Source: Owenia fusiformis (lineage: Eukaryota; Annelida; Polychaeta; Sabellida; Oweniidae). Taken from it: a stretch of 64,000 bases of DNA. Each line of letters opens with the position of its first letter. Within the stretch, counting starts at the first letter, position 1. Below the pieces are notes generated by a model that was not told the DNA's origin, did no database searches, and saw only the letters and a program-made list of their open reading frames with translations. Both the position numbers and the translations under genes were made by a program. The DNA lies in assembly GCA_903813345.2 (NCBI GenBank), contig CAIIXF020000012.1, forward strand, positions 21,586,184 through 21,650,183, in the 5' to 3' direction. Below are positions 1 to 64,000 of the stretch, one piece after another.

Positions 1-305
1 AGTTTGATATTTACTTGTGGACTTTTGTTGGCCAACCCATATTTTTGGTGGAGAAACTTGGACTCTAAGGTAAAGTGGGAGGGGGGTGGTTGGGTTTCCG
101 GGGGGATAGAGTTCATGTTTCAAAATCAAAAATTTGGAAGTCTACTGGTTTATATCAAATTGGGAGAAATAAATTTTATCTTTTGTAATATTCTGTAAAT
201 TTTTAGTAGTGTAGTGTAAATTATAATGTAAAGTTTTATTTAAAGTTTTTATGTAAAGTTTTATGTAAAATAACAACTACTACAACATGTTTTATCTATT
301 TGTAG

Positions 306-373
306 CACAGATGGTGAAGTCCCTGCGAAAATACGGTCCTGTTGGAATCACATTTTTTCCACGAGGGGACTAG
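306..373 (+). other. Exon-like segment, copy 1, unknown product
   Basis: An acceptor-like TTTGTAG precedes a short open frame reading QMVKSLRKYGPVG...RGD and ending in TAG at 371-373. The same segment recurs at 2306-2373 with Y changed to D. Degenerate relatives follow nearby (around 480-540 and 2640-2700). It could be a terminal exon of a plus-strand gene entering from the left, or a decayed repeat. I do not recognise the protein. Confidence 0.3.
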
Positions 374-660
374 ATCAAGTTTCCAGGACTTACAGTAGAT
401 GTCCCATTTTTACCAGTTTTATCTCTTGCAATCAGTTGCATCCCATTAGCAGGGGGGGGGAACTCCCAGTAGTATTCCAGTTTTCCTGCGGAAATACAGT
501 CCAGTTGAAATACATTTGTCTCCATTAGGGGACTAGGTTGAGTTTCAAGGACTTACCGTAGATGTCGCTTTTGACCAGTTTTTATCTCTTGCAATCAGTT
601 GCATCCCATTAGCAGGGGGCTGCTCCCAGTACTATTCCAGTTTTTCGTGGGGGGGGGGTG

Positions 661-930
661 TCAAACAACCAGACAACCAACCAACCAACCAACTTACCAG
701 ACATCCAACCGACCTACCAATGACCCAATAGGCTTAATCTATTAACTAACTTACTTGCTAACCAACCAACTAACCAACCAGACAACCACCAGCCCACCCG
801 ATAGGATAAAACTAACCAACCAACTAACTAATTAATCAACCAATTAACCAACACTCCATCCAACGAACCAAACGACCAACGAACCAGACAAGCAACGAAC
901 CAGACAAGCAACGAACCAGATGACCAAGAT
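661..930. repeat. CCAA-rich simple repeat
   Basis: Degenerate (CCAA)n tract containing runs such as 'accaaccaaccaacc', inside copy 1 of the 2-kb duplication. A matching tract is at about 2994-3230 in copy 2. Short (TATTG)n runs follow each tract. Confidence 0.85.
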
Positions 931-1240
931 CATTGGTCTAGTGCTTAGTATTGTATTGTATTGTATTGTATTGTATAGTTTTGAATTGTTTTGTTTTGTA
1001 TTGTATTTCGTTGACCAGTACTTACTCAGTAATGATTCAATTTTAAAGTTCACTTCAAGTACTACTCCAGATCTAAATTTTGAAGGTCTGAAGTTGTGTT
1101 CATTTTAGCTACAGTTGTAGATGAAAGGGTCTTTTATTTTGGGTTTTCATGTTAAAATTGTGGGCTTAGTTTCGGGGTTTCTTTCTTTTTAATTGAACCA
1201 TCGCTGATCTTTTCCTTAAATGTACTTTCAGGTGCAGTCC

Positions 1241-1430
1241 TCTTGTCTTGGAGAGAACAAAAAGAACCACAAAGGGAAAACCACGGAGAATCTACAATTT
1301 GTGCTACCTATCTGCAGCATTTGTATCTACATACCTCTTGCCTTGGAGAGAACAAAAAGAAACACAAAAGGAAAACCACAGAGAATCTGCAATTTGTGCT
1401 ACCTATCTACAGCATTTATATCTACATACC
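1241..1430 (+). repeat. 95-bp direct duplication of an exon-like segment
   Basis: The segment starting 'tcttgtcttggagagaac' at 1241 recurs at 1336 with a few differences. An acceptor-like 'gtactttcag' lies just before it at about 1230. Copy 2 of the 2-kb duplication has the segment once (from about 3563). A diverged relative, also after a TTTTCAG, lies near 4372-4450. All can be read as open frames, but no known family is recognised. Confidence 0.6.
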
Positions 1431-1677
1431 ATCTTGTTAAAGGTACTGTAACACATAATCAGTTCTATCATTTGATGATTTTGCTCTCTTGTTCAGTTCG
1501 GTTATTCCACAACGACACATTTTTCAATTGTTGGGATTCTAATCCCATTGTTGGCACATGTATGTTTGGCAAACATTTTTTCTAAGAAATACACTAAATG
1601 ATGACTGCCTTGATTTCACTTAATGTACAGATGTACCATGAAGCCATGTTTCATTATTTTCACATGTGGTCTTTCAG

Positions 1678-1822
1678 GTACAACTATGAGAGATGCAGCA
1701 AACACACCAAGTTAGGGCGACAGCTGGATCAGTCTTTCGACAACTTTGTGCCATCAGGTCCGGTCCACGTAAACAGTATCATGGGCGAGAGGTGTTCGTG
1801 TTCCTATCACCAAAGCACCAAA
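1678..1822 (+). CDS. Candidate internal exon of an unidentified plus-strand gene
   Basis: A CTTTCAG acceptor precedes 145 nt that stay open in the frame YNYERCSKHTKLGRQ...SYHQSTK and end at a GTAAGT donor. The residue composition looks coding (Cys, His and charged residues; no low complexity). It connects in phase 0 to the next candidate exon across a 53-nt intron. No upstream exon was placed with matching phase, and I do not recognise the protein. Confidence 0.4.
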
Positions 1823-1875
1823 GTAAGTACTTTTTCTATTCAATTATTACAACAGTTTAGTTCCTCTGTTTTCAG

Positions 1876-1953
1876 GTTCCCTTTCAGCTTGGAGATGAGG
1901 AGCCCGATGACCAACGACACAACCGAGACAACAGCTGCATTCCTGCTACCTAA
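1876..1953 (+). CDS. Candidate terminal exon of the same unidentified gene
   Basis: It follows a TTTTCAG acceptor and reads VPFQLGDEEPDDQRHNRDN...CIPAT and then TAA in the phase left by the exon at 1678-1822. This would be the C-terminus of a plus-strand protein. The 53-nt intron is short but feasible. The unique sequence ends shortly after and the second copy of the 2-kb repeat begins. Confidence 0.38.
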   Translation, partial: VPFQLGDEEPDDQRHNRDNSCIPAT

Positions 1954-2305
1954 GTTAAGTATTCCTTCCTGGTTTTGCATAGGGATGGGGGGCGCCTCCC
2001 AGTTTGATATTTACTTGTGGACTTTGGTTGGCCAACCCATATTTTTGGTGGAGAAACTTGGACTCTAAGGTAAAGTGGGAGGGGATGGTTGGGTTTCCGG
2101 GGGGATAGAGTTCATGTTTCAAAATCAAAAATGTGGAAGTCTACTGGTTTATATCAAATTGGGAGAAATGAATTTTATCTTTTGTAATATTCTGTAAATT
2201 TTTAGTAGTGTAGTGTAAAGTATAATGTAAAGTTTTATTTTAAGTTTTTTATGTAAAGTTTTATGTTAAATAACAACAACTACAACATGTTTTATCTATT
2301 TGTAG

Positions 2306-2373
2306 CACAGATGGTGAAGTCCCTGCGAAAAGACGGTCCTGTTGGAATCACATTTTTTCCACGAGGGGACTAG
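2306..2373 (+). other. Exon-like segment, copy 2, unknown product
   Basis: Duplicate of the segment at 306-373, with the same TTTGTAG acceptor-like sequence and the same TAG stop. One residue differs (KDG instead of KYG). Keeping the frame and stop in both copies is compatible with coding use, but the copies are too similar to show selection. Confidence 0.3.
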
Positions 2374-2993
2374 GTCAAGTTTCAAGGACTTACAGTAGAT
2401 GTCCCATTTTTACCAGTTTTATCTCTTGCAATCAGTTGCATCCCATTAGCAGGGGGGGGGGACTCCCAGTAGTATTCCAGTTTTCCTGCGGAAAGACAGT
2501 CGAGTTGAAATCACATTTGTCTCCATTAGGGGACTAGGTTGAGTTTCAAGGACTTACCGTAGATGTCGCTTTTGACCAATTTTTATCTCTTGCAATCAGT
2601 TGCATCCCATTAGCAGGGGGGAACTCCCAATACTATTCCACTTTTCGTGCGGAAAGACGGTCCTGTTGAAATCACATTTGTCTCCATTAGGGGACTAGGT
2701 TGAGTTTCAAGGACTTACAGTAGATGTCGCATTTTGACCAGTTTTATCTCTTGCAATCAGTTGCATCCCATTAGCAGGGGGGGGGACTCCCAGTAGTATT
2801 CCAGTTTTCCTGCGGAAAGACAGTCGAGTTGAAATCACATTTGTCTCCATTAGGGGACTAGGTTGAGTTTCAAGGACTTACCGTAGATGTCGCTTTGACC
2901 AGTTTTTATCTCTTGCAATCAGTTGCACATCCCATTAGCAGGGGGCTGCTCCAGTACTATTCCAGTTTTTCTTGGGGGGGGGGATGTCAAACA

Positions 2994-3230
2994 ACCAGAC
3001 AACCAACCAACTTACCGGACATCCAACAGACCAACCAATGACCCAATAGGCTTAATCTATTAACTAACTTACTTACTAATCAACCAACTAACCAACCAGA
3101 CAACCACCAGACCACCCAATAGGTTAAAACTAACCAACCAACTAACTAATTAATCAACCAACTAACCAACACTCCATACAACGAACCAAACAACCAACGA
3201 ACCAGACAAGCAACGAACCAGATAACCAAG
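2994..3230. repeat. CCAA-rich simple repeat (second copy)
   Basis: Counterpart of the tract at 661-930, inside copy 2 of the duplication. Confidence 0.85.
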
Positions 3231-3745
3231 ATCATGGATCTACAGTAGTGCTTAGTAGTGTATTGTATTGTATTGTATTGTATAGTTTTGTATTGTTTTG
3301 TTTTGTATTGTATTGTATTTCGTTGACCAGTACTTACTCAGTAATGATTCAATTTTAAAGTTGACTTCAAGTACTACTCCAGATCTAAATTTTGAAGGTC
3401 TGAAGTCTTGTGTTCATTTTAGCTACAGTTGTAGATCATGTAGATTGAAGGGTCTTTTCTTTTGGGTTTTCATGTTAAAATTGTGAGCTTAGTTTCGGGG
3501 TTTCTTTCTTTTTAATTGAACCATCGCTGATCTTTTCCTTAAATGTACTTTCAGGTGCAGTCCTCTTGCCTTGGAGAGAACAAAAAGAACCACAAAGGGA
3601 AAACCACAGAGAATCTACAATTTGTGCTACCTACAGTATCTGCAGCATTTATATCTACATACCATCTTGTTCAAGGTACTGTAACACATAATCAGTTCTA
3701 TCATTTGATGATTTTGCTCTCTGGTTCAGTAATGTTGACATGCTT

Positions 3746-4575
3746 GACTGAACAATTATACATATGATACTGCACATTGGGCACTAGGATTCAGTACTAA
3801 AACTAGCAAAATATAACTCGAAGTGTAAACCGCTCCTAATAGTACTCGCCAATAATTCCAAATAATTCCAAATAGGTCTTACTTAAGCTTTATTATCTTG
3901 TTTAAGAACTCCCATTGAGAATGGATCATCCACATGTTAAGTCAATGGTGCCTTTGCTGAAATTCTCATGTTCCCAGAAGAACTTTAGTTGATCGATTCT
4001 AAACTAGTAGATTCACATGGGAGCGAATTGCTATAATCCATTTTCAATAGTAATAGGGGTTCTTAAACATTGGGCTTGCTTGGTGTTAAAAGATGAATTA
4101 ACCCTTTACATGTAATAAATCGCAAAACCATGATATATCGTGAAAAGAACATCCCCTTCTCCCCCACCCCTTCAATCGAGAACCAACATCACAATCCAGT
4201 ACCAAAACACTAATTAAGGGGCATTTTATTTATACAAAAATCATTTTAAATATTCAAGAACGAATCGAAAATATCTCACTAGATCAATACAATTATACTA
4301 TCTAGTACTCATAAAAGATGGAGCTTTCATAAATTAAATCATTGCCGATTGTTTTCCTTTTTATTTTCAGGCTCACTCCTCTTACCTTGGACTTGAGAAC
4401 ATTTGTGCTACATGTCTGCAGCATCTATATAATATACTATCTTGTCATGCACTGCTTCAATTGACAAAAAGATGACCGTGTGCATACAGACTATCTAGTC
4501 TATAGAATTTAATTTGTATCAGTAGTCGACATGCTAAATCCAATTAATATATCCAGTCAATATATCTTACACATT
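3746..4575. other. AT-rich stretch with one diverged exon-like relative
   Basis: No gene is supported. At about 4369 a TTTTCAG is followed by sequence related to the duplicated segment at 1241 (tcctcttaccttggact). It is open as AHSSYLGLENICATC and onward to a TGA. The rest is AT-rich without a recognisable feature. Confidence 0.5.
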
Positions 4576-5111
4576 CACTGGTGATCCACTCGATTACGCT
4601 GGTTACCAAAACGGTTCGTTTTGGTAACAAAATGTCGGAACATCCGGAAGGTACGATTTTTCTCGTTTCCTTATTTTACACGTTGTAGGCAGAATTCCCA
4701 CGACATTTTTAACACAAACGTGTATCAGTATCATAAGTTTAAGAAAGTGTACATATTTGCGAACAAATAGTTCAGAAGACAACAGAATCGTCGATTTACT
4801 TCCTCATTTAAGTTACATAAACGGTTTGGGTGAAAAGTGCAGATCTTAACTGTTTTTCGAAAAACCGTTTCTGTAACTTAAGTGAGGAAGTAAATCGACG
4901 ATTCTGTTGTCCTCTGAGCTATTTTTTAGCAAACATGTACATTTTCTAAAACATATGATACTGATGCACGTTGTGAGAAAAAACGTCGTGGGGATTCTGC
5001 CTAGAACGCGTGAAATAAGGAAAAAAGAAAAATCGTGCCTTCGACGTTCCGACATTTTGTTACCAAAACGGTTCGTTTTGGTAACCAGCGTAATCGAGTG
5101 GATCACCAGTG
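4576..5111. mobile_element. Foldback element with about 270-bp arms, copy 1
   Basis: The left end CACTGGTGATCCACTCGATT is mirrored at the right end, and the inverted similarity runs to the centre near 4850. The whole 536-bp segment would therefore fold into one long hairpin. The arms share 'gttaccaaaacggttcg' and the 'aaatcgacgattctgttgtc' block. A degraded relative is at about 29032-29510. Open frames inside are only arm translations. Confidence 0.85.
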
Positions 5112-6233
5112 ACATTGACCTCTGTAGCAAACGGCATAAATCATCCATGTGACTTGATACATAAGACTTGTTACATAGGACTTGTTACATCATATTTATG
5201 CTTGTTTATTGATGTGAATGTACAAATGCAGAAATTTATGAATATGTGCAAAATCTATATTGTTAACATTATTCCAACTTGAGAACACATTTTTACAGAA
5301 CTGTAACTGATATTTTAACACCAGATATAAGAACAAACACTGACAATGAGTTACTTTTATTTATAAGCCTAATGCATTCAAGATCAATTCAGAGACAGTA
5401 GCTGCTACTCTTTTATACAAAATGTTTATAAAAAGGCAATTTGACCTGGAACGGTTGACTGCAGTATAATAATTTGCCATATTATCCCTATGTACCGTAT
5501 TTATTGCAATGTGGGCCAAACCTCCATACCATTTTGGAGTCCATAATCTAGTCATGATCATTATCTTATAAGATAACATGTAAATCATTTATCATCATTT
5601 ATAGATGGAATTATTACTATTTATCAATCTATGCATTATTGTACTTGTAGATGAATTGTAGTTTTATTGTTTAATGGCATATCTATATAAACACTGTTAT
5701 TAATAATAGTACTTATTATTGATCGTTTGGATCCAGTTTGCCATAACCCGACATCGGCTGGTGTTTGTTTTTTAGAAAATGTATTTATTTGCACCAAACG
5801 TAAACCAGTGACACTATAATAAACTATTTTAATAATAATAAATAATTATTGAATCAAAATGGACAATATATAGATGTATTCCTTAAATTATAGATGAATA
5901 AAATGAGTAATTTTAAATCTAGCACGTTTATTTAAAATCAATTAAATGAGAAATAAATCACATGTCAAACCCACAATCTGATAGTATTTGAAAATGGCAT
6001 GAATGATGAATTTCACTTAAGATTATATTATTGTGTACACTAGAAATTGTTATATGTTCATACACCAACGCTTGCTTGGAATCCAAGTAATTTTTTAAAA
6101 TATGTTCTGCAACAAAACGCCAGCAGCCTTCAAACTTCAAAAATGCCTAAATTACAATTACAGTGAGAGAATACGAACTCACTTTATGTATACGTATAAA
6201 TATTGAAATTAAGAACCAAGGTTGTTCAATATA
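5112..6233. other. AT-rich intergenic sequence
   Basis: I see no supported gene, RNA or repeat here. The short open frames have no coding character. Confidence 0.5.
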
Positions 6234-6453
6234 CAGAGTGTCCAATAAATATGTTCCTCCCCCTCAACTTTAACATCGGAAAAAATGTTGCATAACTTTT
6301 TTGTCTGTATGATGTCTGAATTGTTCTTTAGCACCTAAAAACTTGGCTTCATGGAGCAAGAAGTTTCATATGACTAGCTCAATGTTGTGCACGTTTATGC
6401 ACAAATGTCTATACTCTTGAAATCAAGGGGGAACATATTTATTTGACACCCTG
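6234..6453. mobile_element. 220-bp MITE with TA target duplication
   Basis: The ends are inverted repeats of about 26 bp: left CAGAGTGTCCAATAAATATG, right end read inverted CAGGGTGTCAAATAAATATG. TA lies directly outside both ends, as for Tc1/mariner-type insertions. There is no coding capacity. Confidence 0.85.
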
Positions 6454-8088
6454 TAGATGTAGCATCCTTGATAGAATATTAAAACTGGTTAATAATAAAC
6501 CAAAGTTTGGCAATATCACTAAAAATTTTTAACGTAATGGGAGGGATAGAATATGAATTGTATTCCGAGAGAAAATATGATATCGGCCAAGGAAATTATC
6601 CCATTGACCGAGGGCGATAGAACAATCCAAACACCAGTGGACGGATTTGGTTCAAATATTATAAATGGTCCTTTTTCCATTTAGCTTTGAAATCTCGGTA
6701 AAGTCTCGTTCTTAATGAGATTTTAGGAGATCTGCATTTTTAACCATTAATGACTAAACTTTTCTTCCATTTGATGGCATATTCGAATTCCATGTGTAAT
6801 TGTCTATCAAAACAACTTTGATTTGCACGGTTATTCACCTTTGTTCAAATTCTAATGATTTTCTAGTTCTAGGTCTAAATCCCCATTGACACAATGCTGA
6901 AAAATCTTTAAAAGTTCATTTACTCTTACAAGGATCACAATTTTAATATGAAATCACAATTCACATGTCAATAAGATCATATAGTTAATAAAGTTTATCC
7001 AAATGGAATTACTTCTTAGATCAAGAAATTAAATGACTGGCAATACATTTACATGTATTCTAGCCCTACCATAACCCTACCAATACCCAAAGAATACCCC
7101 AATAGTGATGCCATCTATTTTCCGTTTCGATGAAAAAAGGTCAATTGATACACGTACATAGTAGGGACAAATATTACATGGAAAATTCATTACAAAAATT
7201 GTCCCTCAGATTTTGGATGGAACAGATCATGAATATCTTTTTGGCGGATCTGTGAAACCTTTAAAACATTTTTAACCCCTGTAAGAAGTTCTAGAACTAT
7301 TTTGGGTGAGAAGAAATCAATGGCAAAGAACGAATGGCTGAGACTGCCCTGAGGTCACTTAACATTGTTTGAAAAATGCAAGGTCGTTAATATTCTTGAT
7401 ATGTAGGATCAAATTGTAGATAAATATGTATTTTTTCAAGAAAAGGCAATAAAAACATTCAAGTTTTATTTGATATAAGAATATTTTGGTTGATTTTGGA
7501 GGTATGTATCACTTCCTGTCTCAGAAAATGTCTTCAGAATGTATAAACCCAACTTGGCAGATGTCCCATTGTTTGATTGTGTCACTCTATACACTCATTG
7601 GATTAATATTTTGTACATATAAATAGTCATTGAGTAGGGATTAGTTATGTTTGCAATTGTGTTGACCTACTTATTTTTAGAGAGAGGAAGGTCATGATAC
7701 ACTCTTGCTTTGTTCATATAACGCCTGGTTCTTACCTAGAAAGTTATATGTACAAGAGAATAGTGTACTTCCTAGGTACTTCTTGAGATATGTAAAAATC
7801 TAGGTAAGGACCAGTCGTTGTACAAAAATTTAACTTTTATGCAATTTTCAGCATGAAATAAAATGTCAGCCATTTTGAAAATCCTTAGAATGATGTTTAT
7901 ATATTCAAGTATACATGTACATTGTATTTTCATATTGTCATTTCATGAACTTATATTTATCCTTGCATGACGTCTAGAGAAGCTCATATTTTTACCATGG
8001 CTCTAAACAACATAAAATAACATGTAATTCCTTTAAGTACATTCTTAAAAATGTACATACAAAATTGAGATGATTTTTGTACAATCAT
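6454..8088. other. AT-rich intergenic sequence
   Basis: No gene, RNA or clear repeat is supported in this stretch. Confidence 0.5.
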
Positions 8089-8190
8089 TAGAGTTGTTTC
8101 AAACTCGCCGACTTCGACAACAGAGTCCCGACACCGACTTGGTTACTGTAAATCGATACTGTAATTATGTATTTTCAAAGTTTATTTTTG
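8089..8190 (+). repeat. 102-bp terminal inverted repeat, left
   Basis: The segment from 'tagagttgtttcaaactcgc' to 'aagtttatttttg' is identical, by eye, to the reverse complement of 11225-11326. Similarity stops at both edges. Together the two copies bracket the three-exon gene at 8357-10727. Confidence 0.92.
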
Positions 8191-8310
8191 AGGTTAATAT
8201 CTACCTAATTCAATTGGATTGTTTCAAGCTTCCGACTATGGAACACGAAATGATATTTGTTGACTATATAATCAGAGGGACATAATATTCTGTTATGTAT
8301 TCACTGGGTT

Positions 8311-8316
8311 TTTATT
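8311..8316 (-). terminator. AATAAA polyadenylation signal for the 209-aa gene
   Basis: The minus strand reads AATAAA about 41 nt past the TAG stop of the gene at 8357-10727. No cleavage site can be seen directly. Confidence 0.55.
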
Positions 8317-8356
8317 ATTAATATATAATAATAATGATCATACAAGTGTGGTAAAG

Positions 8357-8798
8357 CTAATCTGACGATTCTGAGGAGGAAATACTAATGCCAAGTCCTG
8401 TAATAATTTTGGGCATTTTTTTCAATAGAAATCTTTCTTGGGATTTTAAAACTCTTCTGTGGAGTTCAGTTAGTGTCTCTGTTTTCTTCTTCTTTTTCTT
8501 CTTTGTTGGAACTGCGAGTTCCTCATCATGACCACTCGACATATCATGTGCGATATTATCCCGGAAATCGTCCATCTGCTGATCGTCATCCTCATTAAAA
8601 ATGGTGACGTTTTTGTCTTGAGTTGACGTACTTGCAGTTGCAGCTTGGGTCTGGGCTTTTGTAGACTTTGGGGTCGGGTTTTTTACAGGCTTTGGGGTTG
8701 GGGCTTCCACAGGATTGGGAGTCTTCGCTTTGGTAGGCTGGGGGCAGGGTTTTTCCGCAAACCTCATTTCCATTTTCTTAACATCATCAATAGCCAAT
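8357..8798 (-). CDS. 209-aa gene, exon 3 (terminal)
   Basis: A TTTCAG acceptor is followed by a frame that joins exon 2 in phase (CA|A gives Q, then LAIDDVKKMEM). It encodes the PTP/K-rich linker, the acidic segment NEDDDQQMDDF, a KKKKKKK run and the C-terminus, with TAG at 8357-8359. This is the best supported exon of the gene. Confidence 0.8.
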
Positions 8799-10727
8799 CT
8801 GAAACACAAGTCGGATAAAATTTTTATAAATAAGCAAAATCAAACTGAAATTTGAAAGTCTAGTAAATAATAGTACTAAAAAGAATGAAAAAACCCTGAA
8901 ATCTCTTACTGAATTTCTGTATCTTTGACAACCTCCTTTCCTGTAACCAACTTCCCAAGCTTTGTAGAAAGACGGGTCTGTAGCTGATCATAGCTTGTTT
9001 GTTTGTAGTAACTCGACGTGTCTTCTGTTAGAAGATGGAGATTGTCTTTGATGGTATTGTAACAGCTCCGGTCTTAATCCCGAAACTGCCACGTACGGGC
9101 TGCCCAATCAATCAATAAACCAGTACTACAACAAAGCAACCCGTACAAACAAACAAACAAACAAATAGGACCGAACGAGCAAACAAATGGTAGCGTGGTA
9201 AGCTGAACGGTCATAGCACGTAGTGTATCGGATTTGAGCTGAATGTTAAGATTGATTACTGGACTATATGTAAGGTGCTGCCATCTATGAATAGACACAA
9301 AAGTTGAAAACACTAATTAGACAAGAATGATTTGGAACAGAAGGATGAAGTGATGTTGGGAACGAGATATCAGAAAGTAATCATAGGGCCATTTTACTGT
9401 TGTTCCATCTAAACCATCAATCAATGACTACAAACAATCAACACGACAAATCAAGTAAAGTTCTAAAGTTTAATTGTAAATAAATAATTAAGATCTGGTT
9501 TTACATCAGTTTTATCTATCAAATGAAAATCACAGGAAATTATATGGCAGAAAGATTACAAATGACTTAAGTAAGATGGCGGCTATATGAGCGCTTACAA
9601 TTAAAACAACATAAATTTCAACCTTCAAGGGCGAGTGTCAAAAGGTGGCGCTGTGTGAAATCTCACCTGCGCGCTGAGTATATCCTGAGACTAACATAAA
9701 TATATCAAAATCTAGGCCAGATCTTCCAGCCAACAATTACATATTTCTATCAAAGAAAATCAACCAAAATGGATGTTCCAAATAACCAAATTAAACCCAA
9801 TATCAAACTCAGTTGACTCTCAGAAGTCAAAGACAAAAATGAAAATAAATTCAAAATTCACAATATGCTCAGCACAGCAGTTGGGTTAAAATAAGAAAAT
9901 ATAACCTCATTTCCGCAGCCACATTGGTCTCTCCTTCCCTTTGGCTAGCCCATTACAATCGATCGGTGCTGACAAAGTGTCGAAAATATCTCAAAATAGG
10001 AAAACTGAAATCAAAATTGCCTCGTGAGGAAACTATTATGGCGCCAACTCTCGTCTCGCTGTCTCTCGCGAGATTGACCCTTACATAAAATTACAGCAGA
10101 AATGTGCCATGTTCAAAATACTCTTGCAAAACAATTGTTCTGAACAAAAGCTATATAGCTCAAGCAACTATTTCCCCGACCCTGCAGCGGAACTATTCGC
10201 GCTGTAGAGCCGAAGGAAAGTAGCGACACCGGGTGCCAGGTTGGCAATTTATATAAGAGTAAAATATGACTAGCCAACCCAGGGTCGCTACAGTATCGAC
10301 AATTTCTGTCCAACAACATGGATGCACCAAGTAGCTTCTTAGTGAAAGTAAAACTTCTGGTTTCGAAAAGAAAACGAAGTCAAGAGCGTAGGTTCTGAAA
10401 CAGATATAAATTCAGTAATAAGGCTGCTGCAAGGCGAACGCGTGCTTTGATTTGCACAGTGTCATGTTTATTCTTCACAGCTAACGTGCCATTTAAACCC
10501 TGTAAAATGTTAAGCCCCACAGAGTACGTAGTTTTTATAATATTGTGAGATATACATGTAGTTTCTGATTTCATTGAATAAATAAACGAAACAGTAAACA
10601 CGTACTGTTTTGAAATATCGAATGCATATTTAGAAAAAGCTGTACGATGCCTGTAAGTATATGAACGTACATATTTGTTTGCTAATTAGTCAAGTAACTT
10701 ACCTTTGCTTACAGTTTTCGAAGCCAT
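8357..10727 (-). CDS. Three-exon gene, uncharacterised 209-aa protein (whole gene span)
   Basis: The exons are 10727-10703, 9072-8910 and 8798-8357 (25 + 163 + 442 nt = 630 nt, 209 codons plus stop), and both junction phases agree. The protein starts MASKTVSKDRSCYNTIKDN. It then has a helical, probably coiled-coil N-terminal part (residues about 10-80), a Pro/Thr/Lys-rich linker (about 80-125), an acidic stretch, a run of seven lysines, and a Ser-rich C-terminus ending SSESSD. The lysine run could act as a nuclear localisation signal (inference). I do not recognise the family. The gene sits tail-in next to the 3' end of STK36 on the same strand and lies wholly between the 102-bp inverted repeats. 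The weak point is the exon 2 acceptor, which has a poor pyrimidine tract. Confidence 0.7.
8910..9072 (-). CDS. 209-aa gene, exon 2
   Basis: The exon ends at a good GTAAGA donor after EIQ and reads DRSCYNTIKDNLHLLTEDTS and onward in the only open frame. The start follows TAAG and fits the phase of exon 1 (G|AC gives D). The pyrimidine tract is weak, so another upstream boundary is possible. Confidence 0.65.
9573..9583 (+). promoter_or_regulatory. YY1-type motif AAGATGGCGGC
   Basis: AAGATGGCGGC matches the vertebrate YY1 consensus, usually found just downstream of transcription starts. It lies in intron 1 of the 209-aa gene, in the opposite orientation. Function is inferred only. Confidence 0.35.
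10064..10073. promoter_or_regulatory. TCTCGCGAGA palindrome (BANP-type promoter element)
   Basis: A perfect TCTCGCGAGA palindrome in a locally CpG-richer patch. In vertebrates this sequence is the BANP-bound core promoter element of ubiquitously expressed genes. Here it lies about 640 bp downstream of the predicted ATG of the minus-strand gene, so it may mark an alternative promoter or regulatory site. Confidence 0.4.
10703..10727 (-). CDS. 209-aa gene, exon 1 with start codon
   Basis: ATG GCT TCG AAA ACT GTA AGC AAA G then GTAAGTTAC. It encodes MASKTVSK and leaves phase 1, as exon 2 requires. The next in-frame ATG is far downstream, which supports this start, although transcription from an alternative first exon cannot be excluded. 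Confidence 0.6.
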
Positions 10728-10855
10728 GTTACTCGTGTACTATCGTAAGAAGGTTGTGACACACCAGTGCACAAGTCAAGTAAATATATGAACGCATACG
10801 CATAGACACGTGTCACTGCCAAATACTCAGCGATGCACAAACTTGTCTCATGTTA

Positions 10856-10993
10856 TGCCTGGGTCACATAGGCTCCGATCCATCGGCCGGCGCCCGGCCG
10901 ATTGAGTGTTTTGTTCAATATTGTATTCAATTTTGAACAAAATGCAATCGGCCGCGCGCCGTCGTGAAAATCAGAGCAAATGTGACCAAGGCA
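10856..10993. mobile_element. 138-bp foldback MITE upstream of the 209-aa gene
   Basis: The left end TGCCTGGGTCACAT is mirrored at the right end (inverted TGCCTTGGTCACAT), with CG-rich inner arms (gccggcgcccggccgatt) and a short AT loop near 10925. It is placed about 130 bp upstream of the ATG at 10727, so it could contribute to that promoter. Confidence 0.75.
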
Positions 10994-11224
10994 TTACTTG
11001 AAAAAATCGTAGTTTTAGGACCGAATGAAGCGTATGGGCTCTGGGCTTAAACAATGCCGTTACTGTAAATCAATTGCAAATTAAATTAGACCTTATGTAA
11101 AACGTGTAGTCTATCGTCTAATGATAAATGAAATAAACCTGAAAACCATTAAATGATGAATATTTGTCGAATATGCATTGGAATTTATCTAGAAATATTG
11201 CATGGTAAGTAATCAGTTTATCCG

Positions 11225-11326
11225 CAAAAATAAACTTTGAAAATACATAATTACAGTATCGATTTACAGTAACCAAGTCGGTGTCGGGACTCTGTTGTCG
11301 AAGTCGGCGAGTTTGAAACAACTCTA
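11225..11326 (-). repeat. 102-bp terminal inverted repeat, right
   Basis: Inverted match to 8089-8190 with no mismatch seen. TA forms the outer edge of both repeats, which would fit a TA-duplicating DNA transposon whose termini begin GAGTTGTTTC. Confidence 0.92.
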
Positions 11327-13097
11327 TTTAATCTTCATGTGACAGGCGTCATTTTTGTCCGTAAATATATTTTTTTATTTCTCTGGCTGATCAAACCAAA
11401 TGTGTTCATATTTAGAAATCCAGCTCAACTTTATTGTGCAGAAGAAATATACTGTAAGTCACAATCAGTAGGCGGGAAAACGACATTTTCTAATAAAATG
11501 CTCAAAGCAAAGGGAATTGTATGAGTGAACTGCAATCTCTCAGAACACCCTATATAGAGACAGAGGGTTACATCTAAATTGTAGTGGACTCTTTTGAGGA
11601 ATTCACCATTCTGACTGAAGACGATGTATGTCAACTCACTTTTGGTCTATATCAAGCCAACCAATCTAAACGATGCACAGACGACCATCTTCAAGTAAAG
11701 ATGGGAAATATACCATCATTGTTAAAAAAGGAAACCTGACCTAATTTGTGTAAAAGCCCAGTAAGAGGTTTGTGTCCTCTAAATGATGATTATACATGGG
11801 TGGAGTACAATCCAGATCCAGATGTATGTAACGGTATTGATGCAATCACTGTCTGGTGTTGTTCATGCCCAGTTGGGAGTAGGGCTGTAGGTTCATGTGT
11901 ATAAACTCAGTATTTTACTGCCACTTACACAAACTTAAACAAACTGTATATGAGCAATTGATCTCAAGGAAGCAGATCAATATATATAGCTGATTGATAT
12001 GCAATACTTCATGTGTTTTCTAATGTTGCCCCTTGTTCTTTCTTATTTTGATGTAATTTAAAAACTCAATTTCCTTCTTTGACATATTTTGGTAGACAGT
12101 TGATCTCAATGAGTATATTCAATATTTTTTTGCATTTTTGACTTGTTATATTTTATGTGTTTTCAAATGTTGCCCATAATGCTTTGTCTCTATTATGTAA
12201 GATAATACCAAAAGGATCAATTAAAAAGTCTTGAATGACTGTAAATAATGATTATTTTGATAATAAATAGAAACAGTGAAAATACTGATGTGAGAAGAGT
12301 GATTTTACCTTCAAAGGTCATTTTATTCATGTTAATAGAATGACCTATTTTTGAAACATAAAGGTCAGAATGACCTAATTTTTGGATTTGGTTATCAAAC
12401 AAAGTCCCTTTTTTGATATCCTGTACAATTTTGTCTAATTATCTTGGGGGCTAGCCTAATATGGGGTCTTAAGGACATTCATCCTTTAAAGCACAGGTAA
12501 TATCAATTAGATTAAATGATTTGAAGCAAAAACTATGATTTAGGTTTGATGAGGGTTTTGTGTGTATTCACTTGGGAAGACTTTTAGCTTTCCGATTATG
12601 TTAAAAGATTTTGGAGCACTGCTCGATTTTTTTTGTAGTAAATCTACCCACAAAAATTGATCGGTTGGAAAATGTTGGTTTTTTCACATCTCCTTTGATC
12701 ATTTTTTCTCCTGTCGCCTAAGAGTGTCTATTATTTTTATGAGAATATATTTCTCTAAACTACACAATTTAGGATGAGTGAAGATTTGATAAATATTATG
12801 TATTGGGTATAATTTAAAAAAATCAGAAATGAACGTTGTCAACTCCACTGTATGGTGTCAGTGTAATTGAAATTCACAAAGATGTAATTTAAAAGGTACT
12901 AAGCCTTCTAGGATTTTTTGAAACTATATGCTTTTAAGATATGAGATCTATTAAAAATGGTGCAACATCACCAATGTGCAAAAGTCAATGTTTTTGCTAT
13001 TAATCAAACACAATGGTCTGGATGACCTGTAATAAATAACTTGTTGATGGTGACATAATGAAAGTTCGTACTAAAGGTCACAAAAACAAAATATATT
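11327..13097. other. AT-rich intergenic sequence, STK36 3' flank
   Basis: I see no supported exon, RNA gene or clear repeat between the right inverted repeat and the STK36 polyadenylation signals. Confidence 0.5.
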
Positions 13098-13123
13098 TTT
13101 ATTGTCAAATGTATGTGTTTATT
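13098..13123 (-). terminator. STK36: STK36 polyadenylation signals
   Basis: Two AATAAA hexamers on the minus strand (13123-13118 and 13103-13098) lie about 205-230 nt past the STK36 stop. Either could direct 3'-end formation. Confidence 0.45.
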
Positions 13124-13328
13124 TATGATATGGACGGATGAAATGCTACTGCTAGATAGATAACAAATAAATAAATCACATACATGCAGATTCAACTAAA
13201 TGCTTTGTGCTTTAAAAAGCAGTCAATTCAAAATTAACACTTTTTTTGTGGCATTATAGCTTGACACCATCAGATTAGTATACCAGCCATACACAATCAC
13301 TAGTGTTTAAAGTGAGTTTAGATCCCAG

Positions 13329-13496
13329 TCATTTGTTACCACTTAATATGTTTATAAGTTTATTTGACTGTTGTATAAGTGTGGTGCCTGTGTGCTTGGA
13401 ACTAGCTGCAACAATGTTCCCAGACCGCGACCTTGGGGTACCCCCCGTCTCTATTATGCTGGATAGTTTGTCAATGGCCCTTAATTTGCACAGCTC
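13329..13496 (-). CDS. STK36: STK36 exon 32 (terminal)
   Basis: Residues 1268-1322 plus stop, acceptor GCTTCAG, phase 0. [20 protein letters not shown], later [11 protein letters not shown]. It corresponds to the vertebrate tail with SEKLSLL and KLIHLL. Confidence 0.94.
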   Translation of the reverse strand, partial: ELCKLRAIDKLSSIIETGGTPRSRSGNIVAASSKHTGTTLIQQSNKLINILSGNK

Positions 13497-16400
13497 CTGA
13501 AGCATAAACAATAAACTTATGAAACTTGGGCAGTTTTGCATAAATGTATCATAAGCCACCCACTTGGAACTAACAAAAACAAAATAAGTTTGCCAATGAT
13601 CCGAAATTGTACGTCACTAGACTATCATATTAGGAGTCCCTTAACATAGTTCCTGAAGACAACTGCTTTAAATTGAGAAAAATGTGATGTTTTCCTTGGC
13701 TGTTCATACTCAAATATCCTAGTATAAATGTAACTTGTACCTGTCTTATTTTGGCATGTTGGCACTGAGACCTTAAAGCTGAGATTGCTGTCTCTTGTAC
13801 TGAATATTGGCTGTCATGGCATACAACATCTAGCAACCTGGAAGAACAGCACATGCTAATAATGTCAAAACAATTTAAACTTAAAATTGGAATCCAAGGG
13901 TATTTATCAAATAAATATTGATTTAGCAGAAAGTAATAGATTGCCAATAAGGCCGAAGGTGATTTTCAGTTGGAAAAGTGCCAGTAATTTTTAATTTCTG
14001 CGAGATATTTTATCCAAACTTCTAAGATTATTATTTACCAATAGATCAATGAGGTACCTCTTCATTTAAGTCAAACTGATGTGGACCAAAAGGGTCAGAA
14101 ACATTTTTTGACAGTTAAAGTGGCGGCTACTTCATAATTTAGAGGATATTTGCACAAACTAGTCATAATTGTTTACAGACAATACTGTCAACCTTCACAT
14201 AAGTCATGATAAAAAGTGGCAGCCATTTAACAATTTTACTACATATTTTGTCAAAGCTTCTAGACATTGTAAGCATATAACACTTAGCTGCTAACTTCAA
14301 GCAAATCAATAAAATACTTCTTGACCTATAACACAAAAAGTGAGAAGAAAAGTGGCAGCCATAATTTCACCAAAAATAGAATACACTGTCATTAATTTAA
14401 AATAATATTACCATTTCAAGCATATTGATGGAATACTTTTTTGAGCAATCAATTATTGCCCCATTGCTTCCTAGTCAACTCATACCCAAGACAACTAGTC
14501 TTACCAATGAAATGTCATGAATCACAAATGTGCCACCAATGCATTGACAGACGGATGAACAGACAAGTGGGTGATTACAATGGCTCAGCCATGTGAGCTA
14601 ATAAATGAGCTAAACACTATTGGGATTGAGTCAAGTTTGTTGCTGAGTTGCCTTATAAATGTTCTTAAATCTTAGCACTCTTCCCAGTTTCCTAGAATCT
14701 AGAAGATTATGAAAGATTTCAATCCAATATTCCAGATAAACTTTTATATGGCTTTACTATTTTTTTTATGATATGGATGTACTCTTTTTTGATGGTTTAA
14801 CATAATTATGGTAATAAGACTTGCAAATCAAGTTTGTAGCCACTGATCTGATGTAAATTCTAACTAGATAATGGCAACTCCGCGGAGAAGCAAATCCCAA
14901 CGAACAAAATATCAATTACCGAATTCCAATCAATTATACAAATATGAAGAAAATCCGTCAACTAATATTTGAGTTATCTTCTGGACGTACACTCGGACGG
15001 ACTCACTGACTGACTGACAGACGGATGGAGGGCTTCACTATATCCCTACCGAACTTCGTTCGTTGGGATAATTACCCTTGGTGTGCCTTTGATGTTAGTA
15101 AAGCATCCACCATATCTCCATTGTGAATGCATAGATTCCCGAGAGCACCTGCCAAATAACAAGTGCAGCAATGAGAAGTATAAAATATTTGTATGTACAG
15201 TGCGTTATCAGATTGTTATCTTGGAAAAGCACAAAACCAGTGATAACAGCATTGATTTCATTCAATGCACCATAGAGCCATGTGTCTCCTCTTTACAATG
15301 ATATATCATTCATTGATATTTGGTCATGGTTGGGTGAGTAATCATTCCATTTGCAAAGTGGGCCAAAATTAGTTATAAACATTGCAAAAGTCAGTGTACA
15401 GAGCCCGATGCAATATTGGACGAAAACATAAAACCAATGCTGACTAGCATCCCTTTAATTCAATGTACCAAAAAAAGCCAAATTACTCCTCTTTGCAATG
15501 GAATATCATTCATTCACAGGGAGTCATCTCTGGCCGAATAATCATTAATTTTGCAAAGTGGGGCAAAATTCAGCTCGGACCCAAGTTTAAAACATTGCAA
15601 AAATCAGTACAATGGGCTATATTGGAAGAAGGTGTGACAGGTATGGCATAGACAGTAAAGTGTTCATACTCATACTCTTGCAAGAATACATCCTATACCC
15701 CTCCAAATTGCCACCACTTCCTTGCACATAAAGATGCGCTCATCTGTCCACATCATGCATGGTTCAGCCCTGAATCATGTGTGGGTTAAAGCAAAGGAAA
15801 CCAGCCCATGGGCAAATCTTTCTCGAGGTTTTGCAATATCTGGTGGAGGAATTGTGAGCACAGATGCTCCTGAGATAGCTCCAAAAGAAAAAGTCACAAC
15901 AATTCAAGTCAAGGGAACTTCCATTGGCAGTTAGCCCTTGCACTGATTTTTTCAATATCTAAAACTTGGCGCAGGGCCGATTTTGACCCACTGTGCAAAT
16001 GGAAGGATTTCTCACCCAACCATTACCACATGTGAATGAATGACATATCATTGCAAAGAGGAGAGACATGGCTTCATGGTACATTAAATGAAATTGATGT
16101 AGTCATCACTAGTTTTGTGATTTTACGAGATAACTACTTGTTGCGTTTTTTTTGATACGCCCTGTATAACTGAATAATTTGCACATGCATTATCTGGGAT
16201 AATTACAGATATTTATACAACGTATGTAACTGGACATCTTAAAGACTTTATAATTGTACAATTCATTGAAGTAAATAAAAAACAGCAAAGACAAAATTAA
16301 AATTAATTAACGTTGATTATTTACACATATTCATTAAAGTGAGACTTTGGGGTTTGTATGTTTTCTCTCAATATGAATGTCATAAAAATACTAGAGATAA

Positions 16401-19400
16401 AGAAGTAACAATCTTACTTGCTGCATTGGATCTTGTTTTTGCGAAGGGGTCCCTTAGCAACTTCACAAGTGGAGGTATTCCCTGAGTGAATATCCTATAA
16501 AGATCTCCTGAGTGATACACAGCATTGCCAATTGCATAGCTAGCACCCTAAAACACAATATACAGGGTCAGGGCCAAAATGTCCAGATTCATTATTTTCA
16601 CACATAGTTTGGCCAATCAGAACACAGTATAATATTCTAAATCCATTCTTGTGCTTAAAATGTCTACTATTCATGGAGTCCTGGGTTTAAATCCTTATAT
16701 AACTTTTTATAAGGCATGGATTTTCAAATATTTTCGCTGCGATTTAAAAGGCAGCAATCAATTATTCACACACTTCAAGCCAATCAGGACGCGTATCCTA
16801 AATAAACCTACATTCTTGAAATTATAACCAAGCTTGGTTATTTTTAGATTCTAGTGATTTTCACAATTCTATTTTTCAGATTTCATCAATTTCATAAATT
16901 CAACTTGGCTTTCCTGTTTACTGTTCTTGTATATACAACCAACTTATTGTTTTACTTTCTAAAAATAGAAATCTATAATATTCTCTTCAGAGGGATAATG
17001 TACACATTTGGTTTGGAACAACTATCTAGAAACTGGATTGATGGCAAAATGAACTGAAATAGCAACATTTTTTACCTTATACTTTATAGGCTATCAGAGA
17101 TTCTATTGTTCGAATAAATATTAAATATGTCAAAAAAGTAGACAAAACATTAAATCATTATCACAAAGACATGTGTTAATAAATAGATGTCACATCACTT
17201 CATATATTAGGAGGGGTGGAAGCAGCCTTAAGTCAAAACGTGATAAACATGGCAATATTTCATGCATTTCTTTAGATGCAATTATCAACCAGGCATTAAC
17301 ATGACAAAATGTCACCACCTACTTTCTCAAATCTGAGACAAGTCAGCTTTGAACTTCTGTGAACTTATTTTTGGAAGCAAATTGAAAAATACCTTTTTGA
17401 CCTTGAGAAGGTCATTGAAGGTCAAATCTCAAATCTAGTCAGATATGAGCTTCTGAGAGCTTATTATTGATTGTGAAAATATTTGGTCAATTTGAAGGAA
17501 GTTCAACCATCAACCGCCACCCGCCGACACAAAAAATGGAGACCATAACAATATGTCACCATTTATTGGTGGTGACATAAAATTTAAGGACTGATTCCAG
17601 ACAACAGATAGTGAAAACTACCAAGTACCTTTCTAACATTGGGGTCCTCATCCTGTAAGCACTCACGTATTGCATCACAGAGTCTCTTCCTGGAATGAGA
17701 TACAGTGCATTCTATCAAATAATAGACAGTATATCTATTTTTCTATAGCTTTCCTTTTTAGTCATACTGCCATAATTCATGACACTTGCAGGAACAATAG
17801 CTGAACAATGAAAACTATAGCTATAAAGTTGCAAAACATAATTTAGCAATAAAGGTTTAATGTATCATTTGACTGTAACCTATATAATATAATATCTATT
17901 CTCTACTTTCTTTCTAATTACTTACAATTCAACAAGCACTGTGTACAGTTGATCAGAGTGCCTCATTAAGTTCCCTAGCATAACACACACTCTCGACCTT
18001 ACTATAGCATTATCATGTTTTAAACACTGCACTAACGGAGCAAATTCCCCTGAAAACAAATCAGTATATTTAGATAGTCCTGCTAGGATGAGTAAAATGT
18101 ATTCAATTCAATTCAATTTTATTTATTTCATAATTCTTATATAATATACACTGTAAAAACAAGCCGATAGACACCCTAGTGGGTATATGTTGCGATTTAA
18201 CAGAAATTATTAAAATGACATCTAGACTACATATAAAAGAAAACACTTATTCTATGTTACATGTAGGTATATAAAAATGGAATTAACAATTTATCTAAGG
18301 ATATACAATGTAAAAATGTTACAAAAAATCAGGTACCAGTATAAAATCAACAATACAGTATGATATTGGTATTATACATTATCGATAGATGAGTAGTTTT
18401 TTATATGAAGATTTGAAAATATTTAGAGCGGAGCATTTTTTAATATCATGTGGTAGAGCATTCCAAAGATTAGGACCTAGATAGCGAATGGAAAGAAATA
18501 AATGTAGTATTTAAATGAGTCAATATCTAAAGGTTGCTGTTACTTTAAAATTAGTTCAACCTAGTTCAAATTTAAATACATGTGCTTTTGTACCTGTGAG
18601 GCCTTGGAAAACTCGGGTGATGAGGCCAACATAATTTGGGGATGATCGGGCCATGTGACTGAACACTGATAGAGTGTCACATTTCACTGACAGTGGCCCT
18701 GCAGCAGACACACACTGGGCAAGGAAATCTGTACCCTGAAGTAAGAAAATCATAAATAGCTCAATTGAAGATTTCAGCCAAGGACTCAATAAATTCTAGG
18801 TTGATTTAATAATGTATGTGATGTTTCAAGACTTTCAATGAGTGCAGAAGGAAATCCGCCCACAACCTGTCTTGTTATTCCCTATGATAACTTATACTTA
18901 CAGGTTTTAACTCAACTATCAACTTGAAATTATGAAACTGATGAGGGTATAGTCAACAGCGCTTGCATTAGGCTCTGAAAAATGTGAGTCCCAATGAAAG
19001 AAAAATTTTTAAAAAGTGAGTCCCGACAGAAAAAAGCGTGTCCTCCAATATATAAGCTAAATTAGCTAAATTAGCTATAATGGGCTATTTTGGAATGTGC
19101 ATGACTTGATCTTTAATACATGTCTTATGTGTTTTCAAAATGTTGCCATTCGTGCCCTGTGATTTAAACATGTTCTTTATATTCAATTCACTTATGTTAT
19201 GTAACCTCCAGCCTGTTATAGTAAGTACTATTATACTGTGATTATCTTTATACTTGCTGTTTGCACTGAACAACTGCTTGAAAAAATAAGAACATTTTTT
19301 AGTATGAATTTGTCTGACGCTCAGTAATTTAGTGTAGCACTACATTTTCTACATGATCAGAATCCTCTGATTTATATCATAAATTAGACCATTTTGACTT

Positions 19401-22400
19401 TATATAATCACAAATAGACTACTTCACCTAGGTAAGTATGCATCATTTGTACAATTGAACTCATTTTGAAGGTTTTATATCAGCTTTTCAGTGAGAAAAA
19501 TATGTCACATGCAAACTGATAACCTATTATCGCCCATTACAATAGTTCGTTTTTCTGCATTCTTTTTCTTTTTTACTCAAAATAAAGTTGTAAATCTCAC
19601 ATATTTTGATCTTAATATACACCTCAAAGAAGTCAAACATGATCAACTATTGAGATTTTCAAGATTTTCAAAAAATGTTCAAAGTTTTGACTCAATTTTT
19701 TTTCCGTCCCAAAAACGGAAATATTTTTTATTTTTCCGTCCTACAATTTTTTTTTGCGTCACTTACATGTAAGGGACGCCGTTAATGCAAGCCCTGGTCA
19801 AATTCACTGAATATAAAAATAGACATAGTGCTTTGTCGTAATTTCAAGAAAGCAGATTATTTGAAACACTGTGTTCTGATTGGTTTGAATTTGATACATC
19901 AGTGTGTAAATTAAAGTACCTCAATATGATTCAACTTACATTAGTGATCTGTACAGCTTCAGCAAACTGCTCAACAAACACTGTCTCTCCCATGACCAAC
20001 CTGGCTAACAGTCCAATTGGAACTGGGCACTGCTCTAGTGCTACAAACTTTATGAGACTAAACAATAGATGCACCACAACTTGCTTACAATAAAAGCATC
20101 TAAAAGAAACAGATAAAATAAGATATTTCCCAAAAATTCTGCATAGACCATCACTTTGAAATGTTTGAATGGATATGGACACAATCTGCTTTATTTTATA
20201 CAATATCTAACACTATAAGCATGGGCAAGAAAAATATATCATGGAGCCTTGAATAGGGGGCTAAATATAAGTAAATAAAGGAGGATTTTCAAAGTTTCAA
20301 AATACTGCAAAAATATCTTCAAGAAAAATGTTGGTCTTCCTAATAGGTAGAAACGAAACATTCGTTAGACTTACTCATATATTTCCATTAGCATATCTTC
20401 TTGTAAATCAATGGCGAAGGGAAAGCAGAGGATTTGTGTCACCTGCTCTATGATATCAGAGGCAAACTCACTCCCTGGTTTTGTAAGGTTTGAACTGAAA
20501 TGTATAATAAAGGAATGAAAATAGAGGTAGGAAGCACATTATATTTAATGTAAAATTATCTTTCCATTGTATACACTTGTATCATGGCTTACAAACACAT
20601 AATCTGCATCAGTTATGAGATATGTACATAATATTTTGAAGTCATATGAAATCATTTATATCTACAAAAAACTGATTTTAAGATTTTAAAGATTTTAAAA
20701 ATAGGTGAACATAATATTAGAGAGCTTAAACTGGCACTTTTTTGTCAGTGGACATAAAGAGAAAGATTTAATTATCACACATAAAAACATGAGAGCATGT
20801 TGAGACAATCTCAAAATAATTCTTGTATGTGCAGAACATATAATATGCTATGAGTTTTCTTAATGTACAAGTCTATTCAAGTAATACAAGAGCACAATAT
20901 AACTGTAAATATTCAGTCAACAAGAGAAAAATAATTTTGGTAGACACCAGTGTGTAACTTCCAATGTCCCATTCTGAACACCCAACAGTTTGTAATATAT
21001 CACAATTACAGTGAAGTACCTTGTTGCAAGAAGATGCAGGAATTCATTTGACAACAGGTGCATAACTGTTAGATTCACGATCCCATCAGCATTGGCCAGT
21101 TGTGGAACACACTGGAATGTCTCCTGGAAGTTAAATTAATATGTTTTCACTCTAGATGATTTAGATAAAGTATTTTCAGAAATAATTATGATTCATTTGA
21201 GAATCTAACATGAACAAATGACTCTTAAATGCATAAACAACATTCAATAAATGTTTCCATTTCTTCAATAATCAATCACAGTTGAATATAAACTCATGGG
21301 GTGCTTGTTCAGCCAATAATGAATGGAAAACATGTTTCATCCACCTCTAAAGAGAACATACATTAGCAGACCTGGAAATTGACAAAAATGTATATGCCCT
21401 TAATGTACATTTTTGAAACTATGGGGGTATTTCTTTAAAAAATTGAAGCCCAATGCCCATTTTCTCAAGATGATCCCACATTCCTCAAATCTGACAATGA
21501 GATATCTTTGTTAAGAATATTACACAATTTGTTTTCTATTATGATACAGAATATCTACCTTTGTAAAAACAATCACAGATAAATGCAGCATGGCCATGAG
21601 GCCCTGTGGAGACAAGAGATCCCAATCTGGAGGCTTCATTGCAGCTTCCCCATCACCCTCCAAGTCCTGTATAGAAAGCTTGGGGTCATGCTGGTGGACA
21701 TTAAGAGCCTGGGCACTCCTGTGCCAGATAGCATTCCAGAGACCGCATTCTATATACATTCTAGCTATTGGAACCTCACTCTATAAAACAAAACTATTTC
21801 TGTATGTACATAGAGATTGGAGTGTCCCAATATTTATTGATTATATATGTATTATCCCAAATCTAATGCTGTAGGATGTTTGAATGAAAAGTAGAAATGG
21901 TTGTGCATAAAACATGGTAGAAATACAGAATATCACATCATTTTGAGTGATATCATTTTTATCGCCGAGTTGATATCAAATATCAACACGAGTGAGCGAA
22001 GCGAATGAGTGTTGATATTTGATATCTACGAGGCGATAAAATGATATCAAGAGAAATTATGTGATATTGGGTTTATCCCATGATTACAACCACCTTGTGA
22101 TGTTCTGATCCAATTTCCAGGACATCGGCAGACAATATAAACTAGAAATTAGAATATCAATTGAATATTTGAAACACTTTATTTTAACAATTAAAAGTAA
22201 ATAACATGATATAGTTCGTCATAAATACCATTTTTTAATCTTTAGTTAGCAGCCTTCTAATCAAATTATATACACAATCGTAATTCAATACACCAATGAA
22301 ACTTAAAGAGAATAAATTAACGGACCTATTTTCTCAAAAGAGAATAAATTATCTGACCTAATTTCCAACAATATTGTGGCGCAAAATGCAAATGTGATAT

Positions 22401-25400
22401 CACACGGATATGCGTGAGATAAACGATATCACACGCATATGAGTTTGATAAACGATTTTCTGGAAAATATCACACGGATTTCAATAATATCAGAAATATC
22501 AATAGCTGTTATTGTACAGATAACACATTAATCGTGGGATAAATAAGAATACCAACCAGGTAATAGTTTGTATTTGGGTTGATCTTAGAATACAATAAAT
22601 ATAATGAAAAGAATACAATACTAAATCTATTGTTAACATTGTGCAAAAAAGATATATGAGGCATTTGTACTTAAAGTTGGCACTTATAAGTTAAATAGAA
22701 TTTTTTTCTGTTGATATTGGTGTAAATTTTATGTTGGTGTAAAAAGCGAACTATTTCATAATTTATGTAATATTAATGTTTGTTGTTGACTCACCTGCAT
22801 GCTGAGCTGACAAAGTAATAGCAGTACCCCATCCAATACACCATACTCAAGGGGACATTTGCAGCAAATCTAGAAATAATACTTTAGTCCTTTACATCAT
22901 GGAACTACTTATATTCACATTTAACCAATAGCTATTTTGTACATTAAATAATTTAATGTAACAGCACACTTTGCCAGAGAAATACAAAACTATACAAAGT
23001 ACCCCAATAGGCCCTTTAATGGTGAGTAGATTTTCAGAACAATGAAAGCATTTAGAATATAATAAACAACATACATTACAACAAAGAGCATGCAATACAA
23101 CAAACCACATAAACTACAAAAAGAGCATACAATACAACAAACACCATACACTACTACAAACAGCATACAACACAACAAACAGCATACAATACAACAAACA
23201 GCATACAATACAGCAAGCAGCATACAATACATCAAACAGCATACAACACAACAAACCGTATACAATACAACAAACAGCATACAATACAACAAACAGCATA
23301 CAACACAACAAACAGCATACAATACAACAAACAGCATACAACACAACAAACAGCATACAATACAGCAAACAGCATACAACACAACAAACAGCATACAATA
23401 CAGCAAACAGCATACAACACAACAAACAGCATACAACACAACAAACAGCATACAATACAGCAAACAGCATACAACACAACAAACAGCATAGAATACAACA
23501 AACAGCACAACACAACAAACAGCATACAATACAGCAAACAGCATACAACACAACTAACTGCATACAATACAACGAACAGCATAGAATACAACAAACAGCA
23601 TACAATACAACAAACAGCATACACTACAACGAACAGCATACAATACAACGAACAGCATACAATACAACAAACAGCATACAATACAACAAACAGCATACAC
23701 TACAACGAACAGCATACAACACAACAAACAGCATACAATACATCAAACAGCATACAACACAACAAACCGTATACAATACAACAAACAGCATACAATACAA
23801 CAAACAGCATACAACACAACAAACAGCATACAATACAACAAACAGCATACAATACAACAAACAGCATGCAATACAACAAACAGCATACACTACAACAAAC
23901 AGCATACAACACAACAAACAGCATACAATACAACAAACGGCATACAACACAACAAACAGCATACAATACAACAAACAGCATACAATACAACAAACAGCAC
24001 AGAGTACAACAAACACCATACACTACTACAAACAGCATACAACACAACAAACAGCATACAACACAACAAACAGCATACAACACAACAAACAGCATAGAAT
24101 ACAACAAACAGCATACAACACAACAAACAGCACAGAATATAACAAACAGCATACAACACAACTATCTGCATACACTACAACAAACAGCATACAATACAAC
24201 AAACAGTATACAACACAACAAACAGCATACAATACAGCAAACAGCATACAACACAACAAACAGTATACAATACAACAAACCGCATACACTACAACAAAGA
24301 GCATACAACACAACAAATCGCATAAAATACAACAAACAAGCATACAATGAAACAAACACCATACACTACTACAAACAGCATACAATACAACAAACAGCAT
24401 ACAACACAACAAACAGCATACGATATAACAAACAGTATACAATACAACAAACAGCATACAACACAACAAACAGCATACAATACAACAAAAAGCTTTTTGA
24501 TTGGCTGATCAACTTGAAGTCACTTGGATGACCACGCATTTACCTTGTTGGTCCTGAGAGATACTGTGTGAGATTTCATTGATTCTACTCATTCTTTTAC
24601 GTGATGGAATTGGTTTGAACAGCCCCACATCCCCTAAAAGTCTACTCGGATTCGTTGTGAACTCAGTAAGGTCAAATTCTGGCTCATTTATTCCTGAATT
24701 GGCAAGAAAATTTGGAGGACTTTAACCCTTAAACGGGCAGATCTGCCCCCCTAAGGAACTTTTTTTGCAGTTTATCTTTTGACCTGAAACTTTCTGGCTA
24801 ATCCTAAAACTGAATTAGGCATGTTTGAGCGAAGAAATTGTGACTTTAACCCCCCTAAGAGGAAAGTTAGAGGTGCTCAAAGTTAGTAAAATACCCAAAT
24901 TATAAGTGTTTTGACTTGAAACGAAAAAACCCTTTGTTCTAAGAACATGAATTTCTTCATTAATAATGGCTCAATATAGTTATGTATTACATACCTAGCG
25001 AAGCATTTGTATGGAAGTCAATGGAGCTGAAGGTCAGCTATATATTCCTGTATAGCCGCCAAACTTTTTTACCATGACAACTTTATGACGTCATAACATG
25101 TAAACAAAGTGATTTAGACTGGAATCGTGTAAAAATTTGGTCTTTTTTCATGTATTTCAAAGTATTATCTTTATGAAATGTTATGTAAATGTACTTTAGG
25201 TATGTAATACATCAAACTTCAGTCTGTCGTCAATATAACCCTCGCAAGCTCGGGCTATATTGACGTCAGACTTCAGGCATATATTCAATGATAGGGACAT
25301 AATGGCTAAAAATAAGCTCTCAATACTGGGAATTGTATAAACTTTCCAATGATACCTAATACACCCTAATATGATTGTCCATTTCCAAGATCACAGGGGG

Positions 25401-28400
25401 GAAAGATCTGTCCCCCTAAGCATTGGTGTAATTCTCTATAGCCTAACCATTTAAGGGTCAAGCCATACAATACAACAAACAGCATACAACACAACAAATA
25501 GCATACAATACAACAAACAGCATATAATACAACAAACAGCATACAACACAACAAACAGCCTACAATGCCACAAATAGAATAGAATACAACAAACAGCATA
25601 GAATACAAAAAACAGCATAGAATACAACAAACAGCATACAATACAACGGACAGCATAGAATACAATTAAAAACAGCACAGAATACAACAAACAGCATACA
25701 ACACAACAAACAGCATACAACACAACAAACAGCATACAACACAACAAACAGCCTACAATGCCACAAATAGAATAGAATACAACAAACAGCATAGAATACA
25801 AAAAACAGCATAGAATACAAGAAACAGCATACAATACAACGAACAGCATAGAATACAATTAAAAACAGCACAGAATACAACAAACAGCATCCAACACATC
25901 AAACAGCATACAACACAACAAACAGCACAGAATACAACAAACAGCATGCAACACAACAAACAGCATAGAATACAGCATACAACACAATAAACAGCACAGA
26001 TTACAACGAACAGCATACAACACAACAAACAGCATACAACACAACAAACAGCACAGAATACAGCATACAACACAATAAACAGCACAGAGTACAACGAACA
26101 GCATACAACACAACAAACAGCATAGAATACAACAAACAGCATAGAATACAACAAACAGCATAGAATACAACAAACAGCATACAATACAACAAACAGCATA
26201 CACTACAACGAACAGCATAGAATACAATTAAAAACAGCACAGAATACAACAAACAGCATACAACACAACAAACAGCATACAACACAACAAACAGCATACA
26301 ATACAACGAACAGCATAGAATACAACAAACAGCATACAATACAATAAACAGCCTACAATGCCACAAATAGAATAGAATACAACAAACAGCATACAATACA
26401 ACAAACAGCATAGAATACAACAAACAGCATACAACACAACAAACAGCATACAACACAACAAACAGCATACACTACAACGAACAGCATACAACACAACAAA
26501 CAGCATACAATACAACAAACAGCATAGAATACAACAAACAGCATACAATACAACAAACAGCATACACTACAACGAACAGCATAGAATACAATTAAAAACA
26601 GCACAGAATACAACAAACAGCATACAACACAACAAACAGCATACAACACAACAAACAGCACAGAATACAGCATACAAAACAACAAACAGCACAGAGTACA
26701 ACGAACAGCATACAACACAACAAACAGCATAGAATACAACAAACAGCATAGAATATAACAAACAGCATACACTACAACAAACAGCATACAATACAACAAA
26801 TAGAATAGAATACAACAAACAGCATACAACACAACAAACAGCATACAATACAAAAACAGCATAGAATACAACAAACAGCATACAACACAACAAACAGCAT
26901 ACAATACAACAAACAGCATACAACACAACAAACAGCATACAATACAACAAACAGCATACAATACAACAAACAGCATACGATACAACAAACAGCATACAAT
27001 ATAACAAACAGCATACAATACAACAAACAGCATACAATACAACAAATAGCATACCTGTGCTAAATCTGTGAATATAGATACAGCTGCTTCCAATATGTCC
27101 TCTACTTGTATTTCTACAGCTACCCCTGAGAACAACAGCTGACTAAACAGCAGCGCTGCGGCAGCCTGGAATAAACAACACTTCAACTATCATACGAGCT
27201 TCAAATGATACAAAGTTTTGAAAAAAGAAAATTACTTCTTAAATAAATAATTCTAGCATTAATTAATATCAATCAATGACAAGCAAGGCAGACAAGCTTT
27301 TAAAAATGTTTTTGATTTATTACTTAATTTTCAGTATTCAAGGTTTATAGATTTATCCATAAAAAATGTAACAAGACAACTTTTAATTGATACACTGAAT
27401 TTCCCCCCAAAAATCAAAGTAAATCAAGTTAAGTTTGTTAAATAGGTTTAGTCAGCCATGTAAGTGCTTCATTGTGAGAAATACTTAGTGAAAACACAAA
27501 ATCACTATTTCACTGACAAATAATATTGTTTGACTCTCAAATTATTATTACACAAAAAGTGACTGCCATTGAGGGAAAAAGTGCAAAACATTTTTCCCAA
27601 GGGAATATCGTCCACTGACATGTTTCCGAGGCTGCAGGCCCAGGGAACATGTCAGTGGACAGCCACTGTTTGTTTAATATTATATACCCCAAACGTACTC
27701 TTTAAACAGAATAAGAATAAAGAAATTTTCCCATTCAACTCCTATAATCCCAGCTATAGCAGCGAAGATAAAAAGTATTCAAACATGACGAATTTCTCAA
27801 CCGATTGGAATGCAGTACAGCCAATAATGAACATTCTGTATTTCTCCATACATGCACGACCGTGCTCTATTCAATCGTCCGGGTATCTATATATTGTGAC
27901 ATCACACCTATTCATGGGGAAAATAACAGTAAGTTTGGTTACTTCATGGACCCCAATCCCCAATTCTCTGAACAATGTTTTCATTTTTTATGATTGGATC
28001 GGAAAAAATAATGACAGGCCATTCAATATGAAATTCTACACTCGTTGGACAAAATGTCAGTACAAATGCACTCACCTTTGGTTCGTGCTTTGTTCGACAT
28101 TCTGTCAAACTCGTGCTGAATTTCCAAATGAATGGTCACATGACCTAACTGGTGATTAGCACTTTTCATCTTCCCTGTTAGGGATTTGGAACTTTTCAAT
28201 AGAATTAATTCATCTATTTCACATTAAGACATTTGACATTAAGTGACCATGAATAAGCCAATGAGTATCTAGAATACACATGTGGGTATAATATAATAAT
28301 TGAATATAATATCTTTTTTAAATGAAAAAATGTAGTACATTTTACGATTTGAGTTATTATAATCATAATAAATATATATTACCGTATGACTTGCAATTTG

Positions 28401-31400
28401 AGAGTCCAGGAATATCTGGATCAGCAATGGAACACTATCAGCAATACTGAAAAAGTGAAATTTCTTTATTACGTGTGTCACAATCCCAAAATTTTACATT
28501 TTAATCTGCATATTTTTCGTTTAACTCAAGTCTATATCATTATTGTGCCTTAACTTTTGAATTTGCCAATTTGTAAAAAGAAAAATTTGGATTAGGGAAA
28601 TGCATGTTTCTGTAGATATACTTCTACATTCAGAGTTCCAGGACTGTGTTAAAAGTATGTTTCATACATTAAATATACCTTTCCAATAAATCCTGCCACC
28701 TTGTGCTAATCAAAGAAACTATTATATATTTGACCATGCAGATTGATGATGTCATAGGTTGTACAAGATTAACAATAAGTAAATCCTAATTTTGCATTGA
28801 CAGATAACTGCTTACAACCAATGACATTATCAATCTAGCCAATATATTATAATGTCTCTGATCTATCAAAAGGTGGCATGGTTTACTGGAAAGGTCTATT
28901 CTTCAACAATGTTAACTTACTCTGGTGGAATATCCTGTAGTTGTAGCACTATGACACACAGCAGATGTATGGTCATCTCTACCATTGTATTCAGCTCCAT
29001 GTCTGCAATGGGCAGCTGGAATTATGTAAGTCACTCTGGTGATCCACTCAGTTACGCTGGTACCGTTTCGGTAACAAAATGTCGGAACGTCGGAGGTACT
29101 TTTTTTCCCTTATTTCACACGAAGGCAGAATTCCCATGGAATTTTAATCAAAAACATGTATCAGTATCATATGTTCAAGAAAATGTACATATAATGTCAT
29201 AAACGGTATTTCGAAAAACAGTTAAGATCTGCACTTTCAGGAAATAAATAATATGTTAAAAAAAACTGCACTTTTAACTGGCATACCGTTTATGTAATTT
29301 AAGTGAGGAATAAAATCGACGATTCTGTTGTCTTCTGAGCTATTTTTTCACAATCAATTACATTTTCTAAAACATACAGACTTTTGTGAGAAAAAATGTC
29401 GTGGGGATTCTGCCTACAACGCAAGAAATAAGGAAAAATTGTACCTTCGACGTTCCCAAATTTTGTTACCGAAACAAACCGTAATCAGGAAATATATTTT
29501 AATTATCAGTGAGATGTAACTCACTGAATCAATAGAGTAGGGTATAAACCTGATTTTCTGAAGAATTGAAGCTTGAAAAATTGTTCAAAATCGTTCAAAA
29601 TTAATTGCCTTTTCAAATTGAGAAGGTACAAGCAGTTTTATTTCAATTTGGAACTTAATGTACTGCTAACTAATAGGTCAGGGATTATCATTTTTCAAGT
29701 TTTGATATTTGTATGGATTTCAACTATAAAAAAATATTCAGCAATTAATTAAATAGTGTACACTGTCCTCCAAAAGTTTGGAAACCCTATTCCTCATTGA
29801 ACTGTGTGTTAAATGGTGCTGCGTTTGACTAATGAAAATAAAGTCAATTTATATGACTAGTACTTCCAAGTAATCCCAATTTTGACTGATTTTTGAAGTT
29901 CAATGAGAAAAGGTTTTTACAAATTATTGGAGGCGCATGTATTGTATTTTATTGCCTTGCATTACCTTTCCCTCTAAAACTGCTAAAATCATTGTCATAT
30001 GTCTTGCACTGCAGGCCAGGAAAGAACAAATGCCTGTAGATTCTTGACTTGTGGCATACAACACCTTTAAAAGACATTCCATCATTATTATTATATAGTC
30101 TTTATCATATAGTCTTCATCAAACTCTGTAGATCTGACTGCAACTGTCAATAATCCAAATGGATAAGTGCATCAAAAGTATGATTCAAATGGATCTTGCA
30201 ATTGCCTATGAAAACTAAGTTGAATATAAACACTTGTGAAAGGTGCACGTAAGATATTGCAAGCCATTTTCAAAGGGCTATATCTTTAGTTCGAAGAATA
30301 CTTTAACCACAAAAACAAAAGGTTCTGTTAGATCCATGTCTTGTCTTCAATAAATGACAGTAGGATGATAATCAAGTTGAATGGATTATCTCTTAAGCTG
30401 TTCCTAATCCAACCATCTTCACCAAATTTTCCCTAATTCGGACGCAATTTTCACCAAAAATGCAGCATTTTATTTCAGCTTTTATGGCAAAATTACAATT
30501 TATTGCAAGGAATGATCTACCTCTAAAAAGGAAAACTTGATTACTTTGGGATTAGTATAATCCAAAAACAATAACTTTTTTAGGCCGAATTTTTGACCTA
30601 AAAGTAGCAATTTTTTAATGAGATTAATGCACGAAAACATTGAGCTATGTCACATGATTGATTTCCAAAAAGAAAAAAATGATCTAAATGAGATAAGCAT
30701 TATCTGTTAATCCATTTGTCATTTTTACCTCATAGGCCATGACCTTAGTGTGAAGTGTATGAAAAGATGTCACTTAGAGTGACATTTAGATGTACCCTAT
30801 TTTATGCAATGATGTTTATAGATAGAGTTATATATGTTCCATAGATGGCATGATATATTCTACATGTGCTTAATACCCTGAGTGTGTATTCATTGTTGCA
30901 TAATTGCGTATTATAGAAATGAGCATGCATGGATATGTCAACATGACTGTGTCGTGTAAAGTATGTTCAGTAAAACATAAATGTGTTTATATGCACACTA
31001 GTATCTTGTTGACCTATATTCAGCACTGTATTGATGTATAGGCCACTTATTAGGGTCATAATTCAATCATGAAGTGTAGAGGCATAGATTCCAAACCAGG
31101 AAGTATTTTTATGTCTGTCAAAATCCATTTGCATCCTAAGCATCCCTACATCTTATCCACATATGTTACTACATAATGAAACATAATAGTATATTCTTTG
31201 GTTATACAAAGTTGTATGATTTTTGATAAGTGTAAAAGTTGTTTTTGGAGCATTTTTTTATAGCCATTTTGTAGGGGGAAAAAGATGAAAAAATGCACAA
31301 TCATTTAATTTTAAGTATGACCTGAATCGATTGCAAACTTCATATTTGCACAATTGATGAGATAAATCATTTGTGTCATATTATGAAATTATTAAGGTTG

Positions 31401-34400
31401 CAGTCGATTCAGGTGTATATAGTGTATCTTTAGTATTTTGGTGATAATCAATGGAAACCAATGGCCTCTATAGGGATCTGCTGATATCCTCATGTTAAGT
31501 CAATGATGCACAGTCCCATGTAAGTCAATACAACCTTACTGAACTAAATGGCCCCTATCTCAGCCTATATTTGCCCGAGCACTTTAATATTTTCCAAAGA
31601 GTTATAACATTCTATTCTTCATGTTACACCTAAGAATTATTTATTTTGACCATGGGGATATTATTTGCCAATAAACACGCCTGTTCTTTTTATTGGATTG
31701 TTTTTGCTGCTTGGGATTTTTATGGAATAAACAGTTTAATGCTATGGGTTTTACCCTTTGACAATAGGTGTATTGCCTTGTGTAATTATGATATTGTCAC
31801 TCGATCACTCTATTCCCTCAGTCAATACCTCGGGCTTTGTATGAAAAACCTTATACCTCGTACCCACGTACCCGCGTACTTGGGGCATGATATATTCTTT
31901 GAAGAGTTTAATTCTAAGGTTTCAGATTATTCAGATTATATGAATTGTTGGTGCATTAATGCACTTGTAGACCTACATGTTTGAATGGCGCTATTTTGAC
32001 AATCAATGAAAAACTAACATTAACAATTCTGGCTTTATTTTATGACTCTATATCTATCTATCTTTGACTAGACGAATTTCACATCTATGGATACTATGAA
32101 TGTATTTATACCTCAGATAGCATTAGATTGAATAATCTTTTAGAACTTTAAAAATTGAACCCTTCAAAACTGTATCACCACCCATGTACATGGGTATGAG
32201 ATACGAATGTCACCACCTTGTAGTTTAAGTCAAATCCTGAAAAGAAAAGGTTATTTGAAGCAAGTTGAAAAATGCCTTTTTAAACTTTTTGAACTTGAGA
32301 GGTCAAATGTCAAATCAAAAGTCAGATTTGACTTCTGAGAACTTGTAGGTGATTTTGAAAATTCGGTCAATTCGAAGCAAGTTGAAAAATACCTTTTAGA
32401 CCCTCTTTACTTTGAGGTCATTGGCGGTCAATAATTGTAAAATCTAAAGTCAGATTTGAATTTTTGAGACCCTGACGATCATTTTGAAAAAATGATCAAT
32501 TTGAAGACTTGTTCACCTTCAAGAATGTACAGTAGTAAGAAAGAGGAGTGCATTCTTGTTGTATTGTTTTTAGAGAATGGACACTGTAAGCTATCTAAAA
32601 CCAGTGTGGTACAAAATATGATTGACAGTGTTTGGCTCAATATTACACCTTGACTGTCACATGCAGTGCACCGAAGCTGTACTTATTAAACCATTTTCAA
32701 TCACTCAATAGTTGAATTGTAAACACAAAATAAATACACTTTTTAACTGTACCTTGCCTGATACATGCGGTGCATTGAAGCTGAACCAATTAAAACAACC
32801 CACTTCTCTACACATTTACCTCACAGTTAATACAAAAGAATTTTTCTAAACTTGGATCATGGGTCATTTACCCTTCCTAAGAGTCAGTGTGGGTTTTAAG
32901 TTAGATAAATTATTCGAAATGGGTCTTATGAGAGCTAATAGCCTCAGGCCAAGCCCCTTTGCTATTATTTCTCATAAAACCCAGTACTCATAGTTTATCC
33001 ATAGCTGAATGAACGATTAGAGGATTCAGTGACCTTCTATAAAATTACAAACTGAACATGTTGCTATACCTTAGACGACCAGTCATTTCTGCGAACAATA
33101 TAGTGAAATATTGGACCTTGGGCCTTTGGCCCTCGGTCCAATATTTCACTATATTGCCCTTAGAAATGTCGTTATTATCGACCCTGCCCAAATAGTCTTG
33201 GATTTTATTGGCCCTCGGTCCAATATTTCACTATATTGCCCTTAGAAATGTCGTTATTATCGACCCTGCCCAAATAGTCTTGGATTTTATGGCTATAAAA
33301 CGAAACATGGTCCAAAATGCCAGCCTCATCTCATGACTACGGGCTATCTCTGAGATAATGTCAACCCCTACAACAAGTAGGAGAACAATTTCTGTGATGG
33401 TGACCTTACATTCTCAACCGACCAGTGCAGGTCTGCCTGAAGGGATGAGGCTGAAATTTGTAGAATGGCCATAGAATTGTGACCTTGAGGAATGGACCCA
33501 TAAAACATGGTTAAATACAAAAAGATTTTACATGGTAAAATTAACTAAATATGATTTCAACTCATACTGGATGAATGAGCTAATAACATTTCTTTGGATG
33601 ACATTTTTTGCCTCACCCTGTGATTCATTTTATTTTTACACTTATTCATTTCAGCCTGCCCAAACAAAGAGTCTAGGTTGAATAGCCAAAACCAGGCACA
33701 TTGTAATTAGAAAGAACTATTCAGTATATAAATAGCTCTACGTGAATGACACAACTGTTTTATACACAAACAATTGTCAAGGTAAAATACAGGATTAAGG
33801 CAATCCATAAGGCTGAGTAAGTCACTATCCGAGTGTTTGAAACAGCGAAACAAATTATTCATGACACTTAGCTGCCCTCTATTTTGTAATTGTATAATAT
33901 AAGTATGAAGCACCTTATAATATCAGAAAAAATCCGAAAAAATCACGAAAAAAAATACCAAAAAGTAGGTTCATAATTAACTTTTCCCCTTTACAGTTTA
34001 AATCATGTCTGAAAGTTCAATACAACTTTGCACTAAAAATTATTAAAAAGGCCTGCACTTTTGGTGAAAATTGCGTCTGAATTAGGGGAAATTGGTGAGG
34101 ATGGGTGGATTAGGGACAGCTTAAGAGATAATCCAATCATTTTGATTATCATCCTAATGTCATTTATTGAAGATAAGACATGGATCTAACAGAACCATTT
34201 GATTTTGTGGTTAAATTATTTTTCGAACTAAAGATATAGCCCTTTGAAAATGGCTTGCCATAACTTACATGCTCCTTTCATTAAATCGGATAATACTGGA
34301 ATACCTTCATGAATATACACTGGCATGTAGCGGCCCTGATATCGATAAATTCTACACGCAATATAACCCGATTTTAGATGCTTGGTTAAAACTTTACACG

Positions 34401-37400
34401 AAAAAGCCTCGATATCCGGGCATTTACTCTTACACTGAACTGAAAATAGCATCGTCTAAACGTGTATGTCTTGGCTTCCGGGAAAGTTTATCAACATTTA
34501 TACTCAATTGAAAGAGCAGTCGTGCTTATATCGTGTACCAGTTTGATTGTTTTATATGTGTGTGTATTTATAATATGATAGCCTAGTAATACCGTGTCGT
34601 TAGAACAAGTGCTAGATATCGAACTGATGACCTGAAATTAGATTATTGGACTGATCGCGCATCTGATATTAGATGATTAATTTGCATTGAATCTGATATT
34701 AACTTGCAACCCAATACCACAGTAAATACCATGACTTTACATTAGAATGATAACACGGCCTCATATTCTAATTCATTATACGTCCATTGCAGGCCAAAAA
34801 TGTTTCAATGTGGATATTGTAATGCACACGAGAATACATTCGATTCGTATATATTGATCATACATCAATTGAACATGGAGATTTTCCTGTACACTTTTCC
34901 CAAACATGTGGAATAGACTAGATGCGAGTAGAAATTATCTTGATTTATCCTATGCCAAGTAGGGTTTTAGGGAGATAAGTTGGTAAGATATATCCCGTAT
35001 CCTGATTTTGAGGTTTCCATATCAAGAACCTCCATATCTCCCGTCATATCTCCCGCTTCGGTGCATATCTTCCCGCTTCGGGGCGTATCTTCCCGCTTCA
35101 AAAAAAGTGGAAATGCAATAAAATGACTTTGCATATGAATGATTTGTTTATTTTTTACACCTTGTACTACTGAAAACTCTACTTGGTATAGGATAAAGCA
35201 GTTATGTACGGTCGGTTTGGATATTGGGTTCATCCCTCGTGAGATATATAAGGGTTATGTACTGGGAGGTGTTGGATACAGGGTTTATCCCAAGGGAAAT
35301 ATGTGTATCTCACGAGCTACCGCAGGGACCGAGGGAGATACACATATTTCCCGCGGGATAAACACTGTATCCAAAACCGACCGTACATAAGTGAGTGGGT
35401 TTACTTGAGTGGGTTTGGGGTAGATATAACCCTTTCCACCTTTTTCAAATGACAAGATAGGCCTTTACTGTAAAAGCACAATTAATATTTAACATTTTCA
35501 TAATATTCCTTCAGTTCAATACAATAGAATTGTAACATTTCAACTTTTTGAAAAATTTTAAACTTCTGAAACTTAAATTTTAAAATTTTTTAAACTTTTT
35601 TAAACTTTTGAAAAAATTCCCGGGAGCGGGATGGATATATTATATCTGCCCGCATTTGGCCTAGAGCGGGACATATACAATATATCCTGCCCGCTCCTCA
35701 GATATGATATATATTCCCGGGTGATATCTACCCCAAACCCACTCAAGTATGAAATACGCACATCTACTTTCTGTCCCTACGGTCCCTCAGGTAGATATGC
35801 ATATCTCCCTCTGGAAAAACCCCATATCCAAAACCTCCCAGTACATAACCCTTATTTATCCCATGGTTACAAGGATATATATCGAATATCACGTGAAGAT
35901 ATAATTGATACGTGGATGAAGATATCATATTTTAGCAAACAATTCCCAAATCATCGAATATCACTTTTGAAACCATCGAATATCACTTATTGAAAGGTGA
36001 TATTCGATGGTTTCAAAAGTGATATTTGATGGTTTCAAAGGTGATATTAGATGGCTTTGATTTTTTCAATTTTTTTTATTAATTCAGCAAAACGATTGTT
36101 TATATATTTATTATATATTTTTATTTTTTGGGATCTTGTATTTACGGCGTTCGCATTAAATACACACCACTCTGTTACGTCACGTATATGACGTTCGTTG
36201 AATTATCGCAATCAAAATGTCAGACGAAATGGAATTTCCATTGCAATTTATCTGACTATTCAATGTTCACTGGATAATAATTCCCAATGGGATAAACGGA
36301 CAATCCTATGGTTTTTCAAAAATATCACTTATATCCACTCATGGATATCAGTATCTTCACTCATTCGCTGCGCTCACTCGCGAAGATATCAATATCCACT
36401 CATGGATATAAGTGATATTTTTCAGAGCCATAGGATATTCCTACATTATTCCATAGTTAGCATGATATCCATAGGATAACATGTCAAAATAAAAACGGTA
36501 TTTTTGAAATCAGTGGTAAAATATGATATTTTTGGCAAATTTTCACTTAACCATAGCATACGGTGTTTTAGCCATGACATACGGCGCCGTATGCCATGGT
36601 TTATGGATTTTTGCTACTTCAGACTCAAAACGAGGCTAAGTGTCAATATCGCCGTATCGTTTGGAAAATACGTTTTAAATCACTTAATTCCCGACGATTC
36701 TGATGATGACTTTAACTATGGAATATAAAGAACATCCTATGATTTACTCGTGATATGATTTTAATCCACTCATGGATGTTGATATCTGCACTCTCTCGCT
36801 ACGCTCACTCGTGCAGATATCATATCCATTCGTGGATAAAGATCATATCACTCATAAATCATAGGATATCCTCTATTTAAGATGTGATATTCGATAGTTT
36901 AAAAGTGATATTCGATGGTTTGTAAATTGTTTGCTAAAATATGATATCTTGATCCACATATCAAATATATCATCATGTGATATTCGATCTATATCCTCCT
37001 TGCAACCATGGGATAAAGCTTTACGTCCCGCTCCAAGCGGGCAGATATAGTATATCTGCCCGCTACGTCATAATCGCCGCTTGCATATTTGTTCATAATT
37101 TGTAACGTTCGCGGAATGACTGTAAACGGCAATGGAGAAAACACAGACAATCAGGGTCTGTTTGATAGTTAAAAAAAAGGAAAGAGCATCCACTTAATCA
37201 ATAAAAAATTCGAGAAAATAAATATGGGAATATGAAAATCCGCCCACGGCCAAGAAAACAAAACTGGACATAATATTCTAAAATGTTTCCACGATTTAAC
37301 AATGTGAACCAGATGACCAAGATTGGTATGGGATAAACATATTATCCTATAGTCGCGGTTCAGGATATTGGGATTATCCCTTGGCCAATATATAGGGGTT

Positions 37401-40400
37401 ATGCAATTGGAGGTTTTGGATACAGGGAATATCCCGAGGGATATACAATATATCTTCCCGAGGGACCGAAGGGACCAAGGGAAGATATATTATATATCCC
37501 TCGGGATATTCCCTGTATCCAAAACCTCCAAGTGCATAACTGTTGTATATAGTTTACCATGATATGTACTTCTTCCTGTAACTGGAATACGATTCTAATA
37601 TACAAGCAGCACATACGTATTCCCGGGGAACCATAAATATTTTGTGTAGGGTGTGGACATTTTTCTTTTCATTTCTCTAAAATCAGACTAAGCCTCTATT
37701 TTCGTATTCTGCATCTTAAGATATTTATAATGTAAAACCTAAGAGATAAATTCAATGTCTTCAGTTCAGAATAAGTGTAAGGTAAATGTGTGAATTTTGC
37801 TTGTTGTTGCACTATTTTTATAATAAACAAGGTTCGATACGCAACACTGAATAGACTGCAGTCATAGCTTAGTTGTAAAGAAAACTAAAGAAGCTGGGAC
37901 GTGGTCATGCTTGAATACGATTTTAAATATATCGCCGTTTACATTTGTTGAAATCGGCCTGTATTAATTTCAACAGGTGATCGGTGTACAAGGGCATATA
38001 TTTGAGTTATTGGTTTAACGATAAGTATGACCTATGAGTGGGTAATGTTTTACAAATGCATGAAACAAATACTCCAATGGCCTAATCTCAATTTTCCTGC
38101 ATAAACTATTACATTGAAATGATGGTCATTTGCTCTCTAACTTCCGCACCGCATACGTAACTTCGTAACAATTCAATAAGCCAAGACAGGACCGCTATAA
38201 TCGCTACATGCCAGTGAATATAATACATATTAGATAACAATTCTAGGATACCTTTATGACAAGACATCTGAAATATCTAAATGACATGAGATGAGATATC
38301 TGAAACATTCAACATTAAATACAACTAGACAACCTTTGTGACATTAGGTGAAATATCTCGAATACCTTTGTGACACTAGTATAGTACACGGGGGTAAAGC
38401 AGACCCGATGATGCAATGAGCTTGCTCGGCGGTATCATGACTGTGTAACGGGTCTTAATGTATAAGTGTGCTCGGCGGTAGGTTCAAACAATGCGGATCC
38501 TCAAAGCATGTGCTCATGGTATATTCGTGTTTTAACACCCGTGTAGTAGACATATTTTATATACATCTGTGACATTTGATGAGAAATGTGTAATTATGAA
38601 TTAATGACACAGGTGGACCTCTGAGGAATTACGTTTTATGAAATATCTAAAAACAGTTTGACACAATTAGGGACCATATTTGAAATACCTTTATGACATT
38701 ACAAGTCATATCTGGAAACATGACAAGTCTGAGGTAGTTGTTTGTTAAGTCTTCATTCTCCTGCATAATAAGCACTCCTGCTAAAGCCTTGGCCACCTGC
38801 AAAATTAATAATAAACATTTAACTTTCTAATTTCCAAAAGTGGAAATCTGTTGGGAATGAGAATGTGTATGCTAAAATTTATTTGATGGTCTACTGAGAA
38901 GCAATGTTATATTTCCCACCCACTAAACAAAAGTGGTTTTGGGTAGAGTTAAGATGCAATATACATCAGTGTCTAACCATTTGTTTTCCCTTGGTGCAAT
39001 TGATTGGCTCAATAGGTTGATGAGTCAGAGCAGTTAATGTTGCAACTCCCAGGGACATGATGTCTTGCATCCTACTAGCTGCTGCCTCCATATTGCCCTC
39101 ACATACTTCTAAACACACAACATTAACATTTCATGAAGATACATTCAATTCGTTAATTATATTTTAGAGAAAAACTGTTGAGGTTTGTAATCTTAAATGT
39201 TTGTTTTTGAGCGATCGCTAAACTAGATTTTGTCACAAATTAGTAGAAACAATGATTAATCTTTTTCTTCCATTTAATACTAACATCACAAAATTAGATT
39301 TAGTAAATTATCTGATTTCCACATTAAAAATTGCACTTTAAAGCATTATTTTATGCTAGGCCTTAACAGCATCATTTCTCTTGTCAATTGAAGCAATGGT
39401 AACTTCCTGATAAGACCAACATACACATGAACAATTGAACATGTACCTTGCAGCTGTTCTATGGCAACAGTGTCTTCCTGAGTAGCATGAAGAAATGTCT
39501 CCACTGTTAAAGTGTGATCATTAGCTAGGCCAGCTAGTAATTTGTCTGGGATACCAGACTTACTCCTCTCTAGGCTCTCACAAAGGAAGATGACACACTG
39601 AAATATATAAATAAGAACAAGAAAATATAGAGTCTAAAAATCTATTAAAATGGAAAACAGCAAAAGCTCAATAAAGATATTGCTACAATTACTCAAAACC
39701 TATTTATTCATATGTAAACAAAAAAGATCAAAAATAATCAAGGCTGATTATTAAGGGGGGTTCACAGTTGGGTCAATTCTAGTATATGGTGTGAAAATAT
39801 ATTCGTTGAATTGTTAGTCAAACTTGATTGCTTCTCAGAATTTAAAGTATCTTTTAGAGGCTGCTAGGACATTTATCAGTCCCCTCCCCTTTGATGCATC
39901 TGGTTGTAGAAGTAATACCTGACTTACCATGAGAGTCTGTTCCCTGAGTCTGAGGTCACAATCAAGCTTCTGTGACAACAGCTTTGGGATGAGACCAAAA
40001 AACTGCATACAGCTATCACAGTACAGCTGCTCCCTAAATATAAATAATAAAAACAAATATACAGAATATGTGCTCGTTTGTTAAACATTATGAGGGGAAA
40101 CCAAATGCTGTTGAATATGAGTAGATTACTGCCTTACCCCTTTTTACTTGGGTGCTCTGTTTGACCAAGTTCTGATGCAATGAAAGCATGGATGGTTATG
40201 ACTAGATCTAGAAGTATTTGTTGACACCAAGGTTGCTGAAACACATAAAATAAGACTTATTAAGTTTCGAATTCATTTTCTTTGTCTTGGTGGGATTGAC
40301 GTTACAGGGTAATACATGTAAAATCCACTTAAGAAGATAACAAAGAGATATATGTATGGAAAATATATTCACTTTAACTATCAACACAAAATGATGATAA

Positions 40401-43400
40401 TAATAGCACTTTGAGAAAGTGTGATAAAACCTTTCACATTATGCCCATTTTAACTTTTTTGCTAATATTTAAGACACACTTTTCCTAATAGAACAACCTT
40501 TCCTGACACATTAAAAATTCTAAGTTCTTGTTGGGCTTGATGTTCTTATTTTAGCATAGAGATAGTAACACCCTTAAAAATAAAAAACACAAGGATTTTT
40601 GTAAAAGCATCTCAAGAAATCACCTGCTTTTGATGAAGACCTGTTGCTAGTAGAATGAGATGTGACCTACCTGCTTTACATTAGCACTGTCAACAATCTT
40701 CTGTATGAGGTAGATCTGTTGCTAGTAGAATGAGATGTGACCTACCTGCATTACATTAGCACTGTCAACAATCTTCTGTATGAGGTAGATCTGTTGCTAG
40801 TAGAATGAGATGTGACCTACCTGCTTTACATTAGCACTGTCAACAATCTTCTGTATGAGGTAGATCTGTTGCTAGTAGAATGAGATGTGACCTACCTGCT
40901 TTACATTAGCACTGTCAACAATCTTCTGTATGAGGTAGATCTGTTGCTAGTAGAATGAGATGTGACCTACCTGCTTTACATTAGCACTGTCAACAATCTT
41001 CTGTATGAGGTAGATCTGTTGCTAGTAGAATGGAAGTGACCTACCTGCTTTACATTAGCACTGTCAACAATCTTCTCTATGAGGTAGATCTGTTGCTAGT
41101 AGAATGAGATGTGACCTACCTGCTTTACATTAGCACTGTCAACAATCTTCTGTATGAGGTAGATCTGTTGCTAGTAGAATGAGATGTGACCTACCTGCTT
41201 TACATTAGCACTGTCAACAATCTTCTGTATGAGGTAGATCTGTTGCTAGTAGAATGAGATGTGACCTACCTGCTTTACATTAGCACTGTCAACAATCTTC
41301 TGTATGAGGTAGATCTGTTGGTCAGGTATCCCTGTGCTGCTTAGAAATGTTGTTAACAAATCAGCATCACTGAAAAAACCAAGCAGAAATAAAATAAATA
41401 CTAGAATAAAGTATGTTATGTCTAATATACTATTTCAAAAACAATATTAACAAATCTGCATCACTGAAAGCCCAAGCAGAAAATAAAAAATTAAGAACTG
41501 CCATGAAACAATATACAGTATTATGCAAACAGTGACTTTCAAAACCAGTGATTATGCCTGGTCTTACATAAGCCACTGATACATAATACGTATTGCTATC
41601 TATGTATTATTGGTATGAAGTGTCTCCAATATACTAAATATTTTATTATTCAAATTAAGTGTTTTGGTTAAAGGTCCTCTTCACTGTACTTTTAGTTTAT
41701 TAATATAAACAACCTACCATTTTATTGTTATGATGTTAGAAATGACCTTAAGTAGAACTCTCAGTTGTGAAGCGCCCTCAAGGCCACCAGCAAGAACCTG
41801 TGATGATGTGCTTTCAAGTTTTGTCTTGAGTTTCGCAATAAAATGTTGGTCACCTAGGAATGCCATGACATCATCAGGGTCTGCATTCTCAGGGTCAGTC
41901 TGATCACAGCAGAGTTGCCACTCATCCTCACTATCTCCAGCCTAGAGATGACAAATATATTAACTTTATTTTGAAGTGGATTTATGCTTTCATTTCTGAA
42001 AGTATGTTGATCTTCTAATTTTTTGTTTGTGGACAAGAGCATGTTCAGCTAGACACATGCATTTCTTATACTTGGGTTGAAAACAATGGACACACTCCAA
42101 TCCTTAGAATTTTCATGAACCATTGATTTTGATGGAGCATTTTCATGATATGTATAATTCTGGACAAAATTTTCTACTTAAAATATAGACAAGACACACA
42201 TTGATAAGTGTCACACTTGATGAGCTAAATGGCTGCTTTGTAAATTACTCAAAATAGCCCCAAAATTGAGCTTTATATGATTAAGAAGCATTTGTTCAGC
42301 ACTATTCATTCTTTCATATTTTCATGAATGGCAATTTTGTCTGAATTAACATACTGTTGAAAATTGAACTGTACATTTTAAAATATTTTGTGATAAATGT
42401 GTCTACTAAACAAACACCCTCCATCAATTGCTGCATTTACCTCCTGTCCTTCCTCCAATTTAACCTGCTCAATAGTGTTATGTTTGTCAGTTGTCTTGGT
42501 GAGTTTCCTACTCTCTACTTCAATACTAGGGTACTCCTGGGCATAGTCCTGACTTATCCTATCTGGCCTTGGAGTGGGGTCGACTTCCTGAAATGAGTTG
42601 ACATTTTATTTACTAGATAAAACAAAAACTGCACAAAAAAACACTTATCTCTCTAGTAAACTCTTATCCCTAAATGCATCTCTTATGATTTTTTGAAAAA
42701 TTTAGATATCTGAATAATCATATCAGACTCTCTGCAGCTGAAACCTTGAGCACCTCCAGCTCCCATGATCACATTTTAATGGTGCAATATGTTCAAATTC
42801 AATTTCATGTACAAAATCAAATTTCAATGGCTTTATAATAAACAAAACACACTGACACAAGTTTAACAATAATTCACTAATAATTCTAATCACAGTTTTA
42901 GACTTTTACACCCTCCTAAAAATTTCAGAACAATACATCAAATTCTTTGGCTTGAAATGTAAATAGAAGACAAGACTAATTACAGGCAAGATTTTAGAGT
43001 GAAATATTAAAAGTGGTCCCATTGACATTTACCCAAAGTGCACAAAATCTAATTGGTTCTAGATTATCATCCATAGAACAGTGATAAAAATCCACACGAA
43101 TGTAGACTTACAGAGTGAGGCCTTTAGTATATCCATACCAAATTCACTCATCAAGATTATTAAGTGCACAATAGCTTTGAGTAAACAGCCTCAAAATCAA
43201 CAGTCAAACTGATTCTCCAGTTGAGATTTCACATTGCAATTTAGAACTCACAGGAATGCTAGTTTTCTCCCACTGTCTTGTGTGGGGTCTCTCTGGGTGT
43301 ACTGGCAATGGCTGTCCCTCCCCTTGACCTGAGGGGGGTACTGGAGGGTCAGTACCCCAGGCTTCCTTCTGTTTCTCCCCTTTCTAAAATGCAAAAACAC

Positions 43401-46400
43401 AAAACAAAATCAGGGTTGAAGAAATAAATATTTCTTGTGTTAGCACTTGATAATGCAAGTCCTTTAGGTGGCTGCAGACCATGCAATCGTGGCAATAACT
43501 CACAAATACACTTTTCAGGTTCCTAAACAAAACAGGACTAGATGCATTTATCAATGCATTGGCTTATGCAGCCTTTGCCTAAGTTGGTCTTTTTTCTTTA
43601 GGGCCTTGTTCCACATGTTCCAGTCACATTAACACTAATGATTTATGACAGTTTGTCATTGTCGGTCATGATTCTAAGCTACAAATCCTGTAATGATGAA
43701 TGCAACGGTGCATGTCTAGTGCATGGATAGACACATATTATTAACAATTAGAAATACCTTTTCTGCCTTTTTTCTAGCTTTGTTCAATATTTTTGATGTT
43801 CCAGGGGGATGCCTTTTTTCTTGAGCTTGTTTCTGTTTTGCCACTGCCATGGATGCTGACAGGGGGCGAGTGAATGGACTTTTCAGGTCCATGGTCTCAT
43901 CAGATACTAGAGTAATTAGAAACATGTCAAAAGTTTCATAATCACCCAATATGTGTACACATGTGCAAAATGTATCAAAATGTTTTTGCTTAACATGAAG
44001 AATTCAAGCACACAGGACTCAATGTTTTTTGGAAAATTGTATCCAGTTTTGATTTACGTCTTAACTCAAACTTCTATCTAATGTAACAAGAGACATTTAG
44101 CTTACCAACAACTCCCTCTGCTACAAATTCATGATACAAGATTTCTGGCCATGTCATCCTTTGTGCAGGATTCTTTGTGAGAAGTCCCTGTAAGAAGTCT
44201 TTAAACACTGGTGCCATATCTTTGGGCCAGCGAAGGGGGTCTTTAATAATCATGCTGACCAATTGGAATATACTGTTGGTATAGAATGGAGGTTGACCAG
44301 TGTATAATTCATATAGTATACACCCTAAAGCCCTATAAAACATTAGAACATGACTGTATTCATGCCTTCTTTAAACTGTACACAAAGTCAACATTTCACC
44401 CAGGTTACATTCGCAAAGAATACCCTGATAATATGTGTAATGTGTGACATCATAACGGCAGGTTGTAGTAATGATAGACCATATTGAATATTCGAAACAT
44501 CTTGGTGAGTTTTCATGTTCGAATTGTAATATAGACCTCAGAGTAGGGCCGTGCCATTCGACCGGAATCGGTCCGAACCGCGGACTTTTGTTAAAATACC
44601 GGAATTCGGAATTTTAATATCATGTTCCGAAGGGTTTCGGAACAATATCGGACCCTTACCTTAGTACTTGCTTTGAATCGTTAATATCCGTGACCATTGT
44701 TCCTCCAGTGATGTTTTCCTTCAAACTACATCCAATTTGCATGTGTATTACTCGCATAAACAAAATAAATAGCGGAGAAATCAACAGAAATCAAGTTTTG
44801 TTTTACGAACTTTGACCTTCGGATTTCATTGGAAGTAGGAATCGACGGGGCGAAAATACTCATAGATAAATGAATAAATTTACTTTTCCATGACGTCTTA
44901 CAATCTAACAGCGTTAATTAATTACATTTTAACTCTTACAATATCAGATTAATTGATTTTAGAGTCTATTTCTTTCGTAAAAACATTCAAACTTGCTTGA
45001 CAGGAAAGGTAAGTGTTAACCTGACAAACTTGGACGACGATATCGTCATGATCGCCGTCGAACTCACTCATACATAATTATTTTCATTTGTGAACCAAAA
45101 GGGGTTCCGAAAGTTCCGATTCCGTGAGACCAAGTTCCGGTTCCGATTCCGAACCGTCCGAACCGGTTCCGGCACAGCCCTACCTCAGAGCAGGGGTAAT
45201 ATCGTCAAATACACCCCTTAGGGCTAGGCACAAAAGCTTTTTGTACAGAGAACGTTTGTGCCTAGCACTGCGGGGTGTATTCGATGATATTACCCCTGCT
45301 CTTCGGTCTATATTTCTCAATAAATAAATGCTATACTGTACATGGTACTGTTGATTTACATGGCTTTTTACAATGCAGAACACCTGAAATTATTTGTTAA
45401 GCTAGGAAATGGGCCAAAAATGAATTTCGCAAGACAGAAATGATGACCATTTTCAAAATAGGCGAGCTTTTGAACCAGGAGTCATAGGGGAGTTTTCTGT
45501 ATTGATGTTGAACAAAAATAACTTGAAAGGGGAAGCCTATCGACAGAGGTTTCAAGAGAAATGGACCAAAAGTGGATTTCGAGAGACAGATGGACAAATC
45601 AAAGTTAACTAAAATGGCAGAAAATAAAAAAATGGATATAATGTTTTCCCGATTTTTTGTAACAAAATTATATCATACAACTTCTCTTTACAGTGACATG
45701 GCTTTTTACAATGCAAGACAACTGAAATTATTTGTAAAGCTAGGAAATGGGCCAAAAGTGAATTCTGCGAGACAAAAATAGCGACCATTTTGAAAATTGG
45801 CGAGCTTTTGAACCAGGAGTCATAGGGGAGTTTTCTGTATTGATGCTGAACATCAATAACTTAAAACGGGAATCCTATTGACAGAGATTTTAAAACTGGC
45901 CAATTGTTGACAGACAGACAGACGGACAAGTGAGCGATTGCAATAGCCACCATGTGAGCTAAAAAAACCTGAAATTTGAACAATTCCCAATTTGAAAAGT
46001 GAACAGTCATATTGAAAAATAAACCTGTCTAATTTGAACACTTTTCATAAAATATTACATGTTTCATACAAATATTTGAAAGTTAAACACTGATTTGTCA
46101 TGATATCAAAAATTTTAGAGAAACCTTGAATGGTCTCAATCTCAATGGGGCTTTCTAACAAGACTAAGTTCATTTGAATCGAATTTTCAACTTAATGGAA
46201 TGTAAAAGCGATGTGGTCAAAAGAACTATAGATTTTTACTGAGAATTAGTTTACATTTGTTACAAAGTCCAGAATATTGCAAATGCAAAACCTTGAAATG
46301 TGAACACCTCTTAATCTGAACGCTTTTAGCCGGTCCCAATGGTGTTTGGATTAGACAGGTTTTATTGTATTGCCAAAGTTTTGCTTAGACACAATGGTCA

Positions 46401-49400
46401 AGGTTTAAAATAGTTTTCCTTTTGACCAAAATAAATGAGAAACTTTTATAAAACCATTTAAGTCATTATTTGATTAAATATATAATTTTGCTTAAAGTGA
46501 TATATTGACTTACCACAAATCAGCAGTGTGATCATATGGTTTTTCTTCTACAAGCTCTGGTGACATGTATAGTGGGGTTCCCTGGAATAGATAAGATTTT
46601 TACCTTACATGTATCAATTTTAACCAAATGGGATGAAAAAATTAGAAGAACAAATGATTGGTAGCAATATGGTGTACTAAATTGAACACAATTTTCTCAG
46701 TTAAACCAGTCATTAAAAATTCTGAAAAATTACACATTGTCAATGAATGTTATGGCCATGGTCTTCTAAATGGTAACAATTTCATTTGAAAACATTTATC
46801 TACTTTTTTATAATATTATTTTTTATTTCTATTATTATTAAATTAATTCAGAGTTAAAAAATCATTGCCACTGAATACATTTAAGAAAATTTAAAACAAC
46901 AGGTTTGTGAAATTTTTTGTATTTCATATTGTACTCAAAGGTTATCAACGAAAAGATGGAGGTGATACAAGTAGCGGTTTTGGAGAACACTGTCTGATGT
47001 ATGGACATACTGATAGACAGACTGACAAACATACGCACATAGGCCGATAATTTGGCCCCACACTACTGGTATATAGGGCCGTGCCATTCGACCGGAATCG
47101 GTCCGAACCGCGGACTTTTGTTAAAATACCGGAATTCGGAATTTTAATATCATGTTCCGAAGGGTTTCGGAACAATATCGGACCCTTACCTTAGTACTTG
47201 CTTTGAATCGTTAATATCCGTGACCATTGTTCCTCCAGTGATGTTTTCCTTCAAACTACATCCAATTTGCATGTGTATTACTCGCATAAACAAAATAAAT
47301 AGCGGAGAAATCAACAGAAATCAAGTTTTGTTTTACGAACTTTGACCTTCGGATTTCATTGGAAGTAGGAATCGACGGGGCGAAAATACTCATAGATAAA
47401 TGAATAAATTTACTTTTCCATGACGTCTTACAATCTAACAGCGTTAATTAATTACATTTTAACTCTTACAATATCAGATTAATTGATTTTAGAGTCTATT
47501 TCTTTCGTAAAAACATTCAAACTTGCTTGACAGGAAAGGTAAGTGTTAACCTGACAAACTTGGACGACGATATCGTCATGATCGCCGTCGAACTCACTCA
47601 TACATAATTATTTTCATTTGTGAACCAAAAGGGGTTCCGAAAGTTCCGATTCCGTGAGACCAAGTTCCGGTTCCGATTCCGAACCGTCCGAACCGGTTCC
47701 GGCACAGCCCTACAGTGGTATATGGGGTGGAGACATAAAAAGAATGAAACAAACATTTGATAATGTCATAATGTCATCCCATCTTAAATTTTTAAGACTT
47801 AGTTTTAATGAGTGTTTACCTTAATTGAAGTCAAAACTAGTGTATTGATGCTCATGGCTCTTGCAAATCCAAAGTCACATAGTTTGACAACTCCTCCTTT
47901 GCCAAGTAGTATATTCTGTGGCTTCATGTCCCTATGTAGAATCCTGTGAGAGTGGAGATAGTAGAGGGCTGATACCAGCTGGCAAGCAATACTTTGCACC
48001 TAAAGTTATATATATTCAATTTGGTGGATATTATATTTTTCATGTTAACAGCAAAACAACTTTTAGACACTTGAAGTAATACGCCAACTGCTGAATGATG
48101 TACTGAAAAATATGATCACAAAAATGTTGGACGTAATGATATATGTTTCTGCATGTCAACTTGCATAATAATTATTATTCGAACATGACTGTATTCACAA
48201 CTTCTATAAACTGTGAACAAAGTCAATATTTCCCCCAGGTATTTATTCATCGATGGTCTGTACTAATAAGTGTTTCGCTCAGTGCAGTCCATAAGTAAAT
48301 GTCTGCAGGAGCGTAGCCACATATATGCAGAATACGCAGCCTCGTACTATTGAGAGTCAAAAACCAAAAGTGTAAATTGAAATAAGTAAATCATATATTT
48401 TAATCCAATAGTGTTGTTATAGTGTTATGTTTTTAATTGTCAAACAAGTGATCAGAGTTTATTTAAGCCCAGTCTGCCTTTGAACCCTATGCAAACATCT
48501 TATTCTGGGCCATTGTGAGGATGGACTGCGTGCCCCTTTCCCGTCATATCCCCGGGTCATATCCTTCTAACGAGGGTGCACTTTTCTCCGTTGTCTGTAA
48601 CTATATTGAAAGCGGGTAATACACATTGCACTAAACTGGGGACAATTAGCGTAACATTATGGTGTCAAAATACCAAAAAAAAACAATATAGGTAGTATAA
48701 GGCGCAAACAGCCTTACAACGTCAAAAACGACAAGCGTCACAGTTTTCTCAAGTTTAGTCAACCTAAAACTAAAATACTTTATCCTTATCTAATCATGAT
48801 AAAATTCACAGGGTAGCAAGATCTTGAGGACAGTATATTCTAAAATGTTTTTGAATTTTGAAAAACGGTCCATTTATAATAAATAATCCACTTATGGCGT
48901 TAGTAAAAATTGATATGTATGGAATTTAGGGTAAAAAATCGTTGTGTCACATTTTTATCGCCTAGCATACTCTTACTCGAACATTGACACCGTAGATGAT
49001 TAAGATTAAGAAGATTGATTCAAAATACAATATTTATATCACTTATTGGATAGATTAATACTTAAAAGTATGTACAATTATTCTGAGGATTTAAATCACC
49101 AGTTACAACTCAAAGTAGTTAAAGATACTGTAAGTCTTAGTCTACATTACGCAAAACAAGTAACGTAATTTAAACTTTGAGGAGACGGACAATGAAGATT
49201 GTAAATCATTAATTCTTGAAGTTGCCCAGCAGATTGAATCAAATATTTCTAGTTCAGATATTGATGTCGCACACAGAGTTGGACTTAAAATACCAGGTCG
49301 AAAGAGAGCACTTATTGCGAAGTTCAACTCAAGTGATGCTAGACAACGTATGATCAAAAATAGAAAGAAACTTGCCAAATCTGGTATTGCTATCCATGAG

Positions 49401-52400
49401 GACGCCACTGGAAAGAATGTCAAACTGATGAAAACTGTGAGAAATATGGATTTTGTGAAAGATTGTTGGATGTTTAATGGGAAAATTTTCTGTTCTTTTG
49501 AAGGGTTTCATAATCGTCACCGTACGGAAGTGGACATTAATTCTAATCCTCATGAGATCTACCAACAACTTGTGAATAGCAAATCCAACAAGTAGATTGA
49601 TTTATCGATTGAATTTCTATCAACCATGAGAAAATGTCTAGGATTACAACCTAATATCATCATTGGAATATATTATATATGATTTTTGAAATTATATCAC
49701 TTTAAACTTTGATAACTCTTTGATATTCTACTACTCGAATTATATATCATGTATGATTTTACTTTAGTTTGGTACATTCATTCTTAATATTCTGTATTAC
49801 ATATATGCTGACCTTTGACACCATGTGTTAGTTTGTTTGTTTTTTCAAATAAATTGTTTGAGTCTTAGTCTTAATGTGTATATAAACATATGTCCTAATA
49901 GATTCACATGATCCATTCACATCATCTGAGATATTTACAGTTAAGCTTTCAATCACTTGTAAACTAAATTAGTGTCACTTTCATATGACTACTTCTGATA
50001 ATGGTTCAAGATCTTATGTTAATTTTTGTACACCATATTCTGTTCTCGTATGTGTGGGTATAAGCGTCTGAAAATGACGCCACCTACTATTTCTAATTAT
50101 GTAAACTATATATGTTATAAGCAATAAATGAAATTGAATGAATGAATGAACTTTTTGAACCCTTAAACAACAAGGTCCCGGGAACAAGGTACCATAGACA
50201 ACGAGAATAAACTCGTTTAGGTGTTTTTCAAATAATTATCATAGCATGGGTTAGCGACTCTGTATTGTTTTAGGGTCTGTAGATCCCGGCTGTAGAAACT
50301 TCAAAATGGAAAAAGAAATGAATAATTACATAAGTTTTTCTATTTTTATTGTTTGTATGTATGGGATTCATGGCTTGGAAATCTACGACAAAATCTATTT
50401 TTACGACTACTCAAATACTATTTTCAATACCATAGAATAGCACCTAGAATCGCTCAGAACGCGCCAAATAAGCCCAAAAATCCACATTTTTCCGGACCCA
50501 GACCCCCCTAGTTTGGCTTGGCATTCGGCCTTGCGAATCGACCCTAATCATGGCTATGCCCCTGGTCTGAATCATCCTACCTATAGGATATCAAGCCTTC
50601 TCGTAACTACAGCTATCCTATATACATTTTCCCTTCTCTAATTCCATCTTGGAATACTAATGTAGCAAGTAATACCTACTTAGTAAGCTATTGGAGTCAT
50701 CATATACAACGTATCACAATGCATGAATGAATGAATTTAACTTGTGTAATACTGATTCCCTATTCTTTATCATGTATTCTATCAATGTTTTCTGCTTCAA
50801 CTTTATTATTTCGAGCCACATTCTCCAATATTTCATGAATTATTGAGAACTTTGATGACATCATAAAATCAGGTGATTTGTTCAAGATGTTTGAAGAGTA
50901 TGTTTACGGTCATTCTTTGACATAACCAAAGAAAACAAGATAGGAAACATTAAGAAAAGATTCACATTTGCCATGAGAACTATACCAGAAATTGTTTAAA
51001 TTTAAAGGCCAGTTTTAAAGTTGCTAGCAACTCCCATTTAAATATCCGGTTACATCCACACTTAAATATGGTACAGAAAGTCAGAATTAGGAAGTTTAAT
51101 TAACAGCATTGCTTAATACTTGATTTTGATTGGCTAAGCTTGAGAACTTTTAAATTTGAAAAATGTTGTTTCTGTTTTTAATTGTCTCACAACCCAACAA
51201 AAGGATGAAGTTAAAATCCAACTACAGAACATGAACATCAAAACATTAAAAGATACACATTTATAACAAAATCTGAAGCAATATATTTTCTCAATTATTA
51301 TGAAAGTAGCATGAAGGTTATCGCAAACAATTTCAGAAAATTATATCTTGGATTATGGCTATTTTCTGACAATGAAGACAGGAAAATTATATACAGTAAT
51401 AATTAAGTCAAACAAACTTGGAGATATTTAACTAGCAATCAACCCTGTCAAGTTGTCAGGTTCAATAAAACTAATAAATGAACTTAAGTGTCTGATTTCA
51501 TTAAACAAATTACTATATTGTATTTATAATCACAAATCATTAATTACAAAAATAGACAAAGTACACTAATACTACACATAAAACTGGACGGCTGATGCTG
51601 CAAAACATGCACACTGGATACGTGGAAGGTTACTGGGCTCATGCTGTACGTAGACGGATGTTATGGTACAATACACGTGAACTATCGAGAGTCTAATATC
51701 ACGTTCACCACGTGAAGATACTGGCTGGACGTGTTGGTAGATTTCTTACTTGAGTCGGTTTATATTCACATCGACGTTACTGGATAAGAGTCTATGAATG
51801 TGATAATAGTCACTTGGTTTTATGCTGTACGTAGACAGACGTTATAGTAGATAATTCATTGCACGTGAATTAACGAGAGTCTAATATCACGTTCACCACG
51901 TGAGGATACAGGCTGGACGTGTTGGTAGACATCTTACACTAGTCCAATATTACATTGATACAACTCAGATACAGTTTATGGACGCACTAGACAATACCAG
52001 GAGACAGTCTGTGCACATACGCAGATACATTTCTCGTTGACAGCTACATACTACACCAAAACTCAGTATGTTTCACAAATGTTGACCACATATTGTACAA
52101 AGTCACGCCATGTGTTATGACAAGGTAGATGACATCGACACTAAACGAACATGTTCACACTTGACTTCACAGGAAAACGCACAACAGATAAACGTGGTTC
52201 ACAAATGCAAAGGTATTTATATGAGTGGACAGTGAGTGAAATAGTGAATGAAATACTAAGGAAATGGAATGATGCCAATTGATTTCTATACTTATGAATA
52301 CTACTGTAGAGTATATTGAATGATAAAACTCGCGTTTGACTGAAACGCTAACCATACTTGACAAACCCATCAACACACTTTTTCAAAGATGTTGACCCCA

Positions 52401-55400
52401 TTTTCACCAAAAATGCAATCATGTTTAATGCATTACTATTCTTTATTTTGATGTATCAAATACGTAGTTCTTGAAAGAAAAACTTAATTGCTTTAAGATA
52501 AGTGTTCCCCATGTTATTTCTCCATTGAAAAATCTCATGCTATCCATTGGTTTCAGTTCATTTTGGTCATCCAAATGCTGTATCTTTAAAGTCCCTGGAG
52601 CAATCATCTTTTCCTTTTGGGAAATCAAACATGTCTCAAAGCACATTCTAATTATGCATTCAACAACATTTGGTGAAAATTAGGTCAACATTTTTGAAAA
52701 AGTACGTTGCATGGTCCATTGCCCCTTCAATATCACTTAGGTCTGATTAACTAAATTATCATTATATTTACTTTTCTTGAAGATAATGAATGGATCTAAA
52801 AGATACACCCTTGTTCATGATCAGAAAATATTCATAATTCAAGTTAGAATCATTTGAAATTGTTTGCGATAACCCACGTCCTCCTTTGAGAAAATTGACC
52901 AGCTCAGTATCAAAAATCCAGTTATTTTGGTTGTTCCAATAGTCTGCCTCCTATGTCCCTCTTTAAGTTGACAGTCTATGTAAGTTAATTTAGCATGTTT
53001 AGTAACATTGATCTTTATGTCTTACTAGTTATCTTAAATACAAAATGGTATGGACCATAGCGTCATCACCGTAGTTACTATAGCGACCATAAAGTGTTTA
53101 GTAGTAGGCGTTATTATACATGAAACTTTGACAGTGTAAGGGAATAAGATATGGACACATACATACCAACTATGAACAAGATTGGTACATTATTTTCACA
53201 ATAAGATATATTTGTGCAAAACATTTTGAACAACCCTTGTACAAATAATTCAAGAGAATTCTAAGACTTGATTACATGGTAATCTTTCAATCAATATAAA
53301 ACTACATGTATAACACGTATTTCTATCAGCAATCAGCCTTTGTATTGGAGAAACGAACTCAATTAATGTACCTGAGATTCTGGTAGACTTCCATCGTCTT
53401 CTAGTATTTGGAACAATTCTCCCTCTGCAATGTCTGTAACTGCAACCACCTATAATTGCATCCAATCATCAATTGAATGAATATTGTTTTTAGAAGATGA
53501 GGTTGTCTTTGGGGATGATATCACCTGACCAGTGGAGTGATACTTTTGTCCCATGATATCAGTCAAATAAAAACAATAAAATTAATGGATATCATATGAT
53601 GTTGAGTAATATCATTTTTATCCATGAGTTATCAACATCTGGACGAATGATCACAGCATAGGAGTGCAGAATATTGATATCAATGAGTGGATTAAAATGA
53701 TATCATGAAAATTCATAGGATGTTCTATTTATCCCATAGTTCAATAATAAAACATTTCACAACAACCACAGTGAACAGCATTCATTCATATCACGTGACG
53801 CCATGAAATCATTACAACAATACATGTCACATTGGCGGGAGTTTTCAAATCAGTGAACAAATGTAATATCTGTGAAATATTCTCTGTATTCCACAGATAT
53901 CACTTTTTTCACGCATTTGCAAAATATCATAAACATAATTTACATGTTATCGTATATATTTGACCTCAACTATAAGATAAGTATAGGATATCCTATGATT
54001 TTGAGAGATATCATTTTTATCCATGAGTTGATATCAATATCTGGACGAGTGAACATTAATCATTTCCATATTTGTGACATCATGAAATCACCATGTAAGA
54101 TCATGAACTAATGCACATCACATAAGCAGGAATTTACAAATCCGTGGAAAAAGTGATATCTCATGGAATATTCTACGTATTCCATAGATAGATTTGACCG
54201 CAATTATGGGATAACTATATTTATCTTATACTTGGACGTGTTTCAGGTACATAAAGCAGGTTTGTAAAAACTTATATTTCATCAGTGGGCAGATATAGCT
54301 TTAATTCCCAGCCTGAGCGGGCAGATTTATTATTAATTAATTCCAAAATGATACACTCCTACTTACCTCCTTTTCTGTTTCAAAACTGTCTAACATTTCA
54401 ATTATATTAGGGTGGTGAAGTCCTCGCATTATTTCTATTTCTTTTCTAAGACTCCTCAAATCTTTCTCACTGCGGCCAAACTTAGGAATGAACTTCAGGG
54501 CAACTATCTATGAACAAAGTTTAAATACATGTTTGATAAGGTGATATTTTATTATCTGACTTTTCAGAAATGGCCAGACAGAGGTCTTGTTTTATTAATG
54601 TCGACATAAGAAATGGGGTAACTTCGACACTTACTTACTAGAAGTTAGAATTCCGTTTTCTGCCATACATGTTTTATTTCTGGAAAAATTAAATCTCGCT
54701 AGATCTCGATCCATGGGAGGCAAAAACAAGGCTTCCCCCTAGATCGAAAATTAGAGCAAATGAACAACTAGGTGTCGAAGTTACCCCATATGTCAAAGTT
54801 ACTCCAAACTGGTGTCGACGTTATACAGAGACAGTTCACAGATCCAGAGCCAGATCCAGCCCCTATTGGTAGTAGGCCAAAAGAATAAACACGTACAAAC
54901 CAAAAATGGTACATCAAATAATGACCACCCAAAAATATGACGTTCGTACTGACCTTTATCTTTTCCATCTCTCAAACATTGAGTGATCAATATTTACCCT
55001 GTAATCTCTTCTTTATGTATTAGTTTGAATGGTTGCATGATATCAATTATTGACGCTTTAAATCGAATTTTACCGGGACATTTATTTCAAATTTTCAGAG
55101 CGTAAAGATAATGGAGTGCTTCGGTAATTTCCGACAGTGTCCGATGTTGTTCGTCTCTAAAATTAAGTCACATTGTAACAAACAGCTAATGAAAGTAAAG
55201 GATCTCCTAGCCTAACAAACCAGTATTATTGTTTCTACAGTATCTTAAAGAAACGTCATGGGGTTTCTCGGTAATCTCTGATGTGACGTCATCCAGAGTG
55301 GCGTCACATTCTCAGAAAATACATTTGACTTCGGGAATAATCATTTGAACAATGGAGATAGCCGAAGTGCTCCATTAAATATACGCTCGCTTATTTTATG

Positions 55401-58400
55401 CTTTTATAAACAGACGCTTTCTTGAATGTGTGGTTTTAGAGATTGGAGTTGAAGCTAACAACAGTATGCATCGTTTGAGGAATGACATGTGATAATTATT
55501 GATAAACTGACTCCAAAATCAAGGAAATATAAATTTTTCGAAGATTTTATGTCTTGTCCTTGAGTATATTTATTGAGCCTAGAAACCAAGAAGAGGTAAT
55601 CTAGCAGAGGTCCGTAAGACAGTTATGAAAATTCTGTCATGATACTTACAGTGCTGATATAAAATAATAAAGAGTGCGTTTTCAAACTAATCAGAGTGCT
55701 CCTACCAAAATGAACTTGCCTTCATACCCCTGAGACTCTTATCTGATAAATAGAATGCACAAATAAAACAAAAGTTTTGCTATTATAGGTAAAATAAAAA
55801 GTTCTCTTAAAATTTTGAAGTGATTTTACCTGTTAATGCTGTCATTGGTCCACCATTTTTGCGGAAGTTACACTGAAACGCAAACTCCATGAAACGAAAA
55901 GAAATCAACAGAAAACACCATGGCACACATTGTGCGCACATGCAGCAAAGTTCAAACCAATCAGGATATTTGATTATTTTGAGCACATGAATTATTTGCT
56001 TCTGAGCACTTACCATGAAAGCTAACCACAATAAACAAACCTGGCAGAGACTACCCTTACTTCATTTTAGCGAAATTTCAGCGCAAACTTGTGACAAATG
56101 CATTATGCATACGCTGGTATGAAGCCTTGGAGACACTCATTTTGGTATACGTGACATAAACGGCAATCGCGTGCAAAGACCGAACGGAATGCGTTCGCTT
56201 TTTTCGCTATTTTACCGTGGCGGCATTTCACAAAAAACGATTTTTAAAAATATCAACAAAATGCGTGATTTGCGTGATATTTGATCATACACGCTAAATT
56301 GATGCGTGATTTCTATTTTTCTAGCAAATGCGTGACAATCACTCCTAATGCGTGAGGGTTGACAGGGCAGGCATTGTACACTCAAATTTTTTATTCTGAG
56401 AACCAGTTCATATGGTTAAAATAACGAAAAAAGTTACTCTACCGAGCTGACGGCTTTTGAGCCAGCTGTGTTCAGTAAGTAGGCTGGGCTAGATCTAGTC
56501 CAACAACATTAGACCTAGCCCGGGCCTCGTTTTTTATCTGACATGTGTTATGGCCCGGCTAGGTCTAACCTCCATGACCATTTTGCCTTTGATGCGTTAA
56601 TTTAATCGTTCAGCAGGTTTCGACAAGCGGAACAAATTAAACCCTGAAAACATGGCAATATTACACAAAGAATGTGATTCAAACATGCATACATACCTTA
56701 TAAACACATACACCCCGTCCCGTATCCCCCTTAGACCCTATTGATGCATAATTACGAAATTATTGGAGACATGTTTGGAAATGACGAAAATGTCAGTCAG
56801 TTTCGGTAACATCGAAATTGCAAATCGTTTCAGGAATTAACCGTCATCACGGCACTGCATTAAGGTCAGGGTGCATGATGGGAAATTTTCTGCACTCCTC
56901 AATTGAGTCACATGTTATTTTTCAAACAAGAATCACTCCTTCCCCACATTGTCTATATCTTCCAGTTTTGCACAAAGAGTGCTATTATGTGCCTAGAAAA
57001 GACTTGTGAGAAGGATGTTTTGATAAAGTGTATAAAAAGCAAGAAAATTCAGTGAAAAAATTCAGAAAATTTTCAGAATTTTTTTTCACTGAATTTTCTC
57101 GTTTTTTATACAATTTACAAAACAAATCTTCTCACAAGGCTTTTCTAGGCACATAAGTGCACTCTTTGTGCAAGCCTGGAAGATGTAGACAATGTGGAAA
57201 GGGGGTTATTCTTGTTTGAAAAATAACATGTGACTCAATTGAGGAATGCAGAAAATTTCCCAACATGCACCCTGTCCTTAACGAACAGTGGGTTTGCAAT
57301 TAATAACTGTTTTGCGTGTATACACGCGCTATATAAATTAATCAAAGATACCTGTTATCCTCAAAATTGATCTTTTTATCCCGAGTAATCCCGATAATAA
57401 TTATCAATCTATTTGACAACAATTTCGTTTCGCGGGACACTCAGACGAACAGACACAATGACGGACATGCGGAATGTCACTTTAGAGATTGGTAAGTGTA
57501 GCCTCATTTTACTCGTATAAATGAACATTTACACAAAAATATTGTGTTAAATCGCTTGATGTTACAGTTGGGGACAAAAATAAATGACAGGTCGATTTTC
57601 GATCACCATTTCCTAATTATGGTGGTCTGAAAGCCCATAATTTCCAAAATTGTCTAGATATATATCCCTTAAAATTTGTATATTTTACATTTTGTATAAT
57701 CTCATCCACTGATGTATGGCCTCTTGTAAATTCTCTTATTTTTAACATGGGAAATCCTCACTTCAGCAAATCCACCTGTCATTTATTTATGTCCCCAACT
57801 GTATGTGTTTTTATATTATTGTCAAGTATCAGTTGCACGTTATCGCGGAAAAATGGTTTCGATGGATTCAGAACTTGCATCAAAGGAAAGAATAGTAAGG
57901 AGGTTAAACTCAATAACGGCCCCAAAAAATTCCTAATAATAAAGAACGCCGTTATTGAGTTTAACGACGTTGAACTAGGCTAGAGTCAATACGTCCAAAT
58001 CCAAACAGGGGGGTAAACACGAACGGGTTCCAAATAATGGCAAGCAGATCATTGAATTGAATAATAGTACCTTTACTACCTCTACATAATATTTATAGCC
58101 TGAAAGATACAATATAATGATGTATACCAACAATCTTACAATAAAATAATCAATTATGATGATTTAGGTGTTCGGAATTACCCCCATGCTAGTGTTTGGA
58201 ATTACCCCCACAAACTCTGTGCGTTTAAATAAATAGATGTCAGTAATAAATGATTTAAATTTGGGTTTCTTGATATGCAGGGGTGACAGGATCCAGTATC
58301 ATAAGTTAAGGGTATCATATAATGATATACCATCAATCTAATAATTAAAACAATTAAGTTTAAGTTAAGTGTTTGGAATTACCCCCATGTAAGTGTTCGG

Positions 58401-58749
58401 ATTTACCCCCCAAAAAAACTCCTGTTCGGAATTACCCCCCTAAAATACCTTGTAGTAAAAATGGAATAACCCAGGTATTTTTTACAATTTTTCGTAATTT
58501 TTTCTGCAAATGCATCCTACAGTGGATAATACACATAATATATATAGAATCATAGCATAGATGTGCAGTACAGCCAAGCTAACTACATTTTTTGATGGGG
58601 GTGTTTGGAAATAGACGTACTCAGTACTGACTCTAGATCTAGATCTATTCTATGAGAACTCTCACCTGACCAGTATATTTCTTTCGTCCTTTATATACTT
58701 TCCCAAAAGATCCCTCGCCAATATTTTCAAGGATATGGTAATTCTCCAT
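13329..58749 (-). CDS. STK36: STK36, Fused-family serine/threonine kinase (whole gene span, 32 exons)
   Basis: Joined exons give 3969 nt, 1322 aa; vertebrate STK36 is about 1315 aa. The kinase domain (about residues 4-254) has the glycine loop GEGSFGKV (11-18), K33 in VALKF, HRD with D125, DFG with D143-G145, SPE at 168-170, and activation-loop residues T154, T158 and S159. All catalytic residues are present, so an active kinase is expected. Residues about 260-402 are a charged, poorly conserved linker. Residues 403-1322 are helical repeat-like and align with the vertebrate C-terminal half, ending near KLINIL. Fused acts in Hedgehog signalling in flies, and in vertebrates and planarians its orthologue is needed for motile cilia and the central pair. 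Every exon boundary is AG/GT and phases match throughout. The largest introns are 16 (8.6 kb), 3 (5.4 kb), 20 (4.2 kb) and 1 (4.2 kb). No frameshift or stop is seen. Confidence 0.96.
13741..13837 (-). CDS. STK36: STK36 exon 31
   Basis: Residues 1235-1267, phase 2 to 0, acceptor CTTCCAG, donor [26 protein letters not shown] then LRS matches vertebrate [23 protein letters not shown]. Confidence 0.96.
13970..14610. repeat. Dispersed repeat ending in 'catgtgagcta'
   Basis: Degenerate internal units 'aaaagtggcggct / agtggcagccat' and an end block 'gacggatgaacagacaagtg ... catgtgagcta'. A similar end block lies at about 45905-45962. It lies in STK36 intron 30; there is no coding capacity. Confidence 0.55.
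14890..15074. repeat. Inverted-repeat element touching the exon 30 donor
   Basis: 'atcccaacgaac' near 14894 is inverted as 'gttcgttgggat' at about 15058-15069. The interior holds 'tcactgactgactgacagacgg'. The right edge falls within about 6 nt of the exon 30 splice donor. Confidence 0.6.
15076..15148 (-). CDS. STK36: STK36 exon 30
   Basis: Residues 1211-1235, 73 nt, phase 1 to 2, acceptor TTGGCAG, donor [26 protein letters not shown] matches vertebrate SALGNLGPEGLGEELLQ. Confidence 0.93.
15198..16163 (-). mobile_element. Decayed mariner-like DNA transposon
   Basis: The right end, read inverted, is CAGGGCGTATC and the left end is CAGTGCGTTATC, each with TA outside. The inner arms match ('tccatttgcaaagtgggcc', 'atatcattcattcac'). 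The minus strand at 15764-15955 reads [17 protein letters not shown], resembling the DLNPCDFFLWGYLKS block of mariner-related transposases. The frame is broken elsewhere, so it is inactive. It lies 50 bp upstream of exon 30. Confidence 0.75.
16418..16547 (-). CDS. STK36: STK36 exon 29
   Basis: Residues 1168-1211, phase 0 to 1, acceptor TTTTAG, donor [26 protein letters not shown] aligns with vertebrate ASFAVGNAAYQAGPLGPAL. Confidence 0.96.
17310..17577. mobile_element. MITE with TGTCACCACC ends
   Basis: TGTCACCACC at 17310-17319 is perfectly inverted as GGTGGTGACA at 17568-17577. The interior has degenerate repeats of 'ttgaccttgagaaggtcatt'. A related copy starts with TGTCACCACC at 32209 and runs to about 32525. 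Confidence 0.75.
17629..17689 (-). CDS. STK36: STK36 exon 28
   Basis: Residues 1147-1167, 61 nt, phase 2 to 0, acceptor ATTCCAG, donor [16 protein letters not shown] matches vertebrate LGDKDPVVR. Confidence 0.94.
17926..18049 (-). CDS. STK36: STK36 exon 27
   Basis: Residues 1106-1147, phase 1 to 2, acceptor TTTTCAG, donor [26 protein letters not shown] aligns with vertebrate [20 protein letters not shown], an ARM/HEAT-type helix pair. Confidence 0.95.
18098..18510 (-). mobile_element. 5'-truncated LINE, ORF2 C-terminus and 3' tail
   Basis: On the minus strand the segment encodes [18 protein letters not shown] then [14 protein letters not shown], the WNxLP...FK...K signature at the end of CR1/Jockey-type reverse transcriptase ORFs. 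The stop is at 18379-18381. A 3' UTR ends in an AATAAATAAAATTGAATTG-type tail at about 18098-18130. It lies in STK36 intron 26 in the sense orientation. Confidence 0.85.
18594..18735 (-). CDS. STK36: STK36 exon 26
   Basis: Residues 1059-1106, phase 0 to 1, acceptor ACTTCAG, donor [26 protein letters not shown] corresponds to vertebrate [20 protein letters not shown]. Confidence 0.94.
19940..20099 (-). CDS. STK36: STK36 exon 25
   Basis: Residues 1005-1058, phase 2 to 0, acceptor TTTTAG, donor [26 protein letters not shown] aligns with vertebrate ELPISLLTRLALMDPTSL. Confidence 0.94.
20375..20494 (-). CDS. STK36: STK36 exon 24
   Basis: Residues 965-1005, phase 2 to 2, acceptor CATTTCAG, donor [26 protein letters not shown] matches the vertebrate GSEFLP...QLLCFPFALD block. 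Confidence 0.95.
21020..21123 (-). CDS. STK36: STK36 exon 23
   Basis: Residues 931-965, phase 0 to 2, acceptor CTTCCAG, donor [26 protein letters not shown]; helical-repeat region. Confidence 0.92.
21559..21780 (-). CDS. STK36: STK36 exon 22
   Basis: Residues 857-930, phase 0 to 0, acceptor TTTATAG, donor GTAGAT. Contains LWNAIWHRS and [20 protein letters not shown], matching vertebrate MWTVLWHRF and PDWTLISPQGMAALLSLAM. Confidence 0.96.
21930..22068. repeat. Palindromic element with 'gagtgagcgaagcgaatgag' core
   Basis: 'atatcacatc...gatatcat' on the left mirrors 'atgatatcaa...gtgatatt' on the right, around a centre at about 22000. Same architecture as the palindromes at 36304, 36735 and 53588. 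Confidence 0.75.
22795..22869 (-). CDS. STK36: STK36 exon 21
   Basis: Residues 832-856, phase 0 to 0, acceptor TTTCTAG, donor [26 protein letters not shown] aligns with vertebrate GSCGFYDGLLILLLQLL and joins exon 20 directly. Confidence 0.93.
23044..24490. repeat. 19-bp satellite, array 1 (about 76 units)
   Basis: Same unit and variants as the array at 25463-27051, including the catacaacacaac and catacaatacaac forms. Ends abruptly at 24490 before the orphan exon-like segment. Long open frames on both strands are repeat artefacts. Confidence 0.97.
24544..24693 (-). other. Orphan exon-like segment inside intron 20
   Basis: 150 nt between an AATTCAG acceptor and a GTAAAT donor, open in one frame only: [20 protein letters not shown] and on to SISQDQQ. 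That frame needs phase 1 on both sides, but exons 20 and 21 are phase 0. Spliced after exon 20 it would read GAA TAA and stop. The vertebrate protein needs no extra sequence here. It may be a premature-stop cassette exon, an exon of another gene, or captured sequence. Confidence 0.45.
24722..25462. mobile_element. Candidate element between the satellite arrays
   Basis: The edges are imperfectly inverted: 'ttaacccttaaacgg' near 24722 and 'ccatttaagggtcaa' near 25446, both next to 'cagatctgcccccctaag'-like sequence. Inside, 'gtcaatataaccctcgcaag' pairs with 'cgggctatattgac' near 25250. No coding capacity. Limits are approximate. Confidence 0.5.
25463..27051. repeat. 19-bp satellite, array 2 (about 80 units)
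   Basis: Plus-strand unit acagcatacaatacaacaa with frequent T/C (aataca or aacaca) and G variants (catagaata, cacagaata), some with extra short insertions (attaaaaacagc). It fills intron 20 from 3 bp past the exon 20 donor. 19 is not a multiple of three, so all three minus frames stay open as Cys/Leu/Val-rich reading frames that are artefacts. Confidence 0.97.
27055..27165 (-). CDS. STK36: STK36 exon 20
   Basis: Residues 795-831, phase 0 to 0, acceptor ATTCCAG, donor [26 protein letters not shown]. The donor is the first base of the 19-bp satellite. Confidence 0.93.
27610..27660. repeat. Perfect 15-bp hairpin in intron 19
   Basis: GTCCACTGACATGTT (27610-27624) and AACATGTCAGTGGAC (27646-27660) pair perfectly across a 21-nt loop. 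The long open frame over this region (27569-28159 +) is intronic and has no coding character. Confidence 0.8.
28383..28446 (-). CDS. STK36: STK36 exon 19
   Basis: Residues 773-794, 64 nt, phase 2 to 0, acceptor TTTTTCAG, donor [26 protein letters not shown]. Confidence 0.9.
28921..29015 (-). CDS. STK36: STK36 exon 18
   Basis: Residues 742-773, phase 0 to 2, acceptor ATTCCAG, donor [26 protein letters not shown]; a copy of the foldback element starts 17 bp upstream of it. Confidence 0.9.
29032..29510. mobile_element. Foldback element, degraded copy 2
   Basis: Related to 4576-5111: shares 'ctggtgatccactca', 'acaaaatgtcggaacgtcgg', 'aaatcgacgattctgttgtc' and 'ctattttttcacaatcaatt'. The right arm is eroded. 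It lies in intron 17, close to the acceptor of exon 18. Confidence 0.75.
29966..30064 (-). CDS. STK36: STK36 exon 17
   Basis: Residues 709-741, phase 0 to 0, acceptor TTTAAAG, donor [26 protein letters not shown] aligns with vertebrate KVLYSCCLVSEGLCRLLG; ends LEGK like LIQGK. Confidence 0.94.
32209..32525. repeat. Relative of the TGTCACCACC element
   Basis: It starts TGTCACCACC and carries the same 'gaggtcatt...ggtcaa' and 'agtcagatttgaatttttgag' blocks, in two to three degenerate units. It lies inside the 4-kb element of intron 16; no matching right end is clear. Confidence 0.6.
33100..33290. repeat. 82-bp direct repeat next to a palindrome
   Basis: 'ggccctcggtccaatatttc' starts at 33128 and again at 33210, giving two 82-bp units. 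The first unit is also half of an inverted repeat: 'tagtgaaatattggacc' near 33100 mirrors 'ggtccaatatttcacta'. Confidence 0.85.
34920..37560. repeat. Cluster of long palindromes in intron 16
   Basis: Five or more fold-back units. 35268-35378 and 37402-37536 share 'ttttggatacaggg' arms around a 'gggaccgaggg'-like centre. 36304-36435 and 36735-36868 share 'tcctatg...gatatc' arms around a 'cgctgcgctcactcg'-like centre. 35950-36060 has inverted 'tgatattcgatggtttcaaa' units. Short open frames here are arm translations. Confidence 0.8.
38230..38390 (-). repeat. STK36: Degenerate copies of the exon 16 donor junction
   Basis: Minus-strand sequences like TGTCATAAAGGTAT and TGTCACAAAGGTAT recur at about 38240, 38328 and 38362. 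They resemble the real junction CATAAAG|GTATTTC at 38689, with related 'gaaatatct' blocks between. They are far more decayed than the exon 11 array. Confidence 0.55.
38689..38796 (-). CDS. STK36: STK36 exon 16
   Basis: Residues 673-708, phase 0 to 0, acceptor TTTGCAG, donor [26 protein letters not shown], ending CNVIK. Degenerate copies of its end plus donor occur in the following intron (38230-38390). Confidence 0.92.
38978..39108 (-). CDS. STK36: STK36 exon 15
   Basis: Residues 629-672, phase 1 to 0, acceptor GTTTAG, donor [26 protein letters not shown]; helical region. Confidence 0.88.
39447..39597 (-). CDS. STK36: STK36 exon 14
   Basis: Residues 579-629, phase 0 to 1, acceptor ATTTCAG, donor [26 protein letters not shown] matches vertebrate CFTVLCEAMDGNSRAIS. 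Confidence 0.93.
39928..40033 (-). CDS. STK36: STK36 exon 13
   Basis: Residues 543-578, phase 2 to 0, acceptor TATTTAG, donor [25 protein letters not shown] and RLREQTLM; helical-repeat region. Confidence 0.93.
40138..40235 (-). CDS. STK36: STK36 exon 12
   Basis: Residues 511-543, phase 0 to 2, acceptor GTTTCAG, donor [24 protein letters not shown] aligns with vertebrate QQSWYGTFLQDLMAVIQAY. Confidence 0.93.
40671..41320 (-). repeat. STK36: 75-bp tandem array copying the end of exon 11 (9 copies)
   Basis: 51-nt copies lie at 41270-41320 (in exon 11), 41195-41245, 41120-41170, 41045-41095, 40971-41021, 40896-40946, 40821-40871, 40746-40796 and 40671-40721. The spacer on the coding strand begins GTAGGTCACATC and ends CTACTAG (24 nt; 23 in one unit). 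Each copy is open in the STK36 frame ([17 protein letters not shown]; one has K to M, one has Q to E). Reading through a spacer meets a stop (VGHISFY then TAG). A partial, diverged unit is at 40621-40670. Confidence 0.95.
41270..41369 (-). CDS. STK36: STK36 exon 11 (source of a tandem array)
   Basis: Residues 477-510, phase 2 to 0, acceptor TTTTTCAG, donor GTAGGT. Reads [20 protein letters not shown] and ends IVDSANVKQ. Its last 51 nt and donor are repeated eight more times downstream (40671-41245). Confidence 0.93.
41718..41941 (-). CDS. STK36: STK36 exon 10
   Basis: Residues 403-477, phase 0 to 2, acceptor CTCTAG, donor GTAGGT. Contains [15 protein letters not shown] and [14 protein letters not shown], matching the vertebrate NEWQHLLE and LEGASHILPAFRVL blocks. 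Confidence 0.92.
42441..42587 (-). CDS. STK36: STK36 exon 9
   Basis: Residues 354-402, phase 0 to 0, acceptor ATTTCAG, donor GTAAAT. Charged linker starting [15 protein letters not shown]. Confidence 0.82.
43252..43383 (-). CDS. STK36: STK36 exon 8
   Basis: Residues 310-353, phase 0 to 0, acceptor ATTTTAG, donor GTGAGT. Pro/Gly-rich linker ([18 protein letters not shown]), not conserved with vertebrates; supported by splice sites and phase. Confidence 0.82.
43758..43906 (-). CDS. STK36: STK36 exon 7
   Basis: Residues 260-309, phase 1 to 0, acceptor ACTCTAG, donor GTATTT. Start of the linker after the kinase domain; [19 protein letters not shown] followed by a Lys/Gln-rich helix. Confidence 0.88.
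44106..44332 (-). CDS. STK36: STK36 exon 6
   Basis: Residues 184-260, phase 2 to 1, acceptor TTTATAG, donor GTAAGC. Encodes the kinase C-lobe: [18 protein letters not shown], then [19 protein letters not shown]. Confidence 0.96.
44529..45313. repeat. Foldback element split by a hAT-like insertion
   Basis: 'aatatagacctcagag' (44529-44543), then after the insertion 'caggggtaatatcg', is mirrored by 'cgatgatattacccctgctcttcggtctatatt' ending about 45313. Removing 44544-45190 restores a continuous left arm, so the hAT-like element jumped into this older palindrome. Confidence 0.8.
44544..45182. mobile_element. 639-bp hAT-like nonautonomous element, copy 1 (intron 5)
   Basis: The ends TAGGGCCGTGCC and, inverted, TAGGGCTGTGCC form terminal repeats. 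An 8-bp target duplication CCTCAGAG lies at 44536-44543 and 45183-45190, as for hAT elements. Looks identical over its full length to 47074-47712. No coding capacity. Confidence 0.92.
45359..45865. repeat. About 165-bp direct repeat, two copies
   Basis: The block from 'catggctttttacaatgcag' to 'ggagttttctgtattgatg' occurs at about 45359-45523 and again at about 45699-45865 with scattered differences. It is followed by a 'gacagacggacaagtgagcg' tail like that at 14550. Confidence 0.8.
46514..46581 (-). CDS. STK36: STK36 exon 5
   Basis: Residues 162-184, 68 nt, phase 0 to 2, acceptor ATTCCAG, donor GTAAGT splitting the Trp codon. Encodes [18 protein letters not shown]. Its loss would shift the frame. 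Direct 639-bp hAT-like copies lie in both flanking introns. Confidence 0.95.
47074..47712. mobile_element. 639-bp hAT-like nonautonomous element, copy 2 (intron 4)
   Basis: Same length, orientation and, by eye, sequence as 44544-45182. Flanks are ctggtata (left) and cagtggta (right), so the target duplication is less clean. The two copies sit on either side of STK36 exon 5 as direct repeats. Confidence 0.9.
47820..47999 (-). CDS. STK36: STK36 exon 4
   Basis: Residues 102-161, phase 0 to 0, acceptor CTTTAG, donor GTAAAC. Encodes the catalytic loop [11 protein letters not shown] (D125), the DFG motif (143-145) and most of the activation loop up to LTSIK. Confidence 0.97.
49164..49595 (+). CDS. 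LINE-type ORF1 fragment (L1-like RNA-binding region)
   Basis: An open frame of 143 codons ends in TAG. Readable blocks are [56 protein letters not shown] and WMFNGKIF. This pattern (AHRxG...RxLIxKF...R..I...RK.L...I.ED) is that of the RRM/CTD region of L1-like ORF1 proteins in invertebrate non-LTR elements. The 5' part is missing (in-frame TAA at 49161). No reverse transcriptase follows. Confidence 0.7.
   Translation, partial: RNLNFEETDNEDCKSLILEVAQQIESNISSSDIDVAHRVGLKIPGRKRALIAKFNSSDARQRMIKNRKKLAKSGIAIHEDATGKNVKLMKTVRNMDFVKDCWMFNGKIFCSFEGFHNRHRTEVDINSNPHEIYQQLVNSKSNK
49596..50155 (+). mobile_element. 3' part of the ORF1-only retroelement with GAATGA tail
   Basis: Noncoding AT-rich sequence after the ORF1 stop, ending 'aataaatgaaattgaatgaatgaatgaa'. 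Short tandem 3' tails of this kind are typical of CR1/L2-type LINEs and their SINEs. Confidence 0.6.
51597..51945. repeat. Imperfect 200-bp tandem duplication with CACGTG palindromes
   Basis: 'atgctgtacgtagacggatg ... gagagtctaatatcacgttcaccacgtga ... ggctggacgtgttggtag' occurs twice (about 51640-51750 and 51822-51932). Each copy holds ACGTGAA, ATCACGTTC and CCACGTGA. Confidence 0.75.
52377..52703. mobile_element. MITE with about 40-bp inverted ends
   Basis: The left ACTTTTTCAAAGATGTTGACC and the inverted right ACTTTTTCAAAAATGTTGACC match, followed by 'attttcaccaaa' on both sides. No coding capacity. It lies in STK36 intron 3. Confidence 0.8.
53372..53449 (-). CDS. STK36: STK36 exon 3
   Basis: Residues 76-101, phase 0 to 0, acceptor ATTATAG, donor [26 protein letters not shown] is the hinge region; vertebrates have DYAEGEL at the same place. 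Confidence 0.95.
53588..53726. repeat. Palindromic element (intron 2)
   Basis: 'gatatcatatgatgttgagtaatatcattttta' is mirrored by 'aaaatgatatcatgaaaattcataggatgttc'. A half copy follows at about 53986-54050. Related to the palindromes at 21930 and 36735. Confidence 0.65.
54367..54507 (-). CDS. STK36: STK36 exon 2
   Basis: Residues 29-75, phase 0 to 0, acceptor TTCATAG, donor GTAAGT. Carries the catalytic lysine (K33 in [11 protein letters not shown]), helix C (KEIEIMRGL) and HHPNI. Confidence 0.95.
54613..54790. repeat. Inverted repeat 'atggggtaacttcgacac'
   Basis: 'atggggtaacttcgacac' near 54613 and 'gtgtcgaagttaccccat' near 54773 form an 18-bp inverted repeat about 140 bp apart in STK36 intron 1. 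Likely the ends of a small nonautonomous element. Confidence 0.7.
55110..55377. repeat. Small inverted-repeat element in intron 1
   Basis: 'atggagtgcttcgg' near 55110 is inverted as 'ccgaagtgctccat' ending about 55376; both edges are followed inward by 'ggtaatttccgac' and 'cgggaataatc'-like sequence. No coding capacity. Confidence 0.6.
56817..57303. mobile_element. Foldback element, about 225-bp arms
   Basis: The left arm from 'attgcaaatcgtttcagg' and the right arm ending 'gggtttgcaat' match inverted through to an AT-rich centre near 57065 ('ttcagtgaaaaaattcag'). Shared blocks are 'gatgggaaattttctgcact', 'caattgagtcacatgttatt' and 'gtgcctagaaaag'. Lies in STK36 intron 1. Confidence 0.85.
57903..57965. 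repeat. Perfect 18-bp stem with 27-nt loop
   Basis: GTTAAACTCAATAACGGC (57903-57920) and GCCGTTATTGAGTTTAAC (57948-57965) pair without mismatch. The loop is A/T-rich. The short size would suit a structured RNA or the core of a tiny foldback element; nothing decides between them. Confidence 0.8.
57980..58635. mobile_element. Element with repeated 'gtgttcggaattaccccc' motifs
   Basis: The outer edges 'ctagagtcaatacgt' and (inverted) 'ctagagtcagtactgagtacgt' are similar, followed inward by 'ccaaacaccccc'-like sequence. Inside, the motif g-tgttYggaattaccccc occurs about five times (58170, 58192, 58370, 58396, 58422). The right edge is 30 bp from the exon 1 splice donor. Confidence 0.65.
58666..58749 (-). 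CDS. STK36: STK36 exon 1 (start)
   Basis: Residues 1-28: [20 protein letters not shown] and on to TGQ, then GTGAGA. It contains the start codon and the ATP-binding glycine loop, and matches the vertebrate N-terminus residue for residue in length. Confidence 0.95.
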
Positions 58750-58806
58750 TGTTGTAATTAGACAAATAATCCTTATTTCTGCTAAATAAACCAGTCAAAA
58801 TGTAAA

Positions 58807-58814
58807 TGTAAACA
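58807..58814. promoter_or_regulatory. Forkhead-type site upstream of STK36
   Basis: TGTAAACA, with an adjacent TGTAAAT, lies 58 bp upstream of the STK36 ATG. It matches the forkhead consensus used by FOXJ1, the master regulator of motile cilia genes. The link to STK36 is an inference from its ciliary role in other animals. Confidence 0.4.
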
Positions 58815-58869
58815 TTTTGTTTTGAAAAATTTTAGCGCCTATACGGAGTGACTAAAACCTCGCATTCTG

Positions 58870-58874
58870 ATTGG
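58870..58874 (-). promoter_or_regulatory. CCAAT box upstream of STK36
   Basis: GACCAATCAG on the sense strand of STK36, about 121 bp upstream of the ATG, fits the NF-Y core. The transcription start is not visible. Confidence 0.4.
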
Positions 58875-59998
58875 TCTTTGACTGCTTACATCTGGTGACT
58901 GCTGATTTGAAGAGCTCTGTCAAAACATGTGAACGTAAATATTTTACGTTTTTAGACGCATACATTGAATATTCGGAGCAGAATAAACACGGGTAGGTAA
59001 AAAATATATATCCTATGTTGTATCTTATATTCTAAATGAATGTCTTTGATCTAAGTATATCTGTGTATGCACTTTTATGGTATGAGTGACATTTTTTATC
59101 AAAAATTATGATCCAGTAAAATTAAGATCTGAGACATACACTCTACATGTATTACATATGTACAATATTAGAGGTGCCTGAAGGGGGTATCCAAAATGCC
59201 CTGTCACCGAAGTGGTAAGTGAACAAATTTGCTGTTCATTATAAACAGTTGGCATACAGTCGCTATTAGAACGTAGTGAAACGGACCCGTCCTGTTATAG
59301 AAGATGTAACTATAGTTAAATGGTAGCGTGACCAGGACCAGGTTACGTTTTACAGACACGGCACTGCGTGAAATATGGGATTCCAATTCTTTACATGTCT
59401 AGAAACTAGTCTTTTCACGCCGGGTTCCTAGACGTGCCAATTATTTACACCTCTTGACACGCGATGAATCCAACTCTTTACACATCTATGCACTTCTTGA
59501 CACACGCCATGCAACGCAGTGCAAAGACCATGCCAAAAGTCTTGACACGCGCTGATTGGAATCTTATTACTCGCTCTTGGCACATTGCTAATTATGTGTA
59601 AGCAACTGACCTAATTACCAAAAGCAATACATATCGTATTTTAACATGAAGTAATTATTTCCAGATTTGTGACCAGTAAGGGGTTGCACAGGAGCAAAGT
59701 AGAGTTATATCTTGTATTCGCGAATGCAACTAATTAATTACCAAAAGCATATACATATAGTATTTTAACATGAAGTAATTATACGCAACTATTTTTACTA
59801 ATTTAGTATTGAAATATTACAAGTACTTTTTCTGGTTCTTTTAATTTTGATCTATTTAATTCATTCATGTTTCGCAGACTATTTGGAACATGTAGAAAGA
59901 AATATCGAACAAAGCATTTGTATGTACGGTGACAAACTGACTTTACTAACATTTTGGCAATTTCATACCGTCTTTTGAAATAATATTGTCAGCTACTA
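58875..59998. other. Upstream flank of STK36, no gene seen
   Basis: AT-rich with CG-containing blocks near 59400-59560 ('cttgacacgcgatgaatcc'-type degenerate repeats of 'ttgacacgc'). No divergent gene is supported. Confidence 0.45.
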
Positions 59999-60857
59999 CA
60001 GCTGGGGTTTCAATAACAGCCGGCGGGCGGCGAAAACGCCGCTTCAAATCCCAGTTACGCCAGTTCAAATTTTGAGAGAAAAAAAAATTGAGAAAAAAAT
60101 TGCCGGTCCAAATGATGAGAGATTTTGCTTACACATGAGACAAATCAATTTAGTTTGACATATCAAATGAAAGAATATAAATTGGCCTACTTTGTGAAGG
60201 CAAAATCTAAGTATAATAGGCAGATAATCAGCAGTGTTTTAGAGAAACACTGAGATAATTATCTTACTGTAATCCGGCCACCATTTTTATTGACCTACTC
60301 TCAAACCAACATTGCTTTGAGACTAATTAGGGTCAGTAGCAAAAAACCTTTATCACTGTCCTGTCAACTTTCAATGGACACTATATTATTAACAATTACA
60401 CATGTACTTGAAAACAAACAGTATAATCAATACAATTGATCTTCTTGGCATTATCTTACCTCATAGTGAGGAAGCACAAAGGGCAACATTTGAAAACAAA
60501 TAAAATATTACAAGTCAAAAATGCATATCAAACTATTGAATGTTAATCTTTATATTTCATTGTTAATGTGTCAGAAAGGAATATTGAGTTTATAAATTTA
60601 CACGAGTCAAAATTTAAAAAACACATAAAGTAATGAACAAGTCAAATAGATCTATTGCTCATATACAGTTTGTATTAAAGTGACAGGAAAATACTGATTT
60701 TATCGTTTTACGTCACGGTGATGAAGCACAAGGGGTAACATTTAACTCCAAATATGAACGAGAATGCGAGCGAAGCGAGCGGCGAATGGTCGAAAAAAAA
60801 ATTCAGCCTGTTGAAATTGCCGAAGGCCTGTTGAAAAAATATTTATTGAAACCCCTG
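59999..60857. mobile_element. 859-bp DNA element with 'ggggtttcaata' ends
   Basis: The left CAGCTGGGGTTTCAATAAC and inverted right CAGGGGTTTCAATAAAT form terminal repeats, with TA outside both. Inner parts have palindromic 'cggcgggcggcgaaaacgccg' and 'gcgagcgaagcgagcggcg'. No transposase is visible. Confidence 0.7.
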
Positions 60858-60885
60858 TACAGGCGATGCTAATCGACTCGTTGAT

Positions 60886-61420
60886 TCATTTAGTAGTTGC
60901 ATTTGCGAATACAATCATAGACAAATAACTAGCGGGGTGTTTAGGGATCATAATGATAGTAGTAACTAGTTTCATCAGGCCCATGGCCAGGGGGTTCGAG
61001 GGGAAAAAGTGTATATCCGGCGCACTGAGACAATTGATATCACCACTGATTGACAGAACACAGATTTCGGAAGGGACCAAGGATGAAACTAAAGCGACCA
61101 GTTTATGTGTTAAAAATGTACATCCACATAATTGAAGTGGTTAATTCCAAGTAACAAGTGTAAAAGAAGATAAGAATTATTTCACAATCCGTCCATTTCT
61201 TTGAACTGTTTTGACAACTGTGGATTTAGGCTAGAAATTGTTTTAGAATTTATGAAATACAATATTTACTTCTGTACTTCAGTATGTCCTATTCCCCTTG
61301 CCAATGTCTTAAGTCCACTCCTGCGAACCACCTTGATAATGTCCCCTCCCGGGTGTCGCCTTTTCACCCCCCCCCCTCCAGATCCACCAATTGTTTTAAA
61401 CCATGCTGCCTATGTAAACA
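60886..61420. other. Ambiguous coding-like stretch, not assigned
   Basis: Open frames overlap on both strands. On the minus strand 61080-60886 reads SAPDIHFFPSNPLAMGLMKL and onward to a stop, and 61405-61275 reads KTIGGSGGGGVKRRHPGG then RSGLKTLARGIGHTEVQK and stop. Plus-strand frames over the same bases are equally open. A run of ten C interrupts the second. I cannot assign a gene. Confidence 0.25.
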
Positions 61421-61482
61421 TTATCATAAAATCTGGTATCTTTTTGAGTTTTCTAACCCTGCTATGAAGTATGTAATAAATA

Positions 61483-62535
61483 CAGGGTGATCATTAAGTT
61501 CTGGGAATTGGTCTGCCATTTCAAGATTTCTCAACCATTTGAGTTGAAATTTTCAGCAGGTATACATTGTATAATTCTGAATTGACAAGCAATGTTTCAT
61601 ATACATATCACATCTACAATTTATTTTATTGTAATTACAAAAAAAGTAAAAGTGGTCCGCGGGTCAGCAAATTTTGACAGATGCTAATCTGAAAATTTCC
61701 TGCCAAAACATATTCATCTTGCCTAGATGGTTGCTTCAAACTACTTGTACTAGGGACAGAACAGTACTCTTGAAGTCATTTATTCAGAAGTATTCTTCAT
61801 TGCTGAGAGGATCATTTCATTTATAATTGTTTCCATTAGCCTGGACACACATACGTTGTTGACAAACTTAGTCCTTAAAGATGTGTTCCAGTCCTCCCTT
61901 TGTATCCCTTGAAGATTTGCTCAAGCCGTTGAAATCAGTCCCTTATCGGAATCAAAATTATGACCTCTCATATAATGCTTTAGCACCCAAAATGTAGTGA
62001 AGCCTAATGGTGCTTCATCTTGTGAATATTGTCTGGCGAATATGGGGTAGTAATAACTTGTGTGAACCCTAATTCTTCAAGAGTAGTATGGACAGCTTGA
62101 GTAATGGGAAGGAGCATAGTCATAATCGAAGATAACTCCCCGCTATTTAGAGTCATGATTGTGACTTTGAGATGCAGATTGATGATACAAAAATAGAGCA
62201 AAGTACACTTTTATATAACAATACAGATGTCACTTTAGAAACTAAAGTAAGAAGTATTTGAAAATATGAAAAATCACAGAAATATGTCCACCAAATAGGT
62301 ATTTATTAACCATACTTTTGGATCAAGCAAAATCTGAATTCATTTCTATTTAACTTGACCCGCTTCGCCACTTGTCATGTTACTATAGTAACAACAATTA
62401 TCCATTGTGACATCAGATGACAATGAGACTATTTTATCCAACCCAAAATTACATTCCCCATTTACCTTGAAAATTTCAAGTAAATTGAAAATAATGAAAT
62501 GACAGATAAATTCCCAGAACTTAGTGATCACCCTG
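61483..62535 (-). mobile_element. Mariner-like transposon relic with TA duplication
   Basis: The left CAGGGTGATCATTAAGTTCT and inverted right CAGGGTGATCACTAAGTTCT are followed by 'gggaatt', with TA outside both ends. The minus strand at 62201-62004 encodes LEELGFTQVITTPYSPD, the PPYSPDLAP region of mariner transposases. The frame is broken and the element (1053 bp) is shorter than a complete mariner, so it is inactive. Confidence 0.85.
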
Positions 62536-64000
62536 TATACAATGTATCTAGAATGGTATCTTACACTTTTTTCTAAATGTTGATACCAAAAAACGTATCT
62601 TTGGTTTATCAACACATACTGCTCATAATATAACAAGTATACAGATTGTAACATAGATAAGAGAATTGTGGAAAATTACAATCCCTTTGATCAAATTATT
62701 AAGATTTAATCTCCAGCTGAGGTGCAATCAAAATGTTGATACACATAATTAGCAGTCAGAAAGATGCTCTTACCACTGTAGTTTTCAATGTTCCCTTTGT
62801 TGTAACATCTTATTTCAAAAGAATGGATATTGATGGTTGTATGGAAGTATTCATATCAAACATTCACATTATAGTTTACACTGGAATTCCCTCAATAAAT
62901 GCAACATATATACCATTTAAGATTTCATATTGGACTTTCCGCATAATGATAAAATGTTGACGATATAGTTTTCGATAAAACCCCAGGGCCGTAGCCATCT
63001 TTCAGTTGGGGGGGAGGGGTGATGCAATAACCAAAATATTTTAGGTTTTCAGTCAGTGCGATCGTGACATAAATGAGGCAAAAAATATTTGTTTTGAATT
63101 TTTACAAAAATGATGCAACTTCCTTCAAACCTGAGCTAGAAGCTTCAAACAAAAAATCATTTTAATGCACTTTTCTTCCTCTACCTTATGGTTGTATTTT
63201 ATTGGTTGTAGGAGGCGGTGCGAACCCATCGCTCCCCCTTGTTACGCTTATAAACCCAATAACGTATTCCCAAGGAATCGACTTTATTAATTTATATGTG
63301 AAAAATGAGCTTGCACGTACAAATTGCATCGTATGCAAACCTTCCTCTGACCGACCCGGTCATGTTTATGTCTTTTGAATGATGTCTACCCCTTGATGCA
63401 TGCATCCTTCAATAAGTGGTGTTAAGAATATTGGTGTAGGCGCTGGTGAAGGGAAATGTCATAACAATTTTACGTATATTGCGATATATATGTAGCCGTG
63501 TCCCCTTTGTCTTTACGGGCCGTTGTCTTTATCCTTCCAAATGCAAATGGCAGATAAGAGGGGTTCTTAGTGATTGATCTGATGCTTTATAAGGCACTTA
63601 CAAGATACAGTTTTAAATATTGATATTGTGTAAAGTTTGTTTTAACACATAGGCGTAACCAGAGAGGGGGGGGGGGTGCGATTGGTGAATGATCGCATCC
63701 CCCCTCCCCCCGCTTAACCAATAAAGAAGGAAGAAGAAGGGAGCTTTGAATGGCTTTCATTTGCTAGTTCAGTTTCGAAGGAATTTGCATAAATTTTTGT
63801 AAAAATCAAGATAAATCTTAATTTTTGGCTTGTTTATGCCACAATCGCATCCCCCGACTGAAAACCGATTTTTGACGATCGCACCACCCTGTGCCAATCT
63901 GAACACCTTTGGCTGGTCCAAGAGGGGTTTTAATTAGACAGGTTTTACTGTAAAAGTCATTTCATCTTTTATTTGATGTTAGCTGTGACGCATTTCTAAG
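62536..64000. other. AT-rich flank with G/C-run repeats
   Basis: No gene is supported. Near 62987 'cagggccgtagccatc' resembles the 'caggggcgtagcca' transposon end seen at 48306 and 50564. 63055 'gttttcagtcagtgcgatcg' is partly inverted at 63855-63885 ('gactgaaaacc...cgatcgcacc'), so a degenerate element may span 62987-63890. Confidence 0.4.

Follow-up and report, generated by a model that had tools for sequence, protein, structure and literature searches.

An exon of a protein kinase gene in the annelid Owenia fusiformis is followed, within its downstream intron, by eight copies of its own last 51 nt, each with an AG directly before it and a GT directly after it. Does this locus hold a set of micro-exons which can be spliced into the protein, or a tandem repeat that happens to lie across an exon-intron boundary? 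The initial annotation proposed both a tunable helix-repeat cassette and a young minisatellite that took its start from the end of an exon. The evidence assembled here points to the second: very probably, the array is a young minisatellite of the type known from lancelets as mirages, which arose by tandem duplication over the exon 11/intron 11 boundary and whose extra copies most likely leave with the intron.

Host gene and exon-intron structure

The array belongs to a gene encoded on the minus strand of the window (i.e. the whole stretch of 64,000 nucleotides analysed; GC content 34.8%). Among translations of the window searched against Pfam, pieces of a protein kinase were recognized at 44074-44370 and 47805-47999, and six other scanned translations gave no Pfam match. 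The gene is putatively STK36, as named in the initial annotation; a PDB search with one kinase exon placed CDKL2 and other kinases on top, which does not settle this name. At gathering scores, no Rfam match was found in the whole window.

The exon numbers used below (10-13) are those of the initial annotation. Exon 10 ends at 41718, and exon 11 (41270-41369, minus strand, 100 nt) is bounded by an AG acceptor and a GT donor, the latter within CAG/GTAGGT. Exon 12 (40138-40235, minus strand, 98 nt), which starts in phase 0, is followed by exon 13 (39928-40033, minus strand, 106 nt). An AG or GT is present at every boundary between exons 10 and 13, and these exons join in phase with an open reading frame throughout. 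Of the 1034 nt of intron 11, 623 nt are occupied by the full repeat units following exon 11.

Anatomy of the array

Tandem Repeats Finder placed the array at 40637-41320 (minus strand), spanning the exon 11/intron 11 boundary, with a period of 75, 9.1 copies, 98% matches and a score of 1333. Its unit consists of the last 51 nt of the coding exon and the first 24 nt of the intron, repeated head to tail. There are nine full units, all with an identical CAG/GTAGGT donor. The first donor belongs to the real exon, whose final 51 nt constitute the first repeat copy, and the other eight lie downstream. The eight downstream exon copies (40671-41245, minus strand), each with CTACTAG before it and GTAGGT after it, are located at 41245-41195 (copy 1), 41170-41120 (copy 2), 41095-41045 (copy 3), 41021-40971 (copy 4), 40946-40896 (copy 5), 40871-40821 (copy 6), 40796-40746 (copy 7) and 40721-40671 (copy 8). 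Within 40601-41420, CAGGTAGGT occurs nine times, as does CTACTAGCAACAG, whose occurrences correspond to the eight copies and the array tail. Both the repeat search and the copy-by-copy listing thus bear out the eight 51-nt copies and the common donor described in the initial annotation. The annotated branch-like CTAAT about 34 nt before the AG is at the right distance (its A lies 34 nt before the unit end), but it is situated inside the preceding exon copy.

Seven of the nine full units are identical to one another. Copy 3 carries a C>G change (Q to E) and copy 7 an A>T change (K to M), and the unit of copy 3 is 74 nt long owing to an altered intron part after this copy. When each copy was read in the frame of the exon, all eight were free of stops, as annotated, substitutions included. 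Near-identical short repeats are prone to mis-assembly, and the copy number could be wrong or the array spurious. Such an artefact is scarcely credible here, given that individual units differ from the rest by changes of their own, each at another position, that the array is shorter than 700 bp and that similar arrays are found at other genes.

Reading frame and splicing of the copies

In joined exons, insertion of any single one of the eight copies leaves the frame open. The open frame after each single insertion, together with eight stop-free, in-phase copies provided with AG, GT and a CTAAT motif, speaks for a tunable micro-exon cassette, in which one or more of copies 2-8 would be spliced in, adding 17 residues per copy. 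The introns of 99-548 nt that splicing from exon 11 into copies 2-8 would require are a further point in its favour. Splicing into copy 1 would require an intron of only 24 nt, with CTAAT lying before its donor, and this copy is therefore hardly reachable. The claim that any later unit would add 17 residues in frame accordingly stands for the frame (8/8 copies), but not for copy 1, whose being out of reach counts against the cassette. Two features that may seem to be designed for splicing are likely enough by chance: by our estimates, a copied length that is a multiple of three is expected in about 1 in 3 cases, and an AG directly before the copy in about 1 in 16.

Retention of the sequence up to any later donor introduces one or more stops in every frame tried, in agreement with the annotated stop upon retention between adjacent units. 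This, and the presence of nine identical donors, would suit a brake on expression, in which nine equal donors compete, use of the later ones keeps an in-frame stop in the transcript, and a longer array yields less functional mRNA through decay. Lancelet mirages, in contrast, have been described as not interfering with regular splicing (PMC3087553, PMC3902484), and we regard a brake of this kind as very unlikely.

Divergence of the exon-derived and intron-derived parts

A comparison of synonymous and nonsynonymous differences between units had been suggested in the initial annotation. The exonic changes among the copies are nonsynonymous in 2/2 cases, which argues against the cassette. Within the kinase array, the exon part is less diverged (2/408 sites, 0.0049) than the intron part (3/192 sites, 0.0156), as might be expected of a cassette, but the difference has a p value of 0.33. 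Across seven arrays of the genome, the kinase array included, divergence of the exon-derived part was lower than that of the intron-derived part in three and higher in four, the latter showing the trend opposite to that favourable to a cassette. These values agree with the presence as well as with the absence of constraint on the copies: p is 0.33 at this locus and the seven arrays are split 3 vs 4. The seven-array comparison is to be read with its composition in mind: a donor-spacing filter dropped units (5 units were used of the 17.1-copy array C2:23500k, and 2 of the 6.2 copies in the piece examined of C2:835k), the C3 array was represented by its tail piece only, the exon-part lengths for C1:13516k and C3:3279k were fixed manually, and one of the seven, C1:51116k, has no clear exon at its first donor.

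With copy 1 not reasonably reachable, both exonic changes nonsynonymous and exon parts not consistently conserved, the tunable cassette is an improbable reading. The other part of the annotated interpretation, a young minisatellite originating from an exon end, agrees with the near-identity of the units, the single locus and the similar arrays at other exon ends.

Origin of the array

The young minisatellite very probably formed by tandem duplication over the boundary between exon 11 and intron 11 and then grew to nine full units. A short stretch of homology shared by exon and intron, CAACAG, perhaps seeded the duplication. Since the duplication extends into the intron, the true exon is whole, with its own donor first, and the remaining copies sit in intron 11, with which they are most likely spliced away. 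The first donor is presumably the one used, and the array itself is probably neutral.

The array tail (40572-40646, minus strand) bears on the seeding step. The exon copy starts with CAACAGATCT, and the stretch that follows the last full unit, immediately 3' of CTACTAG, starts with CAACAGGTCT. The likeness of CAACAGGTCT to the exon may go back either to a short homology by which the duplication was seeded or to a tenth unit that has since decayed. When the tail was aligned to the unit with gaps allowed, the score was reached by 36 of 2000 shuffles, and once the first 13 nt had been removed by 713 of 2000. Whichever origin holds, the acceptor-like CTACTAG is intron sequence lying there by chance. 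Judged by eye, an AG directly before the copy is present in the kinase array only, among seven arrays with a computed exon-part boundary (for the C3 array this computation failed, giving 0 nt).

A DNA search of the genome revealed no second copy or haplotype of the kinase array, only this locus being matched; since the search skips very common words, a single locus is not proof of uniqueness. The second match of this search was an older, diverged duplicate of the acceptor side of exon 11 (41447-41497 and 41353-41406), located just upstream, in intron 10.

Tandem-donor arrays elsewhere in the genome

The O. fusiformis genome is reported to comprise 505.8 Mb in 12 chromosome-scale scaffolds (PMC9977687). 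A muscle myosin exon of the genome studied here is closest to scallop entries (229 bits), ahead of Myosin-7 (205) and of a squid entry (204.6); a lancelet host, considered at first since mirages are known there, was rejected in part on this match. Searches for the GFP family, for which the control was likewise negative, and for COX1 gave no match. The genome was searched for at least three occurrences of AGGTAAGT spaced 58-88 nt apart, with the reversed pattern as a control. The donor pattern gave 609 matches and the reversed pattern 379. On C1 and C2, the contigs covered in full for both patterns, there were 10 donor-array clusters vs 7 control clusters. By this count donor arrays are not clearly in excess, and the idea that tandem repeats specially target donors is not supported.

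Eleven donor arrays were inspected (the 10 on C1 and C2, and one on C3), and a likely exon end was present at the array start in eight. Pfam supports this for a ligand-gated channel exon and for an MRPL52 exon (for which mL52 was matched in PDB too), while an HSP110-like exon is supported by a PDB match to SSE1, with no Pfam match. For the C2:22932k array the exon end rests on a COR-B match below the cut-off, and for C1:13516k, C2:835k, C2:27681k and C2:30316k on an open frame, in some cases with an acceptor. No clear exon was found at the first donor of the remaining three inspected arrays (C1:51116k, C2:16465k and C2:27516k).

The surroundings of myosin and kinase exons were examined at 38 loci, some of which overlap, and 22 of these contained a tandem array with a period of at least 10; in one locus the donor and the array start coincide, and in another the array starts at intron position 24. 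One locus (L033, 667-1472) holds a kinase exon, which we take to be LATS-like; the donor of this exon coincides with the first base of an array of 35 copies of a 23-bp unit. At C9:37986009-37994334, within 8.3 kb, 12 of the matches listed correspond to stretch ~18-84 of the myosin head model, and may represent a cluster of alternative exons.

One could imagine that boundary-spanning minisatellites provide a genome-wide supply of splice-ready exons, with copies 2-8 of the kinase array sometimes spliced in and the array length setting the protein. We consider this improbable, too.

Comparison with known systems

Tandem duplicated (mutually exclusive) exons are a familiar form of repeated coding sequence. 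The kinase array resembles them in that exon sequence is repeated in frame inside a single intron, but its copies are partial, nearly identical, 24 nt apart and putative in their use as exons.

The closest likeness is to lancelet mirages, reported in Adh3, the globins BflGb6 and BflGb9 and TnC, and in imperfect form in PGBD5. Their units are given as 10-160 bp long, and they are reported to be unstable in length and to leave splicing normal (PMC3087553, PMC3902484). Such arrays were proposed as source material for new introns (PMC3087553). The kinase array is likewise a minisatellite-like tandem duplication over an exon-intron boundary (51 nt of exon and 24 nt of intron) with splice signals inside its units, here nine CAG/GTAGGT. 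It differs in being found in an annelid, in being known from the sequence of one assembly and in copying the donor side of the exon.

Human genes within segmental duplications are described as having tandem repeats of variable length at their exon-intron boundaries, which can form novel introns and alter splicing (PMC2812944). The kinase array, too, is a minisatellite at an exon-intron boundary; the human repeats, as portrayed there, are situated in coding exon sequence that can turn into an intron, whereas here the exon is intact and the intron harbours all extra copies. An earthworm metallothionein clone, Lr6F14, is reported to carry fourth-exon duplications that are absent from the transcript (PMC12783039), and is comparable with the kinase array in its exon duplication. 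The kinase array is of the mirage type, a kind already described, and boundary repeats are not confined to lancelets, human and earthworm cases being already in print. In the open-licence literature no report of mirages in Owenia was found, and one may be in print elsewhere. The interest of the locus comes from its annelid host and from how often such arrays are met with at exon ends: an animal remote from lancelets has mirage-type arrays at several genes unrelated to one another, and nine identical donors in a row offer a natural test of the spliceosome's donor choice.

Other repeats in the window

Two further repeats were observed in the window. Between kinase exons of the gene that bears the array there is a 640-bp direct duplication (44544-45183 and 47074-47713), the two copies of which are 100% identical. 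Outside this duplication, positions 23056-27054 are occupied by a 4-kb minisatellite built of about 207 copies of a 19-bp unit.
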